A DNA stretch of 64,000 nucleotides from Cyanobacteria bacterium CYA (GTDB taxonomy: Bacteria > Planctomycetota > Phycisphaerae > Phycisphaerales > UBA1924): positions 1 through 64,000 of the forward strand of contig RHKP01000010.1 of assembly GCA_008363215.1 (NCBI GenBank), read 5' to 3'. A program made the position numbers and the translations under genes. The notes under the pieces are model-generated. The model was not told the origin of the DNA. It ran no database searches and saw nothing but the letters and a program-made list of their open reading frames with translations. Positions 1 to 64,000 of the stretch are shown here, piece after piece (the first letter of the stretch is position 1; each line of letters starts with the position of its first letter).

Positions 1-99
1 AACGACGACGCCAGGCCCTTCACCTGGACCGCCGACGCCGATACCATCCTCCGACGCATCGCCAGGAATCATGCGACTTTCACAAAGTCAGTACACTAG
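1..99 (+). mobile_element. 3' end of an IS630-type transposase gene (cut by the window edge)
   Basis: Frame 1 reads 32 codons from the window edge to a TAG at 97-99. The peptide contains PFTWTADADTILRRIAR, which resembles the C-terminal end of IS630/Tc1-family DDE transposases (typically PFxWTxxADxIL..IAR). The catalytic DDE region would lie upstream of the window. Only about 30 residues are visible, so the family call rests on one motif. Whether the element is intact cannot be judged here. The right terminal inverted repeat should lie within the next few tens of bases. Confidence 0.6.
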
Positions 100-375
100 A
101 AGCGAGGCGATGAACCGGGGCGCGTCGACCCACCGCCCAGGTACCACCTCTTCACTGGCCAGGCTGGCATCGGTGGATCTGGCCAGGGAGGAAGCGGCGG
201 AAACGCTGGCAACGGACATTACGGCGGCACCGGCGGCGCCGGCGGCGGGGCCGTCAACGGTCAGTCAGGCGACGAGCCTCTGCCACAGGGCCTGCCCGAA
301 GATCGGAAGCAAGACGACGGCGACGGGCCGTCGTCCGATGAAAGTCCTTCCGGGGAAGAAGACAACGGAGGGTGA
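100..375 (+). pseudogene. Gly-rich ORF remnant between the transposase and the secreted protein gene
   Basis: Directly after the transposase TAG, the same frame stays open for 91 codons to a TGA at 373-375, one base before the ATG at 377. The peptide has a Gly/Asn-rich centre (GGSGGNAGNGHYGGTGGAGG, about residues 30-50) and then an acidic, hydrophilic tail. I see no convincing start codon. The simplest reading is the 3' part of a gene whose 5' part was displaced by the insertion element. The tight coupling to the next gene suggests they once formed an operon. An alternative is that it is only open non-coding sequence. Confidence 0.4.
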
Positions 376-376
376 C

Positions 377-919
377 ATGAACAGGTTTCACGCGTTCATC
401 TTGACCATCTCCTCTGCCGCCGTGGCGACGCCAGTCTTCGCACAAAGCGCGGAGGTCTCTGCCGGGCACCTATTCACGTCCGGCGTGGCGAACGTGTCGG
501 GGTACGTGCGCACCGACCGCTTCGCCGTCGGCCCGCGTGGGGTGGTCTACGCCGATGAAGACCTGATCGTCGATTCGTCTGGTCCGATCGTCATCGACGG
601 CACCCTCCAGGCGCAGGATGGAACCGCTTTCGGTGCAGGGACCAGTGCCGCGAGCATTGCCCTCGTTTCAGATACCGCCATCATCATTCGCGGCGACGTG
701 GTTGCCGGTGACGGTGCCGACGGCGTGTTTCCGTCACAATCGGGGGGCCGTGGGACGAGTTTCTACCTTGAGGCGCCAATCGTCATTTTCGAGTTGGCGA
801 GTTTGAGGGCGGGCGACGGCGGCGTCTCCGTCGCCAGCCAGCCCGCACAAGTCACGTTCGGCACGGCATCGGGCTCGAGCACGGCGTCCGACAACGGCGG
901 GCTGAGCCTGGCGGCGTAA
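377..919 (+). CDS. Small secreted protein of unknown function
   Basis: A 180-aa protein with an N-terminal signal peptide (MNRFHAF..., cleavage probably after VFA-Q near residue 22). I chose ATG 377 because GGAGGG lies at 367-372 and the signal peptide begins there; an upstream in-frame extension to 71 has no such features. The mature part is rich in Gly, Ala, Val and Asp with short beta-strand-like stretches and phrases such as SSGPIVIDG and RGDVVAGDGADG, reminiscent of right-handed beta-helix or surface proteins. It is short for such a fold. A strong terminator follows. No family is recognised. Confidence 0.6.
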   Translation: MNRFHAFILTISSAAVATPVFAQSAEVSAGHLFTSGVANVSGYVRTDRFAVGPRGVVYADEDLIVDSSGPIVIDGTLQAQDGTAFGAGTSAASIALVSDTAIIIRGDVVAGDGADGVFPSQSGGRGTSFYLEAPIVIFELASLRAGDGGVSVASQPAQVTFGTASGSSTASDNGGLSLAA

Positions 920-953
920 CGAGAGCAGCAAAACAGTAACGCAACAGAGCAGC
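920..953 (+). repeat. AGCAGCAAA-type short repeat
   Basis: The stretch after the stop codon contains AGCAGCAAAACAG and AGAGCAGCAAAG, close in style to the repeats inside valS (5441-5474) and around the four-helix-bundle pseudogene (57115-57149 and the inverse at 57525-57571). It is a degenerate copy, so membership of the same family is an inference from pattern. Confidence 0.4.
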
Positions 954-982
954 AAAGGGAGCGGCCCGGGCCGCTCCTTTCT
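954..982 (+). terminator. Rho-independent terminator after the secreted protein gene
   Basis: A perfect 20-base palindrome (GGAGCGGCCCGGGCCGCTCC, 958-977) preceded by AAA and followed by TTT, so the stem can be extended by A:T pairs. It sits 35 bases after the stop codon at 919. The symmetric form could also act on minus-strand transcripts. Confidence 0.75.
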
Positions 983-1053
983 CATGCGCGGCAATCGGTT
1001 GTTCTCCGTCGGCTTGAAGCCGGTCCCGCGCTCCTCTGCGGGTTCGTCCAAGG

Positions 1054-1081
1054 AAAAGAGCCGCCCCGGGTGGGACGGCTC
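1054..1081 (-). terminator. Rho-independent terminator of tig
   Basis: On the minus strand a GAGCCG...CGGCTC stem (arms at 1076-1081 and 1058-1063) is followed by TTTT (complement of 1054-1057). It lies about 120 bases downstream of the trigger factor stop codon, with nothing recognisable in between. Confidence 0.65.
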
Positions 1082-1198
1082 CTGTGGGTGGGCGAATCAG
1101 TTATCGGAGAGGTCCTGGCCATGCAAAGCCATGCCACGGCACCTGAGGTTCTCCACCGCTTCCGGGGGAAGCGATCGACTCAGACGACCCGGCCCGCG

Positions 1199-2569
1199 TC
1201 AGGCCGTCGCTTCTTCCTTCATGATCCTGTTGAACTCGTCGGGCGACATCTCTTCGATCTGCGCCTTGGAGACGATTGCGTCGAGCGTCTTGTGTTCGCG
1301 GATCTGCTGGTAGATCTGCTGCACCTGACGGTTCTGGATCAGTTCCTGGCGCAGTTTCTCGGGGCGCTGGCCGCGTTCGATGGCCATCTGCGCGATGCGC
1401 CCGTTGATCTCGGCCTCCTCGACGCGGATATCCATCTGTTCGGCGGCCTTGGAGAGGATGAAGAAGAGTTTGAGTTCGCGCGTGGCCGCTTCACTCGATG
1501 CGGCGCGGAGTTCTGCAATGTGTTCTTCGATCTGCTGGGGGCTCACGCCGCGGTACATGAGTTCCATGCGACGGCGATAGAGCAGGCGGGCCGATTGTGA
1601 GGCTGTGAGGCGCTCGGGCAGCGCGAGGTCGACGTTGTCCATCAGGTGCTTGGCGACCTGCTGGCGCATGACGGTGGCCTGCTGGATGAGGGCGCGCTCG
1701 TTGAGGCGGCTGCGGACCATTTCGCGCAACTGTTCTTCGCTGCCCAGGCCGAAGCGGGCGACGACGTCACCCAACTGCGCCGGGATGATGCGGTCGACGC
1801 GATCGACCTTGAAGGTGATCGTCAGGTCGGCGCCGCGGACAGCCTCGACTTCGTGCTGCTCGGGGCCCTTGGTCCTGATGGTGGCAGTCTCGCCGGGCCT
1901 GGGCAGACCCAGTTGCGTCGCAAAGTCGTCGACCATGACGCCGAGGACCATGCCCCGGCCTGCTTTGTCAGTAGTCGGAACCTGGACGACGGCGCCTTCG
2001 ATGTTGTGGATCTCAGTGCCGTCAGCGGTGGTCATGATGCCGTGGCCGGTCAGATAGTCGCCGTTCTCGGGGGTTTCGCGCTCTTCGAGTTCGCCCTCGT
2101 TGATGAGGATCTTGTCGATCTCGCCCCCGACCATCTGGTCAGTGACCTCGGGGATGGGCTTGCGGATCTTGAGACCATCGAGAGCAGGAAGGTCAAACTC
2201 GGGCATGACCTCGACTTCGACGCTGAAGACGAAGGGCTTGCCCGCTTCGACTTCCAGGGCCTCCAGTTCGCTGGAGAACGGCTCACCGATGACCTTGAGA
2301 TGATGCTCTTCGACGGCCTGCTGAAAGGCGCCGGCGACCAACTGGCTCTTGGCCTCGCTGCGGACGGTCTGGCCGAAGCGCTTCTCGACCAGGCGGCGTG
2401 GAGCACGCCCCTTGCGGAAACCGGGCAACTGGGCCTCGACGGCCAGCATGTCCAGCGAGCCGGTGAGTTTCTCAGACACGGTGTCGGCGGGGATCTCGAA
2501 GTAGAGTTTCTTGCGGCTGGGGCCGGCGTCTTCGATGCGAACGTTGGACTGGACGGTTGCTTCTGCCAT
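1199..2569 (-). CDS. tig: Trigger factor (ribosome-associated chaperone and prolyl isomerase)
   Basis: A protein of about 456 aa matching trigger factor in length and order of parts. An N-terminal ribosome-binding domain carries the signature loop GFRKGRAP (about residues 50-57), which docks on ribosomal protein L23. A central FKBP-type PPIase region and a long helical C-terminal chaperone domain follow. It binds nascent chains at the exit tunnel and delays misfolding. I prefer the ATG at 2569: GGAG is 7 bases upstream, whereas for the ATG at 2575 it would be only 1 base away. In many bacteria tig is followed by clpP and clpX; here it is followed by a terminator, so it is probably a single-gene unit. 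Confidence 0.93.
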   Translation of the reverse strand: MAEATVQSNVRIEDAGPSRKKLYFEIPADTVSEKLTGSLDMLAVEAQLPGFRKGRAPRRLVEKRFGQTVRSEAKSQLVAGAFQQAVEEHHLKVIGEPFSSELEALEVEAGKPFVFSVEVEVMPEFDLPALDGLKIRKPIPEVTDQMVGGEIDKILINEGELEERETPENGDYLTGHGIMTTADGTEIHNIEGAVVQVPTTDKAGRGMVLGVMVDDFATQLGLPRPGETATIRTKGPEQHEVEAVRGADLTITFKVDRVDRIIPAQLGDVVARFGLGSEEQLREMVRSRLNERALIQQATVMRQQVAKHLMDNVDLALPERLTASQSARLLYRRRMELMYRGVSPQQIEEHIAELRAASSEAATRELKLFFILSKAAEQMDIRVEEAEINGRIAQMAIERGQRPEKLRQELIQNRQVQQIYQQIREHKTLDAIVSKAQIEEMSPDEFNRIMKEEATA

Positions 2570-2685
2570 GGACATTCTCCGCGCGTTGTTTGGTCCGCTG
2601 CGCCAGGACGCGCCCCCGACCCGCAGCGACGAGCCGGGTAGTGTACCCGCATCATTCAGAACGGACGCGGATCAGGGAGACCGGC

Positions 2686-3882
2686 TTACCCGCCCGGGTT
2701 CTCGGGCTTGGTGAGGCGCTCGATCACCCGGTCGGCGCGCTCCAGCCCCTCGGCCCGGGCGCGGGTCGCCAGTTCGAGGGCGCGGTCCCGCTGTCCGAGC
2801 CGTTCGGCCCACAACGCCGCATCGAGCATGATCTCGGGGTCGGCGGCGCCCGATGCCAGGGCGTCTTCGTAGCGGGTGAGCGCCTGCTCGGGTTGGCCGA
2901 GCAGGCCGAAGGCTTCGCCGGCCAGTTGCAGGGAGACGCGCGAGAAGCGGTCCTCGGGCTTGAGGGCATCGAGTGCCGCCAGCGCCTGCGGGGCCTGGGC
3001 CAGTCGGTTGCACGCGCGAGCCTGCATGTGCCGCCACGCCGGCTCGGTCGGCTCGATCGAGGTGGCCTTCTCGATGTGCTGCGAGGCCATGCGCGGCTCG
3101 CTCTGGCGTAACGCGATCTCTGCCAGCATGCCCCACGCGTTGGCAAGGTCGGGATCGAGGGAGACGGCCACCGTTGCCTGCGCCTTGGCCTGGTCGAGTT
3201 CGTCCCGCGCCAGGTACACCTGCGCGAGATTGAGCGGGTACGCGGCGTTGGAGCGGTCGGCCTGGTGTGCGGCGCCGAAGTGAGCGAGCGCCGAGTCGAG
3301 GTCGCCCAGCGAACGGGCCATGGAGCCGGCGGCAAACTCGAGGTCGGGCGCGCGCGGGCCGATTTCCAGGGCTTTGAGTTGCGCGTCGTAGGCCTCGCGG
3401 ATCAGAGCACGCTGGTCGGGCTGGCGGATCGACTTTGCCGCGTCGGGGTAGGCCAGCCGAATCAACAGATCCGCCCTTGCCAGCCAGAGCATCTGGTCGC
3501 GGGGAAACTGGGCCACGGCCTGATCGAGGATGGTCCGGGCCTTGTCGAGTTCCTCGGCTTGCACGGCAGTCTGCACCGAAGCAAGGATGGCTTCGACGGC
3601 GCGGAGAGTCGCCATCTCGGCGGTATCGGTCGCGCCAGCGGGCGGGCGCTGCGTCGGCGGGAAAAGTGCCGGCCCGAGCCGGGCGACGACGACGAGGTAG
3701 GCGCCGCCCAGCAGTACGGCGGCCACGAGCAGGACTGGCGTGCGCGGAAGGGCCGAGCCGCGACGCATGATCGGTGCAGCATCGCCAACTGGCGCCCACA
3801 CGGTGAGCCCGCGGCGCTGACCTGGAGTCGGGTCCGCGGCGCGCGGGGGGCGCGAAAGGGTGTGGGGGTTGAGGCCGAACAT
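2686..3882 (-). CDS. Membrane-anchored TPR-repeat protein
   Basis: A 398-aa protein with one N-terminal membrane segment (TPVLLVAAVLLGGAYLVVVA, about residues 48-67). The rest is built of helical pairs of TPR type, such as the stretch around LDKARTILDQAVAQFPRDQMLWLARADLLI and further copies to the C-terminus. TPR arrays serve as protein-binding scaffolds; the anchor places this one on the periplasmic side of the inner membrane. No enzymatic motif is seen. The start is uncertain: ATG 3768 (MRRGSALPR) just before the membrane segment is an alternative. It lies upstream of tig on the same strand, about 115 bases apart, and may be co-transcribed. Confidence 0.75.
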   Translation of the reverse strand: MFGLNPHTLSRPPRAADPTPGQRRGLTVWAPVGDAAPIMRRGSALPRTPVLLVAAVLLGGAYLVVVARLGPALFPPTQRPPAGATDTAEMATLRAVEAILASVQTAVQAEELDKARTILDQAVAQFPRDQMLWLARADLLIRLAYPDAAKSIRQPDQRALIREAYDAQLKALEIGPRAPDLEFAAGSMARSLGDLDSALAHFGAAHQADRSNAAYPLNLAQVYLARDELDQAKAQATVAVSLDPDLANAWGMLAEIALRQSEPRMASQHIEKATSIEPTEPAWRHMQARACNRLAQAPQALAALDALKPEDRFSRVSLQLAGEAFGLLGQPEQALTRYEDALASGAADPEIMLDAALWAERLGQRDRALELATRARAEGLERADRVIERLTKPENPGG

Positions 3883-3950
3883 ATCCAGACTCTATCGGGT
3901 CGCGTAAACTCTATCAGGCCGGTTCGGTGAATCGGGCCGGCGGCGGCAGA

Positions 3951-3974
3951 CCCGGCTCGGCGAGCCGGGGCACC
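3951..3974. repeat. Palindromic repeat, core CGGCTCGGCGAGCCG
   Basis: CCCGGCTCGGCGAGCCGGGG followed by CACC. The same core plus CACC recurs at 50927, 51564 and 51660. It lies just upstream of valS and is probably a REP-like dispersed element. Confidence 0.6.
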
Positions 3975-4002
3975 ACTATTCTCAGGCAGAAGGCGCGAAT
4001 TG

Positions 4003-7000
4003 ATGCCGAGTGAAGGGCTGAGCAAGGCGTATCGACCCGAGGAGCACGAGGGGCGGATCTGGCAGCGCTGGATTGATGCCGACGCCTTTCATGCCGACCC
4101 GCACCGAGTTCTGGCGGGAGAGGCCGAGCCGTACTGCATTCTGATTCCGCCGCCGAACGTGACGGCGGCGCTGCACCTTGGACACGCGCTGAACAACACG
4201 TTGCAGGATGTGCTGGCGCGTGCCCACCGGATGATGGGGTTTGAGACGCTGTGGATGCCGGGGACCGACCACGCGGGCATTGCGACGCAGACAGTGGTGG
4301 ACAAGCGGCTTCAGGCGGCCGGCGAGCCGTCGATCGCGCAGTTGCGGCAGGTTGACGGCGGGCGTGAGCGGTTCATCGAGAAGGTGCAGGCGTTCAAGGA
4401 CGAGTACGAGGCGCGGATCACCGACCAGTTGAAGGCGATGGGCTGCTCGTGCGACTGGAAGCGGCAGCGCTTCACGATGGACCCGGTGTGCGCGCGGGCC
4501 GTGCGCGAGGCGTTTTTCCGGCTTTTCCGGGCGGGGCTGATCGAGCGCGGCAAGCGCCTGGTGAACTGGGACCCGGTGTCGCAGACGGCGCTGGCCGACG
4601 ATGAGGTGGAGATGAAGGAAGTGGACGGCGCGTTCTACTACATGCGCTATCCGCTGGTGCATCCATCGCAAAACGCCAACGATCCCAAAGACGCGCAGGA
4701 GGTCACATGGTCGGAACTGGCCGCCAAGGGGTATCCCGGCGCGCACGAGATGCCTGAGGACGAGCCGGCGTGGGTGACCGTCGCGACGACAAGGCCTGAA
4801 ACCTACCTGGGCGATACGGCCGTGGCGGTCAACCCGAAGGACCCGCGAGCACGGGCGCTGGCCGGACTGAAGGTGCAGTTGCCGATCGTGGGGCGGATCA
4901 TCCCGATCATCGAGGACGAGTACGTGGTGCTGCCGCTGCGGTATCCGTGGGAGACCGAGGAGCAGGCCGACATGCGGCGCGATGAGGCCGAGCCGATCGA
5001 CCCCAAGGCGCTGATGGCAACGGGCTTTCTCAAGGTGACACCGGCGCACGATCCCAATGACTGGGAGATCGGTCGTCGGCACAGGCTCGACGTGATCAAC
5101 GTCATGGCTCCCGACGCGTCGATCAGCGATGCACACGGCTGGAACGCGGCAAGCCGCGGCGAAGAAGGGCACATCTTCTTCGGCAAGTCGCGCGAAGAGG
5201 CGCGGGAGTTGGTGGTCAAAGAGTTCAAGGCCCGACAACTGCTCGAACAGGTCAAGCCGCACCGGCACTCGGTCGGGCACAGTTATCGCAGCCACGCGAT
5301 GATCGAGCCGTACCTGAGCGACCAGTGGTATGTGAAGGTGACGGACGATCGACTGCGCGGCGAGGCGCAGCGGGCGCTGCGGGTCGAGCAGCGGAGTGAG
5401 GAGAGTCTGCGCGCGTGGCCGGAGAGCCGGCCGGAGGAGGAACAGCAAAGCAGCAAAGCAGCAAAGCAGCAGATCAGGAACAAGACGTCGGAATCAGGTT
5501 CCTCCGGTTTGCCATCTGCTGATTTGCCATGTGCTGGTTTGCGTTCTGGCGACGCCTGCATGTCCTTCTACCCATCTCGCTACGCCAAGACGTACGAGAT
5601 GTGGCACGACAACCTGCGCGACTGGTGCATCAGCCGTCAGTTGTGGTGGGGGCATCGGATTCCGGTGTGGAGCGCGGCTTCCAATGCGGAAGACACGCGG
5701 GCGACGCTGGATCGGATGGGACTGGATTGGCCGAAAGACAACGAACTGATTTTTGAACAGGCAGATGACCGTGGCAATGTCTACATGGTCACACGTGTGG
5801 TGTTCGATGCGAACTCGCGTGAAAGCCGCTCGTTCTGCTGCATTGCGCCGGGACGGGCTGAGATTGAGGCAGAGGTCGAGCGTCTGGGCTTCGAGCAAGA
5901 CCCCGACGTCCTCGACACCTGGTTCTCCTCGGCCCTCTGGCCTCTTTCCACGCTCGGCTGGCCGGATGCGAAGGCCGCTGCGGCGGACACCGGCATCGCC
6001 GACTTCGACGCCCTGCTCGAGGCCTTCAACCCGACCAGCGTGCTGTGCACGGCACGCGAGATCATCACGCTGTGGGTCAGCCGCATGGTGATGTTCAATC
6101 GCTTCTTCCGGGGCAACATTGGGGGCATGGGCCTCTCGCCCGTGGCCGATGGAGCGGGAGATGCACACGGGCCGGACGCCCGTGCGACCGCCGGCCCCGT
6201 CCCCTTCAAGGACGTCTTCATCCACGCCATGATCCAGGATGGCGAAGGGCGCAAGATGTCCAAGTCGCTGGGCAACGGCGTCGATCCGCTCGACATCATC
6301 CACACGCACGGGGCCGACGCGATGCGGTTCACGCTCGTGCAGATGACCACGCAGACGCAGGACGTGCGCATGCCCGTCGAGCGTGACGAGAAGACCGGGC
6401 GGAACACCAGCCCGAAGTTCGACATCGGGCGCAACTTCTGCAACAAACTCTGGAACGCTGCGCGGTTTGCGCTGAGCAATCTGCCGGCAGATCCTCCCCC
6501 TCGGGGGCAGGGGCCCGCGATGGTGGAGGCGGCCGCGATCGACCCCGCCTCGCTTCCGCTGGCTGATCGCTGGATGCTCTCGCGCCTGGCTGAGGCGACC
6601 GAGCAGGCGACCAGCGCCATCGCCGGTTATCAGTTCAACGTCTACGCCCAGTCGATGTACGACCTGCTGTGGCGCGACTTCTGCGACTGGTACCTCGAAG
6701 CGATCAAGCCGACGGTGAAGACCAATCCCGCGCAGCAGGCTTGCCTGCGGGCGGTGCTCGACGCGATCCTGCGCCTGCTGCACCCGATCGCGCCGTTCAT
6801 TTCCGAGGCGATTCACGAGAAGGTCAGTGAGGTGTCGCTGCCGCCCATCACCGGCCTGGGCTTGGCGCCGGCGAGGAAGTCGGTGCTCGCGACGGCCGGC
6901 TGGCCGCGTGTCGATGCGCACCTGCGCGACCTCGCGGCGGTCGAGCAGTTCGAGCGTATGCGCACGCTGGTCAACTCGATCCGCGAGGTGCGCGCCCAGC

Positions 7001-7392
7001 ACCAGGTCCAGCCGAAACGAATTGTTACGCTGCACGCGGACGCGGCGCTGCTCACGCAGATCGGCACGGTGTGCGGCCTGGTCGAGACGCTGGCCGGCGT
7101 GGCGATGAGCGACGGCTCGCCCGATGGGGCGTCGGCGGCCTTTGCCTTCGAGCAGCGCGAGTATCGCCTGAGCAATCTGGCCGATGCGATCGATACCAGG
7201 GCCGAGCGCGATCGCCTTTCACGTGAACTCGACGCACTCGACAAGTCGATCTTCGCACTCGAGAAGCGGCTTCAGAACCCCGGCTACACCGAGAAGGCGC
7301 CGGCCCATCTGGTGCAGCAGACGCGCGATGAACTGACGCAGAAGCAGCGAGATCGCGAGGCGCTGGTGGCCGCGTTGGAGACGGTGCATTGA
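4003..7392 (+). CDS. valS: Valyl-tRNA synthetase with two in-frame repeat insertions
   Basis: A class Ia aminoacyl-tRNA synthetase that charges tRNA-Val. The HIGH-type motif is HLGH (about residues 58-61), the KMSKS motif is intact near residue 751, and the editing domain lies between (TTRPETYLGDTAV). The C-terminus is the anticodon-binding domain plus the ValS coiled-coil arm. ATG 4003 is chosen; a TTG at 4000 is also in frame. At about 1129 aa it is longer than the usual 880-950. The excess includes two low-complexity insertions, about residues 478-520 (Gln/Ser/Lys-rich, encoded by AGCAAAGCAGC repeats) and about 706-732 (Gly/Ala-rich, encoded by a double palindrome just before KMSKS). Catalytic motifs are intact, so the enzyme is probably functional. 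Confidence 0.95.
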   Translation: MPSEGLSKAYRPEEHEGRIWQRWIDADAFHADPHRVLAGEAEPYCILIPPPNVTAALHLGHALNNTLQDVLARAHRMMGFETLWMPGTDHAGIATQTVVDKRLQAAGEPSIAQLRQVDGGRERFIEKVQAFKDEYEARITDQLKAMGCSCDWKRQRFTMDPVCARAVREAFFRLFRAGLIERGKRLVNWDPVSQTALADDEVEMKEVDGAFYYMRYPLVHPSQNANDPKDAQEVTWSELAAKGYPGAHEMPEDEPAWVTVATTRPETYLGDTAVAVNPKDPRARALAGLKVQLPIVGRIIPIIEDEYVVLPLRYPWETEEQADMRRDEAEPIDPKALMATGFLKVTPAHDPNDWEIGRRHRLDVINVMAPDASISDAHGWNAASRGEEGHIFFGKSREEARELVVKEFKARQLLEQVKPHRHSVGHSYRSHAMIEPYLSDQWYVKVTDDRLRGEAQRALRVEQRSEESLRAWPESRPEEEQQSSKAAKQQIRNKTSESGSSGLPSADLPCAGLRSGDACMSFYPSRYAKTYEMWHDNLRDWCISRQLWWGHRIPVWSAASNAEDTRATLDRMGLDWPKDNELIFEQADDRGNVYMVTRVVFDANSRESRSFCCIAPGRAEIEAEVERLGFEQDPDVLDTWFSSALWPLSTLGWPDAKAAAADTGIADFDALLEAFNPTSVLCTAREIITLWVSRMVMFNRFFRGNIGGMGLSPVADGAGDAHGPDARATAGPVPFKDVFIHAMIQDGEGRKMSKSLGNGVDPLDIIHTHGADAMRFTLVQMTTQTQDVRMPVERDEKTGRNTSPKFDIGRNFCNKLWNAARFALSNLPADPPPRGQGPAMVEAAAIDPASLPLADRWMLSRLAEATEQATSAIAGYQFNVYAQSMYDLLWRDFCDWYLEAIKPTVKTNPAQQACLRAVLDAILRLLHPIAPFISEAIHEKVSEVSLPPITGLGLAPARKSVLATAGWPRVDAHLRDLAAVEQFERMRTLVNSIREVRAQHQVQPKRIVTLHADAALLTQIGTVCGLVETLAGVAMSDGSPDGASAAFAFEQREYRLSNLADAIDTRAERDRLSRELDALDKSIFALEKRLQNPGYTEKAPAHLVQQTRDELTQKQRDREALVAALETVH
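5441..5474 (+). repeat. AGCAAAGCAGC repeat inside valS, left arm
   Basis: Tandem units of about nine bases (CAGCAAAG repeated four times) inside the valS reading frame. The last unit, GCAAAGCAGCAGAT (5461-5474), is matched on the opposite strand by ATCTGCTGATTTGC at 5513-5526 with one mismatch, giving an inverted pair with a 38-base spacer. The inserted stretch does not break the frame. Confidence 0.7.
6126..6184. repeat. Double palindrome (REP-like) inside valS
   Basis: Two short palindromes lie 21 bases apart: CATGGGC/GCCCGTG (6126-6132 with 6138-6144, one G:T pair) and CACGGGC/GCCCGTG (6166-6172 with 6178-6184, perfect). They encode a Gly/Ala/Asp-rich loop absent from ordinary valyl-tRNA synthetases, just before the KMSKS region. 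Confidence 0.6.
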
Positions 7393-8309
7393 AGCCGCGG
7401 GCTGGAGTGTGCATCGTGTCGGCATTGCTGGCGATGCAAGGCTGCGGGCGCGGGTCGGTACGGCACGCATCCGATGCGCTGGTGCGCTTTGAGAGCCCCT
7501 GGTCGGGTGGCGGCGTCAGCGGTCGGCTCTACGTCACGCCTCGCGTGCGCTTGTTCACCAACATAAGCAGCCGGTCACTGCGCACACGTTTGCCTCTGGT
7601 GCTCGAATACACCATCAGCGGCTTTTCGCGCTTCTGGCCGGGACCATTGCCCGACGTGGAGTTGGAAGTGGTCGTGTACGACTCGCTCGAGTCGTGGCGA
7701 GGGGCCGTGCACGATCGCTTCGGCGTCGAGCCCGGCGAGGGGTTGGAGCGCGGGGCGGCCACGGCTCGCGGCGTGAGCCTGCTCCACGATATCGGCGAAG
7801 ACGCGACGCTGATTCTGGCGGCGCATGAGGTCTGGCACGCCTACGCGCAGCGCGTGCTCGTGCATCCACTGCCTGTGGCGCTCGATGAAGCCATCGCCTG
7901 CGCCGCCGAGGGCATGCGCTGGGAGGGCGCCGCCCCGACGCTTTCCTACACTTCCAACCCCGCGCGGGCGGCTCACCTGCGACGGCTGATTGACGAGAGA
8001 CGCCTGGGCACGCTGGCGATGCACATGGAGCACGGCCCGGTCGAGTTGAGCGGCGACGCGGCCCTGCTTGACGACTACTACGCCCGGGCCTGGTGCCTGG
8101 GAATCATGCTGCTGGATTCCGATCAGGTCGCTGTCGAGCGAGGGCTCAAGCGCCTGATCGCCGACGCGCGCGTGGGCCAGCGCACCGTCGAGGCCACCGG
8201 CTCGGGCAGGGAGATGCTCGAACAGCTCGGCTCGCGATACTTCGAACGACATCCGGAAGACATGGAAGATCTCTGGCAGCGGACTGCCCGGCGGCTGGCG
8301 GGCGGTTGA
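7389..8309 (+). CDS. Putative HExxH metallopeptidase lipoprotein
   Basis: A 306-aa protein starting at TTG 7389, overlapping the valS stop by four bases, which suggests translational coupling. The N-terminus resembles a lipoprotein signal (VSALLAMQGC), with the lipid-modified Cys near residue 19. The sequence LAAHEVWHAY contains an HExxH zinc motif (near residue 142), followed about 20 residues later by LDEAIACAAEG, where a Glu could act as third ligand as in gluzincins. No known family is recognised beyond this motif. The product would be an envelope-anchored zinc protease-like protein. Confidence 0.65.
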   Translation: MKPRAGVCIVSALLAMQGCGRGSVRHASDALVRFESPWSGGGVSGRLYVTPRVRLFTNISSRSLRTRLPLVLEYTISGFSRFWPGPLPDVELEVVVYDSLESWRGAVHDRFGVEPGEGLERGAATARGVSLLHDIGEDATLILAAHEVWHAYAQRVLVHPLPVALDEAIACAAEGMRWEGAAPTLSYTSNPARAAHLRRLIDERRLGTLAMHMEHGPVELSGDAALLDDYYARAWCLGIMLLDSDQVAVERGLKRLIADARVGQRTVEATGSGREMLEQLGSRYFERHPEDMEDLWQRTARRLAGG

Positions 8310-8432
8310 TCCCGCATCGACTCGAAACCCGCGCACCCTGGGACGCCGGACCTTTGTGAGCAGTCGAACACGGGTCCGGGTCGGCACCGCCCGGTACCTC
8401 GGGAGTTCCTGTTGCATACGACGCAGAGATCT

Positions 8433-8454
8433 GCCCGCTCCCTCGCGGGCTCTT
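8433..8454. terminator. Hairpin between convergent genes, resembling a dispersed repeat
   Basis: GCCCGC/GCGGGC (8433-8438 with 8445-8450) with a 6-base loop, followed by TCTT on the plus strand. It lies between the convergent metallopeptidase-like and MFS genes. The segment CTCCCTCGCGGGCTCTTCGG closely resembles CTCCCTCGCTGGCGCTTCGG at 51633, so it may be a repeat serving as a terminator. Confidence 0.45.
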
Positions 8455-8492
8455 CGGGCTCATAGAAGTCGCGTTGTCGGGCCCGGTCTCCC

Positions 8493-9752
8493 CTACACCG
8501 CCCCGGCCTCCACCGCGATCAACGGCTCCGGCCCGCCGCCCTCCTTGCCCACGTGCAGCAGCGCCACGATCACGAATGCCGCCGCCATGAACGCTGATGC
8601 CGACCAGAATGGCCAACTCCAGCCTACGTAGTCATAGAGCGGCCCGGCCGCCATCGGCCCGAACACCAGCCCCAGCGCCGCGATCGACTGCGACGCTCCC
8701 ATCACACTGCCCTCCTGCCCGGACGGCGCTGCGCGAGAGAGAATTCCTGTCAAACTCGGCGTGGCGAGCCCAGCGCCCAGCCCCATCAGCGTCAGCGCCC
8801 CGATCAACGGGCCCCAGTGCCCGGGCGGCGCCACCGGAATCAGCGCATAGCCCGCCATCGCCAGGGGCAGCCCGAGCAGCACCGAGCGCCGGTCACCGAT
8901 CCTCGGCGAGAGGCGCCGCACCAGTCCACCCTGCACCATCACGGCGACAAACCCGATCCACGTGAACACGTGCGCGGCCTGCATCTCGGTGTAGCGGAAC
9001 TTGTCACGCAGCAGCACGCTCAGGCTTGCGCGCAGTTCCGCGTGCGCAAAGGCCGTCGCGAAGATGGCCCCCAGCATCGCCGTCACCATCGGGATTCGCA
9101 TCGTCCGCAACAGCACACCCAACGGGTTGAAATCGCCGGCGTTCATCGACTTGCGCCGCGCCTCCCGCGACAGCGACTCTGGCAGGAAGAACGCCACCAG
9201 CGTAAACGTCACAAGCGACAGCCCCGCGGCCGTCCACACGGGCGCCATCAGTCCGTAACGCACCAGCACCGAACTGAACGCCGGACCCAGCACGAAGCCC
9301 AGCCCGAACGCCGCACCGATCAACCCGTAGGCCTTGGCCCGGTCCCTCGGCGGAGTCATGTCGGCGATGGCTGCCTGCGCCGCAGAGATGTTCCCACCCG
9401 TCAGCCCCGCCAGCACGCGTGCCGCGTACAGCAGCGGAAGCGCGCCCGCCGTGGCGAAAAGCAGATAACCTCCGGCCGATCCGAGCAGACTGAGCATCAG
9501 CACCGGGCGACGTCCGTAGCGGTCTGACAGCGCGCCCAGCACGGGCGTGGCCACGAACTGTGCCGCCGAGTACGACATCGTCAGCATCGCCACCGCAGTG
9601 CCAGACGCGCTGAACCGCTCCACGATGTAGGCCGTCAACGGAACGATCAGCCCCACACCCAGCAGGTCGAGGAACACGATCAGAAAGATGAGCGCGGCTG
9701 CCGACTTCTTCGGCCGCAGATCGACGGGCGCGGGTTGAGGCATCGTGGTCAT
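8493..9752 (-). CDS. MFS efflux transporter, TetA/TCR-like (DHA1 type)
   Basis: About 419 aa with 12 predicted membrane segments. The loop between helices 2 and 3 carries the MFS signature GALSDRYGRRPVL. A drug-antiporter-like motif follows in the fifth-helix region (IGAAFGLGFVLGPAF). The best resemblance is to proton-driven drug exporters of the TetA(TCR)/DHA1 group; the substrate cannot be told from sequence. ATG 9752 is chosen because the upstream in-frame extension (GTG 9797) encodes an unlikely polar leader. It is convergent with the preceding gene and divergent from the DUF1080 gene. Confidence 0.85.
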   Translation of the reverse strand: MTTMPQPAPVDLRPKKSAAALIFLIVFLDLLGVGLIVPLTAYIVERFSASGTAVAMLTMSYSAAQFVATPVLGALSDRYGRRPVLMLSLLGSAGGYLLFATAGALPLLYAARVLAGLTGGNISAAQAAIADMTPPRDRAKAYGLIGAAFGLGFVLGPAFSSVLVRYGLMAPVWTAAGLSLVTFTLVAFFLPESLSREARRKSMNAGDFNPLGVLLRTMRIPMVTAMLGAIFATAFAHAELRASLSVLLRDKFRYTEMQAAHVFTWIGFVAVMVQGGLVRRLSPRIGDRRSVLLGLPLAMAGYALIPVAPPGHWGPLIGALTLMGLGAGLATPSLTGILSRAAPSGQEGSVMGASQSIAALGLVFGPMAAGPLYDYVGWSWPFWSASAFMAAAFVIVALLHVGKEGGGPEPLIAVEAGAV

Positions 9753-9952
9753 GGAGTGTTGAGGATAGCGCCCGCCCCGCCGAGTACCGGGGTCCACGGC
9801 GGAATGCCGGAGGCCTCGGATCGTCCCCGGCCCCCACGTGCCGCAGAGGAGCCGCCCTTGCTCGCCCCAGGCCTGTACAGGTGAATCCGCAGTCGGCTAC
9901 GCTCTCAGGTCTGCACGTCGCGGCTGGGCCGCCTCTCCTGGGAGTGGATCGC

Positions 9953-11287
9953 ATGGCGTACCGATTCTTTGCCCACGCATGTCTGGCTGTCGTTCTGCTC
10001 TGCACCTCGCTCGCCCGCGCTCAGGACGCTCCGAGCGAGCGCTGGCTTCCGCTGTTTGACGGCCGCACCCTCGACGGGTGGAAGGTCGTCGGTTCGGACA
10101 AGACCAGGTGGGAGGTCGTCGACGGGGTAATCGTCGGCTCGGGCGAGCCCTCCATGCTTGTCTCTGTCACCGGACCTTATCGGAACTTTCGCTACCGCGT
10201 CGAGATGAAAATCAACGACGGCGGCAACTCGGGGCTCTACTTCCGCACTGCGCCCGAGCCCGGCTTCCTCGACGGCTACGAGGCCCAGGTCGATAGCACG
10301 CACACAGATCCCATCCGCACCGGCTCGCTTTATGGCATGTGCCACGTATACACCAAACTGGTCGAGCCCGACACATGGTTCACCTATCAGATCGACGTGC
10401 GCGACGACGTGTGGCGAGGCCGCGAGATGACCCGCATCAAGGTCACCGTCGATGGGAAGGAGTTATACGAGCACCTCGACTTTGCCAAACAGTTCGGCCC
10501 AGGTCACTTCGCCTTTCAGCAGCACGACCCGAAGAGCCTCGTGAGTATCCGCAGGATCGAAGTGCTGACTCTGCCCGACCGTGAGCAGAAGCCCCAGCCC
10601 CAGACCCAGCCCGGACGCGCCGAAGAATCCTCCGCCGCCGAGCCGGCGTCCGCGAAGGTGATCGACACGCTTGCCATCGGCGACAACGTCAAGATCCACT
10701 TTGACGTCACCGAGACGCCGGACCTGCGGAAATGGGTGCAGAGCGACCTGATGCCGGCCTGCCGCGATTGGTACCCGCGTATCTGCGAGCAACTCCGCGC
10801 CGATGGCTTCGAGCCGCCCGCCGAGTTCAGCGTCACCTTCCGCGACAAGATGGACGGCGTCGCGCACACCAGCGGCACGGACATCACCTGCGCCGGCCCG
10901 TGGTATCGCAACAACCTGAAGACCGAGGCCGTGGGGAGCGTGGTGCACGAACTGGTGCACGTCGTGCAGCAATACGGCAGTTTCCGCCGCGCCAACCGCC
11001 CGCCGGGCTGGTTGGTCGAGGGCATTGCCGACCACATCCGCTGGTATCAGTTCGAGCCGGTCGACAAGCGACGCCGCATCGACTGGACCAGGGCCAACTA
11101 CGACCAGGCGTATTTCCCGTCCGCGACCTTCCTTGATTACATCGTGCGCACCATCGACGCCCAGGCGATCACGAAGATCAACGATGATTGCCGCGCGGGG
11201 CGTTACTCCGAGACCTACTGGGTTGACAAGTACGGCAGGACGGCCGAGCAGTTGTGGGCCGACGCAAAGGCCGAGGCGACGCAGTAA
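9953..11287 (+). CDS. Secreted DUF1080 (3-keto-disaccharide hydrolase-like) fused to a basic-secretory-protein-type metalloprotease
   Basis: A 444-aa protein with a signal peptide (MAYRFFAH...SLARA-Q) and GGAG 8 bases before the ATG. Residues about 30-200 are a DUF1080/laminin-G-like domain (LFDGRTLDGW, NSGLYFRTA, GYEAQV), a family abundant in planctomycetes and implicated in glycan binding or 3-keto-glycoside hydrolysis. After a Gln/Pro linker, residues about 235-444 match the plant-type basic secretory protein family, with VVHELVHVVQQYG (HExxH) and a downstream LVEGIADHIRWYQ helix typical of that fold. It is probably a secreted carbohydrate-targeted zinc protease; the fusion is unusual. Confidence 0.8.
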   Translation: MAYRFFAHACLAVVLLCTSLARAQDAPSERWLPLFDGRTLDGWKVVGSDKTRWEVVDGVIVGSGEPSMLVSVTGPYRNFRYRVEMKINDGGNSGLYFRTAPEPGFLDGYEAQVDSTHTDPIRTGSLYGMCHVYTKLVEPDTWFTYQIDVRDDVWRGREMTRIKVTVDGKELYEHLDFAKQFGPGHFAFQQHDPKSLVSIRRIEVLTLPDREQKPQPQTQPGRAEESSAAEPASAKVIDTLAIGDNVKIHFDVTETPDLRKWVQSDLMPACRDWYPRICEQLRADGFEPPAEFSVTFRDKMDGVAHTSGTDITCAGPWYRNNLKTEAVGSVVHELVHVVQQYGSFRRANRPPGWLVEGIADHIRWYQFEPVDKRRRIDWTRANYDQAYFPSATFLDYIVRTIDAQAITKINDDCRAGRYSETYWVDKYGRTAEQLWADAKAEATQ

Positions 11288-11561
11288 GCCTGAGCGAGGG
11301 CGCAAGGCGCTTGCGCTCCGACCGACTCGACCACCTCGTCGATCGGCCTGTCGAACGTATCTTACGATTCAGGCAACTGCAGGTCCGAGTTCCACGCATC
11401 GCGCGCCATACGCCGTCAGAATCGCGGTGATCGACGTTGATGCCCTTGCTGGTGTCCTGCAGGCGCGGCTCGCCCGCATTGGGCGTTCACAACCCGGACG
11501 GTGCTCGAAGGCTCACAGGAGTCCGGCATCCCACCTTGCACGAAGAGCGGGTCGAAACTTC
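11288..11561. other. Spacer between convergent genes, with one hairpin
   Basis: It contains a perfect hairpin GCGCAAG/CTTGCGC (11300-11316) just after the DUF1080 gene, without a T-run. No convincing reading frame, RNA gene or repeat is seen in the rest. Confidence 0.4.
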
Positions 11562-12356
11562 TCAATCGTTCCGCCGCAGCATCGCCAGCAGGTACAGGAT
11601 CCGCAGGTACAGCCACACCAGCGTCACCGTCAGCGCAAAGGCCCCGTACCACTCCATGTACTTGGGCGCCCCCTGCTTGACGCCTTCTTCAATCACGTGG
11701 AAGTCGAGGATCAGATTGAAGGCCGCCAGCACGATCACGCCGACCGCGATCGCGATGCCGATGCCTCCCATCTGGTGGAGGTAGGGGATATCAATGAAGA
11801 ACCGCAGCACGAAGGTCGAGAGGCTGACCAGCACCACCGCGCCGGTGAGCATCACGATCCCCTTGATGAGCATGGGTGTGGCGCGGATGACGCGGAGCGA
11901 ATAGGCCAGCAGCATCGTGCCTGCCACGCCGAAGGTCAGCATCACCGACTGAAGAACGATCGAGTCAGAGATCGAGGTGACGATGCTGTCCGATTCGGCG
12001 GCCACCTGTCCCTGCGCCCAACTGGCGTAGAACAGCGAGACGCCGCCGAGGAAGCATCCTTCGACGATGGCGTAGATCGGCCCGAGCACCGGGGCCATGC
12101 GCGGGACGAACGCGATGATCAGCGCGAGCACCAGCCCGCCGATCATGCCGCCGAAGGTCAGGGGCATGATGAAGTCGCGGGCGAACGTGACCGATGCAAG
12201 GGCCGAGATGGCGCACAGCCCGAGCAGCACGGCCGACGCGTTGATGGTACCCTGCAACGTCATGGCGCGGGGTCGTGCCTGCGCCGAGGGAGACAGCGCG
12301 TCATAGCGCTGGGGATGGACGAACGGCTGCATGGCGGGGTTGCCGGCGCGAAGCAT
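11562..12356 (-). CDS. Bax inhibitor-1/YccA-family membrane protein
   Basis: A 264-aa protein with about seven hydrophobic helices after a soluble N-terminal stretch of about 40 residues. The conserved end (AAFNLILDFHVIEEGVKQGA ... YGAFALTVTLVWLYLRILYLLA) fits the bacterial BI-1 subgroup with an Asp/Glu pair in the last helices, where pH-dependent calcium leak is known in YetJ-type homologues. Its role here is inferred only from the family. It starts 33 bases downstream of guaB on the same strand and is probably co-transcribed with it. Confidence 0.85.
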   Translation of the reverse strand: MLRAGNPAMQPFVHPQRYDALSPSAQARPRAMTLQGTINASAVLLGLCAISALASVTFARDFIMPLTFGGMIGGLVLALIIAFVPRMAPVLGPIYAIVEGCFLGGVSLFYASWAQGQVAAESDSIVTSISDSIVLQSVMLTFGVAGTMLLAYSLRVIRATPMLIKGIVMLTGAVVLVSLSTFVLRFFIDIPYLHQMGGIGIAIAVGVIVLAAFNLILDFHVIEEGVKQGAPKYMEWYGAFALTVTLVWLYLRILYLLAMLRRND

Positions 12357-12389
12357 GGGTCTACCTCCGGAAAACGGTCGTTCGGATCG

Positions 12390-13952
12390 TCAATGGCCCT
12401 CGGCGGCCTGCTCCCAAGTGTAGTTCGGAGATTCCTTGGTGATCTTGATGTCGTGGGGATGGTTCTCGGCCCGGGTCGCGGTCGAAACCCGGCAGAACTG
12501 GGGCAGTGACCGGAACTCGTCGATGGTGGCGCACCCGCAATAACCCATCGCCGAGCGCAGCCCGCCGACCAGTTGGTATACAAACTCGGCCAGCGGTCCG
12601 CGATAAGGCACCAGCCCTTCGACCCCCTCGGGCACGAACTTCATTGCCGGGGCTCCGTCGGCCCCGAGTTTGTCGTCCTGCCGATACCGGTCGGCAGAGC
12701 CGCGCATCATTGCGCCCTCCGAGCCCATACCCCGGTAAGACTTGTAACGCCGTCCCCCGGAGATCACCAGTTCGCCCGGGCTCTCATCCAGCCCGGCAAA
12801 CAGCGAGCCCATCATCACCGTCGAAGCGCCCGCCGCGATCGCCTTGGCGATGTCGCCCGACAGCCGGATGCCCCCGTCGGCGATCACCGGTACGTCTTCG
12901 CCCGTGGACATCACGCCTTCGATCGCGTTGAAGATCGCTGTGATCTGCGGCACACCCACGCCGGTCACCACGCGCGTCGTGCAGATCGACCCCGGCCCGA
13001 TGCCCACCTTCACCGCGTCGGCGCCGGCGCGGATGAGATCGACCGCGGCCTCGGCGGTGGCGATGTTGCCCGCGATCACGTCGATGTTGTGACGCTGCTT
13101 GACCTCCTGCACCGTGCGGATCACGTTCTCCGAATGCCCGTGCGCCGTGTCCACCACCAGCACATCCACCCCCGCCTCGATCAGCGCGTCGACGCGATCG
13201 TGCTGCCCGGGGCCCACGGCCGCGCCGCAAAGCAGGCGCCCGCGCGCGTCGATGCAGGCGCTGGGGAATCGCGCCTGCCGCTCGATGTCACGCATCGTGA
13301 TGAGCCCCGCCAGGTTGAATTGCTCATCAACCAGCAGCAGTTTTTCGACCTTCTGGGCGTTGAGGATCAGTTCAGCCTGCTCGAGCGTCGTGCCGGGCGG
13401 AGCGGTGATCAGCCCGCGGCTGGTCATCACGTCGCTCACGAGAGTTGACTCGTCGACGCCGAACTTGAGGTCGCGCCGCGTGAGAACGCCGACCACCCTT
13501 CCGCCCGTGTGCCGCCCGGGAGGCGGGGCCTCGGTGACCGGGAAGCCCGATACGTAGTGCTCGCGCATGAGCGACTTGGCCCGCGCGATGGTGTCGCCCG
13601 GACGCAGCGTGACCGGGTCGGAGATGATGCCGTTGGCCGTGCGCTTGACCTTCGCGACCTCGCGCGCCTGGGCCTCGATCGGCATGTTCTTGTGGATGAT
13701 GCCGATGCCGCCCTCCTGCGCCAGCGCGATGGCCAGGGCCGACTCGGTCACCGTGTCCATCGGCGCAGAGACCAGCGGGATGCGCACCTGGACGTGGCGC
13801 GTCAGACGCGAGGCGGTCTGCGCGTGGGCAGGCAGAACGTTGCTGCGTCGCGGGATCAGCAGGACGTCGTCAAACGTGATGCCTTCGGCGGCGATACGCG
13901 AGCCGGGCCGGGCGACGGACACATCGAACTGAGATTTGGTGAGGGTCCCCAT
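12390..13952 (-). CDS. guaB: Inosine-5'-monophosphate dehydrogenase
   Basis: A 520-aa enzyme converting IMP to XMP with NAD+, the committed step of GMP synthesis. The N-terminal TIM-barrel start ([17 protein letters not shown]), two CBS domains (about residues 100-220), the catalytic loop GPGSICTTR (Cys near residue 320), the [12 protein letters not shown] phosphate site and the flap region ([10 protein letters not shown]) are all present. ATG 13952 (MGTLTKSQF) is chosen over an upstream GTG at 13979 because the family homology starts soon after. The BI-1-like gene follows in the same unit; the debranching enzyme gene is divergent. Confidence 0.95.
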
Positions 13953-14053
13953 GAGATAGCGTTGCACCACGGGGGGCACAGGTCAAGAGCCGGGGCCCTT
14001 CCTGGCGTGCAATGGCAGGATTGGCGCACCCCGGGCTCGTATGGTCAACGACC

Positions 14054-16129
14054 ATGGACGAGTTGATCTACCACATGGATGTCCGACCCGGTCAGGCCGA
14101 AAAGGCCATCTGGACCGAATGGCTGCTCCCCGACGGGCTGGGGGGGTTTGCCATGGGCACCGCCCTGGGAACGCCCACACGCAGGTACCACGGGCTCCTC
14201 GTGGCGGCCGTCCGGCCTCCGGTCGAACGCATGGCCATCCTCACCCAGATTGCAGAGCGGCTCGCGCTCGAGCCAGATGGGTCGGCCGGTGGGGGCGCCG
14301 TGCCGATGGCGCCCGAGTGGTGGCTGACTCCCCTGCGCTTTGAATCCGGGCCGCGCCCCGCCGACCCGGGTCTGCTTACGCGATTTGAAAAAGGCCCGTC
14401 CTGGGTGCGCTGGGTTTTTGCACTGCCCGGCGGCGGGACGGTCGAAAAGCGGCTGGACCTTGCCCGAGGCCGAAACGCCGCTCGGGTGCGCTATCGCGTC
14501 GAGGGCGCCACGCGGCGCGGCTGCCTGGAACTGCGACCGCTGCTCTCACTGCGAGATTTCCATTCGCTGAGGCGCCGCGACATGCACGACTATTCGGTTC
14601 GCACGGCTGGCGAGGGCGTGATCGTCGCGACGCGCGAAGCCGGCGTACTGATCGAGCACCGGGATCTGACGTTCCATGATGAGCGCGAGCAGTGGCGCCA
14701 CCTCTCTTTCGAGTGGGAATCGCGCCGCGGGCTCGACAGCGCCGAAGACGTGTTCATGCCGCGCCGATTCCAGTTACACTTCGAGCCGAGTCGCGCGTGC
14801 GAGGGTGAGTTGCGCTTCTCGGCCGAGGTCGAGCCCGGGCGCAACGACATCGGCTTTGCGACTCCCGCGGTTCCCGGTCTTGCACACGCAGTCTCGCGCG
14901 TGCCCAAGCACGACGCAGAGGCGCGGCAAGCCGTCGCTCGCCTCACCGAGGCCGCCTCCACATTCGTCGTCGGACGCAAGGCGGGGCTGGAAGGCCGCCC
15001 CGGCGTGACCGTCATCGCCGGTTACCCCTGGTTCGCCGACTGGGGCCGCGACACCATGATCGCCCTCCCCGGTCTGCTCATGGAGACCGGGCGGTTCGAC
15101 GAGGCGCTGGTGACGCTCGAACTCTTCGGGCAATACGTCCGTCGTGGGCTGCTGCCCAACCGCTTCGACGACTACACGGGCGGGGCCCACTACAACACGG
15201 TCGACGCGTCGCTGTGGTTCCTGCACGCGGCCACGGAGTACCGCCTTCGCACCGGCGACGAAGCGGGGTTCTCCAGGCTGGTTGAGCCCTGCGTCAAGAT
15301 CGTCGAGGCATACCAGCACGGCACCGACTATGAGATTCACCTCGACCATGACGGGCTCATCGCCGCCGGCTCGGCCAACACCCAACTGACGTGGATGGAC
15401 GCGCAGCGCGACGGCGTCACCTTCACCCCGCGCTTCGGCAAGTGCGTCGAGATCAATGCGCTGTGGCATCACGGCCTGCGGCGCCTCGCCGAAGCGATGG
15501 GCGAGCACGCGCCATATCGCGCCACCCAGATGCAGGAACTGGCCGAGCGCTGCGCCGCCAGTTTCGCGTGGTTCATCTGCCCGGACGGCGGGCTGTATGA
15601 CCGGCTCCGGCCCGCAGCCAGCCGATGGGATCCCGTCGCCGAGGTGCGCCCGAATCAGATCTTCGCGGCCTCGCTCTCGTACGCCCCTCTCGATGACGCG
15701 CACCGGGCCGACGTGGTACAAACCGTGCGTGCCAGCCTGCTCACGCCCTACGGGCTTCGCACGCTGGCGCCGGGCAGCCCGGGCTATCGCGGTCGCTTTG
15801 AGGGCAACCTCTTCGACCGCGACGCGGCCTACCACAACGGCACCGTGTGGCCCTGGCTCATGGGCCCCTACGTCGAGGCCGCCTTGCGCGTTGACAGCAG
15901 CGAGAAGTCCTGCGCCGAACTGCGCGCCCTCCTCAAGTCCCTCACCGCGCGGATGGAAGAACACTGCCTCGGGCAGGTCAGCGAAGTCTGCGACGGCGAC
16001 GAACCCCACGCGCCCGACGGGTGCCCGGCTCAGGCATGGTCGGTCGCCGAACTCCTGCGGGCCTGGATGCTCCTCAGTGCCGCCGACAGCGCCACCCGCA
16101 CCGCCGCGAACTCCGCGATGCGTCGCTGA
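14054..16129 (+). CDS. Glycogen debranching enzyme (amylo-alpha-1,6-glucosidase type)
   Basis: A 691-aa protein. The N-terminal domain (TEWLLPDGLGGFAMGTALGTPTRRYHGLL trimmed to its key features: NG-type GGFAMG and RRYHGLL) is the GDE N-terminal fold. The C-terminal half is an (alpha/alpha)6 glucosidase domain with YPWFADWGRDTMIALPG, where Asp residues act as acid/base, and RPNQIFAAS and YHNGTVWPW near the end. It hydrolyses alpha-1,6 branch points of glycogen. ATG 14054 is chosen; an upstream in-frame ATG (14012) would add 14 residues outside the domain. Its 3' end overlaps, on the opposite strand, the last gene of the small-membrane-protein array. Confidence 0.9.
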   Translation: MDELIYHMDVRPGQAEKAIWTEWLLPDGLGGFAMGTALGTPTRRYHGLLVAAVRPPVERMAILTQIAERLALEPDGSAGGGAVPMAPEWWLTPLRFESGPRPADPGLLTRFEKGPSWVRWVFALPGGGTVEKRLDLARGRNAARVRYRVEGATRRGCLELRPLLSLRDFHSLRRRDMHDYSVRTAGEGVIVATREAGVLIEHRDLTFHDEREQWRHLSFEWESRRGLDSAEDVFMPRRFQLHFEPSRACEGELRFSAEVEPGRNDIGFATPAVPGLAHAVSRVPKHDAEARQAVARLTEAASTFVVGRKAGLEGRPGVTVIAGYPWFADWGRDTMIALPGLLMETGRFDEALVTLELFGQYVRRGLLPNRFDDYTGGAHYNTVDASLWFLHAATEYRLRTGDEAGFSRLVEPCVKIVEAYQHGTDYEIHLDHDGLIAAGSANTQLTWMDAQRDGVTFTPRFGKCVEINALWHHGLRRLAEAMGEHAPYRATQMQELAERCAASFAWFICPDGGLYDRLRPAASRWDPVAEVRPNQIFAASLSYAPLDDAHRADVVQTVRASLLTPYGLRTLAPGSPGYRGRFEGNLFDRDAAYHNGTVWPWLMGPYVEAALRVDSSEKSCAELRALLKSLTARMEEHCLGQVSEVCDGDEPHAPDGCPAQAWSVAELLRAWMLLSAADSATRTAANSAMRR

Positions 16130-16328
16130 CGATCCTCTCGGCTTCGTCGGCCGTCATCGTGCCCTCGGCCACGGCCGCAGCCACGGTCCGGCGCGTTGCT
16201 TCCAACTGCCTTGTGCGCTCGCGCGATCGGGCCATGTCCCAGGCGATCGATCCGGCGATGGCGATTCCGCTCACTGACAGCCCCACGAGCGGGAGGATGT
16301 ACTGCGGCTGGAGAAGATCGTGCGACAT
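16074..16328 (-). CDS. Small membrane protein, tandem paralogue 4 (divergent)
   Basis: 84 aa: one N-terminal membrane segment (YILPLVGLSVSGIAIAGSIAW), then a basic helix and the array motif in altered form, TRRTVAAAVAEGTMTADEAERI. It is the fourth and most divergent copy of the array and the only one whose C-terminus ends in an Arg/Cys-rich tail. It overlaps the debranching enzyme gene by 56 bases on the opposite strand, so that tail may be the result of sequence erosion or readthrough. The start is the second ATG, which fits the other copies. Confidence 0.6.
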   Translation of the reverse strand: MSHDLLQPQYILPLVGLSVSGIAIAGSIAWDMARSRERTRQLEATRRTVAAAVAEGTMTADEAERIVSDASRSSRRCGWRCRRH

Positions 16329-16336
16329 GGCGACGC

Positions 16337-16570
16337 TTAGCACTCCGACTCGGTCTTCGACGAGGCCTTGAGCAGACGCTCCGCGTCGGCCGGCGTGATG
16401 GACCCCTCGGCCACATACGCGGCGATCTCGCGTCGCGTCGCTTCCACTTCCTTCGTCCGCGCTGTCGCACGGATCGTCTTGGCGATGATCGCGATGATGG
16501 CTACCGTGATGCCGCCGACTATCGCGACGAGCGGGATCAGATCCTGGGCCTGGATCAGTTCAGTCTGCAT
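16337..16570 (-). CDS. Small membrane protein, tandem paralogue 3
   Basis: 77 aa: a membrane segment (LIPLVAIVGGITVAIIAIIA) followed by EVEATRREIAAYVAEGSITP and ADAERLLKAS. It shares the motif REIAAYVAEGS(I/M)(T/S)P with its two upstream neighbours. Its start overlaps the end of the upstream copy by 11 bases, pointing to translational coupling. The motif resembles the short helical SHOCT type (helix, GxxT turn, helix ending in Leu-Leu), but that link is tentative. No function is known. Confidence 0.7.
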   Translation of the reverse strand: MQTELIQAQDLIPLVAIVGGITVAIIAIIAKTIRATARTKEVEATRREIAAYVAEGSITPADAERLLKASSKTESEC

Positions 16571-16811
16571 AGGCTCGTTTCCCCGCGCAGGCGTCCTTGA
16601 TGCCTGCCGATTCTACCTTGAGGAGGCGCTCGCCGTCCTCCGGCGTCATCGATCCCTCGGCCACGTAGGCCGCGATCTCCCTCCGCGACTTCTCATACGC
16701 CAGCCGTTTGAAAGTCGAGTGCAGCGTGGCCATGAGTATCCACAGGGCGAACACGCCGCCCCCCACGGCGATGAAGAGGACCGCTTCCAGTTCGGCGCCA
16801 AGCGTGGTCAT
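16560..16811 (-). CDS. Small membrane protein, tandem paralogue 2
   Basis: 83 aa: a membrane segment (AVLFIAVGGGVFALWILMAT), a basic linker, then SRREIAAYVAEGSMTPEDGE and RLLKVES. The motif is nearly identical to paralogues 1 and 3, whereas the membrane segments are not, so the cytoplasmic motif appears to be the conserved functional part. It sits 17 bases downstream of paralogue 1 and overlaps paralogue 3. Confidence 0.7.
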   Translation of the reverse strand: MTTLGAELEAVLFIAVGGGVFALWILMATLHSTFKRLAYEKSRREIAAYVAEGSMTPEDGERLLKVESAGIKDACAGKRAYAD

Positions 16812-16828
16812 GGGTCTGCTCCGATCGT

Positions 16829-17050
16829 TCAGGCGCGCTGCCGTGAGTTCAGAATGCGCTCACCTTGTTCGGGGCTCATCGACCCCTCCGCGATGTAGGC
16901 CGCGATCTCGCGCCGCGTCCGCTCGCGGGCCATGCCCGTCGCGATCTTCGTCACCGCGCTGAACAACGAACAAATCACCACCGTCCCTGCGATCAGTAGC
17001 ATGAGCAGGGTGTCCTCGTTGTCGAGAAGTTGCTGTATGACGTTCTCCAT
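16829..17050 (-). CDS. Small membrane protein, tandem paralogue 1
   Basis: 73 aa: acidic N-terminus (MENVIQQLLDNEDTL), a membrane segment (LLMLLIAGTVVICSLFSAVT), then TRREIAAYIAEGSMSPEQGE and RILNSRQRA. It is the first gene of the four-gene array and is divergent from aat. A purine-rich GAGGATTG stretch precedes its ATG. Neighbouring membrane-stress or phage-shock genes that might explain it are absent from the window. Confidence 0.7.
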   Translation of the reverse strand: MENVIQQLLDNEDTLLMLLIAGTVVICSLFSAVTKIATGMARERTRREIAAYIAEGSMSPEQGERILNSRQRA

Positions 17051-17155
17051 GTCGCAATCCTCCGGCTGTCAGAGTTCTTGGGAAACCGGGTGTTGCGGCT
17101 TTCACCCTGCCTGACGATTCTACTACGCTGGAACCAAGACTCCGCGAGAATTGCC

Positions 17156-17782
17156 ATGTCCCGCCGGCGCGAAGAGGAACTTGTTCGGGGGGTGCTCGAG
17201 GCCTATCGCCAGGGACTCTTTCCCATGGCCGACCCGCGGACCAGAGAAATCGGGTGGTACGACCCCGACCCAAGGGCCGTCATCCCGCTCGATCCTCAGG
17301 GGTTCCGGGTTTCCCGCTCCCTCCGCCAGCGCGTCCGCTCGGGTCGGTTCGAGATCACTTACGACTCGGCTTTCGATGAGGTCATTCGCTCCTGCGCCAG
17401 ATCGGAAAAGCGGGAGGGCTGCTGGATCGACGGGCAGATCATCGGGGTCTACTGCCTGCTCCACCGACATGGGCACGCCCATTCCGTCGAGGCTTGGCGC
17501 CCCTGTCAGGGCGAACGCACGCTGGTGGGCGGGCTCTATGGCGTGGCGATCGGCGGGCTGTTCGCCGGCGAGAGCATGTTCTGTCGTCCGGAAAACGGCG
17601 GCACCGATGCCAGCAAGGTCTGCCTCGTCCACCTCGTCGAACATCTCCGTCGCCGGGGCTTCACACTGCTCGACACGCAATTCCGCAACCGGCACTTGGA
17701 CCAGTTCGGCTGCATCGAGATCCATCGGCGCGAATACAAGCGTCGCCTGAGCGAGGCGGTGAATCTCGATGTGACGTGGTGA
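17156..17782 (+). CDS. aat: Leucyl/phenylalanyl-tRNA-protein transferase
   Basis: A 208-aa cytoplasmic enzyme that moves Leu or Phe from tRNA to proteins with N-terminal Lys or Arg, making them N-degrons for ClpS/ClpAP. Family motifs are clear: AYRQGLFPMADP near the start, WYDPDPRAVIPLD, the GGLYGVAIGGLFAGESMF core, and LLDTQFRNRHLDQFGCIEI near the end. ATG 17156 (MSRRREEEL) fits the family's usual start; an ORF extension to 17030 has no homologous features. It is probably monocistronic. Confidence 0.95.
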   Translation: MSRRREEELVRGVLEAYRQGLFPMADPRTREIGWYDPDPRAVIPLDPQGFRVSRSLRQRVRSGRFEITYDSAFDEVIRSCARSEKREGCWIDGQIIGVYCLLHRHGHAHSVEAWRPCQGERTLVGGLYGVAIGGLFAGESMFCRPENGGTDASKVCLVHLVEHLRRRGFTLLDTQFRNRHLDQFGCIEIHRREYKRRLSEAVNLDVTW

Positions 17783-18115
17783 CACCGGTTCAAGTCGATT
17801 CCCGGGAGTGCGGAGACGCCGCAGGATCGCCCGCTTTCCGGCAGCGCTGCGGGCGGGTTTCAACCAGAACTCCGGCAGCAAAGCGAGGGTGCCATCCGGA
17901 CCTGTGCTTGATGATCTACAAGCGCCCGGCCTCCCACGACGCACACGTCTTGCGTCGGAATGGTGTGAGAAGGTGAAATCATCCGAGCGGGGGGTGCTTG
18001 CCTTTTTGCTCCCCCAAGGAGCAAGGTTTGAAACGCAGGGCGACTCTCTCGGCAGCCTTCTTCCACTTGAGAGGGCTGGAGGCCGCGAGGTGCTCTTCCC
18101 CGGCCGTCGCCGGGC
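17783..18115. other. 333-base spacer between aat and the outer-membrane-type protein gene
   Basis: Contains a small perfect hairpin TTGCTCC/GGAGCAA (18006-18024) next to a T5 run, and a GC hairpin at 18099-18115. Neither has a clear downstream T-run in the right direction for a canonical terminator. No supported gene is seen; a 103-codon plus-strand frame exists, but it has no recognisable features. Confidence 0.4.
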
Positions 18116-19036
18116 CTAGAACCGGAATCGCACGTCGAAGCCGGCGTACAGCGCCGACTCGAGGTCGTCTTTGCCCACGCGGTCGCCGTTCTCGTCGTCG
18201 ATCTTGATTTCCGAACCGAGGTGTGCGCCCACGCGGGCTGACAGTTCGATGTTCGGACCGGGTGAAAAGCGAGCGAACACGCCGACGGGCACGTGGCGTT
18301 CCTCGACCACGCCGGAGGGCAGGGGGCCTTCATCGTCGAGCCGGAACCGGCGCCGGTCCCACGACGCTTCGGCGCCGAACGCCCAGCGGTCCGAGGGCGC
18401 GTACGTCAGTTGCACGTTGGCCCGTTCGCCTGAGGCGAGCGTCCACTGTTCATTGATGTTCCAGCGGATGATCGGCACGGGGATGACGTACACCTCATCC
18501 TCGAGTTCGCTGCTGGCGAGCACGCCGATGCCCACCGTAAGGTCGTCGGAGAAGGAATGCGAGAAACCCACGATGCCGCCGCCGGTGAGCGTCTCGTCAA
18601 ACTCGGCGCCGCTTTCTCCGGCTGAGCGAGCCAGCCCGGTGACAAACCACGTGTTGCGTTCCCCGCTCTTGAACTTGGCGCCCAGCGAAAGGGTCACGAT
18701 GGTCGAGTCGTCGAAGGGGTCGTCGGTGCCGGCTATGAGCCCCGAGGCGTCATCGAAGTCGTAGACCGAGTAATCGACGTCGGCCCCGAAGTTGAGCGTG
18801 ACCGTATCGGAGAGTTTGTGACCGACGCCCAGGCGGGCGCCCGCCCGGGCGATGCCCAGACTGCCCGGCGAATCGTCGAGGTCGGCTTCTCCGATCCACG
18901 TCCCGCCGAAGGAGAGCGAGAACGACGTGTCGGCCAGCGGCTTGGTCTGGGTAGTTGCGGCGGGGGCCGCATCCTGGGCCGAAGCGCCGGCGGACAGGGC
19001 GAGCAGGACAAGGACGGCGGCGGAGCGCGTGATCAC
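18116..19036 (-). CDS. Secreted beta-rich protein, probable outer-membrane barrel (DUF6268-like)
   Basis: A 306-aa protein starting at GTG 19036, chosen because GGGAG lies 8 bases upstream and a signal peptide follows at once (VITRSAAVLVLLALSAGASA-Q). The mature part alternates hydrophobic and polar residues in strands with acidic turns and ends in Phe (FDVRFRF), the usual C-terminal outer-membrane-barrel signal. Segments such as GARLGVGHKLSDTVTLNFGA, TIVTLSLGAKF and RWAFGAEASWDRRRF are barrel-like. No function can be assigned. The neighbouring DUF1570 gene ends 62 bases upstream on the same strand. Confidence 0.7.
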   Translation of the reverse strand: MITRSAAVLVLLALSAGASAQDAAPAATTQTKPLADTSFSLSFGGTWIGEADLDDSPGSLGIARAGARLGVGHKLSDTVTLNFGADVDYSVYDFDDASGLIAGTDDPFDDSTIVTLSLGAKFKSGERNTWFVTGLARSAGESGAEFDETLTGGGIVGFSHSFSDDLTVGIGVLASSELEDEVYVIPVPIIRWNINEQWTLASGERANVQLTYAPSDRWAFGAEASWDRRRFRLDDEGPLPSGVVEERHVPVGVFARFSPGPNIELSARVGAHLGSEIKIDDENGDRVGKDDLESALYAGFDVRFRF

Positions 19037-19097
19037 GGCGAATCTCCCGGGCGAATCGGGAGACACTACACCGCCTGATGCGCGCACGCAAGCCCGT

Positions 19098-20381
19098 TCA
19101 CTCGGTCGAAGCCGATCGGGTCGACACGGCGCGAGACCGGAGCATCGCCCGTTCGACCGCATCGACGCGCCCGAAATGGTTTTCAAACAGCGTCAGGTGG
19201 TATTCGGGGGTGTAGTACCCGCTGGGGAGCCGGTTGAGTTCGCAGAGATACCGCTTCATCGCGTCGGGTGCGGTGCGCGAAAGGTAGACGAACAGCAGGT
19301 AACTCTGGGCGTAGACCGGGTCCCCGAGTTCGTCGGCCCCGGCGATGCCTGCGGCCACGGTCACGACCTTCTCCAGCGGTATCAGGCGTCCTTCGTCCCT
19401 CACCCGGTTGAACGAGTCCTCGCGGGCCTGATAAGGCTCGCGCGGGCCGAAAGGTTGCGCGGGATCGCCGGTTTCAAACGCCGTCGCCATCCCCTCGCTG
19501 ATCCAGAATGGGTAGATTCGCCCTTGCTGCTGCAAGCCGGTGTTGTACGAGAGCATGTGCACCGATTCGTGGATCGTCTTGGCTGTCGACATCCGCTCGG
19601 CGTGCGAACGGATGCGTTCCTTGTTGGTGCGGACCTCGGCTTCGAGCCGATCGGCACCGGCGTTGAGCGAGTCCGACATCGACTGCATCCCGTTGCGCGC
19701 CGTCTGGCGCGCACGCTCACGTGTTTCGGCAACCTTGGCCTCGTGCTCGGCCAGTTTTGACATCGCCTCGACGATGGCCGGCGAGTCGCGGTCGTCGAAC
19801 AGCACCACGCGATTGGCCCGCGTGGCGAAATAGCCCCCGGCCCAGGGGGCGTCCACATTGTCCACCCGCTGCGCAAACGAGCGGTACTGCTCGTAGTCGT
19901 GGAAGATGATGCACAGCAGTTTCCGCTCCGGCGGCAGCAGGTCGAGCCCGATCTGGTCGACCCAGCGGAAGAACTGGTGGTAGGCCCGCTCGAGCAGCGC
20001 CGACTTCTCACGCGTCCACGACGCATCGCAGTCCGACAGCGTCACGAAGTGCCCCGTCTCGTACCGATGCATTCGCGTCTGCACCGTGTCCAGCGCCTTG
20101 GCGATCTCGACCTCGTCCGCCCGGAGTTCAAACCCCGGCGAGCGGTGCAGGTTCTCCAGCGTCTGGATGGCGCGAAGCCGGTACTGCTCGCGTTCGGCCA
20201 GTACGCGGAGCATGCGGTCGGCGCGGGCCAGATCACCCTGCGCAACCACCGCATCCACCTCAATGAAGGGATCACTTGTTCGCGTGGGCTCCGCATGCAT
20301 CGAGCGGGCAAAGACCAGCGAAAGCAAGACCGCGAGAACAGCGATGGCATGGTGTGTTCGAGGACGCACGTTTGGTAGCAT
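19098..20381 (-). CDS. Secreted DUF1570-type putative metalloprotease
   Basis: 427 aa with a signal peptide (HHAIAVLAVLLSLVFARSMHA). The C-terminal half carries TIHESVHMLSYNTG, an HExxH zinc motif, followed by FWISEGMATAFE, whose Glu could be the third ligand. This layout matches the DUF1570/peptidase MA-like proteins common in planctomycetes. The middle (about residues 150-280) has a helical Lys/Glu/Arg-rich stretch (KLAEHEAKVAETRERARQTA). ATG 20381 was preferred because the signal peptide begins there. It is divergent from the DCC protein gene. Confidence 0.75.
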   Translation of the reverse strand: MLPNVRPRTHHAIAVLAVLLSLVFARSMHAEPTRTSDPFIEVDAVVAQGDLARADRMLRVLAEREQYRLRAIQTLENLHRSPGFELRADEVEIAKALDTVQTRMHRYETGHFVTLSDCDASWTREKSALLERAYHQFFRWVDQIGLDLLPPERKLLCIIFHDYEQYRSFAQRVDNVDAPWAGGYFATRANRVVLFDDRDSPAIVEAMSKLAEHEAKVAETRERARQTARNGMQSMSDSLNAGADRLEAEVRTNKERIRSHAERMSTAKTIHESVHMLSYNTGLQQQGRIYPFWISEGMATAFETGDPAQPFGPREPYQAREDSFNRVRDEGRLIPLEKVVTVAAGIAGADELGDPVYAQSYLLFVYLSRTAPDAMKRYLCELNRLPSGYYTPEYHLTLFENHFGRVDAVERAMLRSRAVSTRSASTE

Positions 20382-20548
20382 CGACCGAGGAGGGCGGTAC
20401 CCGGGCATCCGGCCGGCCTCGCCGGGATGCAGCGGTGGGGTGGTGCGGGTGGTGACGGCTGTGCGGGCTGAGTCGGGCACCCCACGAGCCGTCCACCTTG
20501 ACCGACACCCCCCGGGGTGAGCCAGTGTCAATGCGAGCAGGATCAGAA

Positions 20549-20950
20549 ATGGCAACAACAGATTTCCGGATCTATTACGACGGTCTTTGTCCGTTTTGCA
20601 GGCATGAAGCCGATCTCCTGCGGCGCCTGGACCGGGGACGCGGGCGCCTGCGCCTGGTGGACTTCACTGCGCCGGGATTCGACCCCTCGGAAGCAGGGGT
20701 CAGCGAACAGGCCCTGATGGGCTCCATCCACGCGCTGCTGCCCGACGGGCGGCTGGTCACGGGAATGGAGGTGTTCCGGCGCGCCTACGGAACAGTCGGT
20801 TGGGGATGGTTCCTGGCGCCGACAGGCTGGCCGATCCTCAAGCCGGTGTTTGACGGGATGTACCGGATCTGTGCGCGGGTTCGTCCGCGGTTCAGCCGGG
20901 CGGGTCGATGCGGGGGTGACCGCTGTGCGGTGCGGCGCCGACAGACTTAG
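20549..20950 (+). CDS. DCC-family thiol-disulfide oxidoreductase-like protein
   Basis: A 133-aa protein of the DCC/DUF393 family, named for its conserved Asp-x-x-Cys-x-x-Cys start. Here it reads YYDGLCPFCRHEADLLRRLD, with the CPFC redox pair near residue 15, then VDFTAP and a WGWFLAPTGWPILKPVFD region typical of the family. It is likely a cytoplasmic thiol oxidoreductase of unknown substrate. ATG 20549 is preferred (AGGA 7 bases upstream); ATG 20531 would add six residues. The end is basic and Cys-containing. The lipoprotein gene follows after 9 bases. Confidence 0.8.
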   Translation: MATTDFRIYYDGLCPFCRHEADLLRRLDRGRGRLRLVDFTAPGFDPSEAGVSEQALMGSIHALLPDGRLVTGMEVFRRAYGTVGWGWFLAPTGWPILKPVFDGMYRICARVRPRFSRAGRCGGDRCAVRRRQT

Positions 20951-20959
20951 ACTGCTCGG

Positions 20960-21517
20960 ATGCTCAGATGGCTTGGACTGGCGGCGGTATCGACAACGGG
21001 GGTGTGGCTGGGCGGATGCGCGCTGGTGCGGACCACCGGCAGCGGCGCGCCCGGTGCATCACTGGAAGGCGTCGAGGTAGGGCCTTTCGCGCCGGCCTCG
21101 CTGCGGGTTCACCCGCTGACGCACCTGGAACGAGATCCGGATCGAGGGGTTTACCTGCTCGTGCATGTGCAGTTGCGTGACCGGTGGTCGGACATCTGCA
21201 AGGGCGTGGGGGTCATGCACCTGGCGCTGTTCCAACAGACGGGGCTTGGGGGCTCCGGGCAGGAAGAACAGTTGCTCCAGTGGCAGGTCGACCTGTCGGA
21301 TCTGGAGAAGAACGCGGTGTTCTTTGACCCGGCGACCCAGACCTATCGCTTCAGTCTCTCCGGGCTGCCCGACTGGGTGAAAGCGATGGCGCCGGGGACG
21401 GAGGGCGACCAGGCATCGTCGGGTCGGGGAAAATTCCGTGTGCAGGCCCGCCTGACCACCGTGACTCCGGAGGGGACCGAAACGGTGCTGGTGGGCGAGT
21501 TGGTGGTTGAGCGTTGA
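20960..21517 (+). CDS. Lipoprotein of unknown function
   Basis: 185 aa with a lipoprotein signal (TTGVWLGGC, acylated Cys near residue 20). The mature domain is beta-strand rich: ASLRVHPLTHLERDPDRGVYLLVHVQ and later FRVQARLTTVTPEGTETVLV alternate as in a small immunoglobulin- or C2-like sandwich. No family is recognised. It sits between the DCC gene and pfk, 9 and 59 bases away, all on the same strand. Confidence 0.7.
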   Translation: MLRWLGLAAVSTTGVWLGGCALVRTTGSGAPGASLEGVEVGPFAPASLRVHPLTHLERDPDRGVYLLVHVQLRDRWSDICKGVGVMHLALFQQTGLGGSGQEEQLLQWQVDLSDLEKNAVFFDPATQTYRFSLSGLPDWVKAMAPGTEGDQASSGRGKFRVQARLTTVTPEGTETVLVGELVVER

Positions 21518-21576
21518 TCGAAGCGGAGTTGGAAGCCCACCTATGATCCCGTCTTTGCAGAAAGGTTCGGGGCGGG

Positions 21577-22824
21577 ATGCCTGACATTTTGCCTGGAAAC
21601 GCGGTGGTCGGTCAGTCCGGCGGTCCGACCGCCGTGATCAATCAGTCGCTGGTGGGTGTGATTCTGGGCTTGCGCGCCGGCGGGGCAGGCCTGCCGGGAC
21701 ACCCGATCCGCAAGATCCTGGGGATGCGTCACGGGGTCAACGGGTTGGTCAAGGGGTTGTTCCACGATCTGACCAACCTGCACCGTGACCGCCTGGAAGT
21801 GCTCAGCCGCACGCCCTCGGCCGGGCTGGGCTCGACGCGGGACAAGCCGGACCAGGAGTATTGCGAGCGGATCTTTCGCGCCTGCGAAGAGAACAGCATT
21901 CGCTACTTCTTCTACATCGGGGGGAACGACAGTTCGGACACCTGCCGCATCGTGAACGACCTGGCCCATGAGCGCGGGTACGCGCTGCGGTGCTTCCACA
22001 TTCCCAAGACGGTGGATAACGATCTGGTCGAGAACGATCACACCCCGGGGTTTCCGTCGGCGGCGCGGTTCGTCGCCAAGGCCTGCATGGCCGACTTTCT
22101 CGACAACATCTCCCTGCCCGGCATCAAGATCAACGTGATCATGGGCCGGCACGCGGGGTTTCTGACGGCTGCGGCCGCGCTGGCGCGTCGGGAAGAGGGA
22201 TATGACAAACTGAACGACGGGCCGCAGTTCATTTACGTGCCCGAGGTGGCGTTCGACACCGAGCGATTCCTGCACGACGTGGCGACGGTGTACGAGCAGA
22301 TCGGGCGTTGCCACATTGCTGTGTCAGAGGGCATTCGCGACGCCGAGGGCGTGCCCATCGGGGCCAGGCTGATCCAGGGCGGACAGGTCGACCCGCACGG
22401 AAACGTGCAGTTGTCCGGCTCCGGGGCTTTGGGCGACCAGTTGTCGGCGTTGATCAAGGCGAAGTTGACGCCCAAGGGAGGCAAGGCGCCGCGCGTGCGG
22501 GCCGACACGTTCGGGTACGTACAGCGGTGCTTTCCCGACCAGGCTCGCGTGGACTCGTACGAGGCTCGCGGGGTGGGCAAGTACGCGGCGCGTCTGGCCC
22601 TGTCAGGCGACCTCGACGGGTCGGTGACCATCAAGCGCGTCAGCGAGCCGGGCACCGGGCAGCCCTACGCGGTGCGGTTTGAGCGTGTGGATCTGGCGGC
22701 GGTGGCGGCCAAGACGCGACACATGCCGCCGGAGTTCCTCGACGGGTACAACAACGTCAGCCAGGCGTTCATGGACTACTGCCGTCCGCTGGTGGGCGAA
22801 TTGCCGCTGTACGAGCGCATGTGA
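21577..22824 (+). CDS. 6-phosphofructokinase, pyrophosphate-dependent type
   Basis: A 415-aa PFK-A superfamily enzyme phosphorylating fructose 6-phosphate. Two residues decide the phosphoryl donor. The motif FFYIGGNDSSDT (115-118 GGND) has Asp where ATP enzymes have Gly-Thr, and PKTVDNDL (143-150) has Lys where ATP enzymes have Gly. Both are known marks of PPi-dependent enzymes. QSGGPTAVINQSL, MGRHAGFL and AVSEGIRD complete the family pattern. PPi-PFK makes the step reversible and saves ATP. It may form a short operon with the two genes upstream. Confidence 0.9.
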   Translation: MPDILPGNAVVGQSGGPTAVINQSLVGVILGLRAGGAGLPGHPIRKILGMRHGVNGLVKGLFHDLTNLHRDRLEVLSRTPSAGLGSTRDKPDQEYCERIFRACEENSIRYFFYIGGNDSSDTCRIVNDLAHERGYALRCFHIPKTVDNDLVENDHTPGFPSAARFVAKACMADFLDNISLPGIKINVIMGRHAGFLTAAAALARREEGYDKLNDGPQFIYVPEVAFDTERFLHDVATVYEQIGRCHIAVSEGIRDAEGVPIGARLIQGGQVDPHGNVQLSGSGALGDQLSALIKAKLTPKGGKAPRVRADTFGYVQRCFPDQARVDSYEARGVGKYAARLALSGDLDGSVTIKRVSEPGTGQPYAVRFERVDLAAVAAKTRHMPPEFLDGYNNVSQAFMDYCRPLVGELPLYERM

Positions 22825-22900
22825 GCCACTCAGCTCGGCTGCTCTGCGGCCACGCTCTCCCCAAGGGCAGAGGGTGAGGGTCCGCACGGTGATCGTCACA

Positions 22901-22943
22901 GTGTGCCGCCGCGTTTGGCGCCGCCGGCCGTGCTGTGGCACAC
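22901..22943. terminator. Large inverted repeat after pfk
   Basis: GTGTGCC (22901-22907) pairs with GGCACAC (22937-22943), enclosing another GC-rich stem. It lies between the convergent pfk and TerC genes. It lacks a T-run, so its role as a terminator is uncertain; it could also be a dispersed palindromic repeat. Confidence 0.35.
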
Positions 22944-23013
22944 GATCAGGATGCGGCGGCTGAGCGCCCGGCGAAGAGTCCGCGTTCTCGCGGGCGTGCC
23001 TGGTTGCATGCGG

Positions 23014-23862
23014 TCATGGCATGGTCGCCTGGTGGACTTGGTTCTGGTGCGCTCGCCGGGCGCCCGCCTTGATGTTGATCAGTTCGACGATCAGGGCGAA
23101 CGCCATGGCGAAGTAGACGTATCCTCGCCCGAGGTGCTGGTGCAATCCGTCTGCGACCAGCAGCACGCCGATGAGGACGAGGAAGGCCAGGGCGAGCGTC
23201 TTCATCGACGGATGACGCGAAACGAAACGCGCGATCGGCCCGGCGAAGCCGAGCATGACGCCGACGGCGATGACCACGGCCGAGGACATGATCCAGTAGT
23301 TGGTGGTCATACCGACCGCCGTGATCACGCTGTCCAGACTGAACACCAGGTCGAGGACAAGGATCTGCGTGAGGATGGCGCCGACGCTGGTGACCTTTTT
23401 CGACTTGACGCCGGGGTGGTCGTGGTCGCCCTCGACGAGGTGGTGAATTTCGTAGGTGGCCTTGGTGATGAGGAACAGCCCGCCGATGAGCAGCACGAGA
23501 TCTTTGCCGCTGATGCCGATGGGCTGCTCGACCATGGTGTTCGCGGCCGGGTCGAGGACGTGCTCGGTGAGGAAGGGCAGTTTGAACAGCGGGGTCTGGA
23601 GTTTCATCACCAGCCAGGCCAGCGCCAGCAGAACCAGGCGCATGATCATCGCGAGCAGCAACCCGATGGTGCGGACGTTGCCCTGTTTCTCTTCGGGCAG
23701 TCGGCCGGTGAGGATCGCGATGAAAATCACGTTGTCGATGCCCAGGACGATTTCGAGCGACGCCAGCGTCACCAGCGCGATGATCCCGGCGGCGCTGAAA
23801 AACGCAACGGCTTGGCTGGGCGCAGATGCGGCGGCGTCGGCGAGCGTGAGCAGTTCCAACAT
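23014..23862 (-). CDS. TerC-family integral membrane protein
   Basis: A 282-aa protein with seven or more membrane helices and the TerC marks: an acidic pair in the first helix region (LEIVLGIDNVIFIAIL) and a second in LVFSLDSVITAVGM, thought to bind metal ions. Family members are linked to tellurite resistance and manganese export (e.g. MeeF/MeeY). It begins 17 bases after the stop of the FtsK/EccC-like ATPase, with GAGGG about 10 bases before its ATG, so it is probably co-transcribed with the secretion-like genes. Whether it works with them is unknown. Confidence 0.85.
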   Translation of the reverse strand: MLELLTLADAAASAPSQAVAFFSAAGIIALVTLASLEIVLGIDNVIFIAILTGRLPEEKQGNVRTIGLLLAMIMRLVLLALAWLVMKLQTPLFKLPFLTEHVLDPAANTMVEQPIGISGKDLVLLIGGLFLITKATYEIHHLVEGDHDHPGVKSKKVTSVGAILTQILVLDLVFSLDSVITAVGMTTNYWIMSSAVVIAVGVMLGFAGPIARFVSRHPSMKTLALAFLVLIGVLLVADGLHQHLGRGYVYFAMAFALIVELINIKAGARRAHQNQVHQATMP

Positions 23863-23879
23863 AGCGGGGCTTCCCTCGA

Positions 23880-26800
23880 TCAGCGGCGCAAGGCCTGTGC
23901 GAACTCGGCGAGCCAGTCTTGGCCTGGCAGAGAGTATGGGCGGAACTTCTCCAGGGTTCCTGATTCCTCGTTGTAGAGCAGGGCTCGTTGCATGCCGAGT
24001 TTGCCGGCCGCGGGCGAGTCGATGAGCGTGGTCGAATCGGCGGCGTTCATCTGGAACAGAACGCGGGTATCGAACTCGCCGATGGTGGGGCGGTCGAGCG
24101 CGCGTTCGAGATTGCCGACAGTGTCGGACCAGATGAACGCGTGAATGCCCAGGCCCGGTCCTTCGCGGATGATGGACGCCAGGTGCTTGTCGGGGCTGAC
24201 CGGAGCGTCAGGGTCGGCGTTGAAGGAGAAGTCGTCCTCCTTGCGCCGCAGCGAACGGAAGCGGTGCAGTCCGTGGATGAACAGGAACACGCCGAGTTCG
24301 TCGGTCAGATTCTGCTCTTCACGAGTCCGCAGATCGGCGGCCACCTCGGCCAGCAGCGCGTCGGCGTCACGCCATGAGCCGACGACGGATTGCTGCGGGA
24401 GCGCAGCGGCGATGGACTTGAGCGTGCCGAAGCGCGGGTCGTCGGCCGGCGTGCCGTCGATGATGACAAACCGCGCCGCATTGCGTGGGTGCTGGGCCGC
24501 GAGGCTGAGCATCGCCGCGGCACAAAGGGCGAGCGCCGGGTCGTCCTGCTGTCCGACAAGCAGACAGTTGGAGCCGGTGTGGCGCCGGAAGGCGGCGCTG
24601 GTGGGTTCCTTGATGGCGACGGGATCACCCAGCCAGGCGCGGGCGGCCGCGGGCATGATGCGCGTCGGCTCGCGCAGCGCGGCGGCGAGCAGGTGATTCT
24701 CTTCGAGGCGCGCGGGCACGTTGCCTTCGAAGACGATCTGCGGCTGCGGCGGCTGGTAGTGGTCGCCGGCGACGCGGTCTTGCACCTGCTCGAGCGCCTG
24801 GTCGCGCACCTTGTCGGGCAGCCAGGCGATCTGGAAGGGGCTGTTGCCCTCGATCATGCCGTTGGCGTCGTTGTAGATCGCCTCTCCGGGGCGGGCCAGC
24901 AGGCGGGCGGCTGCGTTGTCTTCCGAGAGGATGATGTACGAGTCGGTCTCCGAGCACTGCAGCGCGATGCGCACGGCCATCTGGCCCATCGTGCTGCGAG
25001 CCAGCGAATATGCGCCGCTGAGCGTCTGTGAGCCGAGGAGGACGTGCATGCCGAAGGCGCGGCCCTGGCGGACGAGCCGGTCGAGCAGCAGCGAGGCGTC
25101 CTGAGCGATCTTGTCGTCTTCGACGAAGAACTCCTGGAACTCATCGATGATGAGCAGCGTGCGAGGCATGTGCACGTCGGGGCGCTTCTCGCGGAAGGCG
25201 CCGATTTCAGCCGTGCCGGCCTCGCGAAACAAATCGCCGCGGCGCTTGAGTTCGTCGTCGAGGCGGTGCAGCACGGAGAGCCCGAACTCACGGTCGGACT
25301 CGACGGCCACCGCCCGCGCGTGCGCGAGCCGGTGCGTTGCGTAGGTCTTGAACTCGACACCCTTCTTGAAGTCGACCAGGTAGAACTCGACCTGTCGCGG
25401 CGAGTACCACATGGCCAGCGACGAGATGAGCACGTGCAGCAGCGTCGACTTGCCCGAGCCGGTCTTGCCGGCGATGAGGACGTGCTGGCTGGTGCCGCGC
25501 CCCAGTTCCATGTACTGGAGTTTGGTTGCGCCCGCGCGACCCAGGGGCACGCGCAACTCGCGTGAACAGTCTTCACTCCAAAGGTCGCCTGCGGCCGGCG
25601 TGATCTTGCGGAAGGGCACCTCCACCCGACCGGCGTCCTTGGATAGTTCGCCGACGCGACGGACCGTCCGCGAGAGAAACTCGTCGGAAGGCGGGGCTTC
25701 CAGTGTCAGCGGGAGTTCGTTGAGCGGCTCGCCTGCCATGCGAAGTCCGTCTTCGGTCTCGAGCACGGTAACGGCGTGGCGTTCGAGGTCGTCGATCTTG
25801 ATCGCGCTTGGGAGTTTGGTCGCCGGGTCGACGAGCATCAGCGTGTACACGCCGCAGCGTGCGCCTGATTCGAGAATGCTCTTGAGGCGCTGGGCGGCCG
25901 TATCGGTGAAGGCGGTCGGAAAGTCGGCGATGACGAGGAAGCGATACGGCTCGGCGATTTCGCCGGCCGAAACGTTATACGCCTCGATGCTCTCGAACTC
26001 GTTGCGCAGGTACTTCTGGATGACCTTTTCCATGTGCTCGGTCAGGTCGGTCAGGCGCTGCTCGATGTGCTTGGGGTCGGTCCAGATGCGGTTGGTCACC
26101 AGCGCCTCTTCAAAGTCGGCCAGGTGCATGTAACCGGCAAACGACTGCCCCAGCCCGACCGGGTCGATGATGGTGAAGCGCAGTTTGCCCGGCGGGATCG
26201 ACGTCAGCAGGCGCAGCATCGTGTTCTGGAGCGTGGCGATGGCGGCGTCCCGCTGGGCCGGCCCGCACTCGAGCAGCAGCGAGCAGCGCCCGGGGAAGTC
26301 CATCATCGCGGGCAGGTCGTAGCGCGTGCGGACGCCCTCCAGCAGGCGCTGGTCGGGCGGCAGCCCGCCCTTGAACGAGGCGGCGTCGGCGACCATGTGA
26401 CCGAACATGATCGCGGTGGGGGCGGCCGCCGGGGGGTGATACTCGCGCCAGCGCCCGTCGCTCCACTCAGGGAACAGCGTGGCGGCGCGGTCTTCCATGT
26501 CCTCGGCGGCGGCGCGGATCATCGCGTGACGCTCGAACCAGGTCTGATCGAGCCGATCTCGCTCCAGGCGGTGCTGCGCGCCAATGTCGGACAGGCGCGC
26601 CGCGTAGTCGGACTCGATGCGCGAAGATCGCTCGGCGTCCTCGGCCTCGAACTGGGCCAGTTGCTCGTCGGCCTGGGCGGTGACCTGCGCCAGTTCCTCG
26701 GCGTGCTGCCGCTTCATCGCTTCCAGCGCCGGCTTGTGGCGCTGGTCGATGCCGGCCACGTCGTCGCGCCGACGCTGTTCGATGATCTCGCGTCGCTTGG

Positions 26801-27800
26801 CGTGCGTCGCCGAAGCACGCTGCAGGTCCGATCGCTTCCGTTCCAGCAGGGCGCGAGATTCGGCGTCGCGCGCGGCGGCGGCCCGCTGGTCGATGGCGTC
26901 GCAAAGCCCGCGCACAGTGGCTGTCTGCTCGATGATCGGGCAGTATCGCCTGCGCAGTTGTGCCAGGCCGAGCAGGCGCATCGGGATGAGCAGCAGCGCC
27001 ACCGCGCCAAAGGTGCCCGCGCCCGCCAGCACCGGTGTGAGCCATTGGGTCCAGTTGGTCAGCGCCCCGCCCGCCACGCCGCCGCCCAGTCCCACCAGCG
27101 GAGTGACGAAGAGCATCATGCGGAAACCTTTGAGCAATCCCGCCCGTTGCAGGCGAACCAGTCGCAAGGTCGCCTCATCGATGACGAGTTTGACGTGGGC
27201 CAGACACTCCTCGGCGTCCACCGGAGGCAATGCGGGAATCGCGGGCGTCGGCGGACCGATGCCGTTGGCGGCCGACTGGGCGAAGTGCCGGGCGGCCTGA
27301 TCCAGTTCGCTCGCCTGTTTGCGCAGCGTCTCAATCCCGCGGGCCACGCGATCGTAGGTCAGGCGGGGTTTGGCTTCGGCGGCGTCGTAGACGGTCTCGG
27401 CCAGCCAGGCCTGTTCCTTGAGTTTCTCGTCTGCTGCGAGTTGCTCGTTGTTGAGTTTTTCGATCAGTCCGAGACGCTCCCGCTCATAGGCGCGCTGGGC
27501 CTCAGTGTGAGTCTGGTAGAACCGCTCGCTCAGGCGGGTGAGCGTCCGCTCACGCTTCTCGTTGAGTTCCTTCAGGCGCGACTCAGACTCCTGCTGGGCC
27601 TTGTGCCGGCGGTGCCGGCATTCACGCTCGGCCTGCTCGGTCTGTTCGCTGATGCGTCGTTCCAAGAGGGTCGATTCGGCCGCGAACTCGGCGATGGTCT
27701 GCTGGAACAGCGTGATGAGGGCGTGCTGGCGCCGGGCGAAGGGCCCGTGCATGAGGTGCTCGACGGTGATGGGCTCTTGCAGTGTGGTCATGCGGGTCAT
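23880..27800 (-). CDS. FtsK/SpoIIIE-type ATPase, EccC/EssC-like (type VII secretion-related)
   Basis: A 1306-aa protein. An N-terminal coiled coil (about residues 40-140) leads to two membrane helices (about 223-280), then a second Lys/Glu/Arg-rich coiled coil (about 300-440). Three ATPase-like segments follow. A first lacks a P-loop (around 500, LLLECGPAQRDAA). A central one is intact, with Walker A GKTGSGKST (about 777-785) and Walker B TLLIIDEFQEFF (about 880-891). A third is again degenerate (around 1075, LLVGQQDDPAL). One active plus two inactive domains is the arrangement seen in EccC/EssC. Its start overlaps the second WXG-like gene by four bases (ATGA). It probably drives export of the WXG proteins. 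Confidence 0.88.
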   Translation of the reverse strand: MTRMTTLQEPITVEHLMHGPFARRQHALITLFQQTIAEFAAESTLLERRISEQTEQAERECRHRRHKAQQESESRLKELNEKRERTLTRLSERFYQTHTEAQRAYERERLGLIEKLNNEQLAADEKLKEQAWLAETVYDAAEAKPRLTYDRVARGIETLRKQASELDQAARHFAQSAANGIGPPTPAIPALPPVDAEECLAHVKLVIDEATLRLVRLQRAGLLKGFRMMLFVTPLVGLGGGVAGGALTNWTQWLTPVLAGAGTFGAVALLLIPMRLLGLAQLRRRYCPIIEQTATVRGLCDAIDQRAAAARDAESRALLERKRSDLQRASATHAKRREIIEQRRRDDVAGIDQRHKPALEAMKRQHAEELAQVTAQADEQLAQFEAEDAERSSRIESDYAARLSDIGAQHRLERDRLDQTWFERHAMIRAAAEDMEDRAATLFPEWSDGRWREYHPPAAAPTAIMFGHMVADAASFKGGLPPDQRLLEGVRTRYDLPAMMDFPGRCSLLLECGPAQRDAAIATLQNTMLRLLTSIPPGKLRFTIIDPVGLGQSFAGYMHLADFEEALVTNRIWTDPKHIEQRLTDLTEHMEKVIQKYLRNEFESIEAYNVSAGEIAEPYRFLVIADFPTAFTDTAAQRLKSILESGARCGVYTLMLVDPATKLPSAIKIDDLERHAVTVLETEDGLRMAGEPLNELPLTLEAPPSDEFLSRTVRRVGELSKDAGRVEVPFRKITPAAGDLWSEDCSRELRVPLGRAGATKLQYMELGRGTSQHVLIAGKTGSGKSTLLHVLISSLAMWYSPRQVEFYLVDFKKGVEFKTYATHRLAHARAVAVESDREFGLSVLHRLDDELKRRGDLFREAGTAEIGAFREKRPDVHMPRTLLIIDEFQEFFVEDDKIAQDASLLLDRLVRQGRAFGMHVLLGSQTLSGAYSLARSTMGQMAVRIALQCSETDSYIILSEDNAAARLLARPGEAIYNDANGMIEGNSPFQIAWLPDKVRDQALEQVQDRVAGDHYQPPQPQIVFEGNVPARLEENHLLAAALREPTRIMPAAARAWLGDPVAIKEPTSAAFRRHTGSNCLLVGQQDDPALALCAAAMLSLAAQHPRNAARFVIIDGTPADDPRFGTLKSIAAALPQQSVVGSWRDADALLAEVAADLRTREEQNLTDELGVFLFIHGLHRFRSLRRKEDDFSFNADPDAPVSPDKHLASIIREGPGLGIHAFIWSDTVGNLERALDRPTIGEFDTRVLFQMNAADSTTLIDSPAAGKLGMQRALLYNEESGTLEKFRPYSLPGQDWLAEFAQALRR

Positions 27801-28012
27801 TCAGAACAGGCGCGGCGGGCCGCGGCGGTCGCATCGGAGAGTTTTTCCATGGCCGCAAGCGTCGCGCGGATCTTCGGCCCCAGTGCTTCAAGATAGCGTT
27901 CTTCGAACGCACGGGCGGCTTGGTCGTTCCACACGTCGCGGGCACGCAACCACGCCGTGCTCAGTTCCTTGTGCGCGTCGGCCAACATGGCTCGTCCAAC
28001 GGCCGAACTCAT
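27797..28012 (-). CDS. Short WXG100-like protein
   Basis: 71 aa, fully helical. A WND turn (WLRARDVWNDQAARAFEERY) sits between two helices, as the W-x-G turn does in ESAT-6/WXG100 proteins, followed by a helix FEERYLEALGPKIRATLAAM. The aromatic/acid pattern after the turn resembles the YxxxD/E export signal region. It overlaps the upstream coiled-coil gene and the downstream ATPase gene by four bases each, so its translation is tightly linked to both. It is shorter than classic family members (about 100 aa), so the assignment is by pattern and context. Confidence 0.65.
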   Translation of the reverse strand: MSSAVGRAMLADAHKELSTAWLRARDVWNDQAARAFEERYLEALGPKIRATLAAMEKLSDATAAARRACSE

Positions 28013-29064
28013 GGCGGGGTCTCGCGGGGAAAGGCCAGGGTGTCATTCGGCAGCGTCACGCTCTCCACGCCGGCTCCGCGGACGATCACGAGCGTGCCCC
28101 GGGCCAGCCGGAACACTGTTTCCAGCGGTGGACGCAGCGCGATCAGGTCGGACAGGCGCACCCGGTCCAGTTCGCGCCGCTCGGGCTCGGGGTTCCGGTC
28201 GTTCTCCGCCGGGCCGACGTACCAGCCTGAGTCCTCCGCGTCCACCGGCTCGGTCCGCTCGAGGTACACCCGCTCTGCGTCGAGCACACCCGGCGACAAG
28301 CGTACCCACAAACTCATGTCCATCGTCTCGGCCGGATCGAGTTCCAGGAGCATGTCCGACTGTCGGATGCGATCGACGCGCGAGAGGTCGTGCGCCGGGT
28401 AGGCCTCCGGCGACCCCAGCGGTTCGGCACGCCGGCGGCGCCCCGGCCCGGGCGTCGCCTGCCGATACACCGCGTAGGGTGAAGGACGTGCATCGCGCAA
28501 ACGGTCGCGATCGGCGAAACTCTCGCCTGCGGCCTTGGCCAAGCCCCTGGGCTCCGGCGCCTCGCCCATCTCGCCGAGCGTCGGCGTCTGGATCGCGACG
28601 TACTCTTCCAGGGCCGCACTCATGCGGTCGAGGTCGTACAGCGCCTTGTCTTCGAGTGAGACCAGTTGGGAACTGAGCATCTGGGCCGCCCCCTTGTAGG
28701 CCATGTGCTCCTTTTCCAGTTGCCGGATCCAGTGCTGGGTGTTGGCGGCACGGGTTTCGGCGTCTTCGAGCCGGCGCTGGGCCAGTTCCAGGGCCTTGCG
28801 TTCTTCGACGGCCGATCGCGGGTCGCCGCTGGCGGTCCGCTGCTTATTGAACAGGTCGGTCTTTGCCTGCACGATCACATCCTGCCGACGCCGGATCTCC
28901 TTTTTCCAGAACGGCGCCTGGTCGCGACGCAGCCAGTCAATGGTGCGCGAGGCGTCGGCTTCGGCGGCGATAAGGGCGGCGCGCGCCTCTTCCACAAACT
29001 TGATTATCGCGGGACGGAACTCCCGCAAGGCCGCGATCGACGTGACTCTCGCACCGCCCGCCAT
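28009..29064 (-). CDS. Coiled-coil protein of the type VII-like cluster
   Basis: 351 aa, not recognised. Residues about 10-160 are almost all helix with heptad-like character (RRRQDVIVQAKTDLFNKQ, ERKALELAQRRLEDAETR, WIRQLEKEHMAYKG). An acidic/Pro linker with a Gly/Arg-rich patch follows, then a beta-rich C-terminal part (LWVRLSPGVLDAERVYLE ... LVIVRGAGVESVTLPN). There is no signal peptide or membrane segment. It lies 4 bases after the WXG100 gene and overlaps the second WXG-like gene, so it is an obligate member of the unit by position. A chaperone or substrate-adaptor role is possible but unproven. Confidence 0.7.
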   Translation of the reverse strand: MAGGARVTSIAALREFRPAIIKFVEEARAALIAAEADASRTIDWLRRDQAPFWKKEIRRRQDVIVQAKTDLFNKQRTASGDPRSAVEERKALELAQRRLEDAETRAANTQHWIRQLEKEHMAYKGAAQMLSSQLVSLEDKALYDLDRMSAALEEYVAIQTPTLGEMGEAPEPRGLAKAAGESFADRDRLRDARPSPYAVYRQATPGPGRRRRAEPLGSPEAYPAHDLSRVDRIRQSDMLLELDPAETMDMSLWVRLSPGVLDAERVYLERTEPVDAEDSGWYVGPAENDRNPEPERRELDRVRLSDLIALRPPLETVFRLARGTLVIVRGAGVESVTLPNDTLAFPRETPP

Positions 29065-29068
29065 GCGC

Positions 29069-29341
29069 CTACCTCTGCCTCAGGTATTCCTCGACCCGAT
29101 CGGCCTTGCGCAGCAGGAAGGGGATGTGCTGCTCGGCTGCCTGCGTGAAGCGCGTGAGAGTGCGCATGGTGTGCTCGAACTCGCTGACGAACTTGGCCTG
29201 TTCCTGATCGCGCCAGGTCTGGCTGAGCGATTGCATCTGCCCGTTCAACGCGTTCATCTGCTGCGACAGGTTGGCGTTGAATCGCTTGAGGGCCTGGGCG
29301 AAGCGGCGCAGTTCTTCAGGGTCGACAACGGCCTTGGCCAT
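29069..29341 (-). CDS. WXG100-family protein
   Basis: 90 aa, two helices joined by a W-R-D turn (SLSQTWRDQEQAKFVSEFEH, about residues 39-58), the layout of WXG100/ESAT-6 proteins secreted as dimers by type VII systems. The region after the turn (FVSEFEHTMRTL) is amphipathic as expected. ATG 29341 is supported by GGGAGG 5 bases upstream and gives the usual family size; a longer ORF upstream is spurious. It is the first gene of the five-gene unit leading to the EccC-like ATPase and TerC. Confidence 0.8.
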   Translation of the reverse strand: MAKAVVDPEELRRFAQALKRFNANLSQQMNALNGQMQSLSQTWRDQEQAKFVSEFEHTMRTLTRFTQAAEQHIPFLLRKADRVEEYLRQR

Positions 29342-29360
29342 GGGAACCTCCCGTGGGGCG

Positions 29361-29366
29361 ATTGTA
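29361..29366 (-). promoter_or_regulatory. Candidate -10 element for the type VII-like operon
   Basis: On the minus strand TACAAT lies about 20 bases before the WXG100 start codon, which would give a very short leader. A possible -35 (TTGCGG) is 20 bases further upstream, more than the optimal 17, so the assignment is weak. Confidence 0.35.
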
Positions 29367-29455
29367 CGGCACCGCGTCGAGAGGCCCCGCAAGCCCATCC
29401 GAAAGTGGGGGGGAGGAGGTTCCCACGGGTCGGACTTCACGCTTGTCGGGTGGGT

Positions 29456-29491
29456 CGACTTCTCCGAAGTCGGCATCGCCCCGGAGGGGCG
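29456..29491 (-). terminator. Tandem hairpins after the DUF4340 gene
   Basis: Two perfect short hairpins follow the DUF4340 stop codon directly: CGCCCC/GGGGCG (29477-29482 with 29486-29491) and CGACTTC/GAAGTCG (29456-29462 with 29466-29472), each with a 3-base loop. No T-run follows. They separate the Gld-like operon from the type VII-like operon. Confidence 0.5.
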
Positions 29492-29502
29492 AACCACCCA
29501 CC

Positions 29503-30567
29503 TTACCCGTCCGGATCCAGCAGCGGGCCCAGTGGCTGATCGAGCGGGTCTTCCGGCTGCGGGGCCGAACTGGCGATCATGTCGATCATCCGCTTGTTCA
29601 GGTTGTTGAACGCCCACGTCGGGAGTTGGAACTCGCGACCGGCAAAGCGCGCCTGCAACTCGGCCAGTTCTTCGGGCTTCTCCGCCGCCGCCCCTTCGGC
29701 CGTCAGCGTCGCCCACTTGGAACCCGCCTCGTCCACCACGCTCATTCTGATCGTCAAGCCGTCGAAGGTCTGGAACGTGATGGCGGTGACCAGCCCCTCC
29801 AGGCTCTGGCCGGCCGGGCGAACGTCCTCGAAGTTGAGTTGCTGAAGCCCGCGGGCGAGCGGGTCGGCCACGCCCTCTGACCGCAGTGAACGCCCTTCGG
29901 GTATCGGCGCCACCTCGTAGTGCGGTTGCTCGGGCGTGGTCTTGGTCAGAATCATCTCCTCGCCGCTCGGCTGTCTGATGACCACGCTCTTTACGCGCGA
30001 GCCGTCAACCCGCGTCAACGTCTTCTCGGCCCAGACGCTCGCGTCGAGGCTGGTATCAGGCTTGAACTCGATCAGCCACGACTGCACATCACCGCTCTTG
30101 CGCACGTAGCGCATCTGCCTGGAACTGATCCACTCGGTCTTGCCGAGGATGAGCGAGGCCAGCGTCTGCCCGGATGCATCGGACACCGTCAGCAGCGTCG
30201 AGTCGCCCGCCTCGCCCGGCTCCTCGACGCCGATGCGGGTGTACAGGTCGGGGTTGGTGGTTTTGGGCTCGCCGCCTTCGAGTTCGGCCAGCGCGATGAT
30301 CAGCGGGCGGACGCGGGCTTCGACAGCCGGCACGCCGGTCTTTTCGGGCAGCACCCACCCATTGCCCTGGCGCGTCATGCGCACCTGGCCTTCGGGCCCG
30401 GTCAGTTCGATTGAAGTCACGTCATTGATCCGCCCCATTAAGTCGGGGAAGAGCCGGCTGGACATTGCCGGCGCCGGACCCTGCTGCGACGACATGTACG
30501 CCAGCGCGCTGAGCCCTGCGAGCAGTGCGGCCACACCGATCAGAACGAGGTATCCGCGGGTGTTCAT
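29503..30567 (-). CDS. DUF4340-domain protein of the Gld-like ABC operon
   Basis: A 354-aa protein with an N-terminal membrane segment (GYLVLIGVAALLAGLSALAYM) and an extracytoplasmic beta-rich domain typical of DUF4340 (VTSIELTGPEGQVRMTRQGNGW, DLYTRIGVEEP, RYVRKSGDVQSW). Such proteins accompany GldF/GldG-type ABC transporters in planctomycetes and many other bacteria. Its start overlaps the end of the GldG-like gene by four bases. It is likely a partner of that transporter on the outer side of the inner membrane; its exact role is unknown. Confidence 0.85.
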   Translation of the reverse strand: MNTRGYLVLIGVAALLAGLSALAYMSSQQGPAPAMSSRLFPDLMGRINDVTSIELTGPEGQVRMTRQGNGWVLPEKTGVPAVEARVRPLIIALAELEGGEPKTTNPDLYTRIGVEEPGEAGDSTLLTVSDASGQTLASLILGKTEWISSRQMRYVRKSGDVQSWLIEFKPDTSLDASVWAEKTLTRVDGSRVKSVVIRQPSGEEMILTKTTPEQPHYEVAPIPEGRSLRSEGVADPLARGLQQLNFEDVRPAGQSLEGLVTAITFQTFDGLTIRMSVVDEAGSKWATLTAEGAAAEKPEELAELQARFAGREFQLPTWAFNNLNKRMIDMIASSAPQPEDPLDQPLGPLLDPDG

Positions 30568-32474
30568 GACGCTTTGACCTCCGCCTCGCGCACGCGGCGA
30601 CGATCAGCCCCGCGCCGCGACACACGATACACGCCCAGCCCGACGGCGAACAGGGCGACCACCGCCGGCACCAGAGCGATGTTGATGGCCCGCAGCAGCG
30701 TGCCCAGGTTGTGGATCTCACGATTCAGATCGAGTTGCACCTGCCTCAGATTTTTGCGCGCCTCGATCTGCTGCCCGCGCGCCCGCTCCAGTTCGGCCTG
30801 CTGCTCGGGCGTGAGCGTCATCGCCTGGCCGTCGGTGCGCGTCCGCTGGATCTCATTGATCCGCTGCTCGGCTGCACGCAGTTCGTCCTGCAGGCGCTGC
30901 TCCTCAGCCAGACTCTCCTTCTCGGCCGTTCTGCGCATCTCGTCGACGCGTGTGAACGGACGGAAGTACGACGCGCTGGCCCGGATCGACATCAGGTCGG
31001 AGTTGCCCGACAGATTCTCCACCGCGTTGAGCAGCAGCGAGCCGTTGTCGGCGAACTTCTGATATCCCAGCGTCATGCCGCCCAGCCCGACCTCCTGCGC
31101 CCACGACCGGTCATACAACATGTCCGAGTCAGACAGCAGGATCACGTTGATCGGTGTGGTCGAGGCGCTGAGGTGCTTGTCGCTGGGCAGGTCGGCTGAG
31201 GGCGGGCCGCTGGCGAAGGCCGACGGAGCATCTCCCGTGACGCGCACCGCGATGGGCAGTTGCTCGCCCGAGGGCACAAAGTCGCGAATGAGGGCCATTG
31301 GATCGGGAAAACTGACCTTTTCCACGGGGATGCGCATCGACTCGGTGCCGGTCGAGGCAAGCACTTCCATCGTCAGCGGGCTGTCCTCCTGCCGCTCGAT
31401 GACCCCGCCCGCCTGCACCGTCACCAGTTGCAGCGCGGTGGTGATGGCGTCGTCGTCGCTGAGCAGGTCGGCGTTGAGCAGCAGGTACACGACGTAGGAC
31501 ACTTGCCGCGATTCCTGACCCGGTGCATCGACCATGATCGCGTTCTGCTGGTCGCCCGCGACCGTCTGCGGCGCCAGGTCGATCTTCCACGCGTCGCCGA
31601 TCGGGCCCAGGTCGGCTGAGCGGTCGGCGGTGTACATCGCCATCTGGTTGGCCATCGCCTCGGGCGGGATGTACGCCTGGCACTGTGCGTCCAGCGTGAT
31701 GACCGCGCGCCCGCCCCGCATGATGAACTGGTCGATCGCGTACCACGTCTCGGTGCTGAACGACTTGGGAAAGACCACCAGCAGCACCCCGACGTCATCG
31801 GGAATCGCCGACACGCCCGGCTTGAGCATCTGCACGTCATACTGCGACCGCAGTTCGTTCATGATCAGCCACGGGCGCTGCGGGCGACCGGTCATCGGGT
31901 CCATCTCGGCCCCGTCGATCGGCAGCCCGCTGAGAACCGCAATTTTCGGCTTTGCCGGGTTGTTCAGAACGTAGATGATCCGCGCCAGTTCATAGTTGAG
32001 CAGGCGAGGCTCGATCGTCCCAAGCCAAGGGATCACCTCGCGACCGTCCGTCGAGTTGGTCGCCACCAGCCCGAAGTAGACCTTCTCGCCGGCCGCCCCG
32101 ACCGGACGACCCGACAGCCCCGCGGCAATTGCCTGGTCCTCTGCTTCGCTGAACGGCTCGGGGTCGATCAGTTCGAGCGTGATCCGTCCGTTCGATGCGG
32201 CCGCGAACTGGCGCAGCGTGTCTTCGATCCGTCGGTGCAGCGAGATGGCTCCCGGCTGATCGGCGAACAGCGTTCGCGAGAAGTAGACCCGCACGCGGAT
32301 CGGCTCTTCGACATCCCGTGCGATGTTGCGCGCCCCCGCGGGCAGCGTGAACAGTTTGTCGCTGGTCAGATCCACGCTCATCGAGCGCAGCGTGATCGAA
32401 GCGAGCATGTTGACTGCGAAGAACACCACCACGATGGCGGCCAGCACGAGAAGCGAGAACAGTCGCCTATGCAT
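30564..32474 (-). CDS. GldG-like ABC transporter auxiliary protein
   Basis: 636 aa with a membrane helix at each end (LVLAAIVVVFFAVNMLASIT and AINIALVPAVVALFAVGLGV). The large periplasmic part starts with SVDLTSDKLFTLPAGARNI, the GldG signature, and includes a GATase-like fold (ELRSQYDVQMLKPGVSAIPD ... FIMRGGRAVITLDAQ). A coiled coil rich in Glu and Arg (EKESLAEEQRLQDELRAAEQ) precedes the last helix. GldG works with GldA and GldF in Bacteroidetes gliding; here gliding is not implied, only a related exporter. It overlaps the DUF4340 gene. Confidence 0.87.
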   Translation of the reverse strand: MHRRLFSLLVLAAIVVVFFAVNMLASITLRSMSVDLTSDKLFTLPAGARNIARDVEEPIRVRVYFSRTLFADQPGAISLHRRIEDTLRQFAAASNGRITLELIDPEPFSEAEDQAIAAGLSGRPVGAAGEKVYFGLVATNSTDGREVIPWLGTIEPRLLNYELARIIYVLNNPAKPKIAVLSGLPIDGAEMDPMTGRPQRPWLIMNELRSQYDVQMLKPGVSAIPDDVGVLLVVFPKSFSTETWYAIDQFIMRGGRAVITLDAQCQAYIPPEAMANQMAMYTADRSADLGPIGDAWKIDLAPQTVAGDQQNAIMVDAPGQESRQVSYVVYLLLNADLLSDDDAITTALQLVTVQAGGVIERQEDSPLTMEVLASTGTESMRIPVEKVSFPDPMALIRDFVPSGEQLPIAVRVTGDAPSAFASGPPSADLPSDKHLSASTTPINVILLSDSDMLYDRSWAQEVGLGGMTLGYQKFADNGSLLLNAVENLSGNSDLMSIRASASYFRPFTRVDEMRRTAEKESLAEEQRLQDELRAAEQRINEIQRTRTDGQAMTLTPEQQAELERARGQQIEARKNLRQVQLDLNREIHNLGTLLRAINIALVPAVVALFAVGLGVYRVSRRGADRRRVREAEVKAS

Positions 32475-32489
32475 CCGGAAACCCCCCTC

Positions 32490-33241
32490 TCAGGCGCTGC
32501 GGCGCAGTTCAAGGACGATGGCGTTGACAAGCAGCGCCAAACCGATCAGGCTGGCGAAGAACACAAGGTCGCGGGCTTCGATCACGCCTTGCGCAATAGC
32601 CTGGAAGTGCGTCAGGAAACTGAAACTGGCGACAGTCTCCACGATCGCCTGCGGCGCCCACGACTCGATGAAGCTGAGCACCGGCGAGAATCCGGCCAGC
32701 AGAAACACCAGGCACGCCACCACCGAGAGCACGAAGGCGATCACCTGGCTTTTGGTCGCCGCCGAGATGCATGCCCCGATCGCCAGAAACCCGCCGGCGA
32801 GTACGAATGAGCCCAGGTACCCCGCCGCGATCACCCCGTTGTCCGGGTCGCCCAGGAAGTTCACCGTCATCCAGATCGGGAACGTCAGCGTCAGTGCGAT
32901 GCCCGCGAAGGCCCACGCGGCCGCGAACTTGCCGCACACCACCGCCCACGTCGGAATCGGCAGCGTGGCGAGCAGTTCGACCGTGCCGCTGCGGTGCTCC
33001 TCGGCCCAGAGCCGCATCGAGATCGCAGGAATGAGGAACAGGTACAGCCACGGTTGATAGGCGAAGAACGCCTGCAGGTTGGCCTGCCCGCTGCCCTCGG
33101 GGTTGGTCCCGAAGAAGTTGCCGAAGTCTTCATTGAAGGTGAACACGCCCACCAGCACGAGGAAGACCACGATGAACACATAGGCCACCGGCGTGATGAA
33201 GTAGCCCGACAGTTCGCGCTTCAGAACGGCCGCAAACCCCC

Positions 33242-33245
<4 letters not shown>
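32490..33245 (-). CDS. ABC-2-type permease (GldF-like)
   Basis: 251 aa, about six membrane helices, starting FAAVLKRELSGYFITPVAYV, the common first stretch of GldF/ABC-2 permeases, and with MRLWAEEHRSGTVELLATLP, a conserved cytoplasmic loop. It forms the membrane channel of the transporter with the ATPase whose gene overlaps its start by four bases (33242-33245). The GldG-like gene follows after 15 bases. Confidence 0.9.
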
Positions 33246-34192
<947 letters not shown>

Positions 34193-34308
34193 GTGTCCAT
34201 TCCGTGCGTCCCCCGGGCCGATGCAGGCCTCGCGGAGACGAAAAAGACTTATGCGCCCGGGTCCGGCCGGGTCAAGCCCCGGGCGGGTCGATCGCTCGGG
34301 GAAGTCGG

Positions 34309-34332
34309 CGGGCCCGGCTTTCGCCGGGCCCG
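34309..34332. terminator. Long GC hairpin between the S9 peptidase and the Gld-like operon
   Basis: A perfect 10-base stem CGGGCCCGGC/GCCGGGCCCG with loop TTTC, 7 bases beyond the peptidase stop. No T-run follows on the minus strand, so termination strength is uncertain. Confidence 0.5.
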
Positions 34333-34338
34333 CGGTGT

Positions 34339-36525
34339 TCAGTCGAGCATGCCCAGTTGCCACATCATGAACAGGCGCTGGTCCACCACGTCGCGCACGC
34401 GCAGGTGCAGGGGCTTGCCCGCCCCGTGCCCAGCGTCGTAGTCAACCCACAGCAGCACCGGGTCGCGCTCCGGATCCGATCCCGACGCCGCCTGCATCGC
34501 CGCCACCATCTTCCTCGCGTGCATCGGGTGCACGCGAGCGTCGTTGGCCCCGGCCGTGATCAGCATCGCCGGGTACTTGGTTCCCGGTGTGATCTTCTGA
34601 TACGGCGAATACTTGATGATGTACTTGAACTGGCCGGGATCTTCGCTGCTCCCGTACTCGGGGATCCAGTACCGGGCCATCAGGAAGTTCTGGTACCGCA
34701 CCATGTCCAGCAGCGGCACCGCCGAGATGGCCGCCGCGAACAGGTCCGGGCGCTGCGTGACCGCGGCGCCGGTCAGCAGGCCCCCGTTCGACCCGCCGGC
34801 AATGCCCAGCCGTTCGGGCTTGGTGTACCCGTTGGCGATGAGCCACTCTGCGGCCGCGATGAAGTCATCAAACACGTTCTGCTTGCGATCGAGCATCCCT
34901 GCGTGGTGCCACGATTCGCCATACTCGCCCCCGCCGCGCAGGTTGGCGACGGCATACACCCCGCCTGCCTCATACCAGGGGAACATCGTCGCGCTGAACG
35001 CGGGCGTCATGGGGATGTTGAACCCGCCGTATCCGTACAGGATGGTCGGGTTGTCTCCGTCCAGTTCCAGCCCCGTGCGATGGACGATGAACATCGACAC
35101 CTTGGTGCCGTCTTTGGACGTGTACCAGACCTGCTTGACCTCGACCAGCGACGGATCGACCGGAACGTCCGGGCGCTCCCACAGTTCGCTGGTGTTGCCC
35201 GCCAGGTCAACGTGATAGATCGACGGCGGCTCGTTGTAACTGGTGAAGGTCAGGAAGCCCTCGGTGCGGTCGATGTCGGTAGAAATGCCCGCCGAGCCGA
35301 TGCCCGGCAGCGTCAGTTCGCCCAGACTCGTGCCGTCCAGCGTGAATCGCTCGATGCGGGTCGTCGCGTTGACCAGATATTCCACAGCCAACATGCCTCG
35401 CGCCGGCGAAACGCTCTCGATCACTTTGTCGGTCTGATGGGCGACCACCGTCTTCCACGCGGTCGGCGCCGGGTTGTGCAGGTCCACCGCCACCACGCGC
35501 CCGTTCGGCGCATCCAGCGTCGTCTGCATGTACAGCGTGTCGCCGATCACCACCCCGGCTCCGCTGGCCTTGGTGTTGATTGTGTCGCTCAGCACCGGAG
35601 TCAGTTTCTTCTCCCCCGTGCGGCGGAACGCCGACAGATCCATCGCCCACAGATCGTTCGACCGCGTTCCGGTGTAATACCCGACGATCAGCCAACGCCC
35701 GTTGTCGCTCGCGTACGCGAACGAGCCGTAGGTCTTGGCCACCTCGTCGAGTTGCTTGGCGCTGTACAGCCCCGAATCACGATACATCTGCACGAAGTCG
35801 CGCTGTGAATACAGCGTCGCGTCTTCGCGCTCGTGCGTGCCCAGTTTGTGGAACTTGATCTGCCCCGAATACGGGTCGTCTGTGCTCTCCAGGTTCTCGT
35901 AGAAGAATGATCGCCCGTCAGGCTGCCAGTCGACTCCGTTCACCTTGCCGGGAATTTCGTCGGCCAGCCACTGCCGCGAGTCCACGTCCATGATGTAGCA
36001 CGTGGAGTTCTCGTCACCGGCGCGGTACATGCCGAAGGCCAGCAGCGATCCGTCGTCACTGGGCGACACCCACGAAACCGTCAGCAGCCCGGTCTCGTCG
36101 AGCGTGTTGGGGTTGAGCACTTCCACCGGCTCGCCCTCCACGCCCTCTCGCATGTACACCACCGCCTGGGCCTGCGAGCCCTCGCGCTTGGTGTAGAAGT
36201 AGCGGTTGCCGGCCATCTGCGGGGCGCTGATCGACCCGACTTCCATCAGTTCCTGCATGCGTGCTTCGAGGGCGCGCCGCCCCGGCAGAGCGTCGAGCAC
36301 GCTGCGGGTGTAGGCGTTCTGGGCGTGAGTCCACTCGTCGACCTCGGGCGTCGGCTTGCCCATCGCCGCGGGGTCGGAGTTGTCACCCTCCAGCCAGCGA
36401 TAGTCATCGACGATCTGCACCCCGTGGATCGTCTCCTTTACGGTTTCCTTGCGTGTCTGCGGGGGTCCGGCACTGACGATCGAACCGCACGACACCACCA
36501 GGGTGAGCAACATGAACCTGCGCAT
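34339..36525 (-). CDS. Prolyl oligopeptidase, family S9A, secreted
   Basis: 728 aa with a signal peptide (MRRFMLLTLVVSCGSIVSA-G). The first part is the S9 N-terminal segment and beta-propeller (KETIHGVQIVDDYRWLEGDN). The C-terminal alpha/beta-hydrolase domain has the nucleophile in GIAGGSNGGLL, the acid in ITAGANDARVH and the catalytic His in DAGHGAGKP. It cleaves short Pro-containing peptides and is probably periplasmic. ATG 36525 is chosen for GGAGG 5 bases upstream. It is the last gene of a unit with the ABC ATPase (37 bases upstream) and the large membrane protein. Confidence 0.93.
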   Translation of the reverse strand: MRRFMLLTLVVSCGSIVSAGPPQTRKETVKETIHGVQIVDDYRWLEGDNSDPAAMGKPTPEVDEWTHAQNAYTRSVLDALPGRRALEARMQELMEVGSISAPQMAGNRYFYTKREGSQAQAVVYMREGVEGEPVEVLNPNTLDETGLLTVSWVSPSDDGSLLAFGMYRAGDENSTCYIMDVDSRQWLADEIPGKVNGVDWQPDGRSFFYENLESTDDPYSGQIKFHKLGTHEREDATLYSQRDFVQMYRDSGLYSAKQLDEVAKTYGSFAYASDNGRWLIVGYYTGTRSNDLWAMDLSAFRRTGEKKLTPVLSDTINTKASGAGVVIGDTLYMQTTLDAPNGRVVAVDLHNPAPTAWKTVVAHQTDKVIESVSPARGMLAVEYLVNATTRIERFTLDGTSLGELTLPGIGSAGISTDIDRTEGFLTFTSYNEPPSIYHVDLAGNTSELWERPDVPVDPSLVEVKQVWYTSKDGTKVSMFIVHRTGLELDGDNPTILYGYGGFNIPMTPAFSATMFPWYEAGGVYAVANLRGGGEYGESWHHAGMLDRKQNVFDDFIAAAEWLIANGYTKPERLGIAGGSNGGLLTGAAVTQRPDLFAAAISAVPLLDMVRYQNFLMARYWIPEYGSSEDPGQFKYIIKYSPYQKITPGTKYPAMLITAGANDARVHPMHARKMVAAMQAASGSDPERDPVLLWVDYDAGHGAGKPLHLRVRDVVDQRLFMMWQLGMLD

Positions 36526-36562
36526 CGCGCCTCCTTCCATTTGCTGCTTGTCCCACGAGGGC

Positions 36563-37528
36563 CTACTGCACCAGACCCTTGGTCAGTCTCATGAACGCCG
36601 TTTCCAGGTTCACCGGCTCCTCGGTGAACTGCGTGAGCCGGTACCCCTGATTGACGAGGATATTCGCCAGGTCGGTGTACGAACCACCGCGCTGCTCGTT
36701 GTACTCGACGTGCAGGTGTCGCCCGGATCCGCCCACCGCCGTCCCGTCGCCGGACACGATGCGGACTTTTTCCACGCCCGGCACCGTCGCCACCGCCTCG
36801 GCCGCCATCTCCAGCCGGTCCACCACGCCCACGTGGATCACGTGCCCCACCTTGGCCCGCTTGAGAATCGCCTCCACCGTCCCGCTGAAGAGCAACTGCC
36901 CCCGCTCGATGATCCCCACCGTGTTGCACAACTCGGCCAGTTCGTGCAGGATGTGGCTGGAAATCAAGATCGTCTTGCCCATCCGTTTGAGTTCCTTGAG
37001 CAACTCGCGGATCTCGATGCGGGCCCGCGGGTCCAGTCCCGACGCCGGCTCGTCCATCAACAGCACCTTGGGATCGTGCAGCAGCACGCGGGCAATCGAC
37101 AACCTCTGCTGCATCCCCCGTGACAGACTGTTCACCTCGGCCGTCGCCTTGTACCCCAGGTCCGTCAGTTCGAGCACATCGCGCACAACCTTGCGGCGCT
37201 GCTGCCCGTGGATGTTGTACGCGGCCGCGAAAAACTCCAGGTACTCCGTGACCACCATGTCCTCGTACGCCCCCATGAAGTCGGGCACGTACCCGATCTG
37301 CGGGCGGATGAGCCGGTTCTGATACCCCACCGTCAGCCCGGCGATCTGCGCCTGCCCGCTCGAGGGCTTGAGCAGCGTGGCCAGGATCTTGATCGTGGTT
37401 GTCTTGCCGGCCCCGTTGGGACCGATGAACCCGAAGCAGGCCCCCTCTTCAATCGAGAGGTTGAGGTTGTCCAGCGCCACGAGTTCCCCGTAGCGTTTGG
37501 TCAGGTTGATCGTCTCGATCATCGGCAC
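36563..37528 (-). CDS. ABC transporter ATP-binding protein (ABC-2 exporter type)
   Basis: About 321 aa. Walker A GPNGAGKTT, signature SLSRGMQQRLSIARVL, Walker B VLLMDEPASGLDP and H-loop SSHIL are intact; a C-terminal domain of about 90 aa follows. GTG 37528 has GAGGAG 9 bases upstream; the ATG two codons later (37522) is an alternative. It lies 13 bases after the large membrane protein gene. No permease is adjacent, so it may serve a permease encoded elsewhere or act with the neighbouring membrane protein. Confidence 0.88.
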   Translation of the reverse strand: MPMIETINLTKRYGELVALDNLNLSIEEGACFGFIGPNGAGKTTTIKILATLLKPSSGQAQIAGLTVGYQNRLIRPQIGYVPDFMGAYEDMVVTEYLEFFAAAYNIHGQQRRKVVRDVLELTDLGYKATAEVNSLSRGMQQRLSIARVLLHDPKVLLMDEPASGLDPRARIEIRELLKELKRMGKTILISSHILHELAELCNTVGIIERGQLLFSGTVEAILKRAKVGHVIHVGVVDRLEMAAEAVATVPGVEKVRIVSGDGTAVGGSGRHLHVEYNEQRGGSYTDLANILVNQGYRLTQFTEEPVNLETAFMRLTKGLVQ

Positions 37529-37541
37529 GGGCCAACACTCC

Positions 37542-39992
37542 TCATTCGCTGCTTCCCGGCGTACGTACCTCGGGCGGTGCAGGGTCGAGCGGATAGACCC
37601 AGATCACGAAAGTCGTTCCCTCGGCCGGCACGCGGTCCCCGCCCAGCCGCACCGGCACGACCGATGTCGCCTCGCGTCCCGACTGACTCACACGCCCCAG
37701 CACCATGACCGAAGGCTGTGTGAACCACATGCCAAGGTCGTACCCGTGCGTGCGATCGCGCCGGGCCAGTCGGTCGCGCACGCCCGGACCGTCCCCGAAC
37801 TCGGGTGGACCCAGTTGCGGGAACAGGGCCAGCGCCTTGAGCCGCTCGCTCAGCCGCCGCTCGTCGGGTCTGATACCCCCCGCCGGCCCGGGGTTCTCCG
37901 ACGCCAGCAGCGACTCGAGGTACGCCGACGCTCGTTGACGCAGGCGCCCGCCCTGCGTTGCCCCGCGCCGCGTCACATCGGCCATCGACAGTCGCGTCCC
38001 GGGCGGCCACGGGTCTGGCAACTCGAATGCCAGCACGTTGGCCGACAGATTGGCTCCCAGTTGCGCGCCATCGAACATCGTCACCTGCCCCGTGTTCACC
38101 AGCACGAGGACGTCCTCGAGCGGGGCCGGAAGGTTGTGGATCAACTCGCCTTCAACCTCATAATCCACGCGTGTGCCGTCCGCCTTGAACTCGTCCGGCG
38201 CCGTGGCGCGAAGGCGCGGCTCCTCCAGGTCGCCCGGCTGTCCGATCGGACGCGGGAGCGACCACCCTTCGTCGCCCGAGCCGGCCCAGTCCACCACCAG
38301 TTCCTTCACCGTCGAACGCGCTGGAAACACGATCTCATCCGGCTGCCGCGATTCGACCCGATACGAGCGATTGTCCGGGAACCCGCCCAGCGCCAGCGAT
38401 GCGGCCGACGTTCGCAGCGGCGCCACCAGATTCGACCCCGGGCCCGCCTCGTCCGCGGGCGCCGTGCTGACTTCGGCCTGTCCGTAAAAAGGCGTGAGAA
38501 TCGCCATCCACGAGCGTGCCCGCTGCGTCGACTGCCCGTACACCCCGTGCAGCAGCGTGATGTGCCGGATGCTCGCCTTGTGCGGGCGCGATGCCGTCGC
38601 CGCCGCCCACGAGATGACCGTGAACGCCGCCACCGAGCCGACAAACGCCGTCCACGCGTGCCGCTTCATGCCCGCACGCCCGAGCAGCATGTATCCCACC
38701 GGCCCGGCTACGAGCCAGTACAGCAGGAACACCACGAATCCGAGCGCCACGCCCATCGCAGCCGTGCCGCGCATGGCGATCTGATCTTCCAGATCCACAT
38801 CCAGTTGGATCGGCACGCGACTTTCAAGCCGCGTGGGAAACTGCACGATGCCCTTGGCCGCCGCTTCGTCGGGCGTGAGCAGTTGCCCGCGCCGCCCCAG
38901 CACGCGATGCCAGAAGACTTCCGCGTCGGGCAGCCCTGCGGCGCGCAGCCCGCTCAGATTCAGGTCCACACCGACCAGTGTCACCGCCCCTGCTCCCAGG
39001 AGTCGGCGCATGACGATGCAGCGCCCCTCGGGGTCGTTGAGCACCGGCATCGCCTCGCCCGGGCCCGCGTTCTCGCCCGGCTCGAAGAAGCGCACCACCC
39101 CGTTCGTCGGCATCCTCGTTTCCCGGTCCGACGTCAGCATCGCCCGATACGAATTCAGGTCGAACCCCTCGATCGTCCGCGGCGTCTTGATGTTCGGAAT
39201 CAACGGCGCCAGCGGGTTCCCCACCGTGCTGAACCACTCCTGTCCCACCGACGGCAGCACGATCACCAGGTGCCCGCCACGCTCAACCCAGTCCCGCACC
39301 GCCCGCGCCTTGTCGGTGGTCAACTGCCCGGGGTCGGCCTCCCCACGCGTCGAGGTCCAGCACAGCACGTCCAACGCCGACAACCCCTGCCAGCGGTCGG
39401 GAATATCAGACACCTCCAGCCCGGAGGCCAGCCGACTCACCTCATGCCCCAGCGGCAAGTACGAACTGATGTTGCCCGCAGGCCCGTAGTCGTCCAGACC
39501 CATCCGGGCCGGGCCCACCACCCCGATCACCCCGCTGCTGGCCGGGATCGCACGGCTCAGCGAGATCGTGTTTCGCCCCAGCACCCGCCCCGCCCGGAAG
39601 CCGAAACGTGCGTCTGAATCGCTTTCCTCGGCCTCGTACGCAACGACCTCAAGGCTGTCCAGCCCGGACCCGGCTGTGGGAACGGGGAAGTAGAGCCAGA
39701 AACTCTGCACCAGCCCCGCGTTCGACGTGACCACACGGTCGTAGTCCGCCTCGTCGCCGTCGGGGTCAGGCACCCGCACCCGCAGCACAATCTCTCGCTG
39801 CGGGCTCAACCCCTGGTCGGTCACATCCAGCCGCAGCCCGGTCCATGAACCCTCGCGCGCGACGTTGCCCGGCCCGAAGCGTCCCAACTCCAGCAAAACG
39901 CCGTCCGGCACATCCTGCGCGTGCGCCTGGCGTGCAGCCGCCAGCGCCATGCAAAGACTCAGCAGGATGGTCAGATCCCGAAGACGTGTCAC
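37542..39992 (-). CDS. Large membrane protein with GATase-like domain, partner of the ABC ATPase
   Basis: About 816 aa from GTG 39992, chosen because a signal peptide follows (LTILLSLCMALAAARQAHA-Q); a longer ORF start adds an Arg-rich leader without features. The N-terminal half has a beta-sandwich, then a class-I amidotransferase-like fold (TTDKARAVRDWVERGGHLVIVLP). Two membrane helices lie in the middle (GVALGFVVFLLYWLVAGPVG and AWTAFVGSVAAFTVISWAAA), followed by an extracytoplasmic beta-rich tail. Similar large proteins occur beside Gld-like transporters. It is upstream of the ABC ATPase and S9 peptidase in one unit. Confidence 0.7.
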   Translation of the reverse strand: MTRLRDLTILLSLCMALAAARQAHAQDVPDGVLLELGRFGPGNVAREGSWTGLRLDVTDQGLSPQREIVLRVRVPDPDGDEADYDRVVTSNAGLVQSFWLYFPVPTAGSGLDSLEVVAYEAEESDSDARFGFRAGRVLGRNTISLSRAIPASSGVIGVVGPARMGLDDYGPAGNISSYLPLGHEVSRLASGLEVSDIPDRWQGLSALDVLCWTSTRGEADPGQLTTDKARAVRDWVERGGHLVIVLPSVGQEWFSTVGNPLAPLIPNIKTPRTIEGFDLNSYRAMLTSDRETRMPTNGVVRFFEPGENAGPGEAMPVLNDPEGRCIVMRRLLGAGAVTLVGVDLNLSGLRAAGLPDAEVFWHRVLGRRGQLLTPDEAAAKGIVQFPTRLESRVPIQLDVDLEDQIAMRGTAAMGVALGFVVFLLYWLVAGPVGYMLLGRAGMKRHAWTAFVGSVAAFTVISWAAATASRPHKASIRHITLLHGVYGQSTQRARSWMAILTPFYGQAEVSTAPADEAGPGSNLVAPLRTSAASLALGGFPDNRSYRVESRQPDEIVFPARSTVKELVVDWAGSGDEGWSLPRPIGQPGDLEEPRLRATAPDEFKADGTRVDYEVEGELIHNLPAPLEDVLVLVNTGQVTMFDGAQLGANLSANVLAFELPDPWPPGTRLSMADVTRRGATQGGRLRQRASAYLESLLASENPGPAGGIRPDERRLSERLKALALFPQLGPPEFGDGPGVRDRLARRDRTHGYDLGMWFTQPSVMVLGRVSQSGREATSVVPVRLGGDRVPAEGTTFVIWVYPLDPAPPEVRTPGSSE

Positions 39993-40044
39993 TCGGCTGA
40001 TTCTACCGATCAAGTGACGACCGGATTCAGCCGATCGCCTTGAC

Positions 40045-40296
40045 ATGCCCCAAGTTCCCACCTGGGCCTGGATCTGCTTCGTCGCCGTCGTCGGCGCCGG
40101 CATCCTGTCGCTCCTGCGCTCCATGGCTGTCCAGGTGCGCAACGGGCGCGCCCTGCACGATCTCCGGTGCCGCGTTTTCGAGGTCCGCATCGGGTACCTC
40201 AAGCAGATCATCGCGACCTACCAGCCGCTCGAAGGCGAAGTCGAGATCATCGAAGAAGATCAGCCCGTCCCCGACGAGCCTCGCATCGCCGCTTGA
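40045..40296 (+). CDS. Small membrane protein of unknown function
   Basis: 83 aa: one N-terminal membrane helix (WAWICFVAVVGAGILSLLRS), a basic stretch with CRVFEVRIGYLKQIIATYQP, and an acidic C-terminus (EVEIIEEDQPVPDE). It is divergent from the large membrane protein gene, 52 bases away. There is no clear Shine-Dalgarno sequence, but the ordered layout (helix, basic, acidic) and high-GC codon use favour a real gene. Confidence 0.5.
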   Translation: MPQVPTWAWICFVAVVGAGILSLLRSMAVQVRNGRALHDLRCRVFEVRIGYLKQIIATYQPLEGEVEIIEEDQPVPDEPRIAA

Positions 40297-40499
40297 ACTA
40301 CCTTCTGTTCTGCGAGGGGACGCCGGACGTGCATAACTCTGCGAACAAAAGTCCGGGTGCTCGGCCCCCCGACTTTCCCTCGTTTGGGCAACTCTGCGGA
40401 ACCAGAAAATGACCCGGCGCCCAGCGCGCCGTCCGGATGGACCGGATCGCACGCCGCAGCGCCGGGCTCTGGTTCAAGTCAGTCTCTCGCGATGCCGGC
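40297..40499. other. Spacer, no gene seen
   Basis: About 200 bases between convergent genes. No terminator-like hairpin with a T-run, repeat or RNA gene is recognised. Confidence 0.4.
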
Positions 40500-41291
40500 T
40501 TACCCGCCTTCGCCGGGACGCACCGGACGCGCTGAGGGTCCGCCTGCCGGAGCGCCGCCCTCTTCCTCTTCTTCTTCCTCGCTCTGGAACAAGTCGTGGG
40601 CCTCGTCCCGGATCTCGACGAGTCTGGCTCGGGCTGTGGCGGCCGTGCCGCTGTCGCCCGTCGCGATCGCCAGTTCCAGTTCCAGTGTCTCGCGCAGAGC
40701 CCGGATCAGCGACTCACGCATCGCCATGTGATACGCCAGGGTATCTTCGCCGAACTTGGCCTTGGCGGCCTCGGACATCTCCACCGTGGCCAACTGCTGC
40801 TTGGCCATCACCAGCCCGACCTGAATCTGCTCAATGGCGACCAGATCGCCGGGGCGCGTGTTGGCGGCAAACTCGCTCCGACGCAGACGCCGCATCGCCC
40901 GCCCCGCCAGCGACATGCCGTCCTCAAAGGTCATTGCCTGCTCGGGCTCGCCTCCGGCCATCGGCCTGCTCTCACGCCCCGGCTGACGGGCCGCGAAGCC
41001 GGCTTCCAGTTCGGCGCGATCCAGATACCCGTCCTTGTTCGAGTCGGCCCGCTCGAACATCCGCTCGCCCGGACCGCCCGCCACTTCCTCGCGCGACAGT
41101 TTCCCGTCGCCATTCGTATCCTGCTGCATCATCCGATCGATCATCTGCGCCGGGTCAAACTGACGCCCGGGCTGCCGACCCGGCTGTATGGGCTGCACCG
41201 AAGGCTGCCCACCCTGCTGGGCCAGACCCGACGCGGCCGCCAGACCAAGCACCGGAACCACCGCCAACGCCAGCCAGTTCATCTTCCGCAT
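40500..41291 (-). CDS. Secreted EF-hand protein
   Basis: 263 aa with signal peptide (MNWLALAVVPVLGLAAASGLA-Q) and GGGAG 7 bases before the ATG. Two EF-hand calcium loops sit in the first third, DTNGDGKLSREE and DSNKDGYLDRAE. The second half is helical (MAKQQLATVEMSEAAKAKFG, LIRALRETLELELAIATG) and ends in a polyglutamate run and a Pro/Gly tail. This is a frequent planctomycete type of secreted calcium-binding protein; its role is unknown. Confidence 0.75.
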   Translation of the reverse strand: MRKMNWLALAVVPVLGLAAASGLAQQGGQPSVQPIQPGRQPGRQFDPAQMIDRMMQQDTNGDGKLSREEVAGGPGERMFERADSNKDGYLDRAELEAGFAARQPGRESRPMAGGEPEQAMTFEDGMSLAGRAMRRLRRSEFAANTRPGDLVAIEQIQVGLVMAKQQLATVEMSEAAKAKFGEDTLAYHMAMRESLIRALRETLELELAIATGDSGTAATARARLVEIRDEAHDLFQSEEEEEEEGGAPAGGPSARPVRPGEGG

Positions 41292-41681
41292 GGACCATCT
41301 CCCTGTGTGTGGATCTTCTGAAATCAGGGCGCACGTTCGGCGCCGGCATGAGAGCAATGATTATAGCTCCAGGGTATTGCAGCACACACTGCGCGGTCGC
41401 ATCGTTCGGGCCTCCTTCGGACGGCCTCCAGCACGATCGGCGCGTGCAGTATTCACGGCTCTCTTGGAGGGAGGCCGACGCGCCCGCGTCGGTCGGGTCG
41501 ATGTTGAATGCGAATCCCGTCAGTCACCCGCCGACCCCGCCCGGGGTCGTGTTGGTCAGATTGACGATCAACGTGCCGCTCGACGCGCCTTCGCAAGTGG
41601 GGCTTGACCACGCGGGCAGCGCGCAAAAAAGCACGACCCGCACGGATGTGCGGGCCGGCTTGCGTCACGACTTCCGGCTGC
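41292..41681. other. 390-base spacer upstream of the EF-hand gene
   Basis: Holds the terminator of the BNR-repeat gene (41625-41654) and the promoter region of the EF-hand gene. The rest has no supported reading frame. Confidence 0.4.
41625..41654 (-). terminator. Rho-independent terminator of the BNR-repeat gene
   Basis: On the minus strand CCCGCAC/GTGCGGG (arms at 41648-41654 and 41637-41643, 4-base loop) is followed, after TCGTGC, by TTTTTT (complement of 41625-41630). Confidence 0.8.
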
Positions 41682-44600
41682 TCACGGTTGCAGCGACCAT
41701 TCCGGCAGGCGCCCCGGCGTCCACGGCGCCCCGGCCTTCTCCAGGTCTGACTCCAGCGACGGAATGTCCCACTCGATGATGGTCTTCAGCGATGCGAGCA
41801 CCCCTGTGAAGGCCTCGCCTGCGTAGCGGTACTGTGCCTCGTCGCTTGCCGCCGGCGGAACGGCAGCCAGCCAAAGGCGATCCACGATGCCGGCCACGCG
41901 GTCGTTGATCGTCGCCTCCTGCGCTTCGTCCTGTGCGCTCACCGTGGGATCACCTGACAGGCGGATCTCCAGATCGCGCAGTTTGAGCCGCAACGCCTCC
42001 TCGCGGGCCGCCAGCGCCGGGTCGGCGCCGGGAGTCTCGAGAATGGCCTGTCGCAGGTGGCGCACGCGCTGCTGCGCGTCGCTGATCAGCCGGTTGGCGC
42101 CCAGCACCGCCCGCTGCAAGTCACCCACCTTGCGCTGGAATGCCAGCAGCGCCGCCCGGTCCTGCGGCTCAAGCAGACCCAGCCCCAGCGCGGTGAGTTC
42201 AAACGACACCGGCTCGGTGAGCGCCGTCACAACGCCGCCCACCTCGCTGGCCAGTTCCACCGTGTACCTGCCCGGCACGGCTACGCACCCGCTCGGACGA
42301 TCGTCCCAGGGCTCGGGCTCGCTGACGTTGAACGAGATCGGCTGCCACGAGGGATAGCGCAGATCCCACGCGACCCGGTGCGCTCCCTTGTCGCGGCTGC
42401 CGACGATGCGGCGGACCACTGCTCCGTCCGCGTCGCGCACCACGAGCATGACACGAGGTTCACGCTGCGCATCCTCGGCCCGGAACTGGTCCATGGTCGG
42501 ATACGTCCAGCCCTGCTCCTTCTCCGATTCCTGGCGCACTTCCTTGAGCGTCTTGATCTTGTCCTTGATGTAGTAGGTGAACACGGCGCCGAAGGGCGGG
42601 TTCTCGGCCGCGTACAGCGTCGCCCCCTGCGACCCGCGCCCGTTGCGATTGCCCAGACGCGTGCGCTCAAAGTACAACCTGGGATCACGCACGGGGAACA
42701 GCACCGCGTCGGCGCTCAGTGCATCTTCCGAGAGGTCGCGCAAGGCCGTGTAATCATCCAGGACGTAGAACCCGCGTCCGAACGTGGCGACGACCAGGTC
42801 ATGCTCACGCCTCTGGATCTCGATGTCGCGGGCCGAGATGGTCGGCATGCCCTTGAGTTTGTGCCAGTGCGCACCGGCGTCGAGCGAGCAGAACACGCCG
42901 AACTCAGTGCCGACGAACAGCAGATCCCCGTCGACCTCGTCCTGCGCGATGGCGTAGACCACGTGCCCTTGTGGCAGATCGCCGGCGATCGAAGTCCAGG
43001 TGTGCCCGCGATCGTCGGAGCGGAACACGTAGGGTGCAAAGTCGCCCTGCTTGTGGTTGTCAAACGTCGCGAACACCGTATCAGGCTTTGTGACCGACGC
43101 CCGCAGCGACGAAACATAGGTCAGTTTGGGCACGCTGCCGATCAGTTCGACCTCCTGCCGTCGCCAGGTCTGTCCGGCGTCTTCGGTGGTCTGGATCAGC
43201 CCGTCGTCGGTGCCCACGTAGATCAGCCCTTCGGTCAGCGGGGATTCGGTCAGTGCAACCGTGTTGCCGTAGATCGAGGTGGAGTCGTTCTTGGCGACGG
43301 CCTCGGGCTTCTGAATGACGCCCATGACTTCCAGTGCGTTGCGGTCGATGCCGCGCGTCAGGTTGCCAGACACGGCCTGCCAGTTCTCGCCGCGATCGTC
43401 CGAGCGGTACAGGCGCCGTCCGCCGAAGTACAGGCGCGTGTGAGAGTGCGGGCTGATGAGCAGCGGGGAGTCCCAGTTGAAGACCTGTGGCTCCTGCCCC
43501 GGGGCTTCGCGTGGAACGATGGAAGTCGCCTGTCCGCTGCGCCGGTCGAAGCGGACGAGTCCGCCGTGCTGGTACTGCCCGTAGACGATGTGGGGGTCGG
43601 TCGGGTCGATCTGCGGCTCGAAACCGTCGCCGCCGACAACCACGAACCAGTCGTCATTGGTGATGCCGACGCGATCGGTCGAGCGTGAGGGTCCGCCCAG
43701 CGTGTTGTTGTCCTGCGTGCCGCCGTAGATGTAGTAGAACGGCTCGGAGTTGTCGACCGCCAGTTTGTAGAACTGGGTGACGGGCAGGTTGGGGGCATAG
43801 CGCCAGGTGTGCCCGCGGTTCCACGATTCATAGAGCCCGCCGTCGCAGCCGACGCGGAGGTGATCGGTGTTGTCCGGGTTGATCCAAAGCGCGTGGTCGT
43901 CGACGTGCCGGTTGTCGTTGGGCACGCGCGTCCACGTTGCGCCGCCGTCGTTGCTGACCTGCAGGTAGGTGTCCAGCGCGTAGACCCGGTCGACGCTCTT
44001 GGGGTCGGGCACCAGTTCGTTGTAGTACTGCGGACTCGAACTCATGTAACTGGAGCGCTTGTCCCAACTTTCGCCGCAATCGGTGGAGCGGTAGACGCCG
44101 CCGTTGCCCTCGGCCGCCTCGACGATGGCGTATATCACGTCCGGATCGGCCGGCGAGATCGCCAGCCCGATGCGTCCCTTGTCGCCGCCCGGCAGCCCCT
44201 TTTCGATCTTGCGCCAGGTCTTGCCGGCGTCGGTGGACTTGTACAGCGCCGATTCGGGCCCGCCGTTGATGAGCGTCCAGACATGCCGGCGGCGCTGGTA
44301 GGCCGAGGCGTAGAGCGTGTCGGGGTTGCGCGGGTCGAGGTGGACTTCGTTGACACCGGTGTTCTCGGAGATGTCGAGGATCTTCTCCCACGTTGCGCCG
44401 CCGTCGGTGGTCTTGTAGAGCCCGCGTTCCCCGCCCGGCCTCCACAGCGGGCCCTGTGCTGCCACGTAGACGGTGTTCGAGTCGCGCGGGTCGATGACGA
44501 TCTTGCCGATGTGCTCGCTGGTCCTGAGCCCGACGTTGGACCACGACAAACCGCCGTCGACCGACTTGTACACCCCGTCGCCCCACGACACGCTGCGCTG

Positions 44601-45023
44601 AGAGTTGTTCTCGCCGGTGCCGACCCAGACGACCTGCGGGTGCGCGGGATCGATGGTGACGCACCCGATCGAGTAGGATCCCTCACCATCGAACACCGGC
44701 TTGAATGTCACCCCCGCGTCGGTCGTCAGCCACACACCGCCCGAGGCGACTGCGACGAAAAAGCGCGAGTGATTTGTCGGATCCACCGCCAGGTCGCCGA
44801 TTCGTCCGGACATCAGCGCCGGCCCGACCGAGCGGAGTTTCAACGCGTTGATCACGTCGAGGACACGCGGCTTTTCCTTCTCCTTCTCGCCGTCGGCCGC
44901 TTGGCTCCCATCGGCGCCTCCGGATTCGGCGCTGACGCTCCGGGATACGGGCGCACCCTCTTCCTGCGCCGGCGAGGCGGAGACCAGCCCGAGCAACAGG
45001 ACAAAGACCAACCATCTTGACAT
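41682..45023 (-). CDS. Secreted BNR/sortilin-like beta-propeller protein
   Basis: 1113 aa with signal peptide (MSRWLVFVLLLGLVSA) and AGGAA upstream. The body consists of repeated S/T-x-D-G/D-G-x-x-W units (DGGLSWSNVG, DGGATWEKI, DAGKTWRKI, DGGATWTRV, DRGENWQAV, DAGQTWRRQE, DRGHTWTSI), the Asp-box motif of sialidase/sortilin-type ten-bladed propellers. A C-terminal helical part (QRKVGDLQRAVLGANRLISD) ends the protein. These proteins occur in planctomycetes, often annotated as glycosyl hydrolases; no catalytic residues are evident, so a binding role is likely. It is divergent from the metzincin gene. Confidence 0.85.
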   Translation of the reverse strand: MSRWLVFVLLLGLVSASPAQEEGAPVSRSVSAESGGADGSQAADGEKEKEKPRVLDVINALKLRSVGPALMSGRIGDLAVDPTNHSRFFVAVASGGVWLTTDAGVTFKPVFDGEGSYSIGCVTIDPAHPQVVWVGTGENNSQRSVSWGDGVYKSVDGGLSWSNVGLRTSEHIGKIVIDPRDSNTVYVAAQGPLWRPGGERGLYKTTDGGATWEKILDISENTGVNEVHLDPRNPDTLYASAYQRRRHVWTLINGGPESALYKSTDAGKTWRKIEKGLPGGDKGRIGLAISPADPDVIYAIVEAAEGNGGVYRSTDCGESWDKRSSYMSSSPQYYNELVPDPKSVDRVYALDTYLQVSNDGGATWTRVPNDNRHVDDHALWINPDNTDHLRVGCDGGLYESWNRGHTWRYAPNLPVTQFYKLAVDNSEPFYYIYGGTQDNNTLGGPSRSTDRVGITNDDWFVVVGGDGFEPQIDPTDPHIVYGQYQHGGLVRFDRRSGQATSIVPREAPGQEPQVFNWDSPLLISPHSHTRLYFGGRRLYRSDDRGENWQAVSGNLTRGIDRNALEVMGVIQKPEAVAKNDSTSIYGNTVALTESPLTEGLIYVGTDDGLIQTTEDAGQTWRRQEVELIGSVPKLTYVSSLRASVTKPDTVFATFDNHKQGDFAPYVFRSDDRGHTWTSIAGDLPQGHVVYAIAQDEVDGDLLFVGTEFGVFCSLDAGAHWHKLKGMPTISARDIEIQRREHDLVVATFGRGFYVLDDYTALRDLSEDALSADAVLFPVRDPRLYFERTRLGNRNGRGSQGATLYAAENPPFGAVFTYYIKDKIKTLKEVRQESEKEQGWTYPTMDQFRAEDAQREPRVMLVVRDADGAVVRRIVGSRDKGAHRVAWDLRYPSWQPISFNVSEPEPWDDRPSGCVAVPGRYTVELASEVGGVVTALTEPVSFELTALGLGLLEPQDRAALLAFQRKVGDLQRAVLGANRLISDAQQRVRHLRQAILETPGADPALAAREEALRLKLRDLEIRLSGDPTVSAQDEAQEATINDRVAGIVDRLWLAAVPPAASDEAQYRYAGEAFTGVLASLKTIIEWDIPSLESDLEKAGAPWTPGRLPEWSLQP

Positions 45024-45337
45024 CGTGTGTTCCTGCCTTCCCAACACGCCCCGGCGAGAAAACGAGACTCGTGCCGGCAAAGCGGATCGTTTCCTTCGCC
45101 GTGGGGGAACCGCGGCGGGCAGATCGGAGTACCGGAAGCCGGTGCAAGAGGATACCGTGGTCCGCACGGTGAGGGGGTTGATTGCGCGGTTTTCGGACCG
45201 GCGTGCCGCTTTGACCGCGGCGGGCGGCGGTCCTGCCACTCGTTTTGGCGTTCATCCGACATTCCGGCGCTGCGTCGGTCGATGCTCGTGTCAGGGTGTC
45301 CGTGAGGGGTTTTTTCCGCGGCAAGGGGGTATCGATC
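45024..45337. other. 314-base divergent promoter region
   Basis: Between the divergent BNR-repeat and metzincin genes. It must hold both promoters, but no consensus pair stands out. No gene or repeat is seen. Confidence 0.4.
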
Positions 45338-47509
45338 GTGCTCAAGAACAGAATGTGTGCCCTGCTGGCGTTCTCGGCCGGGCTGATGCTTACCGGCTCG
45401 CCGGCGCTGGCCGATCTCCCGACCGCGTCCGAGTTGCTCAATCGCGATCGCCTTGACGATCTGGCGCTGGGCGAGTCGATCGTCATCGAGGATTTCCCGC
45501 TGGCCGACGCGGGTCGCTTCGCGCTGGATCTGACCCGGTTCTCGGTCATCACCCCCGGGGGACGCATTGTCGAAGGCGGCGTCGGCGGCGACGTGGACCT
45601 GCCCGACACCGGGCTGGTGCTCCTCAAGGGCGCTGTCGTCGGGCACGACGAGAACTCCAGCGTGTTCATCGCTGTCGGGCAGTGGGGCATCAATGGGCTG
45701 GTCACGCTCAACGATGAGTTCTTCTCCATCACCACCGGTCCCTACGACGGACCGATCGGGGCCCACAGCGAAGTTTTCGTCACCAGCAACTTTGACATCA
45801 CCGCGACGACCGACTCGTTTTGTCACTATGACCCGGGCATTGCCAGACTCAACCCCGACCGGGAGGGGCCCGTCGAGGCCGATGATCAGCCGCTGTTCGA
45901 CGCCCGCGGCACAAGTTGCCGCCTGGCCAGCCTGGCGATCGACAGCGACTACGAGTTCACCAACCGTCTGTTCGGCAACAACACCAGCGCGTCGGCCGAC
46001 TACGCCCAGACGCTGCTGGGCGCCACCTCGACCATCTACGAGCGCGACGTCGGCGTGTCGATCTCCATCGGCTACCTTCGCGTGTGGGGTACCAACACTG
46101 ATCCCTACACCTCCGGCAACCTTGATACCTTCCTCGAGCAGGTCCGCTCCGAGTGGCGCACCAACATGACCGACATCGACCGCGTCATCGTCCACGGCCT
46201 GTCCGGGCGCAACCTCGGCGGCGGCGTCGCGTATCTCAGCGTTCTCTGCTCGAAGAATCTGGGCTACGGCGTGTCTTCGAGCCTCAACGGCTCGTTCCCG
46301 AACCCCCCGCAGGACCACAACAACGCCAACTGGGACATCATCGTCGTCCCTCATGAAATCGGGCACAACTTCGGCGCCCAGCACACTCACGACTACAACC
46401 CGCCCATCGATCAGTGCGGCGACGGCAACTGCGCCGGCGCCTACGGCGGCACCATCATGAGTTACTGCCACCTCTGCTCGGGCGGCATCCGCAACATCGT
46501 CCTCCACTTCTACCCCAGCATCGCCGCCATCATGACCAGCCGCGCCAACGCCGCCGGCTGCATCGACGTCGTCACCGGCTCCTATACCACCGTCGATGAC
46601 CAGGCCTACACCCTGACAGGCATTCCCGTGGCCATCGACGTGCTTGAGAACGACGCCGCCGACTCCTGCTCGACCCCTGCTCTGCTCGGCGTGCAATCGC
46701 CCAGCGTCCAAGGCGGCACCGTCAGCATCATCGACGGCACCCCGTTCGACTCGGTGCAGTACACGCCCCCCGCCAACTTCAGCGGGGCCGACTCCTTCAC
46801 CTATACCATCAACGACGGGCTGACCGGCAACGTGTCGGTCGAAGTCCACAGCCTGCGCAACCCCGACAGCCCCTCAGAGCCCCAGCCCGGCGTTCAGGTC
46901 GCCTACTACATGCTCACCAGCCCCACGGGCATGCCCGACTTCGACAGCATGACCCCGTACTTCTCCGACGTGCTGCCCGACATCAACTACCCCTCGACCA
47001 CCGGCAACTTTGCCACCAGCGCCCTCAACCAGAACGTCGGCGCCGTGTTTGACGGGTATGTCCAGGTGACTTTCCCCGGCCTCTACCGCTTCGAGGTTGA
47101 ATCCAGCGACGGTGCGATCCTCTGGATCGGCACTGACCCTGTCGTCGACAACTCCGGGCTGCACGACATCCAGACCGCCTGGGGCGTCGTCGGACTGCTG
47201 CCCGGACTGCACCAGGTCCACATCGAGTTCTTCGAGGCCACCGGAAACGCCGGACTGATCGTCCGCAACGCCCTCGACGGGCTGACCCCCGCCGTCATCC
47301 CGGCGTCGGCCTGGTTCTACTCCACCGCCACCGAAGAACCCTGCGTGGCCGACTTCAACGACGACGGCACGCTCGACTTCTTCGACGTCCAGAACTTCCT
47401 GGCTGCCTTTGCCGCCCATACCGCGACTGCCGATATCAACGACGACGGCACCTTCGACTTCTTCGACGTCCAGAACTTCCTGGCCCTTTTCGCCGCCGGC
47501 TGTCCGTAA
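45338..47509 (+). CDS. Secreted metzincin metalloprotease with cadherin-like, PA14 and dockerin-like parts
   Basis: 723 aa from GTG 45338 (AAGGGGG 8 bases upstream, then a signal peptide MCALLAFSAGLMLTGSPALA). The catalytic domain has HEIGHNFGAQHTHD, the extended HExxHxxGxxH zinc motif, with the Met-turn Met in GGTIMSYCH, as in reprolysin-type M12 enzymes. An Ig/cadherin-like repeat (ADSFTYTINDGLTGNVSV), a PA14-like domain (VQVTFPGLYRFEVESSDGAI) and two EF-hand loops (DFNDDGTLDFFD, DINDDGTFDFFD) of dockerin type follow. The two EF-hand repeats are near-identical in DNA, 81 bases apart, so they duplicated recently. It is a secreted protease. Confidence 0.88.
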   Translation: MLKNRMCALLAFSAGLMLTGSPALADLPTASELLNRDRLDDLALGESIVIEDFPLADAGRFALDLTRFSVITPGGRIVEGGVGGDVDLPDTGLVLLKGAVVGHDENSSVFIAVGQWGINGLVTLNDEFFSITTGPYDGPIGAHSEVFVTSNFDITATTDSFCHYDPGIARLNPDREGPVEADDQPLFDARGTSCRLASLAIDSDYEFTNRLFGNNTSASADYAQTLLGATSTIYERDVGVSISIGYLRVWGTNTDPYTSGNLDTFLEQVRSEWRTNMTDIDRVIVHGLSGRNLGGGVAYLSVLCSKNLGYGVSSSLNGSFPNPPQDHNNANWDIIVVPHEIGHNFGAQHTHDYNPPIDQCGDGNCAGAYGGTIMSYCHLCSGGIRNIVLHFYPSIAAIMTSRANAAGCIDVVTGSYTTVDDQAYTLTGIPVAIDVLENDAADSCSTPALLGVQSPSVQGGTVSIIDGTPFDSVQYTPPANFSGADSFTYTINDGLTGNVSVEVHSLRNPDSPSEPQPGVQVAYYMLTSPTGMPDFDSMTPYFSDVLPDINYPSTTGNFATSALNQNVGAVFDGYVQVTFPGLYRFEVESSDGAILWIGTDPVVDNSGLHDIQTAWGVVGLLPGLHQVHIEFFEATGNAGLIVRNALDGLTPAVIPASAWFYSTATEEPCVADFNDDGTLDFFDVQNFLAAFAAHTATADINDDGTFDFFDVQNFLALFAAGCP

Positions 47510-47580
47510 CGCGGGTGGCCCGCCTCTCCGAGGCGGGAATCCGGCCGAACTGAATCCCTGTCCCGCCCAACACCAAACCG

Positions 47581-47615
47581 CCCGGTCGCTCTCAGCGACC
47601 GGGCTTTCTTTTTGT
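47581..47615 (+). terminator. Rho-independent terminator after the metzincin gene
   Basis: CCCGGTCGCT/AGCGACCGGG with loop CTC, followed by CTTTCTTTTT. A classic strong terminator about 70 bases after the stop codon. Confidence 0.9.
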
Positions 47616-47685
47616 CCCCATGCGTTACGCAGCGGTGACGCCCGACTCCCCGCGGCATCAGTATCAATACGCAAGGAGGTGTCCG

Positions 47686-49344
47686 ATGACGCGCGTGGCA
47701 ATGGTCTTGCTGGTTTTCCTCGCCGGGCAGGTAGTGGGCAGCGACGCTCTGCCCATCCGCGAAGTTACCGTCTTCAAGGACGGGCACGCGATGGTCCTTC
47801 GCTCGGGTGTCATGCCGACCAACGACGCCGGCGACGTCACGCTTTCCGAACTTCCGCAACCCATTCTCGGCACCTTCTGGGCCTTCGAAAGGCAGGACGG
47901 CGCCGCGCTCCGCAGCGTCAAGGCCGGTTCGGTCGAAGAGCCCACGGAGGTCGAGCCGGGCAACCTCCAGCACCTGCTCCTGTTGAGTACCGACGAGCAC
48001 ATGACCCTGACGCTGCAGGACGCCAGCACCGTCACCGGCACGCTGGTCAAAGTCATCGGCGGCATCAACGGCACGGCCCTCGTCCAGAGCGACACGCTGG
48101 TCGCAATTCCCATGGCCGATATCCGTCGCGTCCACTTCTCCGACGCCTCGGCCGCACAGGCACGCGAGCAAGCCACAGTGCAGCGCAACCGGCTGACCAT
48201 CGACCTGGGCTGGGAGCGCACACCCGGCACGCAGGCCGACGTCGGCATGATGTACATCCAGAAGGGCCTGCGCTGGATCCCTTCCTATCGCGTCACCATC
48301 CTTGACGAAGACACCGCCCGTGTCGAACTCCAGGCCACTCTGGTCAATGAACTGGCTGACCTCCAGGACGTTTCCGCCCACCTCGTTGTCGGCGTGCCCG
48401 CGTTCGCCTTCGCCCACACGATTGACCCCATCGCGCTCCAGCAGCAGGTTGCACAACTCGGGCCGTACTTCGACCGTGCCGACCAGACCGGCTATGCCAT
48501 GAGCAACGCCATCATGGCCCAGACCGCCCGCATGGCCGAGGCCGGCGGCGGGCGCTATGCCGGCGATGAAATCGCCCCGCCCCCCGACGTAGAAGTCGGC
48601 GGTACCGAAAGCAAGGAAGACCTCTACGTCTTCCACGTCGATCATCTCACGCTGGCAAAGGGCGAGCGCCTCGTCGTCCCCATCGCCACTGCCGAAGTCC
48701 CCTTCGAACCGATCTACACGCTCACGCTCCCCGTCGCCCCGCCGACCGAGGCATGGCAGTACTTCAACACCGATCAGCAGCGGCAGATCGCTTCCATGCT
48801 CAGCAAGCCCGCGGCCACGCACGTCCTGCGCATGACCAACTCCACCGAGCACCCATTCACCACCGCCCCCGCCCTCATCATCCGCGACGGCCGCCCCCTC
48901 GCGCAGGGCATGATGACGTACACCGCCAAGACCAGCAAGGTCGATCTCGAAGTCACCAAGGCCGTCGACATCCGTGTCGAAACCACTCAAAAGGAGAGCA
49001 CGCGCAATCACGACGGGCTGGAGTGGAACGACCACACCTATGCCCGCCTGAACCTCGAAGGCACGGCCGAAGTCACCAACTACAAGGACCGCCGCGTCAA
49101 ACTCGAAGTGACCAAGTATGTCCTGGGCATCGGCGACGGCGCCTCACACGACGGCGACGTCGAACAGGTCGACTTCTACACCGACCTCGACTGGAGCAGC
49201 CCCGACTTCCAGTGGTACCGCTGGTACGGCTGGCCGTGGTGGTGGAGCCGCCTCAACGGCGCCGCCCGCATCACGTGGGAACTTGATCTCGATCCCGGTG
49301 AACACGTCGATCTGACCTGGCAGTGGCATTACTTCTGGGGCTGA
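47686..49344 (+). CDS. Secreted DUF4139-like protein
   Basis: 552 aa, signal peptide (MTRVAMVLLVFLAGQVVG), and a perfect AAGGAGGT at 47673-47680, so expression may be high. The N-terminal part (REVTVFKDGHAMVLRSGVMP), the LRWIPSYRVTI stretch and beta-rich repeats resemble DUF4139/DUF4140 proteins, which form an N-terminal jelly-roll and a middle domain. The C-terminal part contains a WYRWYGWPWWWSRL tryptophan-rich loop. No enzymatic residues are seen. It is a single-gene unit. Confidence 0.65.
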   Translation: MTRVAMVLLVFLAGQVVGSDALPIREVTVFKDGHAMVLRSGVMPTNDAGDVTLSELPQPILGTFWAFERQDGAALRSVKAGSVEEPTEVEPGNLQHLLLLSTDEHMTLTLQDASTVTGTLVKVIGGINGTALVQSDTLVAIPMADIRRVHFSDASAAQAREQATVQRNRLTIDLGWERTPGTQADVGMMYIQKGLRWIPSYRVTILDEDTARVELQATLVNELADLQDVSAHLVVGVPAFAFAHTIDPIALQQQVAQLGPYFDRADQTGYAMSNAIMAQTARMAEAGGGRYAGDEIAPPPDVEVGGTESKEDLYVFHVDHLTLAKGERLVVPIATAEVPFEPIYTLTLPVAPPTEAWQYFNTDQQRQIASMLSKPAATHVLRMTNSTEHPFTTAPALIIRDGRPLAQGMMTYTAKTSKVDLEVTKAVDIRVETTQKESTRNHDGLEWNDHTYARLNLEGTAEVTNYKDRRVKLEVTKYVLGIGDGASHDGDVEQVDFYTDLDWSSPDFQWYRWYGWPWWWSRLNGAARITWELDLDPGEHVDLTWQWHYFWG

Positions 49345-49547
49345 ATGCGCAATCGCGACGTCGCGAATCGCCAGTCGGGGGATCAGAGACGAAATCAAAG
49401 CTGCCCGCTCCAGTGGGAGGTCTCCCATCACCACGAGCCGCGGGCACAAACTCGCGTTTCCACGGGCTCTGCGCACTTACACACTTTCCGGCAGACTTCC
49501 GGGCGCACCTGCGCGTTTCGGGGGGGCGTTACCATCGCAACACTTGG

Positions 49548-49576
49548 TTGACAATCGGACTTAGGCCGGTCATAAT
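49548..49576 (+). promoter_or_regulatory. Sigma-70-type promoter
   Basis: TTGACA (49548-49553), a 17-base spacer and CATAAT (49571-49576). The match to consensus is unusually good for this GC-rich region. Transcription would start near 49583, about 25 bases before the ATG at 49608. Confidence 0.8.
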
Positions 49577-49607
49577 AGAAACGACGGGACTGAACAGAAG
49601 AGCGACG

Positions 49608-50474
49608 ATGGGTGCGTGGAAACGTCTGATTCAAGCGGCGGCCATCTTCACTTTCGTTCTGCCCGGATCGTGGGCTTCGAGCCAGGTCTTCACAGCCCCG
49701 GACGTGCCGATCATGGCCGACATGGTCCTTGCGGGTGCAAATCCGGTCGACCCCGAGTTGACGCCGTTCTGGCAACTGGTTCACAATCAACAGGAAATCT
49801 TCGCGGACTCCTTCAACCAGCCTTGGACGAAGTACGACACATATCTTGCGCTGGGCGGCTGGGCCCATGCGGATTACACAAGCACCAGCGGCACGACGAG
49901 TTCGGGCGAGACATTCGGGCTCGACGTCATCCTCGCGGCCACGCCCGACCTCGAACATGACGAGAGCATCGACGAGCAAACACGTGATCAACTGGCCGCG
50001 ATGCAGTTCGAGTGGTCATGGGTGGCCGCGTACCTGAGCGGTCCGCAGGCCGTGATCCCGATCGACGGCATTCTCATTTCGATGGCCGCGGACGGCGAGC
50101 AGTTCCACTTCCTGCTGATCGCGGAGCGCCTCGATGGCAATGCGATGGCCGAACTCGAGGAGCAGCAGGATTATTTCTATGGCAGAACATTGCCTTCAAC
50201 GCTATGCGTGGATGCGAATGGGAATCCCGTCACAACTGATCCTCTGTACGACACGTGCATGCTGACCGTGCAGCAGGGATATGCACGGGAACGGAGTTGC
50301 CTCATCACGAACTCGGGCGTCGGGCCAGTGGTGGCTGTTGGTTTGACTGCTGCCTGTTGGACGATCAGCACACTCGGCGGAGGCATTGCGTCGCCGGTGT
50401 GCTGGGGGTGTCACTGGCGCGGCAGCAGCATATTGCGTATGCTTGGGGGCACAATGGCCGATGCTCTGGGCTGA
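49608..50474 (+). CDS. Secreted protein of unknown function
   Basis: 288 aa with a signal peptide (LIQAAAIFTFVLPGSWASS-Q). The middle has an acidic helix (EHDESIDEQTRDQLAAMQFE) and hydrophobic strands. The C-terminus carries a Cys-rich hydrophobic stretch (GPVVAVGLTAACWTISTLGG then VCWGCHW). It follows the strong promoter at 49548. Codon use is somewhat more relaxed than in neighbours, which could indicate acquisition. No family is recognised. Confidence 0.6.
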   Translation: MGAWKRLIQAAAIFTFVLPGSWASSQVFTAPDVPIMADMVLAGANPVDPELTPFWQLVHNQQEIFADSFNQPWTKYDTYLALGGWAHADYTSTSGTTSSGETFGLDVILAATPDLEHDESIDEQTRDQLAAMQFEWSWVAAYLSGPQAVIPIDGILISMAADGEQFHFLLIAERLDGNAMAELEEQQDYFYGRTLPSTLCVDANGNPVTTDPLYDTCMLTVQQGYARERSCLITNSGVGPVVAVGLTAACWTISTLGGGIASPVCWGCHWRGSSILRMLGGTMADALG

Positions 50475-50610
50475 GAAGAACAACTCGGAGGCCTGCTGTT
50501 GCACAACGCTGCAGTGCCGGAATGCGGGACAACCGGGTTGTCCGGACATCTCGACGTGCGACTTGCCGCACAATTACTGCGGCAACATTCCGTGCGCGCC
50601 GCTCTTCTAA
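50461..50610 (+). CDS. Small Cys-rich ORF overlapping the previous gene
   Basis: 49 codons from ATG 50461, which overlaps the last codons of the preceding gene in another frame. The peptide has eight cysteines (CCCTTLQC, CPDISTCD, YCGNIPC) in 49 residues. It has no signal peptide of its own. Either it is a coupled small protein, or it is the original C-terminal end of the upstream protein separated by a frameshift. No similarity is recognised. Confidence 0.35.
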   Translation: MLWAEKNNSEACCCTTLQCRNAGQPGCPDISTCDLPHNYCGNIPCAPLF

Positions 50611-50616
50611 TCCACC

Positions 50617-50811
50617 ATGTTATACTTCATGCCATATGTAGTGGCCGGGTTGGCAGTTCTTGTCCTGACCATTTGCCTATGGGGTTGGTCGCTCTGGAGC
50701 GCGTGCGGAAAAGAGTCCCTGCCCACCCAGCACAAGATGGCCGCGGTTGCGGTCGTCATTCTGCTCGTCATGGTCGGGCTCATTTGGTGGATGGCGGCCG
50801 CTTCGCGGTGA
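50617..50811 (+). CDS. Small two-helix membrane protein
   Basis: 64 aa: helix 1 (YVVAGLAVLVLTICLWGWSL) and helix 2 (MAAVAVVILLVMVGLIWWMA) separated by a short polar loop (CGKESLPTQHK). It follows the small Cys-rich ORF by 6 bases. Its form resembles two-helix phospholipase-D-nuclease N-terminal-like segments. Function unknown. Confidence 0.5.
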   Translation: MLYFMPYVVAGLAVLVLTICLWGWSLWSACGKESLPTQHKMAAVAVVILLVMVGLIWWMAAASR

Positions 50812-50866
50812 GGATGACCGATGTCGAAATGGCGGGCGATCTCCTCGATCTGAGGTGAAGCGAGTT

Positions 50867-50890
50867 CCCCCGGCTTGCGCCGGGGGCTTT
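50867..50890 (+). terminator. Hairpin terminator after the small membrane protein gene
   Basis: CCCCCGGC/GCCGGGGG with a 4-base loop, followed by CTTT. It lies 55 bases after the stop codon at 50811. Confidence 0.6.
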
Positions 50891-50926
50891 GAATGGGCGT
50901 TGGGTTGTCGTGGGGCGGGAACGTCA

Positions 50927-50979
50927 CCCGGTTCGGCGAGCCGGGGCACCGGAGACCTCTCCCTTACGGTCGGGGCTCC
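50927..50979 (+). repeat. Palindromic repeat copy B (TA module right-hand side)
   Basis: CGGTTCGGCGAGCCG core, CACCGG, then about 20 bases and ACGGTCGGGGCTC. It is about 80% identical to copy C at 51564-51615 over its whole length, in the same orientation. It lies just downstream of the antitoxin-like gene. Confidence 0.65.
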
Positions 50980-50990
50980 TTGCATGAGTT

Positions 50991-51218
50991 TCAGGCCGCG
51001 GCGTACTGGCGGACCTCAACCTGGACGCCGGCCTTGGCGGCGGCTTCGGCCTGCTCGATGAGGGCCGCGGAGACAGAGTCGTCGAGGAATTGCTCGCCGC
51101 AGTTGTCGCACACGCGGGCGGGCACGCTCTTGAAGACGAGGGTGAGTTGGGCTCGCTCAAGGGTGACAGAGGTGAGGCCCGGGGCGAGGCGGCCGTGCTT
51201 GCAGATGGGGCAGGTCAT
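50991..51218 (-). CDS. YgiT/MqsA-type zinc-finger antitoxin-like protein
   Basis: 75 aa. Two CxxC pairs (MTCPICKHG near residue 3 and RVCDNCGEQF near residue 37) form the zinc site of MqsA/YgiT-type antitoxin N-termini. The C-terminal DNA-binding HTH of full-length MqsA is absent; a short helical end (SVSAALIEQAEAAAKAGVQV) follows instead. The DUF4258 gene ends 43 bases upstream. Pairs of this kind are predicted type II toxin-antitoxin modules. ATG 51218 fits the family start better than 51233. Confidence 0.75.
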   Translation of the reverse strand: MTCPICKHGRLAPGLTSVTLERAQLTLVFKSVPARVCDNCGEQFLDDSVSAALIEQAEAAAKAGVQVEVRQYAAA

Positions 51219-51261
51219 GGGTGGATCATACACGGCCGGGAGGAATCTGCGTATTGAACTG

Positions 51262-51549
51262 CTATGGGCGGCGTCTGCGGGTCCGGGTGGAGTCCCATAA
51301 GGCGGGGTCGGGCTCGTACACGGTGATGACGAAGACCTCGCGGTCGACAGGATTGTCCGCGAGGACGGCGTGGAGATGTCGGGGGCCGATCTGGAGATGG
51401 ACGAGCCGACTCGGAATTGGATTGTCGTCGGGGCGGTCTTCGATGGTCTTTCCTCGCTCGACGAGGGCGCGGAGTTCGTCCATCGAGATCGCGCGCTCGA
51501 ACATGCGCTGGAGGGCGTGGACGCGAAGTGTGATCTTAGGGTTGTCCAT
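51262..51549 (-). CDS. DUF4258-family putative toxin
   Basis: 95 aa. ITLRVHALQRMFERAISMDE (helix with His and Arg), LVERGKTIEDRP, and the ending HLHAVLADN, EVFVITVYEP are characteristic of DUF4258, a small RelE-like fold often encoded directly before a YgiT-type zinc-finger protein. The pair is a probable toxin-antitoxin module with toxin first. Target unknown. Confidence 0.75.
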   Translation of the reverse strand: MDNPKITLRVHALQRMFERAISMDELRALVERGKTIEDRPDDNPIPSRLVHLQIGPRHLHAVLADNPVDREVFVITVYEPDPALWDSTRTRRRRP

Positions 51550-51563
51550 GTCCGTACGACCCT

Positions 51564-51684
51564 CCCGACTCGGCGAGCCGGGCCACCGGGGATCCCACCC
51601 TCACGGTCGGGGCTCGTTGAATCAGGAAACCACTCCCTCGCTGGCGCTTCGGGCTCGTCCCGGCTCGGCGAGCCGGGCCACCGA
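51564..51684 (+). repeat. Palindromic repeat copies C and D (TA module left-hand side)
   Basis: Copy C (51564-51615): CGACTCGGCGAGCCG core, CACCGG, ACGGTCGGGGCTC end. A segment CTCCCTCGCTGGCGCTTCGG follows (51633), then copy D (51660-51684), CCGGCTCGGCGAGCCGGG plus CCACCG. Copies B and C flank the TA pair as direct repeats. Copy D overlaps no gene and abuts the end of icd. Confidence 0.65.
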
Positions 51685-51689
51685 AGAAG

Positions 51690-53048
<1,359 letters not shown>

Positions 53049-53381
53049 CGGTCGGAACCTCTCTGTGGATAAAAGTGGAAGATGATAGGCGGGGGAAGAA
53101 TTTGGGTGGGCCTGCGGGCCGGGACGAGGAGATGGGGATTCGGGAGATTCGTGAGGGGTGGGTGTAGGGAAGTTGGGAACTTGGGGGGGTGTGGGTGCGA
53201 ATCGTGGTCGGCCCGGATCGCCTGACTCGGTCAGATGTAGTAGACTGAGGGCGCGGCCGGGCAGGCCCCGCCGCCGCGTGGCCGAAGGGCCCCATGATGG
53301 CGAAGCGGGCTCGGCCGCAGGTCGAGGCGCCCCTGGGGTGAAGCGCACAGAGAAACCGGTGGGATTGAGTGGAAGGAACAG
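53049..53381. other. 333-base divergent region with a G-rich tract
   Basis: From about 53085 to 53215 the plus strand is unusually G-rich with short variants of GGGAAGTTGGGAACTTGGG and GGGGATTCGGGAGATTCG. The complement has runs of CCC-spaced short words, like 60360-60480. It also holds the promoters of icd and the subtilase gene, which I cannot place. No gene. Confidence 0.4.
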
Positions 53382-55691
53382 ATGATGCGTACGAGCAGCC
53401 TTGTCATCGCGATGGTCGCCGGTGCGGCGACGAATGTGGCGCTGGGACGGGCCGATCATCCGCAGGGCGGGGGGCAGGCGGCGTTCAAGGTGCCGCTGGA
53501 CGTGGTGCAGAACGGGCACGTGAAGAAGTTCAAGGCCGAGTCGCCCGACGCTGCTCAGACCCGCGCAGTCATGGTGTACGGCTCGACGGGGATCGAGGTG
53601 CCCGGATACGCGCTGCACAATCGCGTGCTGGTCAAGGGCGGCACACTGGAGCAGGTGCGCAAGGCGGCGTCGGCGCACGGGCAGGGCATCGTGATGCATG
53701 CTCCGACGGTGACGGCGACCGAACTGCCGGGCTGGTGGATCGTGGAAGCGTCGACGGTGCGCGAGGCGACGGAGATCGCCGAGGCGCTGCGTGCGACCGG
53801 GCAGTTCAGTTCTGTGTCCGTCGAGATCGACGATCCGCGTGAAGCGCGTGACCTGCCGACTGATCCGCTGGTCGCCGAACAGTGGCACCTTGAAAACACG
53901 ACGGCGCGCCCCGGTGACATCAACGCGTCGGCGGTGTACGCGATGGGATACACGGGGGCGGGCGTGGTGGTGGGCATCCTGGAGTCGTCGGACGACAACT
54001 TCCAGATCGATCACCCCGATCTGGCCGGAAACTGGAACCAGGCGCTGTCGCAGACGACCAATCCGTTCGGCACGCTGGACAGCCGTCAGCATCCCACGTC
54101 GGTGGCGGGGCTGGTGGCGGCGGTTGCGAACAACGGGATCGGCGGGGCGGGCGTGGCGTACGGTTCGACGATGGCACGTCTGCGCAACGGAACTCCGATC
54201 GTGCGCGGGCGCGCGCTGATGTGGAAGAACGACCAGGTGGCGATTCAGACCAACTCCTGGGGTCCGGCCAACCCGCCCTTCCTCTTCCCCGCTCACACGG
54301 AAGACAACTTCGTGATGGAGGCGATCGAACGCGCGAACATGTTCGGGCGCGGGGGCAAGGGTGTGATCTACATCTTTGCCTCAGGAAACGAGGGACCGAC
54401 CGATCGCGTGGACTACGAGCCTCTCGGATCGAGCCGTTTCTCGCTGGCCATCGGCGCGGTCGACGAAGGTCAGGAACTTGCGACCTACAGTCAGGGCGGA
54501 ACAAGCCTGACGGCGATGTGCTATTCGGGCCCGGATCTGCCCAGCCCGATTCGTCGTCGCATCACCACCACTGCTGCGGACAGTGACTACATCAACAGTT
54601 TCAGCGGGACCAGCGCGGCCGCACCGATCGCCGCCGGCATCGTGGCGCTGATGCTCGAAGCCAATCCGGGTCTGAGCGTGCGCGACATCCGGCACATCTT
54701 TGCCGATACGGCCATCCCCGCGGACTTTGTGAACGGCTCAGTGTACATGATGGGAGCCGGCTTCCCGCTGATGGGTGACTCGTGGTGGCAGGTGAATGGC
54801 GCCTTTACGCGTCACAGCGACGAGTACGGGTTCGGCATCATCGACGCCGAGGCCGCGGTCAACGCGGCCCTCACGTGGACCGGCAGCCCCGATCTTGAGG
54901 TGCTGGACACGTTCGTCGTGGCGCCGGCCGACGGCGATGTTCCGGCCGCCGAGTTCATCGAGTTCCCGGCCGAGAGCGGGTCGTACATCATCAACAACGT
55001 GCTGAGTTACGGAAGCGGCGGCTCGCTCACCGTGCCCTTCTGTGTCAAGCCCGAAATCCGCCTCGAAGCCATCGAGGTTGAAGTCACCATGACCGGCGAC
55101 TGGTCGGGCGACATCGAGATCCTGCTCATCAGCCCCTATGGCACGGTCTCGCCGCTGGCGCTGCCGCGTCCGGACCCCGGGTCGTACACGAACTACGTGT
55201 TCACGACGTACAAGCACTGGGACGAGTTGTCGGCCGGGGAGTGGTCGCTCCAGTTCACCGACTGGATTCCCGACGGGCCCTTCGACGTCGAAGACGCCAC
55301 GGTCGACCTGGCTCCCTACGGACTTGACGGCATCGCAGGCGCCGGTGAGAAGACGCTCACCGAGTATCGCATCAAGATGTACGGCACGGAAATCGCCAAC
55401 CCCGAGCCTTACCTGTGTGACATCAACGATCAGTCGTGCCCGGGAGACCTGAACGGCGACGGCATCGTCTCTCCGCTCGACCTCATCTTCTTCCTCAACT
55501 TGTACAACGCGGGTGATCCGTTCGCCGACATCAATGATGACGGGATCATCAACTACGACGACCTCCTCCAGTTCTTCAACTCCTTCCGCCCCGGCTTCTG
55601 CCCAAGTCCTGACAACGACGGGCCCGGCGGCCGCCCCTTCCCCGGCGGCAGCGACAACGGGCGCCCGATCACGCCGGGCGGCGCGGGCTAA
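53382..55691 (+). CDS. Secreted subtilase (S8) with P-domain and dockerin-like end
   Basis: 769 aa, signal peptide ([22 protein letters not shown]). Prodomain-like part to about residue 155, S8 domain to about 500, a kexin-type P-domain ([20 protein letters not shown] ... WSLQFTDW), then two EF-hand loops ([24 protein letters not shown]) and a Gly/Pro tail. Catalytic His ([10 protein letters not shown]237), oxyanion Asn (FASGNEG) and Ser (SGTSAAAP, about 410) are conserved. At the Asp position the sequence reads [11 protein letters not shown], placing Glu201 where Asp is expected. Secreted protease, or a pseudo-enzyme if Glu does not substitute. Confidence 0.88.
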
Positions 55692-56049
55692 GTTTCGGAT
55701 AGGCCACGGGGCCGACACAGTTGCGTTGACCTGCGGGGCGGCTTGGGCCGCCCCGTTTCGTTTCCTGCCGCGTTGACGCTGACGTGAACGGACACGCGGC
55801 CAACAAACGAACGGCCATGCACCCGCCGACAACCGTGGAGCCCCATGCATCGTTGGGCGCAGGCGGAACGTACCCGGCGGGGTGCCCGAAAAAGGGCACT
55901 TCTGTCGCGTCCGCCGGGGCGCGAGCGGCCGGGGGCGGGGCCGGTGCGGCCTACAATCGCCGTCCCGCGCTGCGGTGTGGGTACGCGCAGCCGGTGGTTC
56001 AGCCTTTGATCGGTATTTTCCGGGGTGACTCGGGCGAGGAACGGGCACG
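55692..56049. other. 358-base spacer with terminator, upstream of pdhB
   Basis: Holds the subtilase terminator (55734-55758) and the presumed pdhB promoter region. No open reading frame or repeat is supported; a consensus promoter could not be placed. Confidence 0.4.
55734..55758 (+). terminator. Rho-independent terminator after the subtilase gene
   Basis: CGGGGCGGC/GCCGCCCCG with loop TTGG, followed by TTTCGTTT. It lies about 40 bases after the stop codon. Confidence 0.75.
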
Positions 56050-57114
56050 ATGACGTTGATTGACACGCAGATTCATCCGGCGGTGGGCGATTGGGATCTG
56101 CCCGATTTTTCCAGGCCTCTGCCCAGCAGGCAGGGCGAGCGACTCATCCAGTTCCGTGAGGCGCTGCGTGAGGCGATGAGCGAAGAGATGCGGCGCGACC
56201 GGCGGGTCTTCCTCCTCGGCGAGGAAGTGGCTGAGTATCACGGTGCATACAAGATCAGCCAGGGCATGCTCGAGGAGTTCGGGCCCAAGCGGGTCATCGA
56301 CACGCCAATTTCGGAGAACGGGTTTGCGGGCATGGCGATCGGGGCGGCCATGACGGGATTGCGCCCGATCGTGGAGTTCATGAGTTGGTCGTTCAGCCTG
56401 GTGGCCGCCGACCCGATTCTGAACAACGCGCCGAAGATGTTGTACATGTCGGGCGGGCAGTTCGGGTGTCCGATCGTGTTCCGCGGCAACGACGGCGCGG
56501 GCGGGCAGTTGGGCTCGACACACTCGTGGACGGTCGAGGGCATGTTCTCCAACGTGCCCGGGCTGAAGATGGCGATCCCCAGCAACCCGTATGATGCGAA
56601 GGGGCTGCTCAAGACGGCGATCCGAGACCCGGATCCGGTGTTCTTCCTCGAGAGCGAGCGCATGCTCGGGGACAAGGGGCACGTGCCGGAGGAGGAATAT
56701 TACATTCCCTTCGGGCAGGCGCATCTGGCGCGCGAGGGCGACGCGGTGACGCTGGTAAGTTTCGGACGGCCCGTGAACTTCTGCCTCGATGCGGCCGAGC
56801 AGTTGGCGGGCGAAGGGATCGAGTGTGACGTGCTGGATATGCGGACGATCCGCCCGCTGGACATCGATTCGATCGTCGAGAGCGTGCGTCGAACGAACCG
56901 CGTGGTGGTGGTGGACCAGTGCTGGCCGTTCGGATCCGTGGCCAGTGAGGTGATGGCGCAGATCTGCGAGCACGCGTTTGACTATCTCGACCATCAGCCG
57001 GTGCGTGTGAACACGCGGGATGTGCCGACGCCGTATGCGAAGGGGCTGGAGGCGGCGTATCTGCCGAACGCGGGGAGGATTATCGAGGCGGTGCGACGGA
57101 TCGTGAGGCAGTAG
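56050..57114 (+). CDS. pdhB: Pyruvate dehydrogenase E1 component, beta subunit
   Basis: 354 aa. With E1-alpha it forms the thiamine-diphosphate-dependent decarboxylase of the PDH complex. Motifs: LIQFREALREAMSEEMRRD, LLGEEVAEYHGAYKISQG (ThDP-activating Glu), DTPISENGFAGMAIGAAMTG, HSWTVEGMFSNVPGLK and the C-terminal transketolase-C domain DVLDMRTIRPLDIDSI. A 42-residue N-terminal extension precedes the domain. E1-alpha and E3 are not in the window. The E2 gene follows, but a four-helix-bundle remnant and repeats lie between. Confidence 0.93.
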   Translation: MTLIDTQIHPAVGDWDLPDFSRPLPSRQGERLIQFREALREAMSEEMRRDRRVFLLGEEVAEYHGAYKISQGMLEEFGPKRVIDTPISENGFAGMAIGAAMTGLRPIVEFMSWSFSLVAADPILNNAPKMLYMSGGQFGCPIVFRGNDGAGGQLGSTHSWTVEGMFSNVPGLKMAIPSNPYDAKGLLKTAIRDPDPVFFLESERMLGDKGHVPEEEYYIPFGQAHLAREGDAVTLVSFGRPVNFCLDAAEQLAGEGIECDVLDMRTIRPLDIDSIVESVRRTNRVVVVDQCWPFGSVASEVMAQICEHAFDYLDHQPVRVNTRDVPTPYAKGLEAAYLPNAGRIIEAVRRIVRQ

Positions 57115-57149
57115 AAAAACAACAGAACAGCAAAGCAGCAGAACAGCAC
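57115..57149 (+). repeat. AGCAAAGCAGC repeat, left flank of the four-helix-bundle remnant
   Basis: AACAGAACAGCAAAGCAGCA and AGAACAGCAC lie between the pdhB stop codon and the remnant's ATG. The same style of unit occurs in inverse orientation at 57525-57571 on the other side. Confidence 0.65.
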
Positions 57150-57524
57150 ATGGGACGGCTGGACGAACAATTGCTGGGTTGGGCGGAAGCGCTCTGTGGT
57201 CGCGTCGTTCGAGTCGCCGAAGCGGTGGCGAAGGATGGTGCTTCGCGACGGATTGCTGATCACACGCTGAGCAGCGGCACGGCAGTCGGCGCCAATCTGT
57301 TCGAGGCGGACGAGGCCCTGAGTCGCGCCGCCTTGGTAGAGTGCCTTGCGATCAGCGTGATGGAGTTGAATGAGACGTGATTCTGGGTTCTCCTGATCGG
57401 ACGGCACGGGTGGGTGTGGGTGGCTCGGATCGAGGAGCTCGAGGCCGAGTCGATCGAGTTGAAGCGAATACTTGGTACCATGATCGCGAAGGTGAAGGCC
57501 GCCAATCGCGCCAAGGTCGACTGA
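57150..57524 (+). pseudogene. Four-helix-bundle protein (S23/IVP type) with a premature TGA
   Basis: The first 76 codons encode helices of the four-helix-bundle (23S rRNA intervening-sequence-protein) family, with the signature ASRRIADHTLSSGTAVGANL, EADEALSRAALVECLAISVM and ELNET. A TGA at 57378-57380 stands where the family has an Arg (ELNETR-WL). The same frame then continues FWVLLIGRHGWVWVARIEEL and EAESIELKRILGTMIAKVKA to a second TGA at 57522, the family's normal C-terminal helix. One CGA to TGA change explains this. Total length of about 124 codons is normal. Confidence 0.8.
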
Positions 57525-57571
57525 CGAGAATTGCTGCTTTGGTGCTTTGCGGTATTGCTGCTTTGAGGATT
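57525..57571 (-). repeat. AGCAAAGCAGC repeat, right flank (inverse)
   Basis: ATTGCTGCTTTGGTGCTTTG and GTATTGCTGCTTTGAGGA; on the minus strand this reads CAAAGCAGCAAT units. With 57115-57149 it forms an imperfect inverted pair around the pseudogene. Its last bases (GAGGA, 57565-57569) serve as the likely ribosome-binding site of the E2 gene. Confidence 0.65.
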
Positions 57572-57575
57572 CCAC

Positions 57576-59048
57576 ATGCCTGTTGAAATCACCATGCCCC
57601 GGCTGTCCGACACCATGGAAAAGGGAACCGTTGTCTCCTGGCACGTCAAGGAGGGTGACACGGTTTCCTCCGGCGACGTCATCGCCGACATCGAGACCGA
57701 CAAGGCCACCATGGAGTTGCAGACCTTCGACGACGGCACCGTCGCGAAGTTGGCGGTGGGCGAAGGTTCGCAGGTGCCGGTGGGCACCACGATCCTGATC
57801 CTCACGGGCAAGGGCGAAAGCGTGGAAGATGCGGCCAGGGGCGATGGGGGCGAGGCGGCTGAGAAACCGGGCAAGCCGCGCGAGCAGCACACCCCGGGAG
57901 CACGCGTGCGCAGCAACGAGCCCGATGAGGACGACGGCGTGAAGCGCGCCATCGAAGGCGTCGGGTTCCATCGGCGCGTGGTCGACGCGGCCGAACACGG
58001 AGTCTCGAACGTGGTGGCGCGGACGCACCGCAGCGCCAGCGGCGGCGGGCGGAGCGAATCGGGCGGATCGAGCGGCGGGCGCGTGTTCGCCAGTCCGCTG
58101 GCACGCAAGATCGCGGCCGAGGAAGGTGTCTCGCTCGAAGGCCTGACCGGCACCGGCCCGGGCGGACGGATTGTGCGAAAGGATGTCGAGGAGGCGCTGG
58201 CGGCCGGAGTCCCCGGAGCAGGGGCCGAGGGCGCTTCCGGGCGGACGACGAGCAGTTCGGCCGGCCGGCGCGAAGAGCGTGCAGCCCCGCGCCCGGGTGT
58301 GACGCTGCCCCCGCGCGGCGCGGCGCTGGAAGAGAAGACGGTTCCGCTGTCGGGCATGCGTGAGACCATCGCCAAGCGCCTCGTGGAATCGAAGACGACC
58401 ATTCCGCATTACCAGGTGACGGTGTCGGTGCGGATGGACGCACTGATGGACCTGCGCGAGCAGTTGAATGAGCAACTCGAGTCGCAGGGCGTCAAACTGA
58501 GCGTCAACGACTTCCTCGTGCGGGCCTGTGCACTGGCGATGCACCAGCACCCGTATGTCAACAGTTCGTGGGAGCCCAAGGGCCCGGCCATCAAACTGCA
58601 CGGGCGGGTCAACATCGGTGTGGCGATCGCGCTGCCGGAGGAGCGCGGCGGCGGGCTGGTGGTGGCGACGCTGCGCGATGCGGACCACGCCGGACTGCGG
58701 CAGATTTCGGGCGAGACGCGGCGACTGGCCAAGAAGGCGCGCGAGAAGGGCCTGACCCTCGACGAAATGGCCGACGCGACGTTCACAATCTCGAACCTGG
58801 GGATGTTCGGCGTCGATCACTTCACGGCCATCATCAATCCGCCCAACGTGGCGATTCTGGCAGTGGGTTGCGCAATCGAGAAGCCGTTCATCGAGTACGG
58901 CCAGGACGGCCAGCCGGAACTGGTGGTCGGGCATGAGATGGCGATGACGATGTCGAGCGACCACCGCGTGGTCGACGGCGCAATGGCGGCTGCGTATCTC
59001 AACACAGTGAAGGAACTGCTGGAAAGCCCCGCGGCGCTGCTGGTGTAA
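57576..59048 (+). CDS. pdhC: Pyruvate dehydrogenase E2, dihydrolipoyl acetyltransferase
   Basis: 490 aa with one lipoyl domain (lipoylated Lys43 in IETDKATMELQ), a long Gly/Ser/Arg-rich linker, an E3-binding domain (ASPLARKIAAEEGVSLEGL, TGPGGRIVRKDVEEAL, about residues 170-207) and the catalytic domain (TISNLGMFGVDHFTAIINPP; SSDHRVVDGAM near 460, the His-Asp-Gly active site). It transfers acetyl groups to CoA. GAGGA 6 bases before the ATG belongs to the upstream repeat. The linker carries the His/Arg-rich stretch GVGFHRRVVDAAEHGVSNVV. Confidence 0.95.
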   Translation: MPVEITMPRLSDTMEKGTVVSWHVKEGDTVSSGDVIADIETDKATMELQTFDDGTVAKLAVGEGSQVPVGTTILILTGKGESVEDAARGDGGEAAEKPGKPREQHTPGARVRSNEPDEDDGVKRAIEGVGFHRRVVDAAEHGVSNVVARTHRSASGGGRSESGGSSGGRVFASPLARKIAAEEGVSLEGLTGTGPGGRIVRKDVEEALAAGVPGAGAEGASGRTTSSSAGRREERAAPRPGVTLPPRGAALEEKTVPLSGMRETIAKRLVESKTTIPHYQVTVSVRMDALMDLREQLNEQLESQGVKLSVNDFLVRACALAMHQHPYVNSSWEPKGPAIKLHGRVNIGVAIALPEERGGGLVVATLRDADHAGLRQISGETRRLAKKAREKGLTLDEMADATFTISNLGMFGVDHFTAIINPPNVAILAVGCAIEKPFIEYGQDGQPELVVGHEMAMTMSSDHRVVDGAMAAAYLNTVKELLESPAALLV

Positions 59049-59333
59049 GCGGCGATGGACGCCGGGGCGCGACACGCACGGCGGCGGGTCCGGTTCTTGA
59101 TGGGATCGGCGGCTGCGCTGATGGTGTCGATCACGCTCACGCCGACGCCGGTTATGAAGTGCTGGCGTTGTCCTTCACGCGGGTGATGAGTCCGGTGGCC
59201 GAGTTTTGCGAGCGCGAGATGCGGCCGGTGGAGTAGAAATTCACAAGGCGGCGGAGGCAGGGGCTCGGGCAGTCGCAGTATCCGTGCCTCCGCGTGCGCC
59301 CTTGCCGATTGCCGACGCGCCACTCGCGACCAC
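59049..59333. other. 285-base spacer between E2 and the MDR gene
   Basis: CGGAGGCA (59252-59259) pairs with TGCCTCCG (59285-59292), a possible stem between convergent genes. A short plus-strand frame from ATG 59055 (about 43 codons, Arg-rich then hydrophobic) is visible, but there is no other support for it. Confidence 0.35.
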
Positions 59334-60326
59334 TCATACCTCCATCACCACGAACATCGCGCCGGGTTCTGAGGCGACGCGGAGGGCTTCCATCGCGTCG
59401 TCGAAGCGGAAGCGGCGGGTGATGAGGGAGACCAGATCAATCGGCTGGCGCGAAAGCACCGAGAGCGCCTCGGACATGTTGCCGCAGCGGGCGCCGAGCA
59501 GTTCGATCTCGTTGAGGATCACCGGGGTGAGGTTGGGCCCGTGCCCGGTCGACTCGGCGTCGGGGGTGGGCAGGACGGGGCTGCGCAGGACGATGCGTCC
59601 TCGGGGGCGGACCATCTGCATGGCGCGGGCCACCGACGCCGCCTCGCCGGTGCACTCGATGACGATGTCCTGGTCCTGGCGCAGGCCGGCCTCGTCGACG
59701 GCGCGATGCTTGATCTGCCACTTGTCACACAGGGCGAGGCGCTGCGGGCTGGTGCCGAGCACGCGGACCGAGGCGTTGAGGCGCGTCATGAGTTGGGCCG
59801 AGAGCAGCGCGACGGGGTCGTCGCCGATGATGGTGACGTAGGGCTTGCCCTCGATGCGCGTGATGCGGCTGGCGTGGAGAGCGGCGGCGAGCGGTTCGAT
59901 GAGCACCGCCTGTTCGTCGGAGATGGTCTCCGGGACCGGGATCAGGTTGTGCAGCGGGATGCCGAAGCGATCGGCAAAGCACCCGTCCATGTGGCGCAGC
60001 CCGAGGATGCGGCGCTCGTGGGCGTGGTTGCCCAGCCCGCGGCGCGCAAGGTCGGACTCGGGGGGGACGATGTTGATGGAGCCGACGACGCGGCGCCCGC
60101 GGATCTGCTCGCCCCCACCCGCGTCGGGGCGGACCTGCTCGACGGTGCCGACGAAGAGGTGCCCGAAGACGCCGCGATGGGGGATGCGCCCCTTGACGAG
60201 CGCGAGGTCGGTGGAGTCGATGGCCAGCAGCGTGGGGTGGACCAGGGCCCAGCCGGGCTGGAGCGTCGGCTCGGGATGGTTGCGCGCCAGTCGCGGGGTG
60301 GTGCCGTCAAACGTCAGGGCGCGCAC
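59334..60326 (-). CDS. Medium-chain dehydrogenase/reductase-like protein without zinc ligands
   Basis: 330 aa from GTG 60326, chosen because GGAGG lies 6 bases upstream; a TTG at 60347 is the longer option. The fold markers of the alcohol dehydrogenase superfamily are present: GVFGHLFVGTVEQV, LIEPLAAALHAS, and the Rossmann part around YVTIIGDDPVALLSAQLM, DIVIECTGEAASVARAMQMV and RPRGRIVL. The catalytic-zinc Glu of GHE is Leu here, the usual Cys ligand is missing and the nucleotide-binding GxGxxG is changed to IIGDDPVA. It may be an altered oxidoreductase or a non-catalytic derivative. Substrate unknown. Confidence 0.75.
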   Translation of the reverse strand: MRALTFDGTTPRLARNHPEPTLQPGWALVHPTLLAIDSTDLALVKGRIPHRGVFGHLFVGTVEQVRPDAGGGEQIRGRRVVGSINIVPPESDLARRGLGNHAHERRILGLRHMDGCFADRFGIPLHNLIPVPETISDEQAVLIEPLAAALHASRITRIEGKPYVTIIGDDPVALLSAQLMTRLNASVRVLGTSPQRLALCDKWQIKHRAVDEAGLRQDQDIVIECTGEAASVARAMQMVRPRGRIVLRSPVLPTPDAESTGHGPNLTPVILNEIELLGARCGNMSEALSVLSRQPIDLVSLITRRFRFDDAMEALRVASEPGAMFVVMEV

Positions 60327-60347
60327 GGGGAGCCTCCATAAGGGCAA

Positions 60348-60481
60348 GATCGGGCGGGCGGCGCAGGAGGCGTGAGAAATGGGGAGGAGGCATCAGGGAT
60401 GAGGGACTGGGCAGCAGAAGAAGGCAATAGGGAGAAGGCAGCAGGCAGCGGGGAGTAGGAGAAGGTCGAGGGCGGGGCCGG
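60348..60481 (-). repeat. Purine-rich tract of short degenerate units
   Basis: On the minus strand the tract reads as many short words ending in CCC or TGCC (CCCTCATCCC, TGCCTTCTCCC, CTATTGCCTTC, CTACTCCCC). Similar tracts of CCCTATTCCC type are found between genes in many planctomycetes. No gene. Confidence 0.5.
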
Positions 60482-61273
60482 CTATTCGATGGCCGGGGAC
60501 ATGCCCACGGGCAGCGAGGCCGACTCGTTGGGGGGGTTGGGGACGAAGGGGAGGTACTCGATCCAGCGGTAGTCGCGGTAGAAAGCGGGGTACATGTAGG
60601 CCGAGCGAGCGGCAAAGAGCGAGTCGGCCTGCTGGGTCCACCCGACCCACCCGGCGATGTCGACGCCGAAGTCCTGCCCGGTGAGGGTGCGCAGGCTGGA
60701 GCGTGCGGCCTCGTTGACGCCGAGGTTGGGGTCGTCCAGGGCGGCGATGAGGGCGTCGATGATGCGTGATTCGGGATACTGACCCAGCGCACGGGCAGCC
60801 TCGGCGCGCACGAGTTCGTTCTCCTCGTTCTCCATGCGTGTGCGGACGATGAGCGGCTCGACGGCGATGGGGTTGTGGATGCGCTGGAGTGCGCGGGCTG
60901 AATCGAGGCGGACGATGGGATCTTCGTCGTCCAGCGTGTCGATCAGCAGCGGTACGTGCTCGGGGCTGCCGTGCAGCGCGAGCCCGCGCACTCCCGCGGC
61001 CCGCACGCCCGCGTCGGCGTCGTTGATCGCGTCGACGTACAACTGCATGTAGACCGGCTCGCCGCCGAAGGGCTGGTTGGCCAGGATCATGATGCCGCGG
61101 TAGCGGTCGTTGGCGTTGTACTCATTGACAGCCCACTCCGCGGCGTCGGTGATGGAGGGCCCGCGCGCCAGCGCGAGAATGCTCTTGGCGCCGCGGGCGT
61201 CTTCAAAGGCATCGCACCCTGCCAGGAACAGGGCGGAGCAGGCAAAGGCGATGAGGGCTGGTCGAAACGGCAT
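60482..61273 (-). CDS. HEAT-repeat lipoprotein
   Basis: 263 aa with lipoprotein signal (IAFACSALFLAGC). The mature part consists of HEAT/PBS-type helical pairs: DAINDADAGVRAAGVRGLAL, TLDDEDPIVRLDSARALQRI, NELVRAEAARALGQYPESRI, ALDDPNLGVNEAARSSLRTL. It ends with a Trp/Tyr-rich segment (GWVGWTQQADSLFAARSAYM). Likely a protein-binding scaffold on the membrane surface. ATG 61273 is chosen because the signal starts there. The Pro-rich membrane protein gene lies 19 bases upstream. Confidence 0.8.
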   Translation of the reverse strand: MPFRPALIAFACSALFLAGCDAFEDARGAKSILALARGPSITDAAEWAVNEYNANDRYRGIMILANQPFGGEPVYMQLYVDAINDADAGVRAAGVRGLALHGSPEHVPLLIDTLDDEDPIVRLDSARALQRIHNPIAVEPLIVRTRMENEENELVRAEAARALGQYPESRIIDALIAALDDPNLGVNEAARSSLRTLTGQDFGVDIAGWVGWTQQADSLFAARSAYMYPAFYRDYRWIEYLPFVPNPPNESASLPVGMSPAIE

Positions 61274-61292
61274 GGAGCGACACTGTACGCGA

Positions 61293-62063
61293 TCAGAGGG
61301 GGTGCTCGCGCAGGCTGACCGGAGGCTCAAGAACCTCCTTGAGGATGAACGCCGCCCGGAGCGAGCGGGTATCCAGCCGGAGCGGGTCGATGGGCGTCGT
61401 CGTGGCAGAGGCAGGGCGCGGTGAGGCGGCCGAGCCGGCGCTGAGTGGCGTGCTCGGGGGCGCGATGTGCGAGAGAGGCTGGGCGGGAGACTGGGTGGGA
61501 GTCAGGGCGAGCGGTTCGGGCTCTGGCGGGCGCTGGCGAGAGGCCAGTTCGCGGCGACGCGATTCGAGCACCTGGGCACGGCGCTGGGCCGGCGTGAGCG
61601 ACGGACGCCCGGAACCGGGAAGCGGAGTCGGCGCCGGTCGCGGAGACTGCGTGCTCTGCGGCGGGCGAGGCGACGCGGTGCCCTGATTCGGGCGATACGT
61701 CGCGGGCCCGACGGGCGGGGGCGCGGGAACCGGCCTGGGTCCGGGCGGCCTGCGCACCGGAGCCCGCTGCGGCACACGCACCTGCGGCGGGGGAGCCTGG
61801 GCCTGGCGCTGGCGCGCGATTTCGGCCTGACGACGGCGGACGATCTCAGCCAGGCGCTGCTCGGCCGTCTGCGGCGGCTGGGGAGCGGGCTGATCGGGAA
61901 CACGCCCGGTGCGCAATGCCTCGATCCGCCGACGCTCGACTTCCATCTGGTAGCGACGCTTGGCGCGCTCTTCGGCCAGTTTGCGCGCCACCCACGCGAA
62001 CACGCTGAAGCCGATGAACATCGCGAAGACGATGAACTGGATGTAGTTCTGCCACTGTCCCAC
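61293..62063 (-). CDS. Membrane-anchored Pro-rich protein
   Basis: 256 aa. N-terminal membrane segment (YIQFIVFAMFIGFSVFAWVA), a charged helix (KLAEERAKRRYQMEVERRRI, then RLAEIVRRRQAEIARQRQAQ), then a long Pro/Arg/Ala-rich disordered region to about residue 215. The C-terminus is a short ordered segment (LRLDTRSLRAAFILKEVLEP). Such proteins often tether complexes. It lies 9 bases after the ABC ATPase gene. Function unknown. Confidence 0.65.
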   Translation of the reverse strand: MGQWQNYIQFIVFAMFIGFSVFAWVARKLAEERAKRRYQMEVERRRIEALRTGRVPDQPAPQPPQTAEQRLAEIVRRRQAEIARQRQAQAPPPQVRVPQRAPVRRPPGPRPVPAPPPVGPATYRPNQGTASPRPPQSTQSPRPAPTPLPGSGRPSLTPAQRRAQVLESRRRELASRQRPPEPEPLALTPTQSPAQPLSHIAPPSTPLSAGSAASPRPASATTTPIDPLRLDTRSLRAAFILKEVLEPPVSLREHPL

Positions 62064-62072
62064 GGAGAGAGT

Positions 62073-62861
62073 CTACCTGATTGCGGCCGCTTCGGGGTGA
62101 TGATCGCGGCGGACGATGACCCGGCAGCCTTGTGACTCGACCACGCCGAATGTCGTTCGGAACACCCGTTCGAGCACGCCCGGAACCAGCACGACCTCGG
62201 GCGGGCCCTGAGCCTCCAGGCGGCCTTCAGAGTCGAGCACGGACACATCGTCGGCGATCGACCCGGCCGCAGCAAGATCGTGCATCGTCAGCACCACGCC
62301 CACTCCTCGGTCGGCCAGCCGGCGGAAGATCGAGAGCACCTGCCCCACGTGACGCGGATCGAGCGCGCTCGTGGGTTCGTCGGCCAGCAGAAACCGTGGG
62401 GACGCGGACGAGGTCGTAATCTGCGCCAGGGCGCGGGCGATCGAGGCTCGCTGCGTCTGCCCGGCCGAGAGTTCGGCGATGGGAACATCGCCAAGGTCGC
62501 GTAGTTCGATCTGGTCGAGTGCGGCTTCAATGGCGTCGGAGGCCGGGGCGCGGGAGGCCAGCGCGAAGGAGACGTACTGCCGTACCGTGTAGGCGTAGCC
62601 GACGTGCGGGTGATGGGGGACGTAGGCCAAGTGCTCGGCCCGGCGCGCGGGGGTGAGGGCATGCACGGGCCTGCCCGCCAGCGTGCAGACTCCCGTGTCG
62701 GACGGGTCGAGCAGCCCGAGCAGGAGGCGCAGGAGGGTTGACTTTCCAGAGCCGTTGGGCCCGACGATCAGGGCGATGCGACCGGGCTCAAATCGCAGCG
62801 TGAGATCGCGCAGCACGGGCTTGCGATAGCCGAACGACAACGACCTGGCCTCGAGGGTCAT
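62073..62861 (-). CDS. ABC transporter ATP-binding protein, FecE/BtuD-like
   Basis: 262 aa. Walker A GPNGSGKST, signature LSAGQTQRASIARAL, Walker B FLLADEPTSALDP and switch His (MHDLAAAGSIADDV) are intact. The overall pattern, including LAYVPHHPHVGYAYTVRQYV, is that of ATPases for iron-siderophore, haem or cobalamin importers. No permease or binding protein is next to it. Its ATG overlaps the upstream gene's stop (ATGA). Substrate cannot be told. Confidence 0.88.
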   Translation of the reverse strand: MTLEARSLSFGYRKPVLRDLTLRFEPGRIALIVGPNGSGKSTLLRLLLGLLDPSDTGVCTLAGRPVHALTPARRAEHLAYVPHHPHVGYAYTVRQYVSFALASRAPASDAIEAALDQIELRDLGDVPIAELSAGQTQRASIARALAQITTSSASPRFLLADEPTSALDPRHVGQVLSIFRRLADRGVGVVLTMHDLAAAGSIADDVSVLDSEGRLEAQGPPEVVLVPGVLERVFRTTFGVVESQGCRVIVRRDHHPEAAAIR

Positions 62862-63223
62862 CCGGGAATGGTAGGGGAGGGAGAGCCGATGTCCCAGCGG
62901 CCGTCAAGACGGACGGGCTCTTCCTCTCCGAGGACGCCGCACGCGCCGATGAAGTGGATCCGTTCGAGGTCGGCTACGCCGATGGCCAAGGCGGGGACGT
63001 CGAGTGTCTTGGACAGGGGTTCGAGATCGCCGGAGATGTCAGGCGGTGGCCTGGCACTGACTGCGACGAACAGGAAGCCGGGTGCGAGGAGCGCCAGCAT
63101 GGCGGTGATCTCCGGTGCGGAGGGGGCGCGATGAGGGTCACTGAGCCTGGGTGCCGACGCGGGGGGAACGAGGCGTTGTCGCGCAAATGAGAGCGCGCGG
63201 CCTGACGGTTCACTCGCCGACAT
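62858..63223 (-). CDS. Small protein between maf and the ABC ATPase, unknown function
   Basis: 121 aa. The start (ATG 63223; a second ATG at 63226) overlaps the end of maf by about 14 bases and the stop overlaps the ABC ATPase start by 4 bases, so it is translationally linked to both. The middle is hydrophobic (EITAMLALLAPGFLFVAVSA), followed by LEPLSKTLDVPALAIGVADL and a C-terminus ending in DGRWDIGSPSPTIPG. The long minus-strand frame further upstream is only a shadow of maf. No family is recognised. Confidence 0.5.
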   Translation of the reverse strand: MSASEPSGRALSFARQRLVPPASAPRLSDPHRAPSAPEITAMLALLAPGFLFVAVSARPPPDISGDLEPLSKTLDVPALAIGVADLERIHFIGACGVLGEEEPVRLDGRWDIGSPSPTIPG

Positions 63224-63845
63224 CATGCCCGGCGAAGCGTGAGAGGCGCGCGGTGAGGGCTTCCATAGGCAGTCCCATGATCGAGGTGGGATCTCCCTGG
63301 TAGGTGATGGGCCACCCCGCTTCGAGGCGTTCGGAGAGGTTGTACGCTCCGGCCTTGCCGCGCCAATGCCCGGAGGCGAGGTAGTCTTCGATCTGCTGGT
63401 CGGAGACATGCCCGACGTGAACGCGGGCGACGTCGACAAACATGTCGCGCTGCCCGGTCCGGGTGTCGAGCAGTGCGACGCCGGTGAGCACCTCGTGGTC
63501 GGTGTCGCGGAAGAGGTGGAGGATGCGGCGAGCGTCGGCCTCGTCGGCGGGTTGCCCGATGATCTGCCCATCCTTGACACAGACGGTGTCAGCGCCGAGG
63601 AAGACGGTGCCGTCGAGCAGCATCGCGTCGCGTGAGCCGAGGGCGCCGGCCTGGGCCTTGAGATACGCCAGCGCCATGACCCAGGAGCGGGGATCGCGAT
63701 CACCGGGGGCCAGTTCGGCATCGTCGATGTCGGCGTCGATGACTTCGTGTCGGACGCCGTGGGAGGTCAAAAGCTCCCGCCGCCTCGGCGATCGGCTCGC
63801 CAAGGCGACGGGGGGAAGGGGGTCTTGGGTCGCGTCGAGACACAT
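63210..63845 (-). CDS. maf: Maf-type nucleoside triphosphate pyrophosphatase
   Basis: 211 aa. Family marks are clear: ALASRSPRRRELL at the start, the phosphate/metal site VFLGADTVCVKDGQIIGQPA, and the conserved end DYLASGHWRGKAGAYNL followed by MGLPMEAL. Maf proteins hydrolyse non-canonical or modified NTPs (dTTP/UTP or m7GTP, depending on subfamily) and were linked to septum inhibition. It is the first visible gene of the maf, small protein, ABC ATPase, Pro-rich protein unit. Confidence 0.92.
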   Translation of the reverse strand: MCLDATQDPLPPVALASRSPRRRELLTSHGVRHEVIDADIDDAELAPGDRDPRSWVMALAYLKAQAGALGSRDAMLLDGTVFLGADTVCVKDGQIIGQPADEADARRILHLFRDTDHEVLTGVALLDTRTGQRDMFVDVARVHVGHVSDQQIEDYLASGHWRGKAGAYNLSERLEAGWPITYQGDPTSIMGLPMEALTARLSRFAGHDVGE

Positions 63846-63935
63846 GTCCTCTGCTCTCTCTGGCGCGATCGGGGCGGCGCCGGTGTCAGTGAAGCCGTCG
63901 GGTTGCGACGGTTGCTGACGGTGTATCGTCTATGG

Positions 63936-64000
63936 ATGCGCGCTCACCTGATTCAGTTCGACATTTCATGGGAGAACCGCCTGAGGAATTTTGAGGCTGT
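63936..64000 (+). CDS. Carbon-nitrogen hydrolase (nitrilase family), 5' end only
   Basis: The last 65 bases start an open frame at ATG 63936 that reads MRAHLIQFDISWENRLRNFE. This fits the conserved N-terminal strand of the nitrilase/omega-amidase family (typically HxVQxDIxWEDxxxN), but the catalytic Glu-Lys-Cys residues lie beyond the window edge. It is divergent from maf. Confidence 0.6.
   Translation, partial: MRAHLIQFDISWENRLRNFEA

What the first reader, a model, noticed from the sequence alone, without database searches (positions are those of the whole stretch)
23014..29341. Minimal type VII secretion-like operon (WXG100, coiled coil, short WXG-like, EccC-like ATPase, TerC)
Five minus-strand genes with 4-base overlaps or gaps of 4-17 bases encode two helix-turn-helix WXG-type proteins, a coiled-coil protein and a 1306-aa FtsK-type ATPase. 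The ATPase has one intact P-loop domain flanked by two domains that look degenerate. No EccB, EccD, EccE, EsaA, EssB or mycosin gene is visible. The composition is seen in the sequence; the link to type VII secretion follows from the FtsK/EccC and WXG100 families; that it secretes is inference.
Basis: partly seen in the sequence, partly recalled or inferred. Interest (0 to 1): 0.85.

Follow-up and report, generated by a model that had tools for sequence, protein, structure and literature searches.

The report
Four-gene WXG/EccC-like membrane ATPase module
The window carries a four-gene module, two tiny hairpin proteins, one long hairpin protein and a membrane motor ATPase related to the motor of type VII secretion, which planctomycetes and their relatives keep as one unit but whose job, most likely export of the hairpin proteins, has never been tested.

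Summary
In detail: all five genes exist with the stated overlaps and gaps. Four form a real unit: WXG-type protein (90 aa, WxD not WxG), long helical-hairpin protein, short WXG-like hairpin (71 aa) and a 1306-aa EccC/EssC-like ATPase with only the middle of three ATPase domains intact. In 50 of 55 related loci the order is kept; in a 392-genome phylum sample ATPase and WXG gene co-occur in 57 of 60 genomes each, even where the genes lie apart. TerC is not part of it. The ATPase forms its own clade with Helicobacter, Caballeronia, Rhodococcus and Deinococcus plasmid homologues, apart from FtsK/SpoIIIE and canonical EccC/EssC. No EccB, EccD, YukC/EssB or YukD is found genome-wide. The type is known: Zhang 2012 (a footnote naming planctomycetes: "mobile versions of T7SS") and the 2024 CoCoNuT paper. 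New here: the PVC version has a transmembrane hairpin in the ATPase, is single-copy, looks mostly vertically inherited, and its hairpin protein lacks the nuclease toxin found in that slot in Helicobacter. Protein export is the best guess, unproven. New variant of a known kind.

The parts
29069..29341 (-). WXG-type helical hairpin protein, 90 aa; W43-R-D45 replaces WxG (codons at 29207-29215)
   Evidence: PF06013 43.9 bits; best PDB match H. pylori HP0062, E 4e-9; WxD in 55 of 55 relatives, WxG in none
28009..29064 (-). Long helical-hairpin ('coiled-coil') protein, 351 aa: hairpin at residues 11-158 (28591-29034), Imm33-like domain at 249-336 (28057-28320)
   Evidence: AlphaFold2 helices H11-77 and H82-158, most blocks pLDDT 90-98; PF24719 31.3 bits over cut-off 27; conserved family
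27797..28012 (-). Short WXG-like hairpin, 71 aa, with invariant W28-x-D30 (27923-27931) and near-invariant C69 (27806-27808)
   Evidence: AlphaFold2 H3-27/H31-70, pLDDT 93.9; top Foldseek hits are Esx proteins but weak, E above 0.8; W and D invariant, C over 90%
23880..27800 (-). EccC/EssC-like ATPase, 1306 aa: coiled coil, two TM helices, coiled coil, three FtsK-like domains
   Evidence: PF01580 127 bits; EccCa/EccCb/EssC best NCBIfam models, all below their cut-offs; profile vs EccC 4nh0 138 bits, vs FtsK 2iuu 48 bits
26985..27116 (-). Two predicted transmembrane helices of the ATPase (residues 229-247 and 254-272) between two coiled coils
   Evidence: Hydropathy; two segments in 54 of 71 relatives and one above threshold in the other 17
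25656..26333 (-). ATPase domain D1, degenerate (residues 490-715)
   Evidence: hhalign D1~D3 97.3%; no direct match to D2
24771..25628 (-). ATPase domain D2, intact Walker A (25446-25469) and Walker B IDEF (residues 885-888)
   Evidence: GKTGSGKS-type Walker A in 71 of 71 relatives, and exactly one P-loop pattern in 71 of 71
23901..24683 (-). ATPase domain D3, degenerate (residues 1040-1300)
   Evidence: hhalign D3~D2 98.3%
23014..23862 (-). TerC-family membrane protein; adjacent, probably a passenger and not part of the module
   Evidence: PF03741 152 bits; near the cassette only in the window and G002

Best explanation
A four-component, membrane-anchored relative of the type VII secretion core. 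The ATPase sits in the cytoplasmic membrane by a two-helix hairpin, probably as a hexamer powered by its single active domain D2. The WXG protein, the short WxD hairpin and the long hairpin protein are its dedicated partners: they bind as a helical bundle and are translocated, or escort a cargo still unknown, through or at the membrane. Shown here: the four genes, their conserved order and co-occurrence, and one active ATPase domain; the hairpin folds and the TM helices are predicted (the WXG fold also by homology to a solved structure). Inferred: hexamer, complex formation, translocation. Unknown: cargo, and how anything would cross the outer membrane.
For: ATPase closest to EccC/EssC/YukB among solved structures. 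WXG protein in the WXG100 family. Short protein folds as a WXG-like hairpin. Same order in 50 of 55 loci. ATPase, WXG and long hairpin each in 60 of 392 phylum genomes; ATPase and WXG shared in 57, Fisher p 5e-61, not corrected for relatedness. Five loci without linked partners still have the WXG gene elsewhere in the genome. In several genomes the genes are split in different ways yet retained. The slot of the long hairpin is taken in a Helicobacter plasmid by a coiled coil fused to a WHH nuclease with a SUKH immunity gene next to it, as for exported toxins.
Against: No EccB, EccD, YukC/EssB or YukD in the genome. YxxxD/E absent from all 55 WXG proteins. No toxin domain on the planctomycete hairpin protein and only one copy of it per genome. 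No conserved neighbour that could serve at the outer membrane. Homology of the hairpin protein to its plasmid counterparts is weak: 26-55% probability for Rhodococcus, Caballeronia and Deinococcus, none for Helicobacter. I know of no demonstration of secretion by any member.
Confidence: 0.5

Rival explanations
1. Not a secretion system: a membrane-anchored ATPase complex that works inside the cell (envelope or protein remodelling, stress signalling), with WXG and hairpin proteins as regulators of ATPase assembly and nothing exported.
For: No other T7SS subunit tested is present genome-wide, no YxxxD/E, single-copy partners without toxin domains, ATPase tree that largely follows taxonomy, as for a resident function; an Imm33-like domain, which may be a ligand-binding domain, on part of the hairpin proteins.
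Against: Both small proteins keep the WXG-hairpin form typical of T7SS substrates; homologues elsewhere sit with toxin and immunity genes.
Confidence: 0.27
2. A toxin-delivery or defence cassette, like the copies beside TerY-P/CoCoNuT loci and in Helicobacter: the ATPase delivers a nuclease carried by the coiled-coil protein or an unlinked toxin.
For: Helicobacter slot: WHH nuclease (PF14414 1e-11) plus SUKH immunity. Caballeronia plasmid copy lies with VWA, kinase, PP2C and CARF genes. PMC11090510 describes a coiled-coil/REase fusion in this slot.
Against: In planctomycetes the hairpin protein has no recognised nuclease domain, no immunity gene is inserted, and the copy number is one.
Confidence: 0.13
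3. A DNA translocase operon (FtsK-like pump) with unrelated small helical neighbours.
For: PF01580 is shared with FtsK; phmmer also finds FtsK at weaker scores.
Against: Profile score 138 bits to EccC against 48 bits to FtsK; separate from FtsK/SpoIIIE in the tree, and a separate FtsK is present in the same genome; strict co-occurrence with WXG proteins.
Confidence: 0.05

Closest known systems
[quoted passage not shown] 2012, PMC3482391, Table 1 note 6; planctomycetes named there)
   Same: WXG protein, three-domain ATPase with only D2 intact, presence in planctomycetes and verrucomicrobia
   Different: The two further hairpin proteins are not mentioned in that note.
[quoted passage not shown]
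   Same: EssC-like ATPase with N-terminal coiled coil and only D2 active; two WXG100 proteins, one without the motif; a coiled-coil protein
   Different: There the ATPase is said to lack TM helices and the coiled-coil protein carries a nuclease; here there are two predicted TM helices and no nuclease, and no CoCoNuT or TerY-P genes were recognised nearby
Helicobacter HP0062/HP0066 'WXG100 secretion system' (PMC4978471) and the homologous Helicobacter plasmid locus NZ_AP024820
   Same: WRD in HP0062; plasmid order WXG, coiled-coil protein, short protein, FtsK-like ATPase
   Different: Plasmid ATPase is 823 aa without the coiled-coil/TM part; the coiled-coil slot bears a WHH nuclease followed by a SUKH immunity gene
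T7SSa (ESX) and T7SSb (Ess), and T7SSc-j of Gram-positives (PMC11217815)
   Same: Membrane EccC/EssC-type ATPase plus WXG100 protein
   Different: EccB/EccD/YukC/YukD lacking; only D2 intact; WxD, not WxG; different clade of ATPase; host from a diderm group

Membership tests
WXG100 (PF06013) | Score above the curated cut-off | tested here: met
   43.9 bits vs 27.3
WXG100 (PF06013) | W-x-G motif in the turn | tested here: not met
   WRD here; WxD in 55 of 55 relatives, WxG in none; HP0062 also has WRD (PMC3397514)
Canonical type VII secretion (T7SSa/T7SSb) | EccC/EssC equivalog ATPase | tested here: not met
   TIGR03924 114 of 509 bits, TIGR03928 92 of 778 bits; separate clade
Canonical type VII secretion (T7SSa/T7SSb) | EccB/EccD or YukC(EssB)/YukD(EsaB) | tested here: not met
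   No match above cut-off in the whole genome, 94.9% complete
Canonical type VII secretion (T7SSa/T7SSb) | C-terminal YxxxD/E signal on a substrate | tested here: not met
   0 of 55 WXG proteins; 3 of 64 short proteins, not the window's
Canonical type VII secretion (T7SSa/T7SSb) | ATPase-dependent secretion of WXG proteins | not testable with these tools
   Needs culture work
WXG / distinct YueA-like ATPase module (PMC3482391 note 6; PMC11090510) | Three FtsK/HerA domains, only the middle one active | tested here: met
   Single P-loop in D2; D1 and D3 related by profile
WXG / distinct YueA-like ATPase module (PMC3482391 note 6; PMC11090510) | Two WXG100-fold proteins plus a coiled-coil protein | tested here: met
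WXG / distinct YueA-like ATPase module (PMC3482391 note 6; PMC11090510) | N-terminal coiled coil without TM helices (CoCoNuT version only) | tested here: not met
   Coiled coils present but interrupted by two predicted TM helices: a variant
WXG / distinct YueA-like ATPase module (PMC3482391 note 6; PMC11090510) | Mobile element behaviour | tested here: inconclusive
   PVC copies largely follow taxonomy, single copy, no GC shift, but distribution is patchy (60 of 392) and other phyla carry it on plasmids
FtsK/SpoIIIE DNA translocase | Groups with FtsK/SpoIIIE | tested here: not met
Polymorphic toxin (LXG-like) system | Variable C-terminal toxin and adjacent immunity gene | tested here: not met
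   Window and planctomycete hairpin proteins carry an Imm33-like domain or nothing recognisable; met in the Helicobacter plasmid

The most novel reading that the evidence does not exclude
PVC bacteria possess a vertically inherited, chromosomal, four-protein translocation machine at the inner membrane of a diderm cell: a minimal T7SS that needs no EccB/D/E or EssB, has lost (or never had) toxin cargo, and exports or deploys its own helical hairpin proteins for a physiological role.
Probability: 0.3. Interest if true: 0.8.

Novelty: new variant of a known kind. Interest (0 to 1): 0.55.

Why it matters
T7SS is treated mainly as a Gram-positive and mycobacterial machine with several subunits around the ATPase. 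A four-protein version maintained in diderm PVC bacteria, whose genes are kept in the genome even when their order is broken, would be a natural test of the least that a WXG/EccC-type machine needs. It also shows that a type noted before as mobile toxin cassettes exists as a settled, chromosomal system without a recognisable toxin.

Tried and rejected
TerC as a member: rejected, near the cassette only in the window and G002. A second WXG gene in the genome (G000:C5): a stretch of a coiled-coil protein of over 700 aa, sub-threshold. Paralogues of the hairpin protein fused to toxins elsewhere in the genome: none, and one hit per genome in 60 genomes. DNA translocase: rejected. Named defence systems: padloc gave SspH and mad8 over the shared ATPase core and only weak coiled-coil matches otherwise. 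Direct D1~D2 profile match failed; D1 is linked through D3 only. Fold search with the long hairpin gave only generic coiled coils, nothing with E below 0.001. Profile links of long and short hairpins to plasmid counterparts are weak or mixed. Five loci without linked partners looked like counter-examples to synteny but have the WXG gene elsewhere. The Anantharaman 2012 paper that discusses the stand-alone operon is not held.

Full report
Check of the observation. All five genes are present on the minus strand at the stated coordinates, with a 4-base gap, two 4-base ATGA overlaps and a 17-base gap. The 90-aa protein is a WXG100 family member by Pfam (43.9 bits, cut-off 27.3), and the 1306-aa protein an FtsK/SpoIIIE-type ATPase (127 bits). 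The whole genome (3.57 Mb, 94.9% complete) has no match to EccB, EccD or YukD, and only noise for YukC/EssB. EccE, EsaA and mycosin were not searched genome-wide.

What belongs together. Full-length ATPase homologues occur in many genomes of the window's family and order, and the genes in front of them are the same three: WXG (almost always exactly 90 aa), a helical protein of about 165-360 aa and a short protein of about 67-79 aa. In 80 loci from a second collection, 55 have enough upstream sequence, and 50 keep the order WXG, hairpin protein, short protein, ATPase. My first count, on whole open frames, gave 46 of 55; the count on match coordinates gives 50. The five exceptions have the WXG gene elsewhere in the genome. 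In a sample of 392 genomes of the phylum, the ATPase, the WXG and the hairpin protein are each found in 60; ATPase and WXG coincide in 57 (Fisher p 5e-61, not corrected for relatedness). In one family the genes are dispersed: WXG alone, hairpin plus short protein together and ATPase alone in G083 and G194; WXG, hairpin and ATPase at three places in G163 and G145; hairpin plus WXG in one place and short plus ATPase in another in G271. Retention after loss of linkage is strong evidence for one functional unit. TerC lies beside the cassette only in the window and in G002, among all flanks examined, and is left out of the unit.

The proteins. The WXG protein is nearest, among solved structures, to HP0062 of Helicobacter pylori, a dimeric helical hairpin with WRD in its turn (PMC3397514). 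All 55 family members compared have WxD and none WxG. The short protein is predicted as a two-helix hairpin with the turn at W28-N-D30 (pLDDT 93.9); its best fold matches are Esx proteins, ranked first but with poor E-values. W and D are invariant and a C-terminal cysteine is nearly so (59 of 64). The 'coiled-coil' protein is a long helical hairpin (residues 11-158) followed by a small domain matching Imm33-like PF24719 (also in L093). By length and sequence the small domain is present in about 11 of 61 relatives; most others end after the hairpin and a short variable tail. Fold search found only generic coiled coils.

The ATPase. Only the middle domain has a P-loop, in 71 of 71 relatives. Profile comparison links D3 with D2 and D1 with D3. 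Its profile scores 138 bits against the EccC structure 4nh0 and 48 bits against FtsK. A tree of the active domain puts the planctomycete sequences with plasmid-borne homologues of Rhodococcus, Caballeronia, Helicobacter and Deinococcus (99/100), apart from FtsK/SpoIIIE and from EccC/EssC; several branches are long, so the finer order is unsure. Hydrophobic helices at 229-272, between two coiled coils, are seen in nearly all planctomycete relatives (two in 54 of 71, one above threshold in 17), which makes it a likely membrane protein.

Inheritance. The ATPase tree of 74 sequences largely follows the classes: Planctomycetia 3 changes against 19 in shuffles, Phycisphaerae 5 against 19; the Lentisphaerota and Verrucomicrobiota sequences branch together. 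One MAG labelled Alphaproteobacteria lies inside a Phycisphaerae clade and may be misnamed or misbinned. GC content of the cassette does not differ from its surroundings. This speaks for mostly vertical descent with many losses in the PVC group, though the distribution is patchy and the tree was made quickly.

Relatives with toxins. On a Helicobacter plasmid the same slots read WXG, a 340-aa coiled coil fused to a WHH/colicin-type nuclease, SUKH immunity protein, short protein, ATPase. On a Caballeronia plasmid: VWA, WXG100, 436-aa coiled-coil protein, 113-aa protein, 76-aa protein, ATPase, then CARF, VWA, PP2C and kinase genes. On a Rhodococcus plasmid the order is reversed, the ATPase has a TerD domain at its N-terminus, and TerD and DUF475 genes follow. 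The WXG profile matches the WXG slot of four plasmids at 94-99% with everything else below 8%; the hairpin and short protein slots are matched only weakly or not at all.

Mechanism. Best reading: a membrane-anchored ATPase, related to the T7SS motor, acts on a bundle of its three hairpin partners, either exporting them or using them to escort a cargo. Gene order, co-occurrence and motor class are shown; folds and TM helices are predicted; complex, hexamer and export are inferred. Against it stand the missing T7SS subunits, the absent YxxxD/E signal (0 of 55 WXG proteins; signal as described in PMC3935865) and the lack of a cargo. A non-secretory envelope or signalling complex is the main rival.

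What is known. Zhang et al. 2012 (PMC3482391, Table 1, note 6) report solo WXG domains with a distinct YueA-like ATPase of three HerA/FtsK domains, only the middle active, in planctomycetes, verrucomicrobia and others, which 'appear to be mobile versions of T7SS'. PMC11090510 describes the same composition next to type III-A CoCoNuTs, without TM helices and with a nuclease on the coiled-coil protein, and cites Anantharaman 2012 for a stand-alone form. PMC4978471 calls the WxG and FtsK genes, as in HP0062/HP0066, a minimal T7SS set. The Gram-positive survey PMC11217815 does not mention planctomycetes or Helicobacter. New here, to the extent of the library searched: the four-gene composition and its co-occurrence across PVC bacteria, the membrane-anchored ATPase, the hairpin protein without a recognisable toxin and with or without an Imm33-like domain, and the signs of vertical descent. 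It is therefore a variant of a known, untested kind.

Noticed in passing
window 29503-34192 (-): ABC transporter cluster (ATPase, ABC-2 permease, ABC_transp_aux/GldG-like protein, DUF4340) directly upstream of the cassette; the same four genes precede it in G001, G023 and L062. May be a functional link or a shared old neighbourhood.
   Followed up: partly
window 16337-17050 (-): Three small neighbouring ORFs (77, 83, 73 aa) that fall in one similarity group; the first has a weak SHOCT-like match, and a similar trio is present in G001.
   Followed up: no
L053 7666-11634: Rhodococcus sp. AH-ZY2 plasmid: the WXG-associated ATPase carries an N-terminal TerD domain and is followed by TerD and DUF475 genes; a Ter association elsewhere although TerC is not conserved with the planctomycete cassette.
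   Followed up: partly
window 27806-27808 (-): Near-invariant cysteine close to the C-terminus of the short hairpin (59 of 64 relatives), unexplained.
   Followed up: no
L109: A contig titled Alphaproteobacteria carries a cassette inside a Phycisphaerae clade; either a transfer or, more likely, a misnamed MAG.
   Followed up: no
L056 4487-11357: Rhodococcus pseudokoreensis plasmid: ATPase of the same clade next to Hsp70, a TPR protein and GrpE genes; a DnaK homologue is also listed with the WXG100 genes of H. pylori in PMC4978471.
   Followed up: no
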